Shown in pieces: positions 1 to 48,250 of a stretch of 48,250 bases of DNA. This stretch comes from Prosthecobacter debontii (GTDB lineage Bacteria > Verrucomicrobiota > Verrucomicrobiia > Chthoniobacterales > Chthoniobacteraceae): contig CAMDQC010000020.1 in NCBI GenBank assembly GCA_945905735.1, forward strand, positions 1-48,250, written 5' to 3'. The first letter of the stretch is position 1, and every line of letters starts with the position of its first letter. The notes below the pieces were generated by a model that saw nothing but the letters and a program-made list of their open reading frames with translations, had not been told where the DNA came from and made no database searches. The position numbers were made by a program, and so were the translations under genes.

Positions 1-120
1 ATCCCAGCTTCGGACAGCGTTTCGCAACGGGGTCTTCTTCACTACATCGCCCCGCGCCGCGCTCCGACAGAGACGGCGTTCCCGCGCAGCAGGAGTCCGT
101 CAGAGTAAAGTTTTTTCGCG
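1..120. other. Unassigned sequence upstream of the MCP fragment
   Basis: These bases show no similarity to a chemoreceptor in the downstream frame, which is closed by a stop at 106-108. I recognise no gene, RNA or repeat here. The abrupt change near position 148 marks a deletion, insertion or assembly join. Confidence 0.4.
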
Positions 121-648
121 GTGAGTGCGAACTGCGGAACTCGGGTTAACGAAATCTCCGCCCAGACCGACATGCTGGCGCTCAATGCCTCCATCGAAGC
201 AGGCCGCGCCGGCGAAGCCGGACGAGGATTCTCCGCCGTTGCAGAACAGGTCCGCGCCCTCGCCGAACGCGCCAAATTGGCGACGCAGCAGGTGGAAAAA
301 CTCGTCGGCGACATCCAACAAGAGACCGCCGAAGCAGTCGCCCAGACAGAAACACAAACCCAGCAGGTGGAAAGCGGAGCCCAAAAAGTAGCGCAAGCGG
401 GCGAAGCGCTGAACGACATCGTCGCCGTATCCAGCCAATCCCGCGCTGCGGTGACGAAGATCGCCAGCACAGCCGAGCAACAGGCGACCAAGACGGGCCA
501 GATGCTTACCGCTGTGGCAGGTGCAGCGACGATCGCGGCGGACTCCCGCACAAAAGTCGGCGGAACACGTCTCTCGGCAGAGCAACTCGCGATTTTCGCC
601 AAGGACCTCGATAAACAGCTCGCCCAATTCAAGGTCGGCGCAAACTAA
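121..648 (+). CDS. Methyl-accepting chemotaxis protein, C-terminal fragment
   Basis: The frame encodes the conserved signalling tip and descending helix of a chemoreceptor. EISAQTDMLALNASIEAGRAGE is followed by GRGFSAVAEQVRALAER, the hallmark of the MCP hairpin that binds CheA and CheW, and the C-terminus (AKDLDKQLAQFKV) looks complete. Receptor homology starts only near position 148. No transmembrane segment, HAMP or ligand-binding domain is present, and an in-frame TAA lies at 106-108. The GTG at 121 has no ribosome binding site. The gene therefore lacks its 5' part, either by deletion or because the sequence changes at the window edge. It sits 28 nt upstream of a hybrid CheA, as PilJ-type receptors do before ChpA. 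The family is clear; whether it is a working gene is doubtful. Confidence 0.7.
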   Translation: MSANCGTRVNEISAQTDMLALNASIEAGRAGEAGRGFSAVAEQVRALAERAKLATQQVEKLVGDIQQETAEAVAQTETQTQQVESGAQKVAQAGEALNDIVAVSSQSRAAVTKIASTAEQQATKTGQMLTAVAGAATIAADSRTKVGGTRLSAEQLAIFAKDLDKQLAQFKVGAN

Positions 649-676
649 CCCTCCGAATGGAGTCCACCTTCTCGAA

Positions 677-3600
677 ATGAAACCTTTCTCAGTAGATGAC
701 ATAAGAGACGTCTTTAGGTCGGACCTTGAGACTTTCATCCACTCCACGCGGCAGCAGCTAGATCGGTATCTTTCGCCCGAGGGAGCCTCTGAAGACTTCG
801 CCGAGTGTTCCCGCAGCGCGCACTCCATGAAGGGTGTCGCGGCGATGGTCCACGCATGGGGGTTGGCGCACTTTGGCGAAGACTTGGAGTGCCTTTACCA
901 GCTCGCCGAATCGCTGCACGACAGCCAGCGCGAGCAATCACGCGGCATCGCAGGGCTCATCCATGCCGTCATCCCCCAGTGGGAAGAAATGGCGCAGCTC
1001 ACTCTGGAGGATCGTCTCGACGACGCCTACAGCATCTACCTCAGATTGCGAAGCTCAGCCCTCAAACACTACTACGACCACCTTCCGAAACGCGACAGAC
1101 CCGCCGGCCTCGTGGAGAACGACGCGGAGCCGGATTTCAAAAAACTCAAACCAGCCACCGAAGTCGCGGGTATCGCCCGCCAAGTCGCAGTGCCGAAATT
1201 CCGCGTAGAGAGCGCCCCACAAGAAACGACAACAGTCCGCCACACCTCTATCAGCAGCGAGGTCGCGGGCATCGCCCGCAAAGCAACACCGCCGCAGCTC
1301 AAAATCGCGAACACGGAACCTCCGGCGCAGCTCGCGGAAACGCAGGTGAAACCCGCGTCCGACACTGCCGGGGTGGCTCGCCTCGTGTCCTCCCCGAAGT
1401 TCAAAATCGAAGACGAAACACCAGCCGCCCACGGTGCCGAGGGGCCGGAACCCGCTCCAACATTTACCGGTGCCGACGAAGAACTCATCGCCATCTTCCG
1501 AGAAGAAGCCGCCGAGTATATTCAAGGATTGGGCGTGGCGCTCGGCCAGCTTCGCACTCGCGACGACGACGCCATTTGGGCTGAGGTGCGCCGCCTTTGC
1601 CACACGATCAAAGGCTCCGCCGCAATGGTCGGCCTCGACGATGTAAGCGACAAGGCGAAGGGCGCGGAAACCACCGCTCGGGCTGGCGAAGAAAACAAGA
1701 ACAGCCGTGGCACAAAGCACGTCGCCAAACTTATCCAAGCCATCGAGCAATGCGCCAAGTTGCTCGGCATCCCCTTCAAGCTCGTCGCTCCCGCCGATGC
1801 GTCGAAGGCGGCAAAAGAATCCAGCACGGCCATAGATAAAGACCTCGCGCAGGCGTTCGTGCTCGATGCGAACGACCAGCTCGAAACGCTGGAGCGCGCT
1901 CTCCTCGCTTGGGAGAAAGGCGACAACGCCGAAGAGCAACGCCACGCCGCCTACCGCGCCTACCACACGCTCAAAGGCGCAGCGAACAGCATCGGCCTCG
2001 GCGTCGTCGGTGGGCAAATCCACCATGTCGAAGCACTCCTCGATGCAGCCGGGACCGACAGCGTAGCGCAGAGGAAAGAGATGTTCACTTTTCTCCTCAC
2101 GACGGTGGACCACCTCCGCAAATTCAGCACCGAACTGAACGGCAACCCCGATGCACACTGGGCACTCGATTGGGCGCAGATCGTCGCCGCGCTCATCGCG
2201 CCCACGAAAGCGAAGCCCGAGCCAAAGCCAGAGCACGACTTCGAGGCCGAGCTACTCCGCGCATTCGCGCTCGATGCCCGCGACCAATCGCAGCACCTCG
2301 AACAAGCGATCCTCGCATGGGAGCGGAACAACAATCCCGCCGAGCAAATCCAAGCCGCTTACCGCGTATTCCACACGCTCAAAGGCGCGGCAAACAGCAT
2401 CGGCCTCCAAAGCGTCGGCGCCAATTTTCACGCGATCGAATCGCTGCTGGACCGCATCAACCACTTCGGCCAACTCCAGCCGCGCGAAGAAATCATCACG
2501 TTCTTCCTCGCCAGCGTGGACGACCTCAACAAGTTCGCCGCCGAGATCACCCGGAACTCCAAAGCCGTCTGGCCGCACGACTGGCAGGCCGAAGCCGAGC
2601 GCCTCGCCGCTTTACTCGGCGACGGCGCGGAAAGCGCGGAGCCCATCGGCAAACCCATCGCCCACGATCCCGCACCTGCGCAGGTGGACTACATCCGCGT
2701 GGAAGCCGCCCGCATCCGCAAGCTGCTCAACCAAGTCGGCGAACAAGTCGTGGAGCGGAATCGTTTTGGGGCGAAATTGACGCGCGCCATCCAGCTCCGC
2801 CAACTACTGAGCAGTAACCGCCAGCGACTCATCCGGCTCGTGGAAAACTTTCAGGACCAGTTCGAATACAGCTCCGCCCGCGCCCGCAGTGGCGGCGGTC
2901 TTAGCGCGCTTCGCGGAATACTCCCGCTTCCCAACAGCTCGGCCATAGACGACTTCTCGGAGCTCGAGCTCGACCGCTACGACGAGTATAATATGATCTC
3001 CCGCCAGCTCACCGAGGTCGCCGACGACCTTGGCCAAGTGACTTTGGAGCTAGAGCGATTGATCGATTCCTTCCGTACCGACGAGCAGCGCTTCGCCTCG
3101 AACTCGAAAGTGATGCAGCAAGACATCACTACCCTCACCTCCCAGCCGATTGAAGGTCTCTTCCGCCGCCTCGACCGCATCTTCCGCGACGCCGTACAGG
3201 CCGAGCAAAAAGAGGCCACGCTCCGCTTTGAGGGCGCGAACGCCACGCTCGACCGCAACATCATCGAGCGCCTCTACACGCCCCTGCTCCACCTCGTCCG
3301 CAACGCCGTCGCCCACGGTATCGAAGCCCCCGAGCAACGCGAAGCCGCTGGCAAGCCCCGCGAGGGAACTATAACGATCAGCGCCGTCCAAAGCTCGAAC
3401 CAGATCATCATCACCCTCCGCGACAACGGGCGCGGCGTAGATGCCAGAAAAGTTCTCGCCCGCGCAAAAGAGCGCGGCCTCATCGCTGCCGACGTGGCGG
3501 AACTTGCGCCGGAGAAAGTGCTCGAAGTCCTCTACTCACCCGGTTTTTCCACAGCCGCCGAAGTCACCAGCATCGCCGGTCGCGGCGTCGGCCTCGATGT

Positions 3601-4552
3601 CGTGAAAAAGGAAATCGAGAGCATGAACGGCTCGCTCGCCATGGAGACGACCCTCGGCGAAGGCACCGTCTGGCGGCTCCAGCTCCCGCTTTCGCTCGCC
3701 ATCTCCGAAGCAGTCATCGTCGGCCTCGGCACGCAAGAGTTCGCCATCCCGCTCAACTTCGTCACGTCGGGATTGCTGCTCAATGCGAACCGCATCTTCA
3801 TCCGCGACGGCATCGAGTATTACAACGTCGCCGACGAAGACTTCCGCCTCATCCGCCTCGCCCGGCTCTTCGGCCAGGACGAAGAAACGCTCGACCCACG
3901 CGGCGTCATCCTCAACGTCGGCGATCAACGCTGCCTCCTCCTCGTGGACCGCGTCCCCGCCCGCCGCGAAATCGTCGTCAAAGGGCTCGACCCACTCCTC
4001 GCCCGCCACGCCTTCCTCGAAGGCGCGACGCTCGACGCCGACGGCCTCCCCGTCCTCATCCTCTCTGCCCCCGCGCTCCTTCGCTACGCCGCCAGCGTCG
4101 CCCGCATGGACGCCACCAAAGCCCCCGTTCGCGCTGCGCGCAAAGTGGAGCGCAACACAGGCCGCCTCACCGTCCTCGTCGTGGACGATTCCCTCTCCGT
4201 CCGCACCGTGCAGGACAGGCTCCTCGGCGAACTCGGCCTCGAAGTCATCCTCGCCAACGACGGCATCGACGCTCTCGACAAGCTCCGCCTCCGCGAGATC
4301 GACATGATTTTTACCGACCTGGAAATGCCCCGCATGAATGGCTATGACCTCATCTCCACCGTCCGTGGAAACCCCAACTGGGCCGACATCCCCATGGTCC
4401 TCGTCACCTCCCGCGCCGCGCAAAAGCACCTCGATAAAGCAAAGCAACTCGGCTGCAACGGCTTCCTCATCAAGCCCTTCACGCAGCAAGACCTCATCTC
4501 CCAACTTTCCGCCCACGCCGCCTACGAAGGCCACAAGGCCGCGCTGAAGTAG
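677..4552 (+). CDS. Hybrid chemotaxis histidine kinase CheA/ChpA-like with four Hpt domains and a receiver
   Basis: This 1291-residue kinase matches the ChpA/PilL class that controls type IV pilus or chemosensory output. Four Hpt domains are visible by their phosphorylatable histidines: H49 (HSMKG), H309 (HTIKG), H430 and H566 (both HTLKG). Next come a dimerisation region, an HATPase domain with N-box RNAVAHG (N876), G1 DNGRGVD and G2 GRGVGLDVV, a CheW-like domain, and a C-terminal receiver with D1170/D1171, phosphoacceptor D1214 and K1266. Between Hpt1 and Hpt2 lies a linker with three copies of an AGxARxVxxPKFxIE-like motif. The ATG at 677 is chosen because it directly precedes the first Hpt domain and follows a GGAG; the open frame extends upstream inside the MCP fragment, where nothing matches the family. 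No CheW, CheY or CheR gene is next to it in the window. Confidence 0.9.
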   Translation: MKPFSVDDIRDVFRSDLETFIHSTRQQLDRYLSPEGASEDFAECSRSAHSMKGVAAMVHAWGLAHFGEDLECLYQLAESLHDSQREQSRGIAGLIHAVIPQWEEMAQLTLEDRLDDAYSIYLRLRSSALKHYYDHLPKRDRPAGLVENDAEPDFKKLKPATEVAGIARQVAVPKFRVESAPQETTTVRHTSISSEVAGIARKATPPQLKIANTEPPAQLAETQVKPASDTAGVARLVSSPKFKIEDETPAAHGAEGPEPAPTFTGADEELIAIFREEAAEYIQGLGVALGQLRTRDDDAIWAEVRRLCHTIKGSAAMVGLDDVSDKAKGAETTARAGEENKNSRGTKHVAKLIQAIEQCAKLLGIPFKLVAPADASKAAKESSTAIDKDLAQAFVLDANDQLETLERALLAWEKGDNAEEQRHAAYRAYHTLKGAANSIGLGVVGGQIHHVEALLDAAGTDSVAQRKEMFTFLLTTVDHLRKFSTELNGNPDAHWALDWAQIVAALIAPTKAKPEPKPEHDFEAELLRAFALDARDQSQHLEQAILAWERNNNPAEQIQAAYRVFHTLKGAANSIGLQSVGANFHAIESLLDRINHFGQLQPREEIITFFLASVDDLNKFAAEITRNSKAVWPHDWQAEAERLAALLGDGAESAEPIGKPIAHDPAPAQVDYIRVEAARIRKLLNQVGEQVVERNRFGAKLTRAIQLRQLLSSNRQRLIRLVENFQDQFEYSSARARSGGGLSALRGILPLPNSSAIDDFSELELDRYDEYNMISRQLTEVADDLGQVTLELERLIDSFRTDEQRFASNSKVMQQDITTLTSQPIEGLFRRLDRIFRDAVQAEQKEATLRFEGANATLDRNIIERLYTPLLHLVRNAVAHGIEAPEQREAAGKPREGTITISAVQSSNQIIITLRDNGRGVDARKVLARAKERGLIAADVAELAPEKVLEVLYSPGFSTAAEVTSIAGRGVGLDVVKKEIESMNGSLAMETTLGEGTVWRLQLPLSLAISEAVIVGLGTQEFAIPLNFVTSGLLLNANRIFIRDGIEYYNVADEDFRLIRLARLFGQDEETLDPRGVILNVGDQRCLLLVDRVPARREIVVKGLDPLLARHAFLEGATLDADGLPVLILSAPALLRYAASVARMDATKAPVRAARKVERNTGRLTVLVVDDSLSVRTVQDRLLGELGLEVILANDGIDALDKLRLREIDMIFTDLEMPRMNGYDLISTVRGNPNWADIPMVLVTSRAAQKHLDKAKQLGCNGFLIKPFTQQDLISQLSAHAAYEGHKAALK
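1160..1413 (+). repeat. Three degenerate ~33-codon repeats in the CheA linker
   Basis: Residues 162, 195 and 229 of the kinase each start a unit of the form [E/D]-x-AG[I/V]AR-x(2-3)-P-[KQ][FL]-[KR][IV]. The readings are EVAGIARQVAVPKFRVES, EVAGIARKATPPQLKIAN and DTAGVARLVSSPKFKIED. The units lie between Hpt1 and Hpt2, in sequence otherwise rich in Ala, Pro and Glu. The DNA is diverged, so they look like maintained protein motifs rather than a fresh duplication. Confidence 0.7.
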
Positions 4553-4645
4553 GTCGTTATGGCCAACGGTAACAATAACGGCAAAAATATCTTGAACGTT
4601 TTTGCACGGCCTGAGTCTTATCCCACCGTGCGTCACCTTTCATCA

Positions 4646-5059
4646 ATGCAGCGACTTTTTTTTGTGCTCTGCGCTTTCGCAGTGCTCGGGGCGCAAGTGT
4701 TTGGGGTGACTCGGGGATTCGAGTGTGACTGTGGAAGTATGACGAGAATCGTCGCGCTCGATCATTGCCACGGAGTTCATGGCGAGGACTGCCATGAAGA
4801 TGAATCGCCGATTCCGCATCATCATGAGGAAGAAGACAGCGACAGGCGCGACCATGCGGAGGTGAAGGACGACTTCAATGGGCTGTCCCATCCCGCGCCG
4901 CACTTCATCTTTGCCGCGCCTATGGTCATGGCACCGATTTGGGAGCAAGTTTTCCCATCGCCCACGGTGGCAAACGCTTTGAATGACTACCTCCGGGTTG
5001 CTTGTTCGGCTTCCCCGCCGCGCATCGCGCCGTCGCGTACCGTTATCTTTTTAATTTGA
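4646..5059 (+). CDS. Small secreted His/acid-rich protein at the head of the czc cluster
   Basis: A 137-residue product starts with a signal-peptide-like segment (MQRLFFVLCAFAVLGAQVFG). A cysteine/histidine/acid-rich stretch follows, including CDCG, HCHGVHGEDCHEDE and PHHHEEEDSDRRDHAE. Such clusters usually bind divalent metals, so a periplasmic metal-buffering role is inferred from composition and from its position 107 nt upstream of the CzcC homologue. I do not recognise a named family. The frame is open from an ATG at 4559, but the residues before 4646 look unlike a signal peptide, so the internal ATG is preferred. It is probably the first gene of the efflux operon. Confidence 0.6.
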   Translation: MQRLFFVLCAFAVLGAQVFGVTRGFECDCGSMTRIVALDHCHGVHGEDCHEDESPIPHHHEEEDSDRRDHAEVKDDFNGLSHPAPHFIFAAPMVMAPIWEQVFPSPTVANALNDYLRVACSASPPRIAPSRTVIFLI

Positions 5060-5166
5060 GCCCCAAGCAGTCGCATTCGCGGCTGCTTTCCTGCCACACA
5101 CACGCGCCTTTCGGCGTAGCCATGTGTTTGCGTTGCTCTCTCCATGTTCAAAACAAACTTTTACCA

Positions 5167-6402
5167 ATGAATCTACGTACCATTCTATTTTCCACTCTCG
5201 CCGTCGCACTTTCTGCCCAAGCGCGCGAACTTTCGCTCTCCGTCGAGAACGCAGCCGCCTACGCCATCCAGCATAATCCCGCGCTCGCCGCAGCCCGCTT
5301 CCGTATCGAAGAAGCCCACGGACGCCTCGACGCAGCGGGGCGGCGACCCAATCCCGAGCTCGAGTTTGACCTTTCGCAAAACGTGCGCACGCCCGAGCAC
5401 GGTGCCGGGGTGGCGTGGATGCAGAAGTTCCCACGCACAGCCCGACTCGCATTGGAAAAAGGCGTCTCCCGCGCACAACTCGCCGTCGCCGAAGCGGAGG
5501 TGCATGACGCGGAGCGAAAGCTCTCTGGGGAAGTGCGCACGGCTGCGGTAAGCCTGCTCGCTTTAGAAAAAGAGCGCGGTCTGCGCGGGCAGCAAATTCT
5601 GAATAGCGAAGAACTCACCGCCTTCATGCTCAAACGCGTGCAAAGTGGTGAAGCCTCCGCAGTGGATGCCGCGCAACTGGAGCTGGAGGCAAAGCAACTC
5701 GGCACGCAAGTAATCATGCTCGATGTGGAAAAGGCGACCCTGCTCGGCACACTCCGCCCGTTACTCGGCGTCGCTAGTCGCGATGCCATCGCTATCACCG
5801 GAGTCCTCGGCGAACCCAGCGACGTAAAAGGAAATAGTGCGACCATCGCAGCACGCGGGGACTACCGTGCAGCGCAGGCCAACGCGGATGCCGCACGGCA
5901 AGGCGTAGAGCTGGCAAAGGCAAACAAATGGGAAGACATAACTGTTGGGATTTCCGCATCGCACGACCGCTCCGAAGATGCCCCAGATGGCCTCAGCCGT
6001 GACACGATGTTTGGAGTGAAAGTGAACATCCCGCTCCCGCTCTGGAACAAGAACGAAGGCCAAATCCGCGAAGCCACCGCCGCCGCAAAGCGCACAGCAA
6101 AAGAAGTCGAAGCCGTCGCCGCACAGATTCGCGCCGAAGCAGCAGCCGCACGCGGCGAGATGGCTGCACTCACGAAGATCGTCGCAGACATTGACGAGAA
6201 ACTCATCCCACAGGCGAAGCACATCGAAGAGCAACTCCGCGCCAACTACGCAGGAGGGCTCACGCCGCTCACGGAAGTGATCCGTGCTCGCGGAAAACGA
6301 TTCGAGATGGAGGCCCAGCGCCTCGATGCCCTCCGCGACTGGCACCTTGCCCGAGCCAAGCACATGACCGCCATCGGCAACACACCCACTTTCAAGAAGT
6401 AA
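5167..6402 (+). CDS. czcC: CzcC-like outer-membrane efflux channel (TolC superfamily)
   Basis: The 411-residue product has a signal peptide (cleavage likely after LSAQA, residue 19) and the two alpha-helical halves of outer-membrane efflux proteins: long Ala/Glu/Arg-rich helices around VAEAEVHDAERKL and KRTAKEVEAVAAQIRAEAAA, with PLPLWNKNEGQI in the second half, as in CzcC and CusC. It should form the outer-membrane exit duct of a tripartite RND pump. The next gene starts 2 nt after its stop, so the two are co-transcribed. The start at 5167 begins the signal peptide; the frame is open upstream from 5002 but that stretch has no plausible secretion signal. The metal (Co/Zn/Cd or Cu/Ag) cannot be told from the channel. 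Confidence 0.85.
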   Translation: MNLRTILFSTLAVALSAQARELSLSVENAAAYAIQHNPALAAARFRIEEAHGRLDAAGRRPNPELEFDLSQNVRTPEHGAGVAWMQKFPRTARLALEKGVSRAQLAVAEAEVHDAERKLSGEVRTAAVSLLALEKERGLRGQQILNSEELTAFMLKRVQSGEASAVDAAQLELEAKQLGTQVIMLDVEKATLLGTLRPLLGVASRDAIAITGVLGEPSDVKGNSATIAARGDYRAAQANADAARQGVELAKANKWEDITVGISASHDRSEDAPDGLSRDTMFGVKVNIPLPLWNKNEGQIREATAAAKRTAKEVEAVAAQIRAEAAAARGEMAALTKIVADIDEKLIPQAKHIEEQLRANYAGGLTPLTEVIRARGKRFEMEAQRLDALRDWHLARAKHMTAIGNTPTFKK

Positions 6403-6404
6403 TC

Positions 6405-7568
6405 ATGAAACGCATATTCACACTCACCTTCATCCTTTCGCTCACGGCGCTGCCGATGCACGCCGCAGTCACGCCAGAGGAAGCAGCCAACACCATTATC
6501 CTCACCGAGACGGGTGTGAAAAACCTCAAAATCGAAATGGTCGAAGTCGAAGAAACGGAGTTTGAAGAAACCGTCTTTTCGCTAGGCCGCATCCAGGCGA
6601 TCCCCGAGCGGCGCGCCGTCGTCGCGAGCAGGATTCCCGGTCGCATCGTGGAGCTAAAAACGACGCTCGGCACGATGGTCGCGGCCAACGCCGACGTGGC
6701 ACGCCTTGAAAGCCGCCAAGCGGGCGACCCGCCACCGAGCATCTGGCTGAAAGCTCCCGCCAGTGGGCTCATCACCGAGAGCGCCGCCCGTATCGGCGAG
6801 CCCGTGGACCCGGATAAAGTGCTGCTCGAAATCACCGACCTCGCTGAAGTCTATGCTACCGCCCGAGTGCCCGAGCATCTCGCTGGAAAGCTCAAGCCCG
6901 GCTCCGTCGCACACATCGCCGTTGCCGCGCTGCCGGGTGAAAAATTCGACGGCACGCTCCTGCGCTTCGGCACAGCGGCGGACAAAGCGAGCGGGACAAT
7001 TGAGGCCATCTTTTCGCTACCTAATCCAAGCCTCGCGCTACGCCCAGATATGCGTGCGGAATTTTCCATCGTGCTCGCCAAGCGCGAAGGCGTGATGAGC
7101 GTCCCACGCCTCGCGCTGCAAGGCGACGCGCTTAGCCGCACCGTCTATCGCAAGCACTACGACGAATCGCTCAAGAACACATTCGTCCGCGTCGCCGTGG
7201 AGGTCGGCGTGATGAACGACCGCTTTGTCGAAGTCACCAGCGGACTGCTCGCAGGCGATGAAGTCGTCACCACCGGAGCCTACTCGCTCGGCTTCGCCGG
7301 AAAAGGAAGCGTCTCTTTGAAGGAAGCCCTTGATGCCGCGCACGGCCACGAGCACGCCGAAGATGGCAGCGAAATGACCGCCGCGCAAAAAGCCGCGAAA
7401 ACTTCCGCGAAAGGCGGCGACGGACACGAACACGGTGGCGTTTTCTCGACCGTCACCATTTTCTCCCTCGCCTCAAACGGACTCCTGCTCGTACTGCTTG
7501 TCGTAGCGATGCTGCGCAAGCCGAAGGTGGATGAAGTCGTGGCGGTCAAAACGGAGGTTCAGCCGTGA
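6405..7568 (+). CDS. czcB: CzcB-like periplasmic adaptor (membrane-fusion protein) with His-rich tail and C-terminal membrane helix
   Basis: A 387-residue adaptor of the HlyD/CzcB family with a signal peptide near residue 20 (ALPMHA). Lipoyl/barrel-sandwich halves (RRAVVASRIPGRIVELKTTLG, APASGLITESAARIGEPVD) and beta-barrel segments follow (DLAEVYATARVPEHLAGKLKPG, RPDMRAEFSIVL). Unusually, it continues past the normal end. After the membrane-proximal domain comes a His-rich loop (HGHEHAEDG, GGDGHEHGG), and residues near 352-371 (SLASNGLLLVLLVVAML) look like a transmembrane helix. It links CzcC and CzcA and may sample periplasmic metal through the His loop. Its usual partner CzcA lies 718 nt downstream, behind an antisense toxin-antitoxin pair. 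Confidence 0.85.
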   Translation: MKRIFTLTFILSLTALPMHAAVTPEEAANTIILTETGVKNLKIEMVEVEETEFEETVFSLGRIQAIPERRAVVASRIPGRIVELKTTLGTMVAANADVARLESRQAGDPPPSIWLKAPASGLITESAARIGEPVDPDKVLLEITDLAEVYATARVPEHLAGKLKPGSVAHIAVAALPGEKFDGTLLRFGTAADKASGTIEAIFSLPNPSLALRPDMRAEFSIVLAKREGVMSVPRLALQGDALSRTVYRKHYDESLKNTFVRVAVEVGVMNDRFVEVTSGLLAGDEVVTTGAYSLGFAGKGSVSLKEALDAAHGHEHAEDGSEMTAAQKAAKTSAKGGDGHEHGGVFSTVTIFSLASNGLLLVLLVVAMLRKPKVDEVVAVKTEVQP

Positions 7569-7579
7569 GATCAAGCAAC

Positions 7580-7987
7580 CTACTTCCACGGATTCACAAT
7601 GCGAACTCCGGTCTTTTCAAAGTCAGCAACATTGCGCGTTACGACTGTCAAATCGTGCTCCAGTGCGGTGGCGGCGATAAATCCATCAATCCCCGGCTGC
7701 GGTTTTTTTGCTGGCAACCGCCCCCAGCGGTCGGCGATTGCTTCGGTCACTGGGAGAATGCTTCCCGCAAAGCGTTTGGCGGTGAGGATCAGCCATTTCT
7801 CGATGATGCCGGCCTGCAATGGGTCTTTGATGCGTTTGAGTTCTACTCCGCGACGAATCTCGGCGAGCGACATCACACTAATCACCAACGAGTCACTTTC
7901 CTGTGCAGAAATCCATTTTTTCACGCGGGGCTCACATTGCTTCCGGCGCAACTCCGAGAGGACGTTCGTGTCGAGCAGCCATGTCAT
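7580..7987 (-). CDS. PIN-domain toxin, VapC/FitB type
   Basis: The 135-residue product has a PIN nuclease fold. WLLDTNVLSEL supplies the first acidic residue (D6), SLAEIRRG the conserved Glu, and GIDGFIAATALEHDLTVVTRNVADF the last acidic residues. Toxins of this class cleave RNA, often initiator tRNA or rRNA, when freed from their antitoxin. The ATG at 7987 overlaps the antitoxin stop by one base (TGATG) and starts right at the fold, so it is preferred over a start at 8014. It converges on czcB with 11 nt between the stop codons. Family and pairing are clear; the RNA target is unknown. Confidence 0.9.
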   Translation of the reverse strand: MTWLLDTNVLSELRRKQCEPRVKKWISAQESDSLVISVMSLAEIRRGVELKRIKDPLQAGIIEKWLILTAKRFAGSILPVTEAIADRWGRLPAKKPQPGIDGFIAATALEHDLTVVTRNVADFEKTGVRIVNPWK

Positions 7988-8226
7988 CACAATCCAATTT
8001 CCCGAGTCGGCCATGATTCACGGGCTGGTAGCGGAAGCTCGTCCACGACAAACTCATCCGACAGCAAATGCTCTTTGAAAGATTTGGCATCTCCGTCCTT
8101 TGTCTCCAGTGCTTCGCGCAAAATGCGGCGGTGCTCTTCCTCAGCCGATACGCCGTGTTCAACAGCACGCTTCTTGAGTTTTTTAACAATCGAGTCGGAA
8201 ATGTTTCTTACCAGCAATTGGGTCAT
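7987..8226 (-). CDS. FitA-like ribbon-helix-helix antitoxin
   Basis: A 79-residue protein with an Arc/FitA-type N-terminus (LLVRNISDSIVKKLKKRAVEHGVSAEEE, then ILREALE). A C-terminal tail (LLSDEFVVDELPLPARESW) would wrap the PIN toxin. The ribbon-helix-helix dimer normally represses its own promoter. A perfect 8-bp inverted repeat lies just upstream at 8236-8252. The stop overlaps the toxin start by one base. The pair reads against the czc operon and separates czcB from czcA. Confidence 0.88.
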   Translation of the reverse strand: MTQLLVRNISDSIVKKLKKRAVEHGVSAEEEHRRILREALETKDGDAKSFKEHLLSDEFVVDELPLPARESWPTREIGL

Positions 8227-8235
8227 GCCTCAAAG

Positions 8236-8252
8236 TGCTATCACTGATAGCA
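8236..8252. promoter_or_regulatory. Palindromic operator candidate shared by the antitoxin and czcA upstream regions
   Basis: TGCTATCA-C-TGATAGCA is a perfect 8-bp inverted repeat with a one-base spacer. It lies 10 bases upstream of the antitoxin ATG (minus strand) and 34 bases before the czcA start. A TTGACG at 8260-8255 (minus strand) could be the -35 of the toxin-antitoxin promoter. FitA/VapB dimers bind inverted repeats at this kind of position, so the site probably mediates autoregulation. Confidence 0.6.
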
Positions 8253-8285
8253 GTCGTCAAGCCGCCGGAAAGGAAGGGAACTAAG

Positions 8286-11200
8286 ATGCTCAATAAACTC
8301 ATCCGCCTCGCCCTCCACAATCGCGCCATCGTCATCGCGCTCTCCCTGTTGCTCATGGTCATGGGCGTGAAGACGACGATGGAGCTGCCCGTCGAGGTGC
8401 TGCCGGACCTCACGAAGCCGACCGTCATCGTCCTCACCGAGTCTCCCGGCCTCGCGCCCGAGGAGGTGGAGATCAACATCACCCAGCCCATCGAGCGGTC
8501 GCTGCTCGGCGTCGCGGGGCTCACGCGACTGCGCTCCAATTCCGATGTCTCGCTCTCGCTCGTCTATGCGGAATTTGCGTGGGGCACGGACCTCTATAAG
8601 GCGCGACAATTCGTGCAGGAACGACTGGCGGGCGTGCGTGGTTCGCTCCCAGCGGGAGTGGAGCCATTCCTCACGCCAGCGGCTTCCCTCATGGGTGAGA
8701 TCATGCTCGTCGGCGTGAGCAGTCGCGATGGGAAGGTGCTGCCGCGAGACGTGCGCACGCTTGCCGACTGGAGCATTCGCCCCCGCCTGCAAAGCATCCC
8801 CGGCATCGCCGAAGTGCTGAACATGGGCGGCGGCATCAAACAAATCCAAGTCCTGCCCGAGCCGCATCGCATGGCCGCGCACGAGGTGACTTTCGAGGAA
8901 CTCGAAACCGCTGCGAAAGAATCCGCCAGCAACTCCACCGGCGGGTTCATCAACAGCGCGACGACCGAAATCATGGTGCGCAATCTCGCCATGACTGTGC
9001 AGCTCGAAGACATCGCACGCACTGTGGTAAAGAAAGTCGGCGACCGCAGCATCACCATAGCCGACGTGGCGAAGGTCGAGTGGGGCGTCGAGCCCATGCG
9101 CGGCGACGGCAGCGTAAACGGAAAACGCGGCGTCATCATGAGCATCACGAAGGCCCCCGGCTTCGACACACTCGCGCTCTCAGGGCAGATCGAAACGGCC
9201 ATCGCCGAACTGCAAAAGACGCTGCCCGCAGGCGTCGAAGCCATCGTGCTTTTTCGCCAAGGCGACTTCATCGAAAACGCCATCGGCAACCTCAAGAGCG
9301 CCATCGGCGAAGGCGCGGTCATGGTGACGATTGTCATCTTCCTGTTCCTGCTTAACTTCCGCACCACGTTCATCACGCTCATGGCGATGCCGCTGTCGTT
9401 TGCCATCACCATGCTCACGTTCAAATGGTTCGACGTATCCGTGAACTCCATGACGCTCGGCGGCCTCGCCGTCGCCATCGGCATGGTCGTGGACGACGCC
9501 ATCGTGGACGTGGAAAACGTCTTCCGCCGGTTGCAGGAAAACGCCGCGCTGCCCAAGCCTCACCCGCGCCTCGAAGTCATCGCCCGAGCCTCCGGCGAAG
9601 TGCGAAACTCCATCCTCTACGCTACGATGCTCATCATCCTCGTCTTCCTCCCGCTGCTGGGTCTGAGCGGCGTCGAGGGGCGTCTCTTCTCACCCATCGC
9701 CATCGCCACCATCATCTCGATGATGGCCTCGTTCGTCGTCTCGCTGTCGGTCATCCCCGTGCTGTGCTCCATGCTGCTGCGTCCGAAAGAAGGCCACGTT
9801 CACAAAGACGGCCCGCTCACCCGTGCGATGAAGTGGCTGCTGGAAAATACGCTCCTCCGCTTTGGCCTCTCGCAGCCGTTTCTGATGCTCGGCATCGTCG
9901 GCATGATGGTTGTCGGCGCGTTCCTTTTATACCCGCAGATGGGAAAAGACTTCCTGCCCACCTTCCGCGAAGAAACCGCGCTCGTCTCTATGACTGCCGC
10001 GCCCGGCACTTCGCTCGATGAGACGAACAACATCGCCGACGTCATCGAGCAACAACTGCTCACCATCCCCGAGGTCAAAAAAGTTGGGCGACGCCTCGGA
10101 CGCGCCGAACGCGGCGACCACGTCGTGCCCGTCAGCACAGCAGAATTCGATGTGGATTTCCGCGATAAAAACAGCAAGCGCACCCGCGCCGAAATCCTCG
10201 CCGACGTCCGCAGGAAAGTGCAGAGCGTGCCCGGCACCTTCAGCGTCGTCATGGGGCCGCTCGCCGACCGCATCGGCCACATGCTCAGCGGAGTCAGCGC
10301 ACCCGTCGCCATCAAAGTCTTCGGCCCCGACCTCGACAAACTGCGCCAGCTCGGCGTCGAGATTCAGGCCGTCGCGAAAACACTCCCCGGCTTTGAGGAT
10401 GTGAAGCTCGACCAGCAATCATCCATCGCCCAACTGCGCATCGAGGCCAACCGCGAGCGATGCGCCGCCTACGGCATCACACCCGGCAGGCTCAACGAAA
10501 TGCTCTCCACGCTCATCGGCGGCGAGAACGTCGTCGCCCTGCGCGAAGGACAGCGCGAAGTGGACCTCGCAATTCGCCTCCCACTCGAATGGCGCGAGAC
10601 GCCGGAAAAACTCGGCGAACTGCCCATCGAAGTCAGCGACGGTGCAGGCGGCGTCCAGCGGGTCCCGCTCCGCCTCATCGCCGACGTGCGCGAGGCCAAA
10701 GGGCCGAACGTCATCTTCCGCGAAAACGCCCAGCGCCGCTTCGCCATCGCCATCAAGCCCAGCGTGCGCGACGTGAGCACCCTCGTCGTCGAACTCCAAA
10801 ATCGCGTCGCCGAAAAGGTGAAACTGCCCGAAGGATACTTCGTCAGCTACGAAGGCGAATTCGTCGCCCAGCGCGAAGCAACCGCCCGCATCGCCACGCT
10901 CAGCGCCGTCGTATTTCTCGTCATCGCCTTCCTGCTCTACGGCTACTTCCGTACGCCGTTCTTCGCGTTCCAGGTCTTGTTCGACATCCCCCTCGCGCTC
11001 GTCGGCGGGCTCGTCTTCACCTACTTCAAATTGAACAACATCAGCATCGCCACGCTCGTCGGCTTCATCGCCGTCGCAGGCGTCGCCGCGCGCAACAGCA
11101 TCATGCTTATCTCGCACTACCTGCACCTCATGCAGCACGAAGGCGAAAATTTCACAAAGGCGATGGTCATTCGCGGCACCAAAGAACGCCTCGTCCCTGT

Positions 11201-11420
11201 CTTGATGACCGCGCTCGCCGCCGGCATCGGCCTCATCCCGCTCGTCCTTGCCGCTGATCAGCCGGGCAAGGAAATCCTGCACCCCGTCGCCGTCGTCATC
11301 GTCGGCGGGCTCATCACCAGCACGCTCCTCGGCCTTGGCGTAACGCCCACCGTCTTCTACACCTTCGGCAGAAAGGCCGCACAAACCGCCATCGAGAACG
11401 AAGCCCCCGCCTCGCACTAG
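8286..11420 (+). CDS. czcA: CzcA-like heavy-metal RND efflux pump
   Basis: A 1044-residue inner-membrane proton/metal antiporter, the normal length for HME/HAE RND pumps. It starts with the TM1 region MLNKLIRLALHNRAIVIALSL and continues with the porter segment ELPVEVLPDLTKPTV. TM4 reads GMVVDDAIVDVENVFRRL and contains adjacent aspartates for the proton relay; the TM10-12 region contains GFIAVAGVAARNSIMLI. The ATG at 8286 is preceded by AGGAAGG eight bases upstream, so it is chosen over a GTG at 8235 that lies inside the regulatory palindrome. The next gene starts 6 nt after its stop. The metal specificity is not readable with certainty. Confidence 0.92.
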   Translation: MLNKLIRLALHNRAIVIALSLLLMVMGVKTTMELPVEVLPDLTKPTVIVLTESPGLAPEEVEINITQPIERSLLGVAGLTRLRSNSDVSLSLVYAEFAWGTDLYKARQFVQERLAGVRGSLPAGVEPFLTPAASLMGEIMLVGVSSRDGKVLPRDVRTLADWSIRPRLQSIPGIAEVLNMGGGIKQIQVLPEPHRMAAHEVTFEELETAAKESASNSTGGFINSATTEIMVRNLAMTVQLEDIARTVVKKVGDRSITIADVAKVEWGVEPMRGDGSVNGKRGVIMSITKAPGFDTLALSGQIETAIAELQKTLPAGVEAIVLFRQGDFIENAIGNLKSAIGEGAVMVTIVIFLFLLNFRTTFITLMAMPLSFAITMLTFKWFDVSVNSMTLGGLAVAIGMVVDDAIVDVENVFRRLQENAALPKPHPRLEVIARASGEVRNSILYATMLIILVFLPLLGLSGVEGRLFSPIAIATIISMMASFVVSLSVIPVLCSMLLRPKEGHVHKDGPLTRAMKWLLENTLLRFGLSQPFLMLGIVGMMVVGAFLLYPQMGKDFLPTFREETALVSMTAAPGTSLDETNNIADVIEQQLLTIPEVKKVGRRLGRAERGDHVVPVSTAEFDVDFRDKNSKRTRAEILADVRRKVQSVPGTFSVVMGPLADRIGHMLSGVSAPVAIKVFGPDLDKLRQLGVEIQAVAKTLPGFEDVKLDQQSSIAQLRIEANRERCAAYGITPGRLNEMLSTLIGGENVVALREGQREVDLAIRLPLEWRETPEKLGELPIEVSDGAGGVQRVPLRLIADVREAKGPNVIFRENAQRRFAIAIKPSVRDVSTLVVELQNRVAEKVKLPEGYFVSYEGEFVAQREATARIATLSAVVFLVIAFLLYGYFRTPFFAFQVLFDIPLALVGGLVFTYFKLNNISIATLVGFIAVAGVAARNSIMLISHYLHLMQHEGENFTKAMVIRGTKERLVPVLMTALAAGIGLIPLVLAADQPGKEILHPVAVVIVGGLITSTLLGLGVTPTVFYTFGRKAAQTAIENEAPASH

Positions 11421-11426
11421 AAAACC

Positions 11427-12335
11427 ATGCACGCATTCATCCATCACTTCCTGCACCTCCTCGGCGAGTCGCTGCCACTATTCCTCCTCGGCGCGGCGGT
11501 CGGCGCGGCTATCGAGGAATGGCTGCCGCGTGGCTGGGTGGAGCGGTGGCTGGCAGGTGGGAAGAGTTCCGTCTTCCTCGCCGCTACGGCAGGCGCACTG
11601 CTGCCGGGTTGCGCGATGACGACGATGCCGCTCGCCGCCGCCATGCGAAGGCGCGGCGTCCCCGTCGGCACTGTCGCCGCGTTTATCATGATCGCGCCCA
11701 TTCTCAGCCCGCACACCATCGCGCTCACGGCGACGCTCATCAGCGTGCCGATGGTGGTCGCGCGCATCGTGCTCGCGTTCGCCGTTGCGTGCGCGCTCGG
11801 CTTCTTTCTAAATGCCGCACAGCGCAGCCTGCGCGTGCCCGTCGGCGTGGCGGGGGAGAAAAACGACTGCTGCGGAGAAAAGAAAAGCTGCTGCGATTCG
11901 GGCGACGCCCCCGCCGCAGCGCAGCCTGCATGGCGGCGCTGGCTCACGCGCTTTTTCGGGAGTCTGCGCGAGCTTGCACCCTTCCTCATCGGCGGGCTTC
12001 TCGTCGCCGCTGCGCTGCTGGCGTGGCTGCCTGTGGAGCAATATAGCGCACACCTGCGCGGCGGCTGGCTGGCGTATGCGATCGTCACGCTCATCGCTAT
12101 CCCAGCCTACGTGTGCGATGGCGGGGAAATCCCGCTCACTCGCGCTCTGCTGGCGCTCGGCGTCGGTCCCGGCCCGGCCTTTTGCTTCATGCTCGCCTCG
12201 GTGGGCACATGCTTTGCCACCATCGCAATGTCGGGCCGCATCATCGGCTGGCGGGCAACAGCCATTTACCTCGCCGCATGGCTGCTGCTCGCCGTGGGCG
12301 GTGGCGTCCTCGTCGGCGCGCTCCTCGCTGCGTGA
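11427..12335 (+). CDS. DUF318/ArsP-type permease with Cys-rich loop (SO_0444-like Cu/Zn exporter)
   Basis: A 302-residue membrane protein with about eight hydrophobic segments in two homologous halves. Features of the PF03773 permease family include LLPGCAMTTMPLAAAMRRRGVPVG in the first half and AYVCDGGEIPLTRALLALGVGPGPAF in the second. A central hydrophilic loop carries C148 C149 and C155 C156 (CCGEKKSCC), a likely thiol metal-docking site. Family members export arsenicals, copper or zinc. Its place 6 nt behind czcA and the Cys pairs make metal export the best guess. It would act in parallel with, or hand metal to, the RND pump. Confidence 0.8.
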   Translation: MHAFIHHFLHLLGESLPLFLLGAAVGAAIEEWLPRGWVERWLAGGKSSVFLAATAGALLPGCAMTTMPLAAAMRRRGVPVGTVAAFIMIAPILSPHTIALTATLISVPMVVARIVLAFAVACALGFFLNAAQRSLRVPVGVAGEKNDCCGEKKSCCDSGDAPAAAQPAWRRWLTRFFGSLRELAPFLIGGLLVAAALLAWLPVEQYSAHLRGGWLAYAIVTLIAIPAYVCDGGEIPLTRALLALGVGPGPAFCFMLASVGTCFATIAMSGRIIGWRATAIYLAAWLLLAVGGGVLVGALLAA

Positions 12336-12384
12336 AGAAAACTTTTCGCCCTAGAACACAACAAACAAACACACATACAAAAAC

Positions 12385-12831
12385 ATGAAAACATACATCC
12401 TCGCGCTGCTCAGCAGCCTCGCAATCACCGCCGCCGCCTTCGCGCACGGCGAAGTCGAACTCGGGCCAAACGGTGGCCGCATCCTTGAGTTCAGCAAAGA
12501 CGAAACCATGCACGGCGAAGTCACCGTGAAGGACGGGAAATTCGTCGTGGCCCTGCTCGACAAAGACATGAAGGCCGTCGCCCTCGCCGAACAAACGATC
12601 ACTGCCAACGGCGGGCCGACCAGCAAAGCGACGAAACTCGAAGTCACCAAAGCGGACGGCAAATTCACCATCCCCGCCGTGAAGCCGGGCGAGTGGCTCA
12701 TCCTCCAGTACAAGGACAACGCGAAAGCCAAAGCAGTCACCGCTCGCCTCCAATACGACACCGCAAACTGCGACGCCTGCAACGCGCAGGAGTGGATTTG
12801 CAAGTGCGCTGCGAACAAGGCGAAGAAGTAA
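12385..12831 (+). CDS. Periplasmic protein with Cys-rich C-terminus, unknown family
   Basis: The 148-residue product starts with a clear signal peptide (MKTYILALLSSLAITAAAFA) followed by HGEVELGPNGGRILEF. This opening resembles small periplasmic proteins and adaptor domains found with metal efflux systems. The middle is beta-rich with an alternating Val/Lys pattern. The end holds four cysteines, C129, C132, C139 and C141 (CDACNAQEWICKC), in an arrangement suited to metal or disulfide chemistry. The downstream DsbD homologue could keep these thiols reduced, which is inference from the neighbourhood. No established function is recognised. Confidence 0.65.
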   Translation: MKTYILALLSSLAITAAAFAHGEVELGPNGGRILEFSKDETMHGEVTVKDGKFVVALLDKDMKAVALAEQTITANGGPTSKATKLEVTKADGKFTIPAVKPGEWLILQYKDNAKAKAVTARLQYDTANCDACNAQEWICKCAANKAKK

Positions 12832-12851
12832 CCCAACCCGGCAAACGGGGT

Positions 12852-12875
12852 GGCGGCGTCCCAGGCTACGCCGCC
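12852..12875 (+). terminator. GC-rich hairpin between the Cys-tailed protein and the OprB-like gene
   Basis: GGCGGCGT (12852-12859) pairs with ACGCCGCC (12868-12875) across an 8-base loop. No T-run follows, so it may attenuate transcription or stabilise the upstream mRNA rather than terminate. The rest of 12832-12972 shows no gene. Confidence 0.3.
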
Positions 12876-12972
12876 GCCCTGCGCTTGGTTGCTTGGCATC
12901 TGTGTCGTGGACCGGGCCTTTGTCGAAGAAACGTTGTTGCGTCCAACTTCTGTCCGGCTATTGAAGTTAGCC

Positions 12973-14346
12973 ATGACTAAGAAATATATCCCACGCTGCC
13001 TCACACTCGCGACCATCCTCGGACTCTCCGCTGCACACGCGGGCGAGTTCGCGCTGGGCGATTGGGGTGGCGCGCGGACAGCCCTCTCGGACAAAGGGAT
13101 CGACTTCACGCTCGGCTACACCGCTGAGGTATTCGGCAACGTCTCCGGCGGCTTGCGCCAAGGCGCGGCGTTCAACGGCTTGTTCGAGCTTGGGATCGAC
13201 TTTGACTTCGAGAAACTGGCCGGGCTTAAAGGGCTCACCGGCCATGTGAATGGCTTCATCCCATCGGGCGAGAGCTTCAGCGGGCACTACGGCGGCGACC
13301 TCGGCACCATCTCGAACCTCGAGTTTTACAACAGCGCCCGCATGTTTGAGGCATGGCTCCAGCAAGACTTTCTCGACGGCAAACTCAGCATCCGCGCGGG
13401 CTCTCTCGCGCTGGATGAAGAGTTCGTCGTCAGCGAATACAGTGCGCTTTTTTTGAACGCCAGCTTCGGCGCAGACACGGCCATGTCGGCCAATATGCCT
13501 GTGCCGATTTACGCCATCACCTCGCCCGGCATCCGCTTTAAGCTCCAGTCCACCGAGCGCCTCTACCTCCAAGCCGCGCTCTACGACGGCAACCCGGCCC
13601 CCGGCTTCTTCGGCGATCCCTCCGCAGGCGCAGCGACGAGCAGCGAAGCCAACCGCCACGGCACCGATTGGTCTCTCCGCTCCAGCGAAGGCAGCCTTTG
13701 GATCGTGGAAGTGGGCTATGTCGTCAACGCACCCGGCGAGGAGAAAGCGGACGAAGCAGCCGGTCCCCACGCCCACGCACACAATGCGGAATCCCACGAA
13801 CGCTCGCACGGCACCGGCGAGAAACACATCTGCTGCGGCTCGGAGCGCGGCCTCTTCGGCAGCTACAAACTCGGCTACGCCCACCACACAGACGCCTTTC
13901 TCGATTACGCCGCGCTCTCCCGTGGCGCGCTGCGCAACAAGAGCCGCAACTCCGCGCTCTACGCCGTCGTGGACCAAGAACTCTTCCGCGAGGCGCGCAC
14001 CGAAGACCAAGGGCTCGGCCTTTTTGCCCGCGCCATGTTCGTCCCCGAATCGCAGAACACCGTCGCGTATGCTGTGGAAGCGGGCCTCGTGTATAAAGGA
14101 CTGTTCCCCGGACGCGATGAAGACACCATCGGCCTCGGCTTCGCCCACCTGCACATCAGCGCCGACTTCGCCCGCGCCACCGATCCGCGCCTCGACCATG
14201 AGCAAATCCTCGAACTCACATACAGCGCGCAACTCACGCCGTGGCTGAGCATCCAGCCGGATGTGCAATACATCATCCACCCTGGTGCCTCGAACGCCTT
14301 GAGCGACGAGTGGGCCGTCGGCTTGCGGGCCAGCGTCGCGTTCTGA
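12973..14346 (+). CDS. OprB-family porin-like outer-membrane protein with His-rich loop
   Basis: The 457-residue protein has a signal peptide (TLATILGLSAAHAG) and the OprB opening GDWGGARTALSDKGIDFTLGYTAEV. Amphipathic beta-strand patterning runs to an aromatic C-terminal residue (GLRASVAF), the usual signal for outer-membrane insertion. OprB porins are carbohydrate-selective. This one carries an extended loop from H266 to about C288 (HAHAHNAESHERSHGTGE, then HICCG) that looks metal-binding, and it sits inside a metal-efflux operon, so a metal-linked role is likely. The ATG at 12973 begins the signal peptide; the open frame reaches back to 12850, but that part is non-secretory. Confidence 0.75.
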   Translation: MTKKYIPRCLTLATILGLSAAHAGEFALGDWGGARTALSDKGIDFTLGYTAEVFGNVSGGLRQGAAFNGLFELGIDFDFEKLAGLKGLTGHVNGFIPSGESFSGHYGGDLGTISNLEFYNSARMFEAWLQQDFLDGKLSIRAGSLALDEEFVVSEYSALFLNASFGADTAMSANMPVPIYAITSPGIRFKLQSTERLYLQAALYDGNPAPGFFGDPSAGAATSSEANRHGTDWSLRSSEGSLWIVEVGYVVNAPGEEKADEAAGPHAHAHNAESHERSHGTGEKHICCGSERGLFGSYKLGYAHHTDAFLDYAALSRGALRNKSRNSALYAVVDQELFREARTEDQGLGLFARAMFVPESQNTVAYAVEAGLVYKGLFPGRDEDTIGLGFAHLHISADFARATDPRLDHEQILELTYSAQLTPWLSIQPDVQYIIHPGASNALSDEWAVGLRASVAF

Positions 14347-14399
14347 GACTTTTCCCATTTGCGGGAATAGGCGGCAGCGTTCAGCCTCTTACTATCTCT

Positions 14400-16487
14400 A
14401 TGATACACCGCATCTTGCTCGTCGCGCTTCTTTGGCTCGGCCTCGCGTCCGCGCTCCACGCCCAAAAAGAAGGCAAAGACTTGCCCGACCTCACCGAGCG
14501 CACGCTCTACGCCGATACCGCCGCCATCGAGCCGGGCAAGCCGTTCACGCTCGGTTTCCACTTCAAAATTGCCGACACATGGCACGCCTACTGGCGCTTC
14601 CCCGGCGGCGTCGGCATTCCGTTTACCATCACGAAGTGGAACCTGCCGAAAGGGTGGCAAGTCGAGGAGCCCGAGTTCCCGCTGCCGCAGATGCTCATAG
14701 ATGGAAATATGGCGACGCTCTACGGCTACGAGCACGAGGTGATGTTCACCGTGAAGGTCACGCCGCCGGAAAAAACGCCGCTCGCCAGCGCGACCATCGG
14801 TGCGAAGTTCGAGTGGCAAGTCTGCACGGACATCTGCGTCCCCGGTGAGGCGGAGCTGGCCCTCACGCTCCCCATCGGGAAGGCCGCGCCTGCAAACGCC
14901 GCGCTCTTCGCGAAGTGGGCCGAGCAGATGCCACGCACCGACGAGCCGCCGACGAAGGACGTGACTTTTGACATGCCGAAAAAGGAACTCCGCGTCCGCA
15001 TCGGCGGCCTGCCAGCCGAGACGAAGACCGAGTTTTTCGTCATCCCCACGCCGAAGCTCGGAGGCGGCATCGCGTTCCAAAAGTCCGTCACCGTCGAGAG
15101 CAGTGCCGACGGCGCGAAGCTCTTCAAATACCCGTGGGACGACGAGCTGGGCTGGAGCGGCCTGCTCGTCATCACCGACCCCGAGGGTAAACGCAAAGGC
15201 TGGTACATCGGCGACCCGCCGCCGGTGAAAGGCCCAGACGCAGCGTCCGCGCCCGTAGAAAGCGCCGACGACGGCGAGACGTGGGACCCCTTCGACGAAC
15301 TCGCGAAGGCCGAGCCCGAGGGGCTGCTCTCTCTGCTGCTCAAAGGATTCCTCGGCGGACTCCTGCTCAATTTGATGCCCTGCGTGCTGCCCGTCATCAG
15401 CCTGAAAATCTTCGGCTTCATGCAGCAGGCCGGGGAGGCGAAAGACCGCATCTTCAAGCTCGGGCTCGCGTATTGTGGCGGCGTCTTCGCGTTCTTCGGG
15501 GCGCTGGCAGTGATCGTCCTCGGGCTGGCATCCGTGAACCAATCGCTCGGCTGGGGCGCGCAGTTTTCTAATCCGCTCGGGCTCACCGTGATGATCGCGA
15601 TCATGTTTGGCTTTGGGCTCAGCCTTCTCGGCGTGTTTGAAGTCACGCTCGGCGGCGGTGCCTCCACGAAGCTCAGCGAAGCAGCGGGCAAAGAGGGAAT
15701 CGGCGGCGCATTCATGCATGGTTTTTTCACCACGCTCCTCGGCACGAGCTGCACCGCGCCACTCGTCGGCCCCGTCATTGGCATCGCCGTGAATGAGCCC
15801 GGCCCCAAGGTCTTCGCGCTCTTCGCCGCTATCGCCACGGGGCTGGCGCTCCCGTACTTCCTCCTCACTTGGAAGCCTGCGTGGATGAGATTCCTGCCCA
15901 AGCCCGGCATGTGGATGGTGCGAATGAAACAAATCTTCGGCTTCGCAATGCTCGGCTTTGCCGTGTGGCTGCTCAACTCGCTGCCCACCAGCCCGATGGT
16001 CGTAGCAGTCGGCGCGTTCCTCCTCGCGCTGAGCTTCGCGGCGTGGATTTACGGCACTTACCACGATGCCCGCTGGCCGTTGCCGCTTGCGCTCGTCTTG
16101 GTCGTCGGGGCGTGGATGTATTTCATTCAAGGCACCGTGCAGCCGCTCAAAGGCAAAGCCTCGAACCTCCTCGTGGACATCCGCCGTGGGCTCAATGCAA
16201 ACCGCCCCGTGTTCGTAGATTTCACCGCCGACTGGTGCCAGAACTGCAAGTTCTTTGAAGCAACCGTGCTCAACACCGAGCCCATCCAAGCCGCGTTCAA
16301 AGCGAAGAACGTCCTCTTTGTAAAAGCCGACTACACCGCCGGAGCGCCCGATATCAAAGCCGCGCTCGTAAAATGCCGCCGCGCTGGCGTGCCGCTCTAC
16401 GTCCTCTTCCGCAAACGCGGCGACGCATGGATCGCCGATGGTCTCACGCAAAGCGGATTGCTGGCCGAGCTGAACAAGCTCCCGTGA
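14400..16487 (+). CDS. Thiol:disulfide interchange protein, DsbD/ScsB-like
   Basis: The 695-residue protein moves electrons from cytoplasmic thioredoxin to the periplasm. After a signal peptide comes an N-terminal periplasmic domain with C142 and C146 (VCTDICVPGEAEL). The eight-helix DsbD membrane domain carries the redox pair C328 (MPCVLPVISL) and C451 (GTSCTAPLVGP). A C-terminal thioredoxin domain has the motif C613-QN-C616 (DFTADWCQNCKFFEATV). The broad N-terminal part resembles ScsB, a family linked to copper tolerance. It is the last gene of the metal locus and probably repairs metal-damaged thiols or keeps the Cys-rich partners reduced. The ATG at 14400 precedes the signal peptide. Confidence 0.9.
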   Translation: MIHRILLVALLWLGLASALHAQKEGKDLPDLTERTLYADTAAIEPGKPFTLGFHFKIADTWHAYWRFPGGVGIPFTITKWNLPKGWQVEEPEFPLPQMLIDGNMATLYGYEHEVMFTVKVTPPEKTPLASATIGAKFEWQVCTDICVPGEAELALTLPIGKAAPANAALFAKWAEQMPRTDEPPTKDVTFDMPKKELRVRIGGLPAETKTEFFVIPTPKLGGGIAFQKSVTVESSADGAKLFKYPWDDELGWSGLLVITDPEGKRKGWYIGDPPPVKGPDAASAPVESADDGETWDPFDELAKAEPEGLLSLLLKGFLGGLLLNLMPCVLPVISLKIFGFMQQAGEAKDRIFKLGLAYCGGVFAFFGALAVIVLGLASVNQSLGWGAQFSNPLGLTVMIAIMFGFGLSLLGVFEVTLGGGASTKLSEAAGKEGIGGAFMHGFFTTLLGTSCTAPLVGPVIGIAVNEPGPKVFALFAAIATGLALPYFLLTWKPAWMRFLPKPGMWMVRMKQIFGFAMLGFAVWLLNSLPTSPMVVAVGAFLLALSFAAWIYGTYHDARWPLPLALVLVVGAWMYFIQGTVQPLKGKASNLLVDIRRGLNANRPVFVDFTADWCQNCKFFEATVLNTEPIQAAFKAKNVLFVKADYTAGAPDIKAALVKCRRAGVPLYVLFRKRGDAWIADGLTQSGLLAELNKLP

Positions 16488-16594
16488 TTCTGCGCACGTC
16501 CGTAGTCTGGGGATAACGCTGAACTGCGAGTGTCGCTCTCATCGGAGAGTCATACCATCCACACCCCCAGCCAGCGGCAAATTCACGGGACAAA

Positions 16595-17788
16595 TCACTT
16601 CGCCTTCCGGAGGTCCGCCATCGCTTCCGCAAGCCCTTTGCCGATGCCGCCGAGGATTTTCGCCGAGCCGAGGTAGTGGAATTCGAGGTTCGACACACCC
16701 TTCTCGAGCACCTGCCGCTCGCGCTCCGTCATTCCTTCGGCGAGCGCTTTCTCCATCGCGGCTTTCTCCTCTGCGGGTTTCAAATTGCCGTCCTTCGCCT
16801 GCTTTTTCGCCTGCTGTTTGATGTCGCCTTCCTTTGCCCGGGCGAGCTTCAGCTCGCGGTCCCAATACTTCTCCGTGCGGATCGCTGCGACATTCCCTTT
16901 GAACTCCGGCATCTCCGCCGGTGCGCCCATCGCGGTGCGGATGTTTTCGTGCGTGGATTTGTAGCGCTGCTGGTCCGGTCCATACTCCGAGGTCGGGCCG
17001 CCGACGCCGATGACGCCGATGACGAACGGCATCTTCGGTGCGTTCAAATCCTTCCGAACATCGCGGATGAAATGCGCCATCGCCGTGCTGTAGGCATCGT
17101 AGCCGCCGGCCTTGTCGCGATTCGGATAAGTGCCGCCGTCCACCATATCGTTCCAGCCCTGGAACCACGCAAAGCCGGCGATTTCGTAGCCCTGCGCCGC
17201 ATCGTAGCCGGGCACCACGCGCTTCGGGTCTGCCAGCACTTTTTTCACGTGCTCGATCATGTGGCGGTAGTAAACCCCCGTCGCCTTCGCCTTCTCCGCA
17301 TTCATCGCCGCGACGTCCTTGCCCTGTTTCGCAAATCCCGCGAGCTGCGTTTCGTTGAACACGTAAGGCCCTGCGCTCGGCGAACGGAAATCGGTATTCA
17401 GGCTCTTGCCGCCCCACGAAGTCTTGATGAGCAGAATCGGCGCATCCGTCGTCTTCTGCGTGTAAAGGCCGAACGTGAACTCCGGCCCGATCTTCTCCGT
17501 CGTCGCGCCGAAGCCCGCTGTCAGCTTGCCCGTCTGCTCCGTCGTGTCGTCCTTCGAGCAGCCGATGGATGAAATCCACACGCGCTCGCAGACCTTCGGT
17601 TTTCCATCCGCGCCCATCATTTCTTCGAGCATCGGCTTCGTCGCCGGGTCCATGCCGATGTGCTCAAAAGTGGTGATCTTCGCGTGTCCCTGCATGTTCG
17701 ACTGTCCGGCGAGGATATAGACTTGCAGTGGTTTCGCAGCGGATGCGGCGACGGAGGACGCGATGAGAAGTGTGAGTATTTTGTTCAT
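16595..17788 (-). CDS. Secreted sialate O-acetylesterase-like carbohydrate esterase (SASA/DUF303), copy 1
   Basis: A 397-residue SGNH-type esterase with a signal peptide (MNKILTLLIASSVAASAA). The catalytic-serine block is YILAGQSNMQGHA and the GGK block is IKTSWGGKSLNTDF. GFAWFQGWNDMVDGG is the Asn-containing block, and FHYLGSAKILGGIG is the late His block. Family members remove acetyl groups from acetylated sugars and are abundant in polysaccharide-degrading Verrucomicrobiota and Planctomycetota. It ends convergently with the DsbD gene and lies 31 nt downstream of the DUF6288 gene. A paralogue lies at 21028-22275; between the two, segments such as AAQGYEIAGF and FIRDVRKDLxAPKMPFVIGV are nearly identical. 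Confidence 0.85.
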   Translation of the reverse strand: MNKILTLLIASSVAASAAKPLQVYILAGQSNMQGHAKITTFEHIGMDPATKPMLEEMMGADGKPKVCERVWISSIGCSKDDTTEQTGKLTAGFGATTEKIGPEFTFGLYTQKTTDAPILLIKTSWGGKSLNTDFRSPSAGPYVFNETQLAGFAKQGKDVAAMNAEKAKATGVYYRHMIEHVKKVLADPKRVVPGYDAAQGYEIAGFAWFQGWNDMVDGGTYPNRDKAGGYDAYSTAMAHFIRDVRKDLNAPKMPFVIGVIGVGGPTSEYGPDQQRYKSTHENIRTAMGAPAEMPEFKGNVAAIRTEKYWDRELKLARAKEGDIKQQAKKQAKDGNLKPAEEKAAMEKALAEGMTERERQVLEKGVSNLEFHYLGSAKILGGIGKGLAEAMADLRKAK

Positions 17789-17819
17789 AGGTTGGAGTCT
17801 GTTTGTTTGTGAGTGACGC

Positions 17820-20222
17820 TCATTGAAGACGCTTGAGCTCCGGGCGCTCGGCGGATGCTTCGATTTTTGCGATGGCCTCGCGGACGGCGGCGGCTTTTTG
17901 CAGGCTGAGTTTCTTCGGGAAGTCCGGCTCCCGTTGCTCGAAGTAATCGGCGCTTTCTTTCATGCTCGGGATGGCCACTTGCGCGTGCGCTCCGTATTTC
18001 AGCAAGATGGGCAGGATTTCCTTGATGCGCTCCTGGCTGGCCCATGGGTTCTGGCTGCGGATGTAGTCGGCGCAGGCCATGATGCCTTCTTCGATTTGGT
18101 GTGCCGCGAGGACTTTGAGGCCGTTGAGACGCACTTCGTCGGCGAACATCTCGCCGCTCGGCGCAGGCGTTACGACGGCCTCACGGATGACGGGCAGCAG
18201 GGGTTTGATTTCCTCAAAGCTCAGTCGCTTGTAGATGCTGCTGACCTTGCCGCGTGCGTGACCGTCCTGATTTTGCAAGCCCTTCGCGATGGCCGCGCGG
18301 AGCTTGTCGCGGTCCACGCCTTCCAGCTTCTTCGCGTCGTTGAGCATTCGCTGAAACACCGCTCCGCAGAGGTAGCGCTGCTCCATGGCGCGTGGGTCGT
18401 CCTTGGCCGCGGGCATCGCGATGCGTTCGAGGATTTCGGGCAGCGCGGGCAATGCAGCGGAGCCGATGGCCGCAAGCGCATCGGCCGCTTTTACGCGCAG
18501 CCAAAGGTCGGAGTGCTGGAGTGCTTTGCGAAGCTGCGGGACGGCGGGCGCAGCGAATCCCCCCAGCTCTTCGAGCGCGTGGCAGGCGCCGATACGGGCA
18601 TCGAGCGAAGGCGATTCGAGCAGCGCGACAATCGCGGGAATGGGCGCGGGTTTGCGTTTGGAGAGTTCGGCTGCCGCTCGTTCGCGCACGATGGGCGACC
18701 ACGAGCCGAGGCGTGCGAGGAGATCGGCTTCGGTGAGTTTTTGGTAAAAGCTTTTGCGGTCTTTGTTATCCCAGCCGCGCCCATCGGCGATAAGGCTCTG
18801 TGCGGCGGCGGCGCTGAGTTGCGGGGCGAGGCCGGCCTTCTTTCCGGTGAGCACGATCTTTTTGAGCGGCAGCGCGTAGCCGAGCAGATAAGCGCCCGTC
18901 GCGTCCCAGTTTTTGTAGCTGTCGAAGTCCGGCTCCGGCGGGCCTTGATGCGGAAACGTCCCGTCCCACCGCCGCGCGAGGTCGTGATACCAGCCGCCAA
19001 ATTCGTTCATCCACGCGCCCGTCGCGTTCGGGCCGGCCTGACCGATGGCGGGCAGCGACCACGTCATGTTGAAAAAGTTCCCCGTGTGTCCGCCATCGCG
19101 TTCGTTGCCGTGCGAGGCCACGGCCATGCGCGTAAAATACTCCGCGCCCTTCGCTTCGCCGAGTCGCTGGAAGAGCACGGCTGCCATGCCGCATTTGCCG
19201 TTGTCCTCGTGCGTCTGGGTCCACGCCGGATGATCGCCGTACGGCACCGCGCCTTTGCCGATGTAGAATCGCATGAGCTTCGCGCTCAGCTCGATTGCCT
19301 TTGCCACTTCGGGGTCCTTCACGCCCGCGTCGCGCGCCATCACGAGGCTGATGGTCAGCGGCAGACCCGGCGCATTCATCATGCCGTAGCCGCTCAGCCG
19401 CCCATCCGGCAGCGCAAACTTGTGCCCCCACGAACCCACCGCGCTCTGGCCCTTGGCCGCGTCCATCGCGAGCCGGCGCAAGCCCGGCAGCACCGAGGCA
19501 TCGCCGGTCGCCGTGATGTATTCCGAGAGCAGCATCATCACGTAGCCGTAGTACCAAGTGCTGTAGCCATTCGTGGAATAATCCGCCGCCCACTGCGCCT
19601 CGCGTTTCACGAGCGGCAGATGCGCCGGGTCGCCGCTGGCGAGCAGCGCGAGCGCGTTGAGCGAGCGCGGGATGCCGTCGGTCTTCTTCGGGTAATCTGC
19701 CGCAGCCATGCGAGCAGCGAGCGCCTTCACGCCCTGCTCAAAAATACGCTTCGACTTCGGGCAGGCAAACGGCGCAGTCGCGTTAAACGTGCCCATCACC
19801 AGCAGCTTCACCACGACCTCCTCCGACTTCCCCGCGCGCCAGCGAGTGAGCGCCAGTTTTCCCGCGGCCGCCTCCGTCTCCGCAGCCGTGATCGCGCGGC
19901 CCAACTCCGTGCGCGGGTCGAAAGAAAACGGCTTCCCTCCCGCGCCCAGCAACACGTCGCCCACCGCGATCACGCCATCGGCCGGCGAGCCTTGATCGAC
20001 GACGGTCACAGCAATCTGCCGCGCATCCGTAGTCACGAGCTTGTCGGAAAACATCCACCCGCGCAGACCCGTCGGCCCGAGATTCCAGTCCTTCCGCGCC
20101 TTCGCCGGGATGGCTTCGCCTTTGGTAAAATCAGGGTTTGCAAAAGCCCCGCCGGAAGCGCCGGGCGACGAGACGGATGACACGAGCAGCGCCGCGCATG
20201 TGGAAAGAAGGATGAGTTTCAT
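17820..20222 (-). CDS. Secreted DUF6288-type protein with PDZ and HEAT-like repeats
   Basis: The 800-residue product starts with a signal peptide (MKLILLSTCAALLVSSVSSPG). A PDZ-like module follows (VTVVDQGSPADGVIAVGDVLLG, about residues 60-110). The central part is an alpha-toroid-like region with repeated Gly/Trp-rich helices (STNGYSTWYYGYVMMLLSEY, WTQTHEDNGKCGMAAVLF, SHGNERDGGHTGNFFNMTW). The C-terminal part has HEAT-type repeats (LLESPSLDARIGACHALEELG, LWLRVKAADALAAIGSAALPALPEIL). This order matches the DUF6288 family of Planctomycetota and Verrucomicrobiota, whose biochemical role is unknown to me. The open frame continues upstream to 20660, but the ATG at 20222 begins the signal peptide. 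It lies between two SASA esterases, suggesting a joint role in glycan processing. Confidence 0.75.
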   Translation of the reverse strand: MKLILLSTCAALLVSSVSSPGASGGAFANPDFTKGEAIPAKARKDWNLGPTGLRGWMFSDKLVTTDARQIAVTVVDQGSPADGVIAVGDVLLGAGGKPFSFDPRTELGRAITAAETEAAAGKLALTRWRAGKSEEVVVKLLVMGTFNATAPFACPKSKRIFEQGVKALAARMAAADYPKKTDGIPRSLNALALLASGDPAHLPLVKREAQWAADYSTNGYSTWYYGYVMMLLSEYITATGDASVLPGLRRLAMDAAKGQSAVGSWGHKFALPDGRLSGYGMMNAPGLPLTISLVMARDAGVKDPEVAKAIELSAKLMRFYIGKGAVPYGDHPAWTQTHEDNGKCGMAAVLFQRLGEAKGAEYFTRMAVASHGNERDGGHTGNFFNMTWSLPAIGQAGPNATGAWMNEFGGWYHDLARRWDGTFPHQGPPEPDFDSYKNWDATGAYLLGYALPLKKIVLTGKKAGLAPQLSAAAAQSLIADGRGWDNKDRKSFYQKLTEADLLARLGSWSPIVRERAAAELSKRKPAPIPAIVALLESPSLDARIGACHALEELGGFAAPAVPQLRKALQHSDLWLRVKAADALAAIGSAALPALPEILERIAMPAAKDDPRAMEQRYLCGAVFQRMLNDAKKLEGVDRDKLRAAIAKGLQNQDGHARGKVSSIYKRLSFEEIKPLLPVIREAVVTPAPSGEMFADEVRLNGLKVLAAHQIEEGIMACADYIRSQNPWASQERIKEILPILLKYGAHAQVAIPSMKESADYFEQREPDFPKKLSLQKAAAVREAIAKIEASAERPELKRLQ

Positions 20223-20455
20223 AAGAGAATAGTTTGGGAGCGAGCAGGCAGAGCCGCCCGGCAAATGCCCGGGCACCCACCGCCGCAACCGCGCAGGCAC
20301 TAGTGAGGAAGCGCGCCGAGCGCAAACCCGCACTTTCACCACAAGCCTGCCCCTTTTCGGGTCTGCCTTCGTGGAGGCTGCCGGCGAGCAAGCCGCGCAA
20401 CCAAACCGCCAGAAAGCACGCGATCGGGTGCCAGACTGATAGTGCCTGTGCATCT
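20223..20455. other. Intergenic region with small GC-rich palindromes
   Basis: This 233-nt gap between a lipoprotein gene and the DUF6288 gene (both minus strand) holds a short hairpin, GCCCGGCA-AA-TGCCCGGGC, near 20258-20276, and a CACTAGTG palindrome further on. No coding region is supported. It may contain the DUF6288 promoter or a degraded dispersed repeat. Confidence 0.35.
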
Positions 20456-20959
20456 TCACATGGTGAATGCGTAGATGAAAATCCGCCCGTCCGGCGCGAG
20501 CCCCACCCAGCCGTTGAAGCGGCCTGTGAGCGACTTTGGGCCGAAGAGTTCGAGCTTCGAGAATTGATCGCGGCTCGCCCACCACGCTGCGGGCGCTTTC
20601 GGCGCGGCGTAGGCTGCGGGGCCGTTCACCACCGGCGAGGCCGCCAATGCAGCACGCCAAAGCGGGATGTCTGCGGCGGACACGGACAGCGCGTAGAATG
20701 CGGAAAAATCTGCCGGGCCGAGAACGCCGTCTCCCACTTTGTCCTCCACGAACCGCGCGTCCAACAACGCTCCGGGCAGCTTGCCGTGGCGGCTGAGTTG
20801 CTTGGTGATGGTTTCGACGCGGGCTTTGATTTGCGCTGCGTCGGATTGTGCCGTCGCCGCGATGCCGTCGGGTTTTGTCGAGTCGCCCGGCTTGCAGGCG
20901 CTGATGACTAATGCGGCCGCGACGAATATGGCGGCTGTGGCGATGGAGCGGGATTTCAT
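20456..20959 (-). CDS. Lipoprotein of unknown function
   Basis: The 167-residue product begins MKSRSIATAAIFVAAALVISAC, a signal peptide with a lipobox (VISAC) that would be cut and lipidated at the cysteine. The mature part is Ala/Asp-rich with an amphipathic helix (AAQIKARVETITKQLSRHGKL) and a C-terminal beta-like segment (LTGRFNGWVGLAPDGRIFIYAF). I do not recognise a family. It lies 68 nt from the second SASA esterase and belongs to the same minus-strand block, so a periplasmic accessory role in that system is possible. The ATG at 20959 is chosen because it begins the lipoprotein signal; the frame is open to 21151. Confidence 0.65.
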   Translation of the reverse strand: MKSRSIATAAIFVAAALVISACKPGDSTKPDGIAATAQSDAAQIKARVETITKQLSRHGKLPGALLDARFVEDKVGDGVLGPADFSAFYALSVSAADIPLWRAALAASPVVNGPAAYAAPKAPAAWWASRDQFSKLELFGPKSLTGRFNGWVGLAPDGRIFIYAFTM

Positions 20960-21027
20960 TTGTGTGTGCGGTGCTTGGATTGATGTGCCAGTCACAAGCT
21001 TGCTGTCTCGGCCGTCCCGGCTTTCGC

Positions 21028-22275
21028 TTATTTCGACTTTCCCGAACGCAGTAGCTCGAGATTCGCCTCGGCGAAAGCCTTGCCCATTAGCGCAAAAGTC
21101 TTCGCGCAGCCGAGGTAGTGGTAGCCCGCGTTCGACGCGCCGCGTGTCCATTTGGTGGCCTCTTCCGGCGAAATCACCTCGGCCTCATACTTCTTGAGAT
21201 ATTCCTTTTGCTCCGCGTCGGTCATGGTGCCGTCCTTGTTCGGGCCGTTCTTGCCTTTGTTCTTGAGCGTGGCGGCCATCCCTTTGATTTTGCCGCGCTT
21301 CTCGTCAATGTCCGCGAGTTCATCGGCCCAGAATGGGGCGGTCTCCACGGCGGCGACGTTGCCTTTGAACTCCGGCAGCAGCGAGGGCGCAGCCATGGCC
21401 TTGCGGAAGGCGACCGTGCTGCCTTCTGCCTTCAAGCCGCCGACGCCGAGCACACCGATGACGAACGGCATTTTCGGCGCACCCAAATCCTTCCGCACGT
21501 CGCGGATGAAGTCGGCCATCCACACGCCGTATTTGGTGTAGTCCCTCGTCTTGCCATCCGCGCCCGTGGGGTAAGTGTTGCCGTCCACGAGATCGTTGAA
21601 ACCCTGGAGCCACACAAAGCCCGCAATCTCGTAGCCCTGCGCCGCGTCGTAGTCCGGGCAGACGCGCTTCGGGTCGGCGAGCACGCTTTTCACATGCTCG
21701 ACCATGTAGCGGTAAAAGCGCCCGGTTTCCTTGGCCTTCTCCGCCTTCACTGCGGCGATGTCCTTGCCCTGTTTCTGCATCTGCGCGAGTTGCGCCTCGC
21801 TGAACTCGTAAGGCCCCGCGCTCGGCGGGCGGAACTCGGTATTTAGACTCCTGCCGCCCCACGCCGTCTTGATGATGAGCACCGGCTCGGTGAACGCCGC
21901 ATCCATCGCCAGCCCGAACGTGAACTCCGGTCCGATTTTCCCGCCGTCCTTCGTCGGCTGGTCGCCCCGCGCGCCGAAGCCTGCGGTGAGTTTGCCCAGC
22001 CCCTCGCCATTCGCGCTGCCGTCGTAGCGGCCCGTGAGATACGAAATCCACGCGCCCTCGGCGACCGCCGGTTTCCCATCCGCGCCGCGCATCATTTTCA
22101 AAAGCGGCGCCGTCGCCGGGTCATCGCCGATGTAGTCGAAGGTCTCAATCCGCGCGTGCCCCTCCATGTTGGACTGCCCGGCGAGGATGAAGACTTTGAG
22201 CGGCTTTGCGTGAAGCTGATCCGGAAGAAGGAAGGAGATGAGGGAGAGAATCGCGATGATGGTTTGATGGCGCAT
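21028..22275 (-). CDS. Secreted sialate O-acetylesterase-like carbohydrate esterase (SASA/DUF303), copy 2
   Basis: A 415-residue paralogue of the esterase at 16595-17788. It has a signal peptide (MRHQTIIAILSLISFLLPDQLHA), the serine block FILAGQSNMEGHA, IKTAWGGRSLNTEF, GFVWLQGFNDLVDGNTYP and the late His block YHYLGCAKTFALMG. It contains a lysine/acid-rich insertion near residues 320-370 (KGMAATLKNKGKNGPNKDGT) that corresponds to a different insertion in copy 1. Hydrolysis of O-acetyl groups on polysaccharides is the expected role. Two diverged copies in one block suggest different substrates. It is the first gene of the esterase/DUF6288 block. Confidence 0.85.
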   Translation of the reverse strand: MRHQTIIAILSLISFLLPDQLHAKPLKVFILAGQSNMEGHARIETFDYIGDDPATAPLLKMMRGADGKPAVAEGAWISYLTGRYDGSANGEGLGKLTAGFGARGDQPTKDGGKIGPEFTFGLAMDAAFTEPVLIIKTAWGGRSLNTEFRPPSAGPYEFSEAQLAQMQKQGKDIAAVKAEKAKETGRFYRYMVEHVKSVLADPKRVCPDYDAAQGYEIAGFVWLQGFNDLVDGNTYPTGADGKTRDYTKYGVWMADFIRDVRKDLGAPKMPFVIGVLGVGGLKAEGSTVAFRKAMAAPSLLPEFKGNVAAVETAPFWADELADIDEKRGKIKGMAATLKNKGKNGPNKDGTMTDAEQKEYLKKYEAEVISPEEATKWTRGASNAGYHYLGCAKTFALMGKAFAEANLELLRSGKSK

Positions 22276-22461
22276 AAAAGAGTTCGGAGATTCATTCGTC
22301 GCGGCCCGAGCGGCAAGTGTTCAATGAGGTGGCGGGCGATCAATATGCGCACGGGAACTCGCGAACCCTTGCCCTCGGAAGGCCCGCGATCGCGATTGGG
22401 ATACACGAAGGAGTCGAACGGCATCACTCCCCGGCGAAGAACGACGTCCACGAGGCGAATG
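22276..22461. other. Intergenic gap upstream of the esterase block
   Basis: No gene, RNA or strong hairpin is visible in these 186 nt. The region should hold the promoter for the minus-strand esterase block and the end of the squalene synthase transcript. Confidence 0.3.
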
Positions 22462-23439
22462 CTACCTCAGCCGTTTATTACTGAAGGCGACGCCAATGGA
22501 TTCCCACAGGGCTTTGCGCACGGCGGAGCGGGGAACTTTAGTTTTTTCGCCGGTGAGGAGGGGTGGGTTTTTGGCGAGGAGGTCGAGCGTATCCACGCCG
22601 AGTCGCCACGGGAGGTAGCAGGCCATGCGCGTGCGCCGGTTGCGGATGGAGACGATGTAGAGTCGCCCGGAATCGAGCAGTTCGCGGGCGCGCTGCTCCC
22701 ATAGCTCGAAGACGGGCTGGGCTTCGGAAGGCGCGGCGCAGATTAAGGCGGGGTCGGTGCCGATGTTCATGAGTTCGGTCGCGGGCAGGTAGCAGCGTCC
22801 GCCTTCGAGGTCGGCTGGGATGTCGCGCAGGATGTTCACGAGTTGCAGGCCTTTGCCGAAGTCGTTGCCGAGGCGGGTGAGGTCTTCCTCGGGCATTTTG
22901 GAGTAGTTGGGGAGGTGGTGAAAGCAGAGGCGTGTCCACCATTCGCCTACGCACCCGGCGACGAGGTAGATGTAGTCTTCCAGCGTGTCTGCATCGGCGA
23001 TGGCGGTGATGGCGCGGTTGTCGGTGAAGACTTCGAGGTCCATGCTTTGGCCACGGATGATGTTCGTCATGAGGTCCGCCGTTTCGCGAAATTCCCAGAC
23101 GTCGAGGGCGTGAAATGCGGCGAGGACTTGGGGGAGGGATTCGATGAGTTTTTTCTCTCCGGGATGCACGGGCTGGATGTCGCGCTGGATGCTGGACATG
23201 GCGTGTGGAGGGAAGCCGCCCTTGACTAGCAGCTCGAACTCCGAGAGCCGCCGCAGCCGTACGGATGGGGCGATATTTTCCGTATCGGCGATGGTGTCGC
23301 TGGCCCGCGCGAGCATATAGGCGATGCCGATGGCGGGGCGGATGGCGGGGGGCATGAGCCGGATGCTGAGGTAAAAGGAACGCGATACGGACTTGAGCAG
23401 TCGTTCGTCGATTCCGGTTGTTTTTGGCTTGGCCTTCAT
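22462..23439 (-). CDS. Squalene/phytoene synthase family protein
   Basis: A 325-residue trans-isoprenyl diphosphate synthase (head-to-head type). The first Mg-binding aspartate motif is ARASDTIADT (D48 to D52), and the second region reads GLQLVNILRDIPADLEGGRCYLP. SFYLSIRLMPPAIRPAIGIAYMLAR matches the family N-terminus. It would join two farnesyl (or geranylgeranyl) diphosphates to a presqualene, squalene or phytoene product. The ATG overlaps the stop of the upstream DUF362 gene by 4 nt (ATGA), so the two are translated together. No hopanoid cyclase or carotenoid gene is in the window, so squalene versus carotenoid use remains open. Confidence 0.88.
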   Translation of the reverse strand: MKAKPKTTGIDERLLKSVSRSFYLSIRLMPPAIRPAIGIAYMLARASDTIADTENIAPSVRLRRLSEFELLVKGGFPPHAMSSIQRDIQPVHPGEKKLIESLPQVLAAFHALDVWEFRETADLMTNIIRGQSMDLEVFTDNRAITAIADADTLEDYIYLVAGCVGEWWTRLCFHHLPNYSKMPEEDLTRLGNDFGKGLQLVNILRDIPADLEGGRCYLPATELMNIGTDPALICAAPSEAQPVFELWEQRARELLDSGRLYIVSIRNRRTRMACYLPWRLGVDTLDLLAKNPPLLTGEKTKVPRSAVRKALWESIGVAFSNKRLR

Positions 23440-24524
23440 TTGGAGAGTATGAAGCGGATCAAGGATTCGTCAAAGTTCCCGATGGCTTCGCTGTTTTCGA
23501 GCCACGCGGTTTCGGAGCCTAAAAGCGGGAGGCTTTCGGCTTGTCGCCATTGTTCGAGGAGTCGTGCGCCGGTGGCATCTAGGGCGACGGGGTCTTTGCT
23601 GGCGTAGAGCGTGGCGTGGGGGTTGGCAAAGTGCGGATTTGCCGCTGGGCCGCCCGCGTAGGTGACGGCGAGCGCGTCAAGAATGTGCAGAACGCATTTC
23701 CCGCCGATGCGGGGGTCGGCGTACATCTCCGGCAGTGCGCCTGCACCGCCGGGACCGGCTGTGGTGAAGCGCCGCCAGTTGTCCACGTTGTCCACGACGG
23801 CACTGTAAATCGCGCCATGAACGCCGGTGCCGGGCGCGTCGCTGAGGGCGGGGATGTTGATCCATTTCGTCGCGTCGCGGCTCAGGAGTTTGCAGACGTG
23901 GCTCTTCGAGCTGAGCTGGTCGCCTTCGTTCTTTGCGACCGCGATGACGCGCTCTGCAAACTGCGCGTCGCCCCAATTAAGCTGCCCGAGCACGGGTGCA
24001 GTGAGTGAGCCTTCGCGGTCCCAGTCCTTGGGCTGTGCAATCGCGCGGACCTCGCAGCCGAGGCGCTCGGCGGTGAACCCTGCGTCGCGAAGAACGCCCG
24101 CGTCGCGGTCCCAGACGAAGATGTTTTTCTCCGGCACGCCCGCCGACTTTAGCCCTTCGACGACCGCTGCGACGACTCCGCGTCGTGTGGAAAAATAACG
24201 TCCGCCTGCCGCTGTGACTTTGATCCCCACACGATCCGTAGGCGTCGCGAGCGAGCGCCAAGCATCGGCTGCCGTCGGGCGGCCCGTCGCATTTTTCACC
24301 ACGGTATCCACCATCTGGCGGGTGATGCGTGGGTTCTCCTCAAAGCCGTCCATCGCTGCCGGATCGCGGACCACCGCGACGATGGATGGACCTCTCGGTT
24401 TCTGCGGAATCGCAGGCGCAGCGGCATCCACCGAAGGCGGTGGATTCAGTTGCGGCGGCTCATCTTGGGCTGAGAGCGAACTGGCGCAAACAGCGGAGCC
24501 CAGCGCAATCAAAATTCGGTTCAC
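23436..24524 (-). CDS. DUF362 domain-containing secreted protein
   Basis: The 362-residue product starts at GTG (24524) with a signal peptide (MNRILIALGSAVCASSLSAQ) and a proline-rich spacer. The DUF362 core follows: TDRVGIKVTAAGGRYFSTRRGVV, VPEKNIFVWDRDAGVLRDAGF, and a late segment reading YADPRIGGKCVLHILDALAVTYAGGP, then ASKDPVALDATGARLLEQWR. DUF362 proteins often occur with ferredoxin domains; no CxxCxxC cluster is present here. The function is unknown. The 4-nt overlap with the squalene/phytoene synthase suggests a functional link. Confidence 0.75.
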   Translation of the reverse strand: MNRILIALGSAVCASSLSAQDEPPQLNPPPSVDAAAPAIPQKPRGPSIVAVVRDPAAMDGFEENPRITRQMVDTVVKNATGRPTAADAWRSLATPTDRVGIKVTAAGGRYFSTRRGVVAAVVEGLKSAGVPEKNIFVWDRDAGVLRDAGFTAERLGCEVRAIAQPKDWDREGSLTAPVLGQLNWGDAQFAERVIAVAKNEGDQLSSKSHVCKLLSRDATKWINIPALSDAPGTGVHGAIYSAVVDNVDNWRRFTTAGPGGAGALPEMYADPRIGGKCVLHILDALAVTYAGGPAANPHFANPHATLYASKDPVALDATGARLLEQWRQAESLPLLGSETAWLENSEAIGNFDESLIRFILSK

Positions 24525-24567
24525 GCCGCTACCAATAGCGCGAGCAGCGCGGGGAGTCCAGCCGTTG

Positions 24568-25518
24568 CTACTTTACCTCGCTCAGTTTCACCGGAGCCCC
24601 GCCGCGCCGCGCGCTCTCATCGGCGGCGGACATGAAGGCGTGCATCTCCAGCGTCTCTTCCATGTCCACGGGAGGCTTGCCGGTTTGGAGAAATTTGACG
24701 ATTTCCCCGACGAGCGGCGCGTAGTCGTCGCCGCCGCTTTTCTGCTCCGCGAAGGTCTTGCTGCCGAAGAGCGTGACTTTGTGCGGGAGCGATTTTGTGC
24801 GCAGGCCGATGAGCGTGCCGGTGCGCCCGCCGCTCCATTTTCCGACGACGACATCGGTATCCGCCGTCTTCGTCCGTGTCACACTTTCGCAGCCTTTGCC
24901 GAGCGCAGTGTAGAGCGCCTCGGTGGGGTGGATGCCGTACCAGTAGAAGTCGGGGTGCGACTTCTCCAGATGCGCGGGGCCGTAGGAAATCGCGCCGCGA
25001 ATCTCGCCGACATCGGTGGCCATGAGTTCCTTCATTGAGGCATACCAGCGATACGCGCTGCCCGTCCAGATGGGCACGCCAGCCTCCTTCGCGAGCCGGG
25101 CGATTTCCCGTGCATCGGCGAGGGAGCCCGCGAGTGGCTTGTCGATAAAGAGCGGCTTCTTTGCGGCGATCACGGGCTTCGCTTGGGCGAGATGCGGGCG
25201 ACCATCCACGCTCTCGATGAACACGGCATCCACGTCGGCGCACATCGCTTCGATGGATGGGTATATTTTCACGCCCCACTTTTCGCGCAGCTCTTTGATG
25301 TAGCCATCGACTCGCGAAAATGACGACTCGATGTCCGGGCTGGAAGACCCGATGGCTGCGACGACGCGGGCACCGGGGATGTGGTTTTTCGCCGTCGGGT
25401 CATTGAGAATCTGCGTGAACGCGGTGGCGTGGGACGTGTCGCAGCCGATGAGTCCGATGCGGATTTCTGCGGCGGAAAGGTTGAGCGTGAGGAGGGCGAA
25501 GAGAGCTGAGAGTTTCAT
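24568..25518 (-). CDS. Secreted Gfo/Idh/MocA-family oxidoreductase
   Basis: The 316-residue product has a signal peptide (MKLSALFALLTLNLSAAE) followed by a Rossmann fold and the family motif FIDKPLAGSLADAREI (the EKP-type block). WYGIHPTEALYTALGKGCESV is the catalytic-domain block with its conserved His. The first Rossmann loop reads RIGLIGCDTSHATAF, a GCDTSH variant replacing the usual GxGxxG. Such secreted members are common in Planctomycetota and Verrucomicrobiota and are thought to act on sugars. The ATG at 25518 begins the signal peptide, 20 codons inside the open frame. Substrate unknown. Confidence 0.85.
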   Translation of the reverse strand: MKLSALFALLTLNLSAAEIRIGLIGCDTSHATAFTQILNDPTAKNHIPGARVVAAIGSSSPDIESSFSRVDGYIKELREKWGVKIYPSIEAMCADVDAVFIESVDGRPHLAQAKPVIAAKKPLFIDKPLAGSLADAREIARLAKEAGVPIWTGSAYRWYASMKELMATDVGEIRGAISYGPAHLEKSHPDFYWYGIHPTEALYTALGKGCESVTRTKTADTDVVVGKWSGGRTGTLIGLRTKSLPHKVTLFGSKTFAEQKSGGDDYAPLVGEIVKFLQTGKPPVDMEETLEMHAFMSAADESARRGGAPVKLSEVK

Positions 25519-25622
25519 ACGCGCAACGCTGCTCGACTCCGGGGAAAAGCGCCATCCGAAAAAAACTTCTCGAAACACTCCTTGCAGCCCGTGCTTCGCC
25601 TGCTACAAAGCGACTCGTGTCA

Positions 25623-25699
25623 CGGGGTGTAGCTTAGCTTGGTAGAGCGCCTGGTTTGGGACCAGGAGGTCGTAGGTTCAAATCCTATCGCCCCGACCA
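25623..25699 (+). tRNA. tRNA-Pro (anticodon TGG)
   Basis: A full cloverleaf is visible. Acceptor CGGGGTG (25623-25629) pairs with CGCCCCG (25689-25695). The anticodon stem CCTGG/CCAGG encloses loop TTTGGGA with anticodon TGG at 25657-25659. The T-arm contains GGTTCAAATCC. Discriminator A is followed by an encoded CCA. The C1-G72 pair is typical of bacterial tRNA-Pro. Confidence 0.95.
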
Positions 25700-25717
25700 C
25701 TTTCTCGAAAGTGGTCG
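25694..25717 (+). terminator. Perfect hairpin overlapping the tRNA-Pro 3' end
   Basis: CGACCACTTT (25694-25703) pairs exactly with AAAGTGGTCG (25708-25717) around a CTCG loop. The left arm includes the discriminator base and CCA of the tRNA. No T-run follows, so it may be a processing or termination structure. Confidence 0.45.
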
Positions 25718-25771
25718 TTCGTGAAGGTGAGGTTGCGCCCGGTGGAGCGAGTGGCTACATGGCCCGTTCTT

Positions 25772-26578
25772 ATGACGATTCTCGACCACGAAACCTCCGA
25801 TTTGCCGACACCTACGGGCCCGATGCGGGTTCACATTTTCCGTCCGGCAGCGGACGGGAAATATCCGGGCATCATGCTTTATTCCGAGATATTCCAAGCG
25901 ACGGGCCCCATCCGGCGGACGGCGGCGCTCTTGGCGGGAAATGGCTTTGTCGTGGCGGTGCCCGAGATTTTCCACCAGCACGAAGCGCCCGGCTCTGTCC
26001 TCAGCTACGATAGCGCGGGCGCGGATCGCGGGAACTGGTGCAAGGCGAACATCGATATGGCTAGCTTCGACGCCGACATGGCGATCACGCGGGAGTTCCT
26101 GAAGGCGCACCCGAACTGCACCGGCAAGCTGGGCTCGATGGGGATTTGCGTGGGCGGTCACTTTAGCTTTCGCAATGCGATGAGCCCGGATGTGCTGGCG
26201 GCGGTGTGCCTGTATGCGACCGACATTCACAAGCTGGCGAGCCATGTGCGCGGGCTGGGGACGGGGATGGCGGACGACTCGCTGGAGCGCGCGCGCCGTG
26301 GGGACATTAAAGGCGAACTGCTGATGGTCTGGGGACGGCAAGACCCGCATGTGCCCTTCGAGGGGCGCGTGCAGATCCGCGAGGCGCTGGAGCAAAGTGG
26401 GACGCTCTACACCTCGCTGGAGTATAACGGCGCTCACGCCTTCATGCGCGACGAGGGTCCGCGCTACAATCCGGTGCTGGCGAACTTCGTGTACGCACAC
26501 GCGCTCGAACTCTTTAAGCGGAAGCTCGGCGAGGGCGACCAGCTCTCGGCGACGGTCGCGACGGAGACGAAGCACTAG
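25772..26578 (+). CDS. Dienelactone hydrolase family protein
   Basis: An alpha/beta-hydrolase of 268 residues. The nucleophile block GSMGICVGGHFSF has cysteine at the nucleophile position, as in dienelactone hydrolase. The acid block is LMVWGRQDPHVPFEG and the histidine block is YNGAHAFMRDEGPRYN. YSEIFQATGPIRR supplies the conserved Glu seen in this family. Members hydrolyse dienelactones or other small lactones and esters. An in-frame ATG at 25721 would add 17 residues with no family match, so 25772 is preferred. It lies just behind tRNA-Pro and converges with the thioredoxin-like gene. The natural substrate is not evident. Confidence 0.85.
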   Translation: MTILDHETSDLPTPTGPMRVHIFRPAADGKYPGIMLYSEIFQATGPIRRTAALLAGNGFVVAVPEIFHQHEAPGSVLSYDSAGADRGNWCKANIDMASFDADMAITREFLKAHPNCTGKLGSMGICVGGHFSFRNAMSPDVLAAVCLYATDIHKLASHVRGLGTGMADDSLERARRGDIKGELLMVWGRQDPHVPFEGRVQIREALEQSGTLYTSLEYNGAHAFMRDEGPRYNPVLANFVYAHALELFKRKLGEGDQLSATVATETKH

Positions 26579-26597
26579 GCGCTTCCGGGTAGAAATG

Positions 26598-26631
26598 ACG
26601 AATGACGAACGTTTCGGCGTTCGTCATTCGT
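26598..26631. repeat. 14-bp perfect inverted repeat made of ACGAATG heptamers
   Basis: ACGAATGACGAACG (26598-26611) pairs with CGTTCGTCATTCGT (26618-26631) across loop TTTCGG. It lies between two convergent genes and could terminate in both directions, though it lacks a T-run. The ACGAATG unit also occurs four times in tandem inside uvrA at 35154-35181. Confidence 0.7.
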
Positions 26632-26655
26632 TGAATCTTGCGTCTGTGTGCCCGG

Positions 26656-27162
26656 CTATTTCTTCGGGAAAGCGCTCGTCGCTGCGACGGCTTTGCCCGC
26701 GTTGCGCACTGCTTTGTCGAAGTCTTTGTCGTCGGGGCGTCCGCTGAAAATGAGCTTGCCCGTGGTATCGAAGACAAAGGCGTGTGGAATGCCGCTAAAG
26801 CTCACCGGGCCGCTAACTCCGCCTTTGGTGATGGTGTAGCTGAGTTTGTTCTTTTTGACGATCTCCTGAATCTTGTCGTCGGCAGAGTTTTGGCTCTCTG
26901 CACCGATGACGATGGTGTCGGCCTTGTTGCTCTTGGCGAGCTTCTCGATGTGCGGGAGGCTGGCGAGGCACGGGCCACAGTTGACGCCCCATGCTTCGAT
27001 GACGACGGCCTTTCCGCCTGTGTTTGCGAGGCTCACGGCGGGGCCGCTGACCACGGCACCGATGGTGAAGTCGGATAGTTTAGCGTTGGGCACAGTGGGT
27101 TTTTTGTCGGCGGCGAATGCGGCGGCTCCAAGTGCGATAGTTGCGAGTAGGAATGTTTTCAT
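26656..27162 (-). CDS. TlpA/ResA-like secreted thioredoxin
   Basis: The 168-residue protein has a signal peptide (MKTFLLATIALGAAAFAADK) and a TlpA-type thioredoxin fold. The redox motif is C62-GP-C65 (IEAWGVNCGPCLASLPHIEKLAK), and the cis-proline block is FSGIPHAFVFDTTGKLIFSG. It probably reduces disulfides of periplasmic substrates such as apocytochrome c. It could accept electrons from the DsbD homologue elsewhere in the window, which is inference. It is convergent with the dienelactone hydrolase gene and monocistronic by spacing. Confidence 0.88.
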   Translation of the reverse strand: MKTFLLATIALGAAAFAADKKPTVPNAKLSDFTIGAVVSGPAVSLANTGGKAVVIEAWGVNCGPCLASLPHIEKLAKSNKADTIVIGAESQNSADDKIQEIVKKNKLSYTITKGGVSGPVSFSGIPHAFVFDTTGKLIFSGRPDDKDFDKAVRNAGKAVAATSAFPKK

Positions 27163-27205
27163 AGCGGCTGCAGTTTGATCCTCCGACGTAGGAAGGCAAT
27201 GCCCT

Positions 27206-28159
27206 TTATCCCTGTCGAACGCTCAGCTTTGCCGCTAGGCGCAGCGCGCAGAAGAGGCTGTCGGGCATCGCTTTTCCCTGCCATGCGATGTCGAGGGCGG
27301 TGCCGTGATCGACGCTGGTGCGGATGATGGAGAGGCCGAGCGTGGTGTTCACGGCGCGGTCAAATGCGAGCGCTTTCACGGGGATGTGGCCCTGGTCGTG
27401 ATACATGCAGACGAAGGCGTCGGTCGCGCGGCGTTTCGCGGTGATGAATGCGGTGTCGCCGGGCAGCGGGCCTTCGACATCGTGGCCTCGTTCGCGGGCG
27501 GCGAGGATGGCGGGGATGATGATGCGCTCTTCCTCGCGGTCGCCAAAAATCCCGTGCTCGCCGGCGTGGGGATTCAGCCCGCAGACGACGATTTTCGGTG
27601 CGCGTCCACGGATGCGCAGGAGGCTGGCAGCGGTGAGTTCGATGACTTCCAAAATGCGCTCCACGGTGAGCAAGCGCGGCACTTCCGCGTATCCGCAGTG
27701 GGTGGTGACAAAGGAGCAGGTAATCTCCTCGGAATACTGCATCATACAGGAGCGGGCGGCGTCCGTGCGCTTGGCGAAAATCTCCGTGTGTCCGGGGAAA
27801 TGATGCCCGGCCATGTGCATCGCCTCTTTGTTCAAAGGCGCGGTCGTCACGGCATCGACGCGACCCGCGAGCGCGTCGTCGATGGCGCGGTTCACGTATT
27901 GGTAGGCCGCGTTGCCCGTGGCGGCATTGATCGCGCCGGGAGTGAATTCCGCCATCGTGATGATGCCAGAATCTTTTACATCTTCCGCGCGCGGCGACGG
28001 CAATCCTGTCCGTTCCGCACACGCGACGAGCACGGAAAGGTCACCGTACACGACCGGCACGCAGCATTCGCGAAGCGAGGACTCGGCGAGCGCTCGCAGG
28101 CAGACTTCGGGGCCGACGCCCGCAGGGTCTCCCATGGTGATGGCGATCCGCGGGAGCAT
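27206..28159 (-). CDS. pdxA: 4-hydroxythreonine-4-phosphate dehydrogenase
   Basis: The 317-residue protein carries out an NAD-dependent oxidation in the deoxyxylulose-5-phosphate-dependent vitamin B6 pathway. Family blocks in order are ITMGDPAGVGPEV, VTTAPLNKEAMHMAGHHFPGHTE, VCGLNPHAGEHGIFGDREE, MYHDQGHIPVKALAF and SIIRTSVDHGTALDIA, which include the metal-binding histidines. The length is normal. Its start is 12 nt after the ilvD stop, so it is probably the second gene of an ilvD-pdxA transcript. Confidence 0.95.
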   Translation of the reverse strand: MLPRIAITMGDPAGVGPEVCLRALAESSLRECCVPVVYGDLSVLVACAERTGLPSPRAEDVKDSGIITMAEFTPGAINAATGNAAYQYVNRAIDDALAGRVDAVTTAPLNKEAMHMAGHHFPGHTEIFAKRTDAARSCMMQYSEEITCSFVTTHCGYAEVPRLLTVERILEVIELTAASLLRIRGRAPKIVVCGLNPHAGEHGIFGDREEERIIIPAILAARERGHDVEGPLPGDTAFITAKRRATDAFVCMYHDQGHIPVKALAFDRAVNTTLGLSIIRTSVDHGTALDIAWQGKAMPDSLFCALRLAAKLSVRQG

Positions 28160-28171
28160 CGGTGACGGCGG

Positions 28172-29929
28172 CTACAGCATGTCTGTGACTGCACCAAGGC
28201 TGGCGCTGGTCACGGTGGCTGCGTACTTGGCGAGGACGCCGCGCTTGTAAGTCGTGGCGGGCTTCTTCCACTTCTTCAAGCGGGCTTCGATTTCTGCCTT
28301 GGAGACGCCGAGGTCGATGGTGCGCTTGGAGGCATCGATCGTGATCGGGTCGCCGTTCTTGACGATGGCGAGCGGGCCGCCGAGCGCTGCTTCGGGCGTG
28401 ATGTGGCCGGCGACGAATCCGTGCGAGCCGCCGCTGAAGCGTCCGTCGGTGATGAGCGCGACGTCTTTGCCGAGGCCTTTGCCCATGACGGCGCTGGTGG
28501 GCGAGAGCATCTCGCGCATTCCGGGTCCGCCGACGGGACCTTCGTGCCGAATGACGATGACGTGGCCCTTCTTGACGGAGCCATCGAGGATGGCTTTGAG
28601 CGCGTCGCCTTCGTTTTCAAACACGATGGCTTTGCCGGAGAAGCTGAGGCCTTCCTTGCCGGAAATTTTTGCGACGGCGCCGCCGGGTGCGAGGTTGCCG
28701 TAGAGGACGACGAGATGGCTGTCCTTTTTGATCGGGTCGCTGACGGGGCGGACGATTTCCTGCCCTTTCGGGTAGTGCTTCACGCGCTTGAGGTTCTCTT
28801 TGAGCGTCTTGCCGGTGACCGTCATGCAATCGCCGTGGAGCAATTTCTCTTCGAGGAGCATCTTCATGAGCGGGGTCTGGCCGCCGATGGCGACGAGCTC
28901 GGACATGAGGAAGCGGCCGCTTGGCTTCAAGTCGGCGAGCACGGGGACGCGCTTGCCGATTTTGGTGAAGTCGTCGATGTCGAGCTTCACGTTTGCGGCG
29001 TGGGCCATCGCTAGCAAATGGAGCACGGCATTCGTGGAGCCGCCGAGTGCGATGACCACGGTGATGGCGTTCTCGAACGCTTCACGAGTGAGGATTTCGC
29101 TCGGGCGCAGGCCGCGCTTGATCATCTCCACGACGGCGACGCCTGCCGCGCGGGCGTCCATGGCTTTTTCCTTCGAGACGGCATTTTGGGCGGAGCTATT
29201 CGGGAGCGACATGCCGAGAGCCTCGATGGCGCTGGCCATCGTGTTCGCCGTGTACATTCCACCGCACGAGCCTGCGCCGGGGATTGCGTGCTCTTCGATG
29301 AGGGTGAGTTCGCGTTCATCGATCTGGCCGCCGGCGTGTTTACCGACCGCTTCGAAGCACGAGACGATGTCGAGCGGCTTGTCGGCGATGAGAGCGGCGC
29401 GTTCTTTATTCAGGCGCTTTTCCGCGAGGATGCCGTTGATGCAGCCGGGTAAAATGGTGCCGCCATAGACGAAGACGGCGGGCCGATTCAGCCGCGCCAT
29501 CGCGATAAGGCAGCCGGGCATGTTTTTGTCGCAGCCGCCGATGGCCACGAGGCCGTCGAGCATCTCGCAGCCCATCACAGTCTCGATGCTGTCGGCGATG
29601 ACCTCGCGCGAAACGAGCGAATATTTCATCCCCTCGCTGCCCATCGAGATGCCGTCGGAAATCGTAATCGTCCCAAAGATGATGCCTTTTCCGCCGCCCG
29701 CCCCGACGCCGGCCTCGGCTTCGCGGGCGAGTTTGTCGATGTGCATATTGCACGGCGTGACCATGCTCCAAGTGCTGGCGATGCCGACTTGCGACTTCTT
29801 GAAGTCCTCGCGGGCAAACCCTACGGCGTGCAGCATTGCGCGACTGGCGGCGCGTTCGGGTCCATCAGTTACCTGACGTGACCAATGACGGTGAAGACTA
29901 CCTGCGTGTTTGCTTGGCTCTCTGCTCAT
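28172..29929 (-). CDS. ilvD: Dihydroxy-acid dehydratase
   Basis: The 585-residue iron-sulfur enzyme dehydrates 2,3-dihydroxy acids to the keto acids of valine, isoleucine and leucine. The cluster and active-site blocks are STWSMVTPCNMHI (C60), AIGGCDKNMPGCLIAMARL and IPGAGSCGGMYTANTMASA. Substrate-binding blocks are ALGGSTNAVLHLLA and GPGMREMLSPTSAVMGKGLG, followed by LITDGRFSGGSHGFVAGHITPEAA. The ATG at 29929 is chosen because the family match begins there; the frame stays open to 30442 across the divergent peroxidase gene. The N-terminus is some 20 residues longer than usual. It is followed by pdxA. Confidence 0.95.
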   Translation of the reverse strand: MSREPSKHAGSLHRHWSRQVTDGPERAASRAMLHAVGFAREDFKKSQVGIASTWSMVTPCNMHIDKLAREAEAGVGAGGGKGIIFGTITISDGISMGSEGMKYSLVSREVIADSIETVMGCEMLDGLVAIGGCDKNMPGCLIAMARLNRPAVFVYGGTILPGCINGILAEKRLNKERAALIADKPLDIVSCFEAVGKHAGGQIDERELTLIEEHAIPGAGSCGGMYTANTMASAIEALGMSLPNSSAQNAVSKEKAMDARAAGVAVVEMIKRGLRPSEILTREAFENAITVVIALGGSTNAVLHLLAMAHAANVKLDIDDFTKIGKRVPVLADLKPSGRFLMSELVAIGGQTPLMKMLLEEKLLHGDCMTVTGKTLKENLKRVKHYPKGQEIVRPVSDPIKKDSHLVVLYGNLAPGGAVAKISGKEGLSFSGKAIVFENEGDALKAILDGSVKKGHVIVIRHEGPVGGPGMREMLSPTSAVMGKGLGKDVALITDGRFSGGSHGFVAGHITPEAALGGPLAIVKNGDPITIDASKRTIDLGVSKAEIEARLKKWKKPATTYKRGVLAKYAATVTSASLGAVTDML

Positions 29930-30067
29930 ATTTGTAAAAGGGCGCGGACCGTAGCGGACCCTTCCGCCGATGGCAAGGGCCGTGGCAGGCAGGTTACGGA
30001 TCGTTTTTTGCACACTATAAAGAGATGCTGGCGCAATCCCTCGCGTGCGGATACGCAACGAGGCGCT

Positions 30068-30610
30068 ATGAAACTCGCACACACTCTCATGCTCACCGCC
30101 GTCGCTCTTACTGCATCCGTCTTTGCGGAACCACCGAAGATTTACACCATCCCGCTCAAGGACATTGATGGCAAAGACACCTCGCTCAACGCCTACGCGG
30201 GGAAAGTCGTGCTCGCGGTAAATGTCGCGTCGCACTGTGGCAACACGTCGCAATACGAGGGGCTCCAGTCGCTCTTCGAGAAGAACAAGGAAAAGGGGCT
30301 CGTGGTCGTCGGCTTCCCGTGCAACGACTTCGGTAAACAGGAACCCGGCTCGGATGCGGAGGTGAAGACGTTCTGCACGACGAAATACAATGTGACCTTC
30401 CCCATGATGTCGAAGGTCCATGTGAAAGGCGCAGAGCAGCATCCGCTGTATAAAGAGCTGACGACTGCGCTGCCGGGCGACGTGAAGTGGAACTTCGGAA
30501 AATTCCTCATCGGTCGCGATGGCAAGGTGCTGGCGCGCTTTGAGCCCGGCCTTTCTCCAGACGACGAGAAGCTCACGAAGGCTATCGCCGACGCGCTCGC
30601 TGCAAAGTGA
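30068..30610 (+). CDS. Secreted glutathione peroxidase family protein
   Basis: A 180-residue thiol peroxidase of the GPx/BtuE family with a signal peptide (MKLAHTLMLTAVALTASVFA). Catalytic blocks are NVASHCGNTSQYEGLQSL (peroxidatic C57), VVGFPCNDFGKQEPG and KWNFGKFLIGRDGKV. Most bacterial GPx proteins are cytoplasmic; this one should act in the periplasm on lipid or organic peroxides, probably with thioredoxin-type reductants. Its stop overlaps the following sufE-like GTG start (GTGA). It diverges from ilvD across 138 nt that should hold both promoters. Confidence 0.9.
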   Translation: MKLAHTLMLTAVALTASVFAEPPKIYTIPLKDIDGKDTSLNAYAGKVVLAVNVASHCGNTSQYEGLQSLFEKNKEKGLVVVGFPCNDFGKQEPGSDAEVKTFCTTKYNVTFPMMSKVHVKGAEQHPLYKELTTALPGDVKWNFGKFLIGRDGKVLARFEPGLSPDDEKLTKAIADALAAK

Positions 30611-31000
30611 GTGTCGGGGAAAAAGAACGCCAAATCACGGAGCGACTCGCTCTCATCGAAGACCCACAGGAGCGCCTCGCTGCGCTGATGTCGCGTGCGA
30701 AAAAGTGGCCGGTGCCCGCGCCGGATGAACTCGTAGATGCGAACCGCGTGCTCGGCTGCCAGTCGCGTGTGTGGCTCGTGCCGCGCTTGAAGGAAGGCGT
30801 CTGCCGTTTCGCGATGGAGTGCGATGCGCCGATGGTGAAAGGGCTCGTGGCCTTGATGTGCGAGGTGTTCGACGGCGGCGCGCCTGCGGATGTGGCAGCG
30901 ACGGAACCGCAGATATTTGAGACGCTTGGCTTCACTCGGATGATCACACCGACGCGGCTCAATGGGCTGGCGGCAGTGCGTGCGCGCATCCGCGAGTTCG

Positions 31001-31020
<20 letters not shown>
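30607..31020 (+). CDS. sufE: SufE-family sulfur acceptor
   Basis: The 137-residue protein has the SufE arrangement RLALIEDPQERLAALMSRAKKWP and the sulfur-accepting C51 in DANRVLGCQSRVWLVPRL. ITPTRLNGLAAVRARIREFA is the C-terminal family block. SufE takes persulfide sulfur from the SufS desulfurase for iron-sulfur assembly; no suf genes lie nearby. The GTG start overlaps the peroxidase stop by 4 nt, implying translational coupling. The last 20 bases overlap the 3' end of uvrA on the other strand. Confidence 0.9.
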
Positions 31021-36526
<5,506 letters not shown>

Positions 36527-36626
36527 CAGTGTGGTGAGTATCCGAGATACGCGCCACGCGTTGCAATCGACGCGATGAAAAATTTGCGCTGATCGCCTCG
36601 AAACCCGCAATTCTCGCCGAGCCGCT

Positions 36627-36944
36627 CTACGCTCCGCCTGTCTTGAGTTTTTCGGTCATGACGGCGACGCGCTCTTTCATGATTTTGCCGGACTTGAACT
36701 TCACAGTCGCCCGTGAAGGGATGGCGAAGCTGCTTCCGGGCTCTTTTGGATTACGACCGACACGCGGTTTGGTCAGCTTCACTTCGAAGACGCCAAAATT
36801 TCGGAGTTCGATGTTGTCGCCGTTCGCGAGCGCATCAACGATTTGATCGAGGGTCCGCTGCACAACGTTAAATACGTCTTGCTGGACGAGCCCGGTTTCA
36901 GTGGCGATTTTTACCACGATTTCCCGTTTCGTTAGTGTTCCCAT
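36627..36944 (-). CDS. HU/IHF-family DNA-binding protein
   Basis: A 105-residue nucleoid protein with the HU/IHF fold. The N-terminal helices are TKREIVVKIATETGLVQQDVFNVVQRTLDQIVDAL, then NGDNIELRNFGVFEVKLTKPRVGRNPKEPG. The DNA-intercalating arm holds the RxGRNP motif that bends DNA. The C-terminus is slightly extended and Lys-rich (MKERVAVMTEKLKTGGA). It is closest in length to IHF subunits, but the exact subtype is not resolved. The ATG at 36944 is preferred because the family starts there. It lies between rnhC and uvrA on the minus strand, about 100 nt from each. Confidence 0.9.
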   Translation of the reverse strand: MGTLTKREIVVKIATETGLVQQDVFNVVQRTLDQIVDALANGDNIELRNFGVFEVKLTKPRVGRNPKEPGSSFAIPSRATVKFKSGKIMKERVAVMTEKLKTGGA

Positions 36945-36972
36945 AGGTAGGTCTTTAATTGGCTGTGATATT

Positions 36973-36986
36973 TTGCCGATCGGCAA
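36973..36986. promoter_or_regulatory. 14-bp perfect palindrome upstream of the HU/IHF-like gene
   Basis: TTGCCGATCGGCAA lies 29 bases upstream of the ATG, where a repressor or the HU/IHF protein itself could bind. A second small hairpin, CAGGCC-GAGAA-GGCCTG, lies at 37017-37033 near the end of rnhC and lacks a T-run. Confidence 0.4.
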
Positions 36987-37045
36987 GCCTTGAATGTGAC
37001 CAATTGTGTAATCTTTCAGGCCGAGAAGGCCTGCTGTTGAGAGCC

Positions 37046-38047
37046 CTATTTCTCCCGCTTTTCTCGCTTGAAGAACGGCTTCTCGACATGGGCGTAAGCG
37101 TCGGGGGCGATCTCGTGTGCGGTCTTGAAATGCACCTTTGCGATCTGTTTTAGGAACTCTGGCCCGTGTGTTTTGACGAGCGCTCTGGCGGTGTCTTTCA
37201 CCGCTGCGGACACGCCTTTTTCCAGCGTCCGGCCAATGTCGCGGCCTTTTTCAAAGAGCCAGTTGATAAATCGCTCGCGCGCAATGATGGATGCCGCGGC
37301 CACTGCGACATCGCTCTCGGCCTTGGTCCGCGCATCGAGCTGGATGTGCTTCGCCTTCTCGGAAAAGGCGCGTTTGATGAGGCTGGCGCTGGCAAATTTG
37401 TCGCTTAAAGCGCGGGGGCATTCGGGCCGTTGGTCCAGCAAATGTTCGATGACCTTGGCGTGGCCCCAGCCGAGGAGTTTGTTGAGGTTTTGAAATTTTC
37501 CGTAGAGCTCGTTGTACTTTTCTGGCGCGAGCGTGATGCTTGAAAACGCTACGCCTCGTGTCTGGCGGATGATTGCTGATAACTCGCGAATCTTTGCATC
37601 CGTGCCGATGCGTTTGCTGTCCATCACACCGGCTTCCATGAGCGCTCGCGTGCTCTCAGCATCCGTGTAGCAGCCGGCGATGACGAGTGGGCCGAAGAAA
37701 TCGCCCTTCCCGCTCTCGTCGATGCCGAAATGCGGCTCAAACATCGCCGGGTTGTGGACCTCTTCATAACCGAGCTTCGCCTCGCCGAGAATCTCTGGCT
37801 CCAAGGTGAACTGCACAAACTCCTGAGTGCCTCTGCCTTGCACGACGACTTTCGGCCCTTTCTCGTAGCAGGCGACGGTCAATTTATCCTTCTGTGCGAA
37901 GAAGAGCATGTATTGCCGAACGTCGAATTTCCAGCCCTGCTCGGTGAGTAAAGTACGGAGCTTTTGCGCCTGCGGAAGCGACAACCCGGCGGTGTGAATC
38001 GTGATTGGTTTTGGCCCCTGCTCCTCGGCTTTTGGTTTCTTCGGCAT
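37046..38047 (-). CDS. rnhC: Ribonuclease HIII
   Basis: The 333-residue enzyme cuts RNA in RNA-DNA hybrids. The N-terminal third is the TBP-like substrate-binding domain of RNase HIII ([25 protein letters not shown], then [19 protein letters not shown]). The catalytic domain follows, with [22 protein letters not shown] (acidic pair), MDSKRI and [22 protein letters not shown]. This combined length and the N-terminal domain separate it from RNase HII. It diverges from rhaA across 148 nt that should hold both promoters. Confidence 0.92.
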
Positions 38048-38195
38048 CGCGTCACGTTTCGCGGATTCGCGGGCGGAGGGGAAGAATGATGTTTTTCAAG
38101 TTGAGCGCGACTGTTTGGCACCCCCTGTTCTTATCGCCTTCATTGATGCGGAGGCTTTCCATTCGCTTCATCCGTTCCGTAAAAGGACGACCCTT

Positions 38196-39458
38196 ATGGC
38201 CAAGCAATCTTCCGTCACCAAAGCCTACGACCTCGCCCGCGAACGCTACGCCGCGCTCGGCGTCGATACCGAGGCCGCGCTAAAAGCCGCCCGCGGCCTC
38301 AGCATCTCGCTGCATTGCTGGCAGGGCGATGACGTCGGCGGGTTTGAAACCGGCGGCAGCACCCTCGGCGGCGGCCTCGCCGTCACCGGCAACTATCCCG
38401 GCAAAGCCCGCACGCCCGACGAACTCCGCGCCGACCTCGACAAGGCCCTCTCGCTCATCCCCGGCAAACACCGGCTGAATCTTCATGCGATGTATGGCGA
38501 ATTCGGCGGCAAGCGCGTGGACCGCGACGCCATCGAGATGGAGCACTTCACCGGCTGGGTGGAATGGGCGCACGCAAACCAGATGGGGCTCGATTTTAAC
38601 CCGAGCTGCTTCGCGCACCCGAAAGCGGCCGACGGATTCACCCTCTCGCACCGCGACAAGGGCATCCGCAGTTTCTGGATCGAACACTGCCGCCGCTCCC
38701 GCGAAATCGGCGCGGCGATGGGCAAAGTGCTCGGCTCTCCCGCAGTCACAAACGTGTGGGTGCCCGACGGCTACAAAGACACACCCGCCGACCGACTCGC
38801 CCCGCGCGAGCGACTCGCAGCCTCGCTCGACGCCGTTTTCAAAAAACCGCTCAAGCACAACTACGACGCCGTGGAGCCCAAGCTCTTCGGCATCGGAAGC
38901 GAAAGCTACGTCGTCGGCTCGCACGAATTTTACCTCGGCTACGCCATCTCGCGGCAAAAAGTTTTCTGCCTCGATGCCGGGCACTTTCACCCGACGGAAG
39001 GCATCGCGGATAAAATCAGCAGCGTCTTCCAATACGTCCCGCGCGTCCTGCTCCACGTCAGCCGCGGCATGCGCTGGGACAGCGACCACGTCGTCACGCT
39101 CACCGACGACCTCCAGCAAATCGCGCAGGAACTCGTGCGCGGCGCATTCCTCCCGCGCACGCACCTCGGGCTGGATTATTTCGACGCCAGCATCAACCGA
39201 GTCGCCGCCTGGGTCATCGGCACGCGCAACTTCCTCAAAGCCCTGCTCATCGCCATGCTGGAGCCCATCGATAAACTCCGCGCCGCCGAAAACACCGGCG
39301 ACCTCACCACGCGCCTCGCGCTGCAAGAAGAGGCGAAAACCATGCCTTTCAGCGCAGTCTGGGACGCCTACTGCGAGCAGCAAAATGTGCCTGTCGGGGA
39401 TAAGTGGCTGGCTGAGGTGAAGGGGTACGAACGGGAGGTTTTCGCGAACCGCAGATAA
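38196..39458 (+). CDS. rhaA: L-rhamnose isomerase
   Basis: The 420-residue enzyme converts L-rhamnose to L-rhamnulose. Family blocks include [72 protein letters not shown] and [13 protein letters not shown], which hold the metal-binding His, Asp and Glu residues. The ATG at 38196 is preceded by AAAAGGACG; the frame is open further back but without family match. The last three codons and the TAA stop (NRR-stop) lie inside the left inverted repeat at 39447-39476, so the original C-terminus may have been altered. It is followed by a GxxExxY gene and a sugar ABC ATPase. Confidence 0.93.
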
Positions 39459-39476
39459 ACGCAAATCAACGCAGAT
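39447..39476 (+). repeat. Left 30-bp inverted repeat of the GxxExxY cassette
   Basis: The repeat starts AACCGCAGATAAACGCAAAT and consists of three 10-nt units (x-ACCGCAGAT, AAACGCAAAT, CAACGCAGAT). It is the inverse of 39876-39905 with two mismatches. It contains the rhaA stop codon, and its last two bases are the first two of the ATG of the GxxExxY gene. Confidence 0.85.
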
Positions 39477-39873
39477 GAATGATGTGACTTATTTGAAGAG
39501 CGAGAGCTACCAGCTTATTGGGGCTGCGTTCGCCGTGTACAATGAACGAGGGTTCGGACTTGCTGAGGAGATTTACCAAGAATGCCTTGAGATAGAGTTG
39601 GAGATAGTGGGCATACCGTTTCGTGCGAAGCAGGAACTGGCCTGTTTTTACAAAGGCCGAGAACTCAAGCGTCGCTACATCCCTGACCTTATGGTTTTCG
39701 AGAGCATCGTTGTAGAACTCAAAGCGGTGACCCAGCTTTTACCTGAACACGAAGCTCAACTCCTCAATTATATGCGCATCACCAAACAGCCGCTCGGCTA
39801 CCTCATCAATTTCGGCAAACGCGGCAGTCTCGAATACAAACGCTACATTCTATCCGAATACCTCCCTGCGTAA
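39475..39873 (+). CDS. GxxExxY family protein
   Basis: The 132-residue protein has the namesake motif GFGLAEEIYQECLEIEL and a PD-(D/E)XK-like core (RAKQELACFYKGRELKRRYIPDLMV, then IVVELKAVTQLLPEHEAQLLNYMRIT). The family is restriction-nuclease-like, but its function is not established. It is scattered in environmental genomes. Here it is inserted between two rhamnose-use genes and bracketed by near-perfect 30-bp inverted repeats, suggesting a small mobile or mobilised cassette. Its GC content and codon choice are visibly lower-GC than its neighbours. Confidence 0.9.
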   Translation: MNDVTYLKSESYQLIGAAFAVYNERGFGLAEEIYQECLEIELEIVGIPFRAKQELACFYKGRELKRRYIPDLMVFESIVVELKAVTQLLPEHEAQLLNYMRITKQPLGYLINFGKRGSLEYKRYILSEYLPA

Positions 39874-39875
39874 AA

Positions 39876-39905
39876 ATCTGCGTTCATTTGCGTATATCTG
39901 CGGTT
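39876..39905 (+). repeat. Right 30-bp inverted repeat of the GxxExxY cassette
   Basis: The repeat begins ATCTGCGTTCATTTGCGTAT. It is the reverse complement of 39447-39476 apart from two positions. It starts two bases after the GxxExxY stop and ends two bases before the ATG of the sugar ABC gene, so that gene has no visible Shine-Dalgarno sequence. Confidence 0.85.
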
Positions 39906-39907
39906 CC

Positions 39908-41389
39908 ATGAATCCCATTCTCCAACTCTCAGCGGTTAAAAAATTCTTCGGCGCAGTCCGTGCGTTGAAGGGCGTTTCATTTGATCTCCACGCCGGTGAA
40001 GTCCACGCGCTGCTCGGTGAAAATGGCGCGGGGAAATCGACGCTCATCAAAGTCATCACTGGTGCGCATCAGCCCGACGGCGGCGCGCTCACCGTCGGCG
40101 GCGAAACCGTCGCGGCACTCACACCGTCCAAAGCACGCGAACTCGGAATCGCCTGCATTTATCAGCAACCGGCGCTTTTCCCCGATCTCACCGTGGCGGA
40201 AAACATCGGTCTGCGGCTCAAGAAATCTGGCGCGTTTTCGCGGGTGAAATGGGCGGAGCAGCGCACGCTAGCGGCGGAATTGCTGAAGCGCATCGGCGCG
40301 GATATTTCGCCGGATGCGGAAGTCCGTTCGCTCTCGATGCCCGAGCAGCAGCTCGTCGAAATCGCCTGCGCACTCGGCACTGGCGCGCGCATCGTCATCA
40401 TGGACGAGCCCACCGCTTCGCTCACTCAGAAGGAGCAGCACCTTCTTTTTGCCGTCGTGAAAAGCCTGCGCGAAAGCGGCGTCGGCGTCGTGTATATCTC
40501 GCATCGCATGGAGGAAATCTTCGCGCTCGCGGACCGTGTCACCGTCCTGCGCGATGGCGAGAGCGTCGGCACGCATCCGACTGCAAACATGACCGAAGCC
40601 GAGCTCATCAAGCTCATGGTGGGGCGTGAAGTCTCTCACATTTATCCCGCGGCGGATGGCACGCCGGGCGAGGTCGTGCTCTCGTTGAAAAACGTCGGCT
40701 CGCGCGCTGGCGGAGTTCGCGGCGTGAGCCTCGATGTCCGCGCTGGCGAAATCGTCGGACTCGCCGGGCTCGTCGGCGCGGGTCGCACGGAACTCGCGCG
40801 CATCCTTTTCGGAATCACCCCAGCCGACTCCGGCGAGATTCTGCTGAACGGAAAAAGCATCACCATCGGCAGCCCACGCGAAGCCATTGCGCACGGCATC
40901 GCATACGTCCCCGAAGATCGCCGACGGCACGGAGTCATCCTCGAAATGCCGATCGCCCACAACATGACGATGGCCATCCACCCGACGTTCTTCCCCGGCT
41001 CGCTCCTGCGCACTGGCGCGGAGTCGGAGCTCGCGCAGCAATTTATCCGCGACCTCGGCATCAAAGCATACGGACCCGAAGCGCCCGGCGGCTCGCTCAG
41101 CGGCGGCAACCAGCAAAAAGTCAGCGTCGCCCGCTGGCTCGCGACAAAGCCGAAACTGCTCATCCTCGATGAACCCACGCAAGGCGTGGATGTCGGAGCC
41201 AAAAGCGAGATACATAAAATCATCCGCGCCCTCGCGAAGGACGGACTGGCCGTGCTCATGATCTCCAGCGACCTGCCCGAAGCTCTCGGCATGAGCGACC
41301 GTACCGCCGTCATGCGCGGCGGCACCATCGCGGCGATCCTCCCCGGCGGCAGCGACGCACACGCCGTCATGGCTGCGGCGCTGGGGTGA
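39908..41389 (+). CDS. Sugar ABC transporter ATP-binding protein (RbsA/RhaT-like, two ABC domains)
   Basis: The 493-residue protein holds two fused ABC domains of the CUT2 sugar-importer type. Domain 1 has Walker A GENGAGKST, signature region LSMPEQQLVEIA and Walker B IVIMDEPTASL. Domain 2 has a degenerate Walker A (GLVGAGRTE), signature LSGGNQQKVSVARW and Walker B LLILDEPTQGVD. This asymmetry is normal for RbsA. Its place after rhaA suggests rhamnose import. The permease and binding-protein genes that should follow are missing: the next gene is on the opposite strand and its stop abuts this one. The ATG at 39908 lies two bases after the inverted repeat. Confidence 0.9.
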   Translation: MNPILQLSAVKKFFGAVRALKGVSFDLHAGEVHALLGENGAGKSTLIKVITGAHQPDGGALTVGGETVAALTPSKARELGIACIYQQPALFPDLTVAENIGLRLKKSGAFSRVKWAEQRTLAAELLKRIGADISPDAEVRSLSMPEQQLVEIACALGTGARIVIMDEPTASLTQKEQHLLFAVVKSLRESGVGVVYISHRMEEIFALADRVTVLRDGESVGTHPTANMTEAELIKLMVGREVSHIYPAADGTPGEVVLSLKNVGSRAGGVRGVSLDVRAGEIVGLAGLVGAGRTELARILFGITPADSGEILLNGKSITIGSPREAIAHGIAYVPEDRRRHGVILEMPIAHNMTMAIHPTFFPGSLLRTGAESELAQQFIRDLGIKAYGPEAPGGSLSGGNQQKVSVARWLATKPKLLILDEPTQGVDVGAKSEIHKIIRALAKDGLAVLMISSDLPEALGMSDRTAVMRGGTIAAILPGGSDAHAVMAAALG

Positions 41390-42523
41390 TTACTTCTTCG
41401 GCGGCAAAGGCGGCGCGCTCACGGGCGGCGTCACTGCTTCTACTGGCGGGCCTTTTGGACGAGGTGCTTGCACGGGCGGAGTCGCCACGGTGGCAGGAGC
41501 CTGCGGACGCGGAGGCGGCTCGGGAAGATTGATGACCACCTTCGACTTCGTGCGCAACTCGGCCAGCACGCCATCGATGAAGCCACGCTTCCGGTCCCAG
41601 CCGAGGCGCGTCTTAATCAGCTCTTTCGACTCATCGAACGTGTTCGCCTTCGCGTCTTTGCGGTCGGTGAGTTTGATGATGTGGTAGCCCAGTTCGGTGC
41701 GGACGGGCTCTTTCGCGAGTTCGCCCTTCTTCAGCGGGAATGCAGCGGCAACGATGGCCGGCGGCGGTCCTTGCCGTGGGAAAAAATCGAGGTCGCCACC
41801 GTTCTTCTTCGCTTCGGGGTCTTCGCTCAGTTCGGTCGCGAGCTTTGCAAAGTCTTCCTTCTCCGCACGCTTCTGCGCGGCCTCTGCTTTCTTGAGGGTC
41901 GCTGTCACCTTGTCTGGCGTCGCATCGGGATCGACCATGAAAAGAATGTGGCTGGCGCGGACTTGCTCCGGCACTTGGAAGTTCTGCGGGTTCTTCGTGT
42001 AAAACTCCATCGCCTCTGCGTCCGAGACTTCCGGGGCCTTGCCTGCCAGCGCCGTGTCCATCCACTTCCGCTGCTGCATCATTTTGCGAAGCTCACCCTT
42101 CATTTGCTCTCCCGTCATCCCTTGGCTCTGCGCGAACTTCTCCAGCTCGCCGCGTGCATCCGTGAGCTTCTTTAGCTCCGCATCGAAGTCTGCATCCGTC
42201 ACCACGGTATCTTTCGCAGCGCGCGAGAGAAGGCGCTCGGAGACCATGTTATCCACGACCATCCGCGTCACCATCACGCGCTGCTCCGCCGGGATGGCGT
42301 CCACGGGCATCCCGCGTGCGGCCAGCATCTTTTTCATCTCGGCTTCGACTTGGACGTTCGTGATTTTCTCATCGTCCACGACGGCGAGAATCTCCGCGGG
42401 GACCTTCTCGGCAGGCACCGCGACGGGTGCAGGCGCGGCGGCGGGTTTGTCTTGGGCTGAGGTGAAAGATGGAAGTGCGCACGCAATCGCCAGAGCGAGT
42501 GCCGGGACGGATTTTGAAGTCAT
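41390..42523 (-). CDS. Parvulin-type peptidyl-prolyl isomerase (PpiC/SurA-like)
   Basis: The 377-residue secreted foldase has a signal peptide (ALAIACALPSFTSAQ). A helical chaperone-like N-domain (VVDDEKITNVQVEAEMKKMLAARG) precedes a rotamase domain that includes VRASHILFMVDPDAT, ATELSEDPEAKKNGGDLDFFPRQG and FPLKKGELAKEPVRTELGYHIIKL. The end is a 50-residue proline-rich tail (PEPPPRPQAPATVATPPVQ). It probably helps fold periplasmic or outer-membrane proteins. Its TAA directly abuts the TGA of the convergent ABC gene with no base between them. Confidence 0.9.
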   Translation of the reverse strand: MTSKSVPALALAIACALPSFTSAQDKPAAAPAPVAVPAEKVPAEILAVVDDEKITNVQVEAEMKKMLAARGMPVDAIPAEQRVMVTRMVVDNMVSERLLSRAAKDTVVTDADFDAELKKLTDARGELEKFAQSQGMTGEQMKGELRKMMQQRKWMDTALAGKAPEVSDAEAMEFYTKNPQNFQVPEQVRASHILFMVDPDATPDKVTATLKKAEAAQKRAEKEDFAKLATELSEDPEAKKNGGDLDFFPRQGPPPAIVAAAFPLKKGELAKEPVRTELGYHIIKLTDRKDAKANTFDESKELIKTRLGWDRKRGFIDGVLAELRTKSKVVINLPEPPPRPQAPATVATPPVQAPRPKGPPVEAVTPPVSAPPLPPKK

Positions 42524-42580
42524 AAAGGGCGGCGACGCTACACGTGCTCACGGCGCTGGCGAGGGATTATTTCCAGCCGC

Positions 42581-44329
42581 TTACTCCCCGCTCAGGTCGA
42601 AGCGGTCGAACAGCCAGCCGAGCCACGCGACGCCGCTGGCGGCTTCCAGCGCGAGGACAAATCCGGCGCTGCCGGCGGTCGCGGCGACTTTCCACGCGAA
42701 GTCGATGCCGAACATCCCCGCTGCAAACCACGCTGCTGCGCCGAAAAATGCGACCGGAACAAATGCGAGCAAGATGAGCAGGATTTGCATGATGCCCACC
42801 AGCAGCCGCAGGCCCACGACTTCCAATCCGGCGGGCGCTCCACCAGCGACATCGCCGGGCTTGAACCAGCCGGGCAGCGCCAGCGCGGCGGCGGCGGGGA
42901 GGATGGAGGTGCCGAGATTGAAGAGCGGTAAAAAGACCGCGACGCCCGCGATGGCGATCCATGCACGGCCAATCCCGTGCCCTTCGCTATCGATGAACGT
43001 CAACGCCAGCGTCGTGCCGACTCCCAGCGCGGCCCATTGGATGAGCGTGCCCACCACGACAGGCCCGAGCAGTTCACCCAGCGCGAATTGCCAGCCGGGG
43101 AGGGGATACGTCTTCAGCAAGTCCATCCCCGCGATCCCTTGCCGGAGCTGCCCGGCTGCCTGCTGGCCGACCATCACCAAGCTGATGATGAGCGCGATGT
43201 AGCACGCGCCGCCGATGATGACCACGAGCGCGATAACGCCTGCGGACGGATCGCGCAGCCCGCGATGGTTGAGCCAAACTGCGGCCGCTGCGAGCGCGAG
43301 GAAAAAGGCCGCCCAGCGAGAGAGCGTCCGCTTTCCCCCGATGCGGATGAGCGACTTCCACAAAAACGCCGTCGCCTGAAATCCCGTCGCCCGCAGCGCG
43401 AACAACGGCACGCGCGCCTTGCCGCTCTTCGTGGAAAAGCGCACATCTCCCTTTTGCGCAGACGCGATCAGTTTCGCGCGGCGGCGGGCGTTTTCTATCG
43501 CCGCATCCTCGAACGAAGCATCCGCTCGCACGACCCATAGGAAGTGCGCCAGCAGGATGCCCAGCGCGGGGAAGACCGCCGCCGCAAACTCCCGCAAGCC
43601 GTGCGCGTAGTAAGGCGCGACCACCAGCTTGAACGGCACCAGCACCCACTGGATCACGCCGGAGTTCGCGAGCTGCGCCACTTTCGCAAACGTCCCCGCT
43701 GGCCCCGCTGGTCCCGGCGGCAAGGCCGTCCACGCCTGCCATACGAGCAGCGCGAACCCCGCGACGACTGCCACGAAGAACAGGCGGCGCTTCCAGTCTG
43801 CCAGCCCGCGCGCGTAGAGCCGCGAGAGCGCGAACGATGCGCCGAGCCGATGCAGCGCCACGGTATTCAGGATCAGCCACCAGCTCCCCGTCCGCGTCCA
43901 CGCGTCGCCGCCCATCCGCCAGCGCCCGGTGATGAGCGTGAAGAACACCGAGATAAACAGCAGCCCGATCTGCGAGCGCAGGATTTTGAAAATGATCAGC
44001 GTCTGCCGCTTCAGCGGTGCGGGGAAAAGGAACGCGATCTCTGCCTCCGTGAAAGTAATCGCCGCACGCGAAGCCGGCAAAACCCAAGCAAGCGTCAGTA
44101 TCCCCACGAAGAGGATCGTCGCGCCGACATAGATGGAGCCGCCGGTGGACACGCCCTTCATCCCCGGCGAAGCGCCCGCCGCGAGGTAGAGGAACTGGTA
44201 AAAGTAAAAGTAGATGTAGGCCACCGCCAGCGCCGCCCCGAGCAGATACTTCGGCTGCCGCAGTCGCTTGATGCGGTGGACGAGCGAATTGGCCAGCGAG
44301 CGCGTGATGAGGTAGCCGAGGGCGCTCAC
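42581..44329 (-). CDS. ABC exporter membrane subunit
   Basis: The 582-residue protein has many hydrophobic segments (for example YLLGAALAVAYIYFYFYQFLYLA, ILFVGILTLAWVLPA, VIALVVIIGGACYIALIISLVMVG). It also carries the segment FTEAEIAFLFPAPLKRQTLIIFKILRSQ, typical of the 'putative ABC exporter' family. It would form the membrane part of a two-gene exporter with the ATPase at 44326-45102, whose stop overlaps its start by 4 nt. Substrate unknown. Its size and single membrane gene suggest a homodimer. Confidence 0.8.
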   Translation of the reverse strand: MSALGYLITRSLANSLVHRIKRLRQPKYLLGAALAVAYIYFYFYQFLYLAAGASPGMKGVSTGGSIYVGATILFVGILTLAWVLPASRAAITFTEAEIAFLFPAPLKRQTLIIFKILRSQIGLLFISVFFTLITGRWRMGGDAWTRTGSWWLILNTVALHRLGASFALSRLYARGLADWKRRLFFVAVVAGFALLVWQAWTALPPGPAGPAGTFAKVAQLANSGVIQWVLVPFKLVVAPYYAHGLREFAAAVFPALGILLAHFLWVVRADASFEDAAIENARRRAKLIASAQKGDVRFSTKSGKARVPLFALRATGFQATAFLWKSLIRIGGKRTLSRWAAFFLALAAAAVWLNHRGLRDPSAGVIALVVIIGGACYIALIISLVMVGQQAAGQLRQGIAGMDLLKTYPLPGWQFALGELLGPVVVGTLIQWAALGVGTTLALTFIDSEGHGIGRAWIAIAGVAVFLPLFNLGTSILPAAAALALPGWFKPGDVAGGAPAGLEVVGLRLLVGIMQILLILLAFVPVAFFGAAAWFAAGMFGIDFAWKVAATAGSAGFVLALEAASGVAWLGWLFDRFDLSGE

Positions 44330-45102
44330 TTCCCCGCATCCTCCCCGGCGATGCGCACGAAGATTTCCTCCAAGTCCGCCCCTTCATGCGCCGCCCGGAT
44401 GTCCGCCAGCGTGCCGTGCTCCACCTTGCGCCCGCGCTTCACGATCAGGAAATGCGAGCACACCTCCTCCAGCAAATGCAGCAAGTGCGAGCTGATGATA
44501 ATCGCCACCCCACGGTCCCGCGCTTGGCGGATGATGAGTTCCTTCGTCCGCCGGATCGCCAGCGGGTCCAGCCCCGTCAGCGGCTCGTCGAAGAACATCA
44601 CGCGCGGCTCGTGCAAGAAGCCGCACGCCAGCGCCACCTTCTGCTTCATCCCGCGCGAAAGCTCCGTCGCCAGAAGGTCGCGCTTATCCGCCATATCCAG
44701 CTCCTCCAGCAGCGCCATCCCGCGCTCCTTCGCATCCGCCACTTGGTAAAGGCGGGCGGTGAAATCGAGATGCTGCTGCACCGTGAGGTAGTCAAAGAGG
44801 CGCGGCTCATCCGAGAAAAACGACAGCGCCTGCTTCGCCGCCAGCGGGTCCTCCGCGATGTCGTGCTCGGCGATGGTAATCTTCCCCCGCGTCGCCGGGA
44901 TGATCCCCGCCAGACACCTCAGCGTCGTCGTTTTCCCCGCCCCATTCGGCCCCACCAGCCCCAGCACCTCGCCGGGATTCACCGTGAAGCTCAGCTCCGT
45001 GACAGCGGCGAAGTCGCCATATAGTTTAGTCAGTCCATCGACAGCAATCATACCAGTCCCCGCACCCTCCGTGGATTCCCCCGCGCTGTCGAGTGATACC
45101 AT
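44326..45102 (-). CDS. ABC exporter ATP-binding subunit
   Basis: A 258-residue ATPase with Walker A GPNGAGKTT, Q-loop region ALSFFSDEPRLFDYLTV, signature LSRGMKQKVALA, Walker B VMFFDEPLTGLD and H-loop IIISSHLL. Signature LSRGM and the CcmA-like C-terminus fit drug or lipid exporters of the ABC-2 class. The start is uncertain: ATG at 45102 is listed, a GTG at 45108 and an ATG at 45051 (with GGAGG upstream) are alternatives, and homology begins near MIAVDGLTKLYG. It precedes and overlaps the permease gene by 4 nt. Confidence 0.9.
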   Translation of the reverse strand: MVSLDSAGESTEGAGTGMIAVDGLTKLYGDFAAVTELSFTVNPGEVLGLVGPNGAGKTTTLRCLAGIIPATRGKITIAEHDIAEDPLAAKQALSFFSDEPRLFDYLTVQQHLDFTARLYQVADAKERGMALLEELDMADKRDLLATELSRGMKQKVALACGFLHEPRVMFFDEPLTGLDPLAIRRTKELIIRQARDRGVAIIISSHLLHLLEEVCSHFLIVKRGRKVEHGTLADIRAAHEGADLEEIFVRIAGEDAGK

Positions 45103-45139
45103 CTTCACAAAATAACGAGACGACAGCGGAGGCGCGAAT

Positions 45140-45240
45140 GGGTGTGATTAAAAGTGGAAGAGTGCGAGTGGCTTGGGCGTCTCGCCCATGAAGGAGCGAT
45201 ACTCATGGGCGGGACGCCCAAGCCACTTTTAATCACACCC
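45140..45240. mobile_element. 101-bp MITE-like palindromic element with 18-bp termini and 9-bp target duplication
   Basis: GGGTGTGATTAAAAGTGG at 45140-45157 is the exact reverse complement of CCACTTTTAATCACACCC at 45223-45240. Inside, GTGGCTTGGGCGTCTCGCCC (from 45168) pairs with an inverted copy ending at 45226, with one mismatch. The element is flanked by the direct repeat GGCGCGAAT at 45131-45139 and 45241-45249. No coding capacity is visible, so a transposase would have to act in trans. Confidence 0.75.
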
Positions 45241-45250
45241 GGCGCGAATG

Positions 45251-45341
45251 GGAGCGGGGCTTTCCTAAGCCCCGTTGCCACGTCAGTGGCAAGCGTGAGT
45301 TGCCGCTACGCGCCAAACGGGGCTTAGGAAAGCCCCGCTCC
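45251..45341. repeat. Dispersed palindrome with 26-bp inverted arms
   Basis: The arm at 45251-45276 (GGAGCGGGGCTTTCCTAAGC...) is the exact inverse of 45316-45341. Each arm can itself fold (GGGGCTT-TCCT-AAGCCCC), and the centre holds TTGCCAC-GTCA-GTGGCAA. It resembles REP/BIME-type elements and lies directly next to the MITE-like element. Confidence 0.75.
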
Positions 45342-45400
45342 GATTTCGCCGAAAGGGAACTTGCCTCACCCCGCCCCGCTTGCTCGCCTCTCCCCGCAAC

Positions 45401-46225
45401 ATGAAACTCGACGCACACCAGCACTTCTGGCGCTACGACGCCGCCCAATACCCGTGGATCCCCAGCGGCTCCCCGCTCCACCGCGACTGGCTCCCCGCCG
45501 ACCTCGCCCGCCTCCAGCAGCCCCTCGGCATCGCTGGCTCCGTCGCCGTCCAGGCCCGCCAATCCCTCGCAGAAAGTGACTGGCTCCTCGGCCTCGCCGA
45601 CGCAGACCCGCGCATCAAAGCCGTCGTCGGCTGGGTGGACTTGCGCGCCCCCCACGTCGCCGCCGACCTCCAGCGCCTCGCCCGCCACCCGAAGTTCGCC
45701 GGCGTCCGCCACGTCGTCCAAGACGAACCCGACGATCGCTTCATGCTCCGCCCCGACTTCCTGCGTGGCATCGCCCAACTCTCCGCCCTCGGCCTCACCT
45801 ACGACCTCCTCATCTTCCCCCACCAGCTCCCCGCCGCCATCGAGCTCGTCGCCTGCTTCCCCCAGCAGCCCTTCGTCCTCGACCACATCGCCAAGCCCCC
45901 CATCAAAGCCCGCACCCTCACCCCCTGGCGCGAACAAATCCGCCGCCTCGCCGCCGCCCCCAACGTCCACTGCAAACTCAGCGGCCTCCACACCGAAGCC
46001 GACCACCGCGCATGGCAGCCCGCCGACTTCCGCCCCTACCTCGACCTCGTCTTTGAAGCATTCGGCCCCACCCGCCTCATGTGGGGCAGCGACTGGCCCG
46101 TCTGCCAACTCGCCGCCGACTACGAGCAAACCCACCGCCTCCTCGAAACCTACCCCCTCCCCGAACTCGACAAAGCCGCCCTCTTCGGCGGAAACTGCGC
46201 CCGCTTCTACGGCATCCAGCCCTAA
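45401..46225 (+). CDS. Amidohydrolase family protein (L-fuconolactonase / L-rhamnonolactonase-like)
   Basis: The 274-residue TIM-barrel hydrolase starts with the metal-binding motif LDAHQHFWRYDAAQYPWI. It continues with GWVDLRAP, GVRHVVQDEPDDRFM, FVLDHIAKPPIK, HCKLSGLHTEAD and LMWGSDWPVC, the ordered blocks of the COG3618 lactonase family. These enzymes open sugar-acid lactones in fucose or rhamnose oxidation. With rhaA in the same window, a deoxy-sugar lactone is a reasonable substrate, though this is inference. It stands alone between palindromic repeats and the LRR genes. Confidence 0.88.
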   Translation: MKLDAHQHFWRYDAAQYPWIPSGSPLHRDWLPADLARLQQPLGIAGSVAVQARQSLAESDWLLGLADADPRIKAVVGWVDLRAPHVAADLQRLARHPKFAGVRHVVQDEPDDRFMLRPDFLRGIAQLSALGLTYDLLIFPHQLPAAIELVACFPQQPFVLDHIAKPPIKARTLTPWREQIRRLAAAPNVHCKLSGLHTEADHRAWQPADFRPYLDLVFEAFGPTRLMWGSDWPVCQLAADYEQTHRLLETYPLPELDKAALFGGNCARFYGIQP

Positions 46226-46249
46226 GCCCACCATGACCACCACACACCC

Positions 46250-47254
46250 ATGACCACCGACACACCAACTCGCCGCAAATGGAACATCACCCGATGGCTG
46301 CTCGTCTTCGCACTGGTCGCGATGGGGTGGAGCGAGTGGCGGGCTTACACATTTCGCTCCGCGCTCGCGGAGGCAAAGGCGCTGGGGTTGCTTCACCCCG
46401 ACCCAGGCAACACGATTCGGGAGAACCGGAAGGCGACATTCAAGGAAGACACGTGGCTGAATGGCGTGACTAGGATGCACATCCCGACGAACGAGGTATT
46501 TGAGCAGAACCTCGCCATCGTCCACCGGCTGAATCCGAAGGAGCTGTGGATCGAAAACGCCGCCACCTTGCGCGACCTCTCCGCGCTCAAACCACTCACC
46601 CGACTGCAAGATGTCACGCTCACCGGCTGCACGGGGCTCACGAATGTGGACGGGCTCAAGAACCTCTCCGCTCTGCAAAAGGTCATGCTCACCGGCTGCA
46701 CGGGGCTCACGAATGTGGACGGGCTCAAGAACCTCTCCGCTCTGCAAAAGGTCTATCTCAGCGGCTGCACGGGGCTGACGAATGTGGACGCGCTCAAGAA
46801 CCTTTCCGTTCTGCAAGAGGTCGATCTCACCGGCTGCACGGGGCTCACGAATGTGGACGCGCTCAAGAACCTCTCCGCTCTGCATAGAGTCTATCTCTAC
46901 GACTGCACAGGGCTGACGAATGTGGACGCGCTCAAGAACCTCTCCGCTCTGCAATCGGTCACTCTCATCGGCTGCACGGGGCTCACGAATGTGGACGCGC
47001 TCAAGAACCTCTCCGCTCTGCAAGAGGTCCGGCTCGACGGCTGCACGGGGCTCACGAACGTGGACGCACTCAAGAACCTCTCCGCTCTGCAATCGGTCGA
47101 GCTCGCCGGCTGCAAGGGGCTCACGAATGTGGACGGGCTCAAGAACCTCCCCGCTCTGCAAACAGTCGACCTCTTCGGCTGCACAGGGCTGACGAAAGAG
47201 AGCGTCGCATCGCTTAGGGCGGCGCTCCCGAATACGAAAATCACCGGCAAATAG
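46250..47254 (+). CDS. Membrane-anchored 23-residue leucine-rich-repeat protein, copy 1
   Basis: The 334-residue product starts with a basic segment and one transmembrane helix (KWNITRWLLVFALVAMGWSEW). A non-repeat region of about 90 residues follows, then nine tandem units of the form LSALQxVxLxGCTGLTNVDALKN. Each unit is 23 residues (69 nt), and the array ends with a capping segment KESVASLRAALPNTKI. The pattern resembles Cys-containing or SDS22-type LRRs, which form curved binding surfaces. The repeat domain should face the periplasm. No catalytic domain is seen and the function is unknown. A shorter paralogue follows 25 nt downstream. The start at 46250 is preferred; an upstream ATG at 46233 gives only six codons. 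Confidence 0.8.
   Translation: MTTDTPTRRKWNITRWLLVFALVAMGWSEWRAYTFRSALAEAKALGLLHPDPGNTIRENRKATFKEDTWLNGVTRMHIPTNEVFEQNLAIVHRLNPKELWIENAATLRDLSALKPLTRLQDVTLTGCTGLTNVDGLKNLSALQKVMLTGCTGLTNVDGLKNLSALQKVYLSGCTGLTNVDALKNLSVLQEVDLTGCTGLTNVDALKNLSALHRVYLYDCTGLTNVDALKNLSALQSVTLIGCTGLTNVDALKNLSALQEVRLDGCTGLTNVDALKNLSALQSVELAGCKGLTNVDGLKNLPALQTVDLFGCTGLTKESVASLRAALPNTKITGK
46619..47191 (+). repeat. Tandem 69-bp LRR-coding repeats, copy 1
   Basis: Successive 69-bp units encode the 23-residue LRR. The stretch from 46619 is repeated almost base for base from 46688 (GGCTGCACGGGGCTCACGAA and the following 40 or so bases match), which indicates recent duplication. Later units differ mainly in the VxLxG positions. 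Confidence 0.85.
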
Positions 47255-47279
47255 CGAAAACTCCACTTCCCACACACCC

Positions 47280-48017
47280 ATGACCACCGACCCACCACCC
47301 CCGCGCCGAAAGTGGCACCTCCAACGCTGGCTCCTCCTCCTCGCCGCCGGGTTCCTCGCATACGGCGGGTGGACCCAATACGCCTTCCGCGCTGCGATCA
47401 AGGAGGCAGAGGCGCTGGGGTGGACGGTCGAATACACTGACCCGGTCGTAGAGATTCGGAAGAACTGGAAGGCAGCGTTCAAGAAGGCCACTTGGCTGGA
47501 TGGCGTGTGGGGGGTGACCATCCCGCCGAGCGAAGAGTTTGAACAGAACGTCGCCATCATCCATCGGCTGAATCCTATGGTGCTGTGGCTCTATGACGCG
47601 GACACGTTGCGCGCCATCTCCGCGCTCAAACCCTTCCGCAGACTGCGATACGTCAGGCTCCACACTTGCACAGGGCTCACGAATGTGGACGGCCTCAAGA
47701 ACCTCTCCGCTCTCCAAGAGGTCTATCTCATGGAATGCACCGAGCTCACGAATGTGGACGGGCTCACGAATCTCTCCAGTCTGCAAAACGTCGGGCTCGA
47801 CGGCTGTACGGGGCTCACAAATGTGGACGCCCTCAAGAACCTTTCCGCTCTGCAAGATGTCTGGCTCTCCGGCTGCACGGGGCTCACAAACGTGGACGCC
47901 CTCAAGAACCTCCCCACTCTGCAAAAGGTCTGGCTCGGCGGCTGCACGGGGCTGTCGAAGGAGAGCGTCGCATCGCTGCAGGCCGCCCTCCCGAATACGG
48001 AAATCTCCGCCCCCTAG
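47280..48017 (+). CDS. Membrane-anchored 23-residue leucine-rich-repeat protein, copy 2
   Basis: The 245-residue paralogue of the preceding gene has the same order: MTTD start, basic segment, transmembrane helix (RWLLLLAAGFLAYGGW), a shared domain (for example EEFEQNVAIIHRLNPMVLWLYDADTLRAISALKP) and five 23-residue LRR units. The same cap, KESVASLQAALPNTEI, closes it. Even the sequence around the start codon, CACACACCCATGACCACCGA, is shared. The two genes arose by tandem duplication and then changed repeat number (nine versus five). Function unknown; presumably a periplasmic interaction surface. Confidence 0.8.
   Translation: MTTDPPPPRRKWHLQRWLLLLAAGFLAYGGWTQYAFRAAIKEAEALGWTVEYTDPVVEIRKNWKAAFKKATWLDGVWGVTIPPSEEFEQNVAIIHRLNPMVLWLYDADTLRAISALKPFRRLRYVRLHTCTGLTNVDGLKNLSALQEVYLMECTELTNVDGLTNLSSLQNVGLDGCTGLTNVDALKNLSALQDVWLSGCTGLTNVDALKNLPTLQKVWLGGCTGLSKESVASLQAALPNTEISAP
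47677..47970 (+). repeat. Tandem 69-bp LRR-coding repeats, copy 2
   Basis: Five 69-bp units closely match those of the upstream gene (GGGCTCACGAATGTGGACG recurs). They provide homology for unequal recombination within and between the two genes. Confidence 0.8.
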
Positions 48018-48022
48018 CCCTG

Positions 48023-48250
48023 CGCGAATGCGTGGAGCACCGAAGGTGCGGCGACATACCAGCCCAGGGCAACGGGGTGTGATTAAAAGTGGAATTGCGC
48101 GAAGCGCACAAGGAGCGGCGACATTCCTGTCGCTGTCCCCATAGCGCGAAGCGCCTGATCAGATACGCACGGCTCTGGGAAACTGCACGGTGCTCGATAA
48201 TGGGCGCTTCGCGCTCTCAGGACAGCGACAGGAATGTCGCCGCTCCTTGT
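48023..48250. repeat. Nested palindromic repeats at the window end
   Basis: GGGTGTGATTAAAAGTGG at 48075-48092 is identical to the terminus of the element at 45140. No matching right arm is seen before the window ends. Inside it, a 31-bp perfect inverted repeat (48108-48138 with 48220-48250, starting ACAAGGAGCGGCGACATTCC) surrounds a second 13-bp inverted repeat built on AGCGCGAAGCGCC. The sequence before 48075 (GCACCGAAGGTGCGGCGACA) looks like another dispersed repeat interrupted at this point. Confidence 0.65.

Follow-up and report, generated by a model that had tools for sequence, protein, structure and literature searches.

Positions 39446 to 39906 of the 48,250-nucleotide stretch of Prosthecobacter debontii DNA analyzed here (the window) form a real, discrete cassette, in which one gene of the GxxExxY family lies between inverted arms built of a short repeated word, and this layout is general. 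It appears to be a small mobile cassette of a type little described so far. Our preferred reading, which we hold to be probable though far from certain, is that it operates in a REPIN/RAYT-like manner, with a Cas4-like nuclease that would recognize its own arms.

A bracketed gene between rhaA and an ABC transporter gene

In a repeat search, the two arms were 31 nt each, 94% complementary, and separated by 399 nt (Table 1), with a single ORF between them. The units of the left arm begin at 39450, 39460, and 39470 and are thus 10 nt apart. The rhaA stop codon (TAA, 39456 to 39458) falls within the left arm, and the GxxExxY start codon (ATG, 39475 to 39477) begins on the last two bases of that arm. 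These positions agree with the initial annotation, which had described inverted repeats of three 10-nt units bracketing the gene, a left copy holding the rhaA stop and the first bases of the next gene, and a right copy ending (at 39905) two bases before the ABC start at 39908; only the arm length, given there as 30 nt, required correction. The annotation had also remarked that the ABC gene lacks a visible Shine-Dalgarno sequence. None was seen by eye, but relatives without the cassette show no obvious one either. Its absence may therefore have nothing to do with the cassette, and this proposed effect was dropped.

Table 1. Features of the cassette and its neighbors, in window coordinates
Feature	Position	Strand	Basis
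rhaA (L-rhamnose isomerase), upstream gene	38190..39458 (start approximate; ORF as called, 38001-39458)	+	PF06134, 656 bits over 38190-39455
Left arm, units CGCAGAT/CGCAAAT/CGCAGAT, spacing 10 nt	39446..39476	+	Repeat search, sequence
GxxExxY gene, 132 aa, RecB/Cas4-like PD-(D/E)XK fold predicted	39475..39873	+	TIGR04256, PF13366
Right arm, inverted copy of left arm	39876..39906	-	Repeat search; pairing in predicted RNA fold
ABC transporter ATPase, downstream gene, begins just past right arm	39908..41389	+	PF00005, 197 bits

The whole window contains 16 inverted pairs of at least 20 nt within 700 bp. Four of these reach at least 94% complementarity, and only the GxxExxY pair encloses a gene; the other three strong inverted repeats (48108-48250, 45247-45345, and 45167-45227) have arms of 25 to 48 nt with 11 to 47 nt between them. 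The cassette arms pair with each other over the length of the gene in the minimum-energy structure predicted for RNA of 39440-39912 (z = -4.3 relative to 100 shuffles). An Rfam search of 39300-40050 gave no match at E values up to 0.1.

The protein encoded between the arms matched TIGR04256 (132 bits against a cutoff of 35) and PF13366 (PDDEXK_3; 134 bits against a cutoff of 22). An AlphaFold2 model built from 49 window and locus sequences had a mean pLDDT of 94.8. The best solved match of this model in Foldseek was 4ic1 (SSO0001; E = 5.8e-5), which we take to be a Cas4, followed by RecE, AdnAB, DinG, and alkaline exonuclease (E = 0.005 to 0.009). Residues E31, D71, E81, K83, Q95, and Y99 were invariant or nearly so in the 49 sequences, and the D, ExK, and QxxxY residues presumably correspond to RecB/Cas4-type motifs. 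The modeled fold, with its conserved acidic and lysine residues, is of the PD-(D/E)XK type and points to a putative nuclease; together with the family memberships, it bears out the earlier view of the family as nuclease-like. The likeness to Cas4/RecB nucleases thus lies in the predicted fold and in the near invariance of D71, E81, K83, Q95, and Y99, whereas the GxxExxY protein has only 132 residues and its neighbors are rhaA and an ABC gene. A search of the PDB by sequence profile returned no match at E values up to 1, and the PADLOC anti-phage defense models returned no family for the window protein at E values up to 0.1. Viral or phage carriage was also considered and set aside, as a search of viral contigs with GxxExxY alignment A1 confirmed no relative and a phage search gave no GxxExxY match.

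A RhaA match was present in 31 of the 40 family genomes, and 16 junctions were inspected. Cassette-free rhaA-ABC junctions, a comparison that the initial annotation had proposed, exist in seven family genomes, where, at about 64 to 72% DNA identity, the alignment with the window locus picks up again within the ABC gene, 40 to 127 nt past the rhaA homology. No target-site duplication was seen at the window site in a comparison with cassette-free relatives that are too divergent for this purpose. We found no transposase partner for the window cassette. Orthologous GxxExxY genes occupy the same junction in genomes G009 (83% identity; CGCAGAT arms) and G008 (69% identity; CGCTAAT arms), and one or two gene-less hairpins adjoin the gene in both. 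The G008 arm begins at the same rhaA position, so that either the word changed in both arms with complementarity preserved, or another cassette took the place of the first. Three further genomes, G001 (L089), G005 (L090), and G007 (L091), have other small genes at the junction, with no evident arms; these encode an R2K ATP-grasp protein, an Imm11-like immunity protein, and a Tdi1-like immunity protein.

At a second junction, between two genes read from their translations as ABC permeases, a GxxExxY cassette with CGCTAAT-type arms is present in five loci (L122, L123, L126, L129, and L130). In G009, the homologous junction lies downstream of the rhaA and ABC genes and contains a CGCAGAT hairpin but no GxxExxY gene. 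Repeats standing without the gene at the window site would have counted against the cassette in the initial annotation; this G009 hairpin occupies another junction.

Arms and repeat words at other loci

Arms were scored as the best local match between the upstream flank and the reverse complement of the downstream flank (250 nt each), with a cutoff of 20 that was chosen after the first lists had been seen. The window locus scored 27. Scores of at least 20 were obtained for 18 of 21 standalone genus loci, 22 of 29 phylum loci, and 53 of 75 named-contig loci, compared with 0/117, 3/305, and 16/921 random intervals from the same loci, respectively, and 0/26 rhaA gene controls. Random pairing of flanks from different loci reached 20 in 11.9% of 5550 pairs (named contigs) and 6.7% of 420 pairs (genus), as words are shared among loci; even this harsher null lies far below the observed arm rate.

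The genus set comprised 21 of 29 TIGR04256 matches, after exclusion of eight two-domain or partial rows; the phylum sets comprised 29 fetched loci per family, out of longer lists, and the rhaA control comprised 26 of 30 loci. For the named contigs, 75 of 80 loci were used, with 5 near a contig end dropped. Those 80 were the best of 445 matches to alignment A1, so this set leans toward the subfamily of the window, and two of its members (L117 and L131) duplicate genes already in the genus set as L049 and L052. We pooled the three sets with 20 stretches picked mostly for long open frames, counting identical proteins once and taking flanks at ORF ends. In this pool, arms accompanied 97/141 single-domain genes, 6/6 two-domain genes, and 103/147 distinct genes overall. 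The expectation that the same inverted repeats would recur at other GxxExxY genes thus holds for the arms but not for their sequence, since the word varies from locus to locus. Homologues lacking repeats, named at the outset as evidence against the cassette, do occur: 44/147 genes have no arms at the score threshold.

Arm-positive named contigs span Verrucomicrobiota, Planctomycetota, Chloroflexota, Bacteroidota, Acidobacteriota, and Hydrogenedentota (taxon per record). Of eight plasmid records with GxxExxY, those from Bacteroides finegoldii (score, 24) and Bernardetia (20) have adjacent arms; the Gemmatirosa plasmid scored 23 with no clear units, and the Treponema, Sphingomonas, Persicobacter, Prevotella, and Fusobacteria records scored 10 to 18. 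On the Sphingomonas parapaucimobilis plasmid, the GxxExxY gene (L340, 1201-1629) is flanked by fabD and fabG; three CGCGAAG-type units precede it on the left, with no counterpart on the right.

Arm words included CGCAGAT, CGCTAAT, CACTAAT, CACGAAG, CACCAAG, CGCAAAG, CACAGAG, ACAGGAT, and others, and with this variation the idea of one common word at every GxxExxY gene was rejected. The best period, from custom autocorrelation scripts, was 10 in 44/58 named-contig loci and 8, 9, or 10 in all 20 genus loci; it was less sharp in the phylum set, where 14/24 loci had a period of 9 or 10. Arm similarity correlated with protein identity (Mantel r = 0.55) in 88 of 128 loci (score of at least 20, periodic, and with no stop), a set in which taxon is a partial confounder. 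The correlation was 0.29 for pairs below 55% identity (p = 0.0005) and 0.13 for pairs below 45%, and within one genus (16 loci) it was 0.46 (p = 0.0002). On these comparisons, the word appears to track the protein across loci. Two genomes weaken a strict rule of one word per gene. G008 retains many CGCAGAT-type pairs even though the arms of its rha-site gene read CGCTAAT, and only 3/7 of its CRCTAAT pairs are distant from that gene. G001 contains 34 word pairs, yet no GxxExxY gene was found in this genome of 86% completeness.

Spacing differed between one- and two-domain genes. Words of single-domain arms are mostly 8 to 10 nt apart, and repetition at a lag of 7 to 11 exceeded 95% of shuffles in 82/97 single-domain arms versus 0/6 two-domain arms. 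In two-domain arms, a word instead recurs after intervening sequence, at a distance of 15 to 18 nt (e.g., CGCAGAG-17-CGCAGAG in L051 and CAGCAGATT-18-CAGCAGATT in L054). The comparison was made post hoc on sequences already seen, and the long lag exceeded 95% of shuffles in only 2/6 two-domain arms because the arms are short. Four of the six genes came from the 29 genus matches and two from the 20 long-frame stretches (L051, L047, L054, L043, L366, and L368); L054 and L043 were counted as two-domain by length, as their second halves are too diverged for the profile to find more than one domain at the cut used. In the 147-gene pool, 18/97 single-domain arms peak at 16 to 21, many of them likely doubled periods. 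If the contrast in word spacing holds, each GxxExxY domain would read one unit.

The same layout, with 7-nt words, surrounds genes of the TIGR02436 family, which we take, partly from record annotations, to be linked to S23p. Arm scores of at least 20 were found at 25/27 genus loci (control, 1/134) and 19/29 phylum loci (control, 16/296), and random pairing of flanks from different loci reached 20 in 5.6% of cases. The genus set comprised 27 of 30 loci (two were partial and one was not taken). The period was 7 or 14 in 21/26 genus loci, with 14 counted as twice 7, and 7 in 21/24 phylum loci. We examined 10 of 28 matching plasmid records, all cyanobacterial; 8/10 scored at least 20, and all 8 had a period of 7. 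Two Nostoc plasmids, L346 (562-939) and L350 (565-930), carry four-helix TIGR02436 genes with 7-nt arms and have reciprocal empty sites, at each of which the two flanking genes are joined by a few bases. The reciprocal sites are the cleanest evidence of neat cassette insertion between genes. The Nostoc arms presumably resemble the heptamer repeats of cyanobacteria. On other cyanobacterial plasmids, four-helix genes lie between cas10 and a cmr3-family gene (L352, 571-927) and between cas6 and cas4 (L348, 577-936).

Gene-less hairpins and mobility

The genome that carries the window contains the unit pair CGCWRAT-CGCWRAT at 53 places, gene arms included, against 0 for the backward control. Many of these pairs belong to closed hairpins of 60 to 130 bp, with the unit order of the left arm, and the middle unit of the window arm (CGCAAAT) is also found in gene-less hairpins of this genome. 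Four gene-less hairpins were tested, and each forms a strong fold in single-stranded DNA (z = -3.0 to -12.5). The gene is thus flanked by repeats of which gene-less doublets are dispersed in the genome, as in REPINs.

Across 96 phylum genomes, GxxExxY was matched in 46 and TIGR02436 in 69. At least four three-unit arrays were present in 33/46 genomes with a GxxExxY match versus 1/50 without; array totals were 763 and 24, respectively, with 44 and 6 for the backward-pattern controls. This contrast persisted per megabase and among genomes with TIGR02436 (40 versus 29 genomes), and it was weak among those without TIGR02436 (6 versus 21 genomes; p = 0.04). It was seen inside four of seven mixed families (f4, f10, f19, and f26), the remaining three having 0 or 1 array in both groups. 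In families f5, f15, and f17, the gene is present with 0 or 1 array. Among the arrays listed for four genomes, 10/118 lay within 700 bp of a listed gene and 108/118 lay farther away; the gene lists are incomplete for three of these genomes and the array list for one.

The one clean case of mobility of a gene-less copy is a 155-bp element at G000:C44 that is precisely absent from G008:C102, with flanks of 93 to 95% identity. TTAAA stands on both sides of the element in G000:C44 and once in G008:C102, and copies of 94 to 95% identity occur elsewhere in G008. The ends of this element, CCCGAACGCCGC, are situated beyond the word arms, and elsewhere they enclose different contents. Copies of the end with up to 1 mismatch numbered 70, versus 13 for the backward pattern; by sequence inspection, these ends are absent from the window cassette. 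The transposon-like palindromic element that they define, with ends CCCGAACGCCGC(GATTG/TTTTG) and the TTAAA duplication at its C44 copy, was found in G000 at C44:6606-6764, C14:26383-26539, C132, C176, C71, C81, C127, and C206 (L285-L307), and its center holds word hairpins of the 9- and 10-nt types or unrelated contents.

The G000:C44 case establishes that word hairpins travel, but the mover need not be GxxExxY. In the window genome, gene-less hairpins are often embedded in an independent element of this kind, which brings ends and a target duplication of its own; something other than GxxExxY may thus have moved them. Of the initial suggestion, the discrete cassette is sustained and gene-less copies are common. 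No GxxExxY cassette insertion was found between near-identical sequences, and movement of the cassette by its repeats is something we infer.

Interpretation and relation to known systems

In the mechanism that we consider probable, a single GxxExxY nuclease gene would sit between inverted arms, each with a short word in roughly three copies, and the arms would fold as a hairpin, either in single-stranded DNA at replication or as a cruciform. The minimal RecB/Cas4-like nuclease would recognize, and cut at, the words that make up its own arms, with one unit read by each domain. The hairpin, with or without the gene, would then be copied into intergenic gaps. Where the cassette lies in an operon, pairing of the arms may in addition lead to their removal from the transcript, in the manner of rRNA intervening sequences, which would render the insertion harmless. 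The arms accompany the gene; nuclease activity, recognition of the words, and spread driven by the protein are what we infer from that association and from the predicted fold.

Other readings account for parts of these data. The arms could act in RNA, the stem being removed from a polycistronic message by RNase III or a similar enzyme, or controlling translation of the cassette and ABC genes, with the gene as cargo that spreads by other means. Pairing of the window arms across the gene in the predicted fold and the location of cassettes between operon-like gene pairs are in line with this, as is the rRNA intervening sequence of Coxiella, an S23p gene in terminal inverted repeats that is cut by RNase III in vitro according to the available text of PMC4990558. 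A role in RNA at the gene does not, however, predict dispersed gene-less hairpins that follow the presence of the gene; complementarity alone leaves the even word spacing and the distinct two-domain arms unexplained, and the cassette region gave no Rfam match. We therefore regard this reading as unlikely. The hairpins could also be ordinary MITEs moved by a conventional transposase, with GxxExxY genes as passengers between them, and the CCCGAACGCCGC ends around many hairpins of the window genome, together with the 155-bp copy that is absent at the orthologous G008 site, its TTAAA duplication, and its near-identical copies in G008, fit such an origin. The window cassette has no such ends, and neither the link between word and protein nor the phylum-wide co-occurrence of gene and hairpin would be explained, which leaves passengers between MITEs similarly improbable.

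The order of events might instead be reversed, with word hairpins spread first by host processes and GxxExxY genes inserting into or between them. Gene-less hairpins beside the gene at the rhaA junction of G008 and G009, and the gene-less hairpin of G009 at a junction where five other loci carry the gene, would suit this order; with 24 arrays in 50 genomes without the gene against 763 in 46 with it, we think hairpins serving as landing sites quite improbable. Chance or a quirk of metagenome assembly deserves mention, as most of the listed named-contig relatives are metagenome-assembled genomes. The interval and rhaA controls, and the arms on complete plasmids (clear in 2 of 8 for GxxExxY and present in 8/10 for TIGR02436), reduce this to a negligible prospect.

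We return to the reading of the cassette as a nuclease gene with its own recognition arms. In the available text of PMC3116915, REPIN/RAYT systems are short repeats that go with one protein gene, the gene-less inverted doublets disperse and fold as hairpins, and repeat classes match particular RAYTs. The system in the window likewise has repeats tied to one gene and dispersed gene-less hairpins. In contrast, its enzyme is of the PD-(D/E)XK type rather than a tyrosine (HUH) transposase, its arms are tandem, locus-specific words mostly 8 to 10 nt apart, and one genome can hold several GxxExxY genes with different words. REPIN/RAYT is the closest system in its working; because the enzyme differs, the cassette is not a member.

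The 23S rRNA intervening sequence of Coxiella, for which the available text of PMC4990558 gives a small S23p ORF within terminal inverted repeats, a 28-bp stem, and an origin called unclear, shares a small ORF between inverted repeats, and the TIGR02436 family shows this arm layout. It differs in being inserted in rRNA helices and in encoding a four-helix bundle, with a TIGR02436 word period of 7 nt; the window cassette lies between rhaA and the ABC gene and not in an rRNA gene. MITEs resemble the system as gene-less inverted-repeat elements that are present or absent at orthologous sites, but the window cassette has neither a target duplication nor a transposase partner among our findings. 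The bacterial heptamer repeats GGGAATC, GGGGATT, and TAACTGA are intergenic tandem 7-nt words, sometimes in inverted pairs in Xanthomonas, and are tied to no protein gene in the available text of PMC4692102 and PMC4679880, whereas 7-nt arms here flank TIGR02436 genes. In the text available to us from the open-licence literature (subscription papers, preprints, and supplements being outside its scope), we found no description of arms around GxxExxY genes.

A wider proposal, which we offer tentatively and hold to be possible rather than probable, is a general class of bacterial hairpin cassettes, with inverted arms composed of a few tandem words, in which the protein sets the spacing of the words: mostly 8 to 10 nt for one-domain GxxExxY, 15 to 18 nt with a different word in between for two-domain GxxExxY, and 7 nt for the four-helix TIGR02436 proteins. 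The word could change if both arms change together, each GxxExxY domain would read one unit, and a doubled protein would read two different words. No classical transposase would be needed for the proteins to spread, copy, or rewrite hairpins, and the class would include, as members or relics, rRNA intervening sequences and the heptamer repeats that have long lacked an explanation.

If the flanking words are substrates of GxxExxY and TIGR02436 proteins, many short intergenic repeats in these phyla would have a cause, and the origin of rRNA intervening sequences would become testable. GxxExxY would then be a minimal Cas4-like enzyme whose recognition words can be read and can change.
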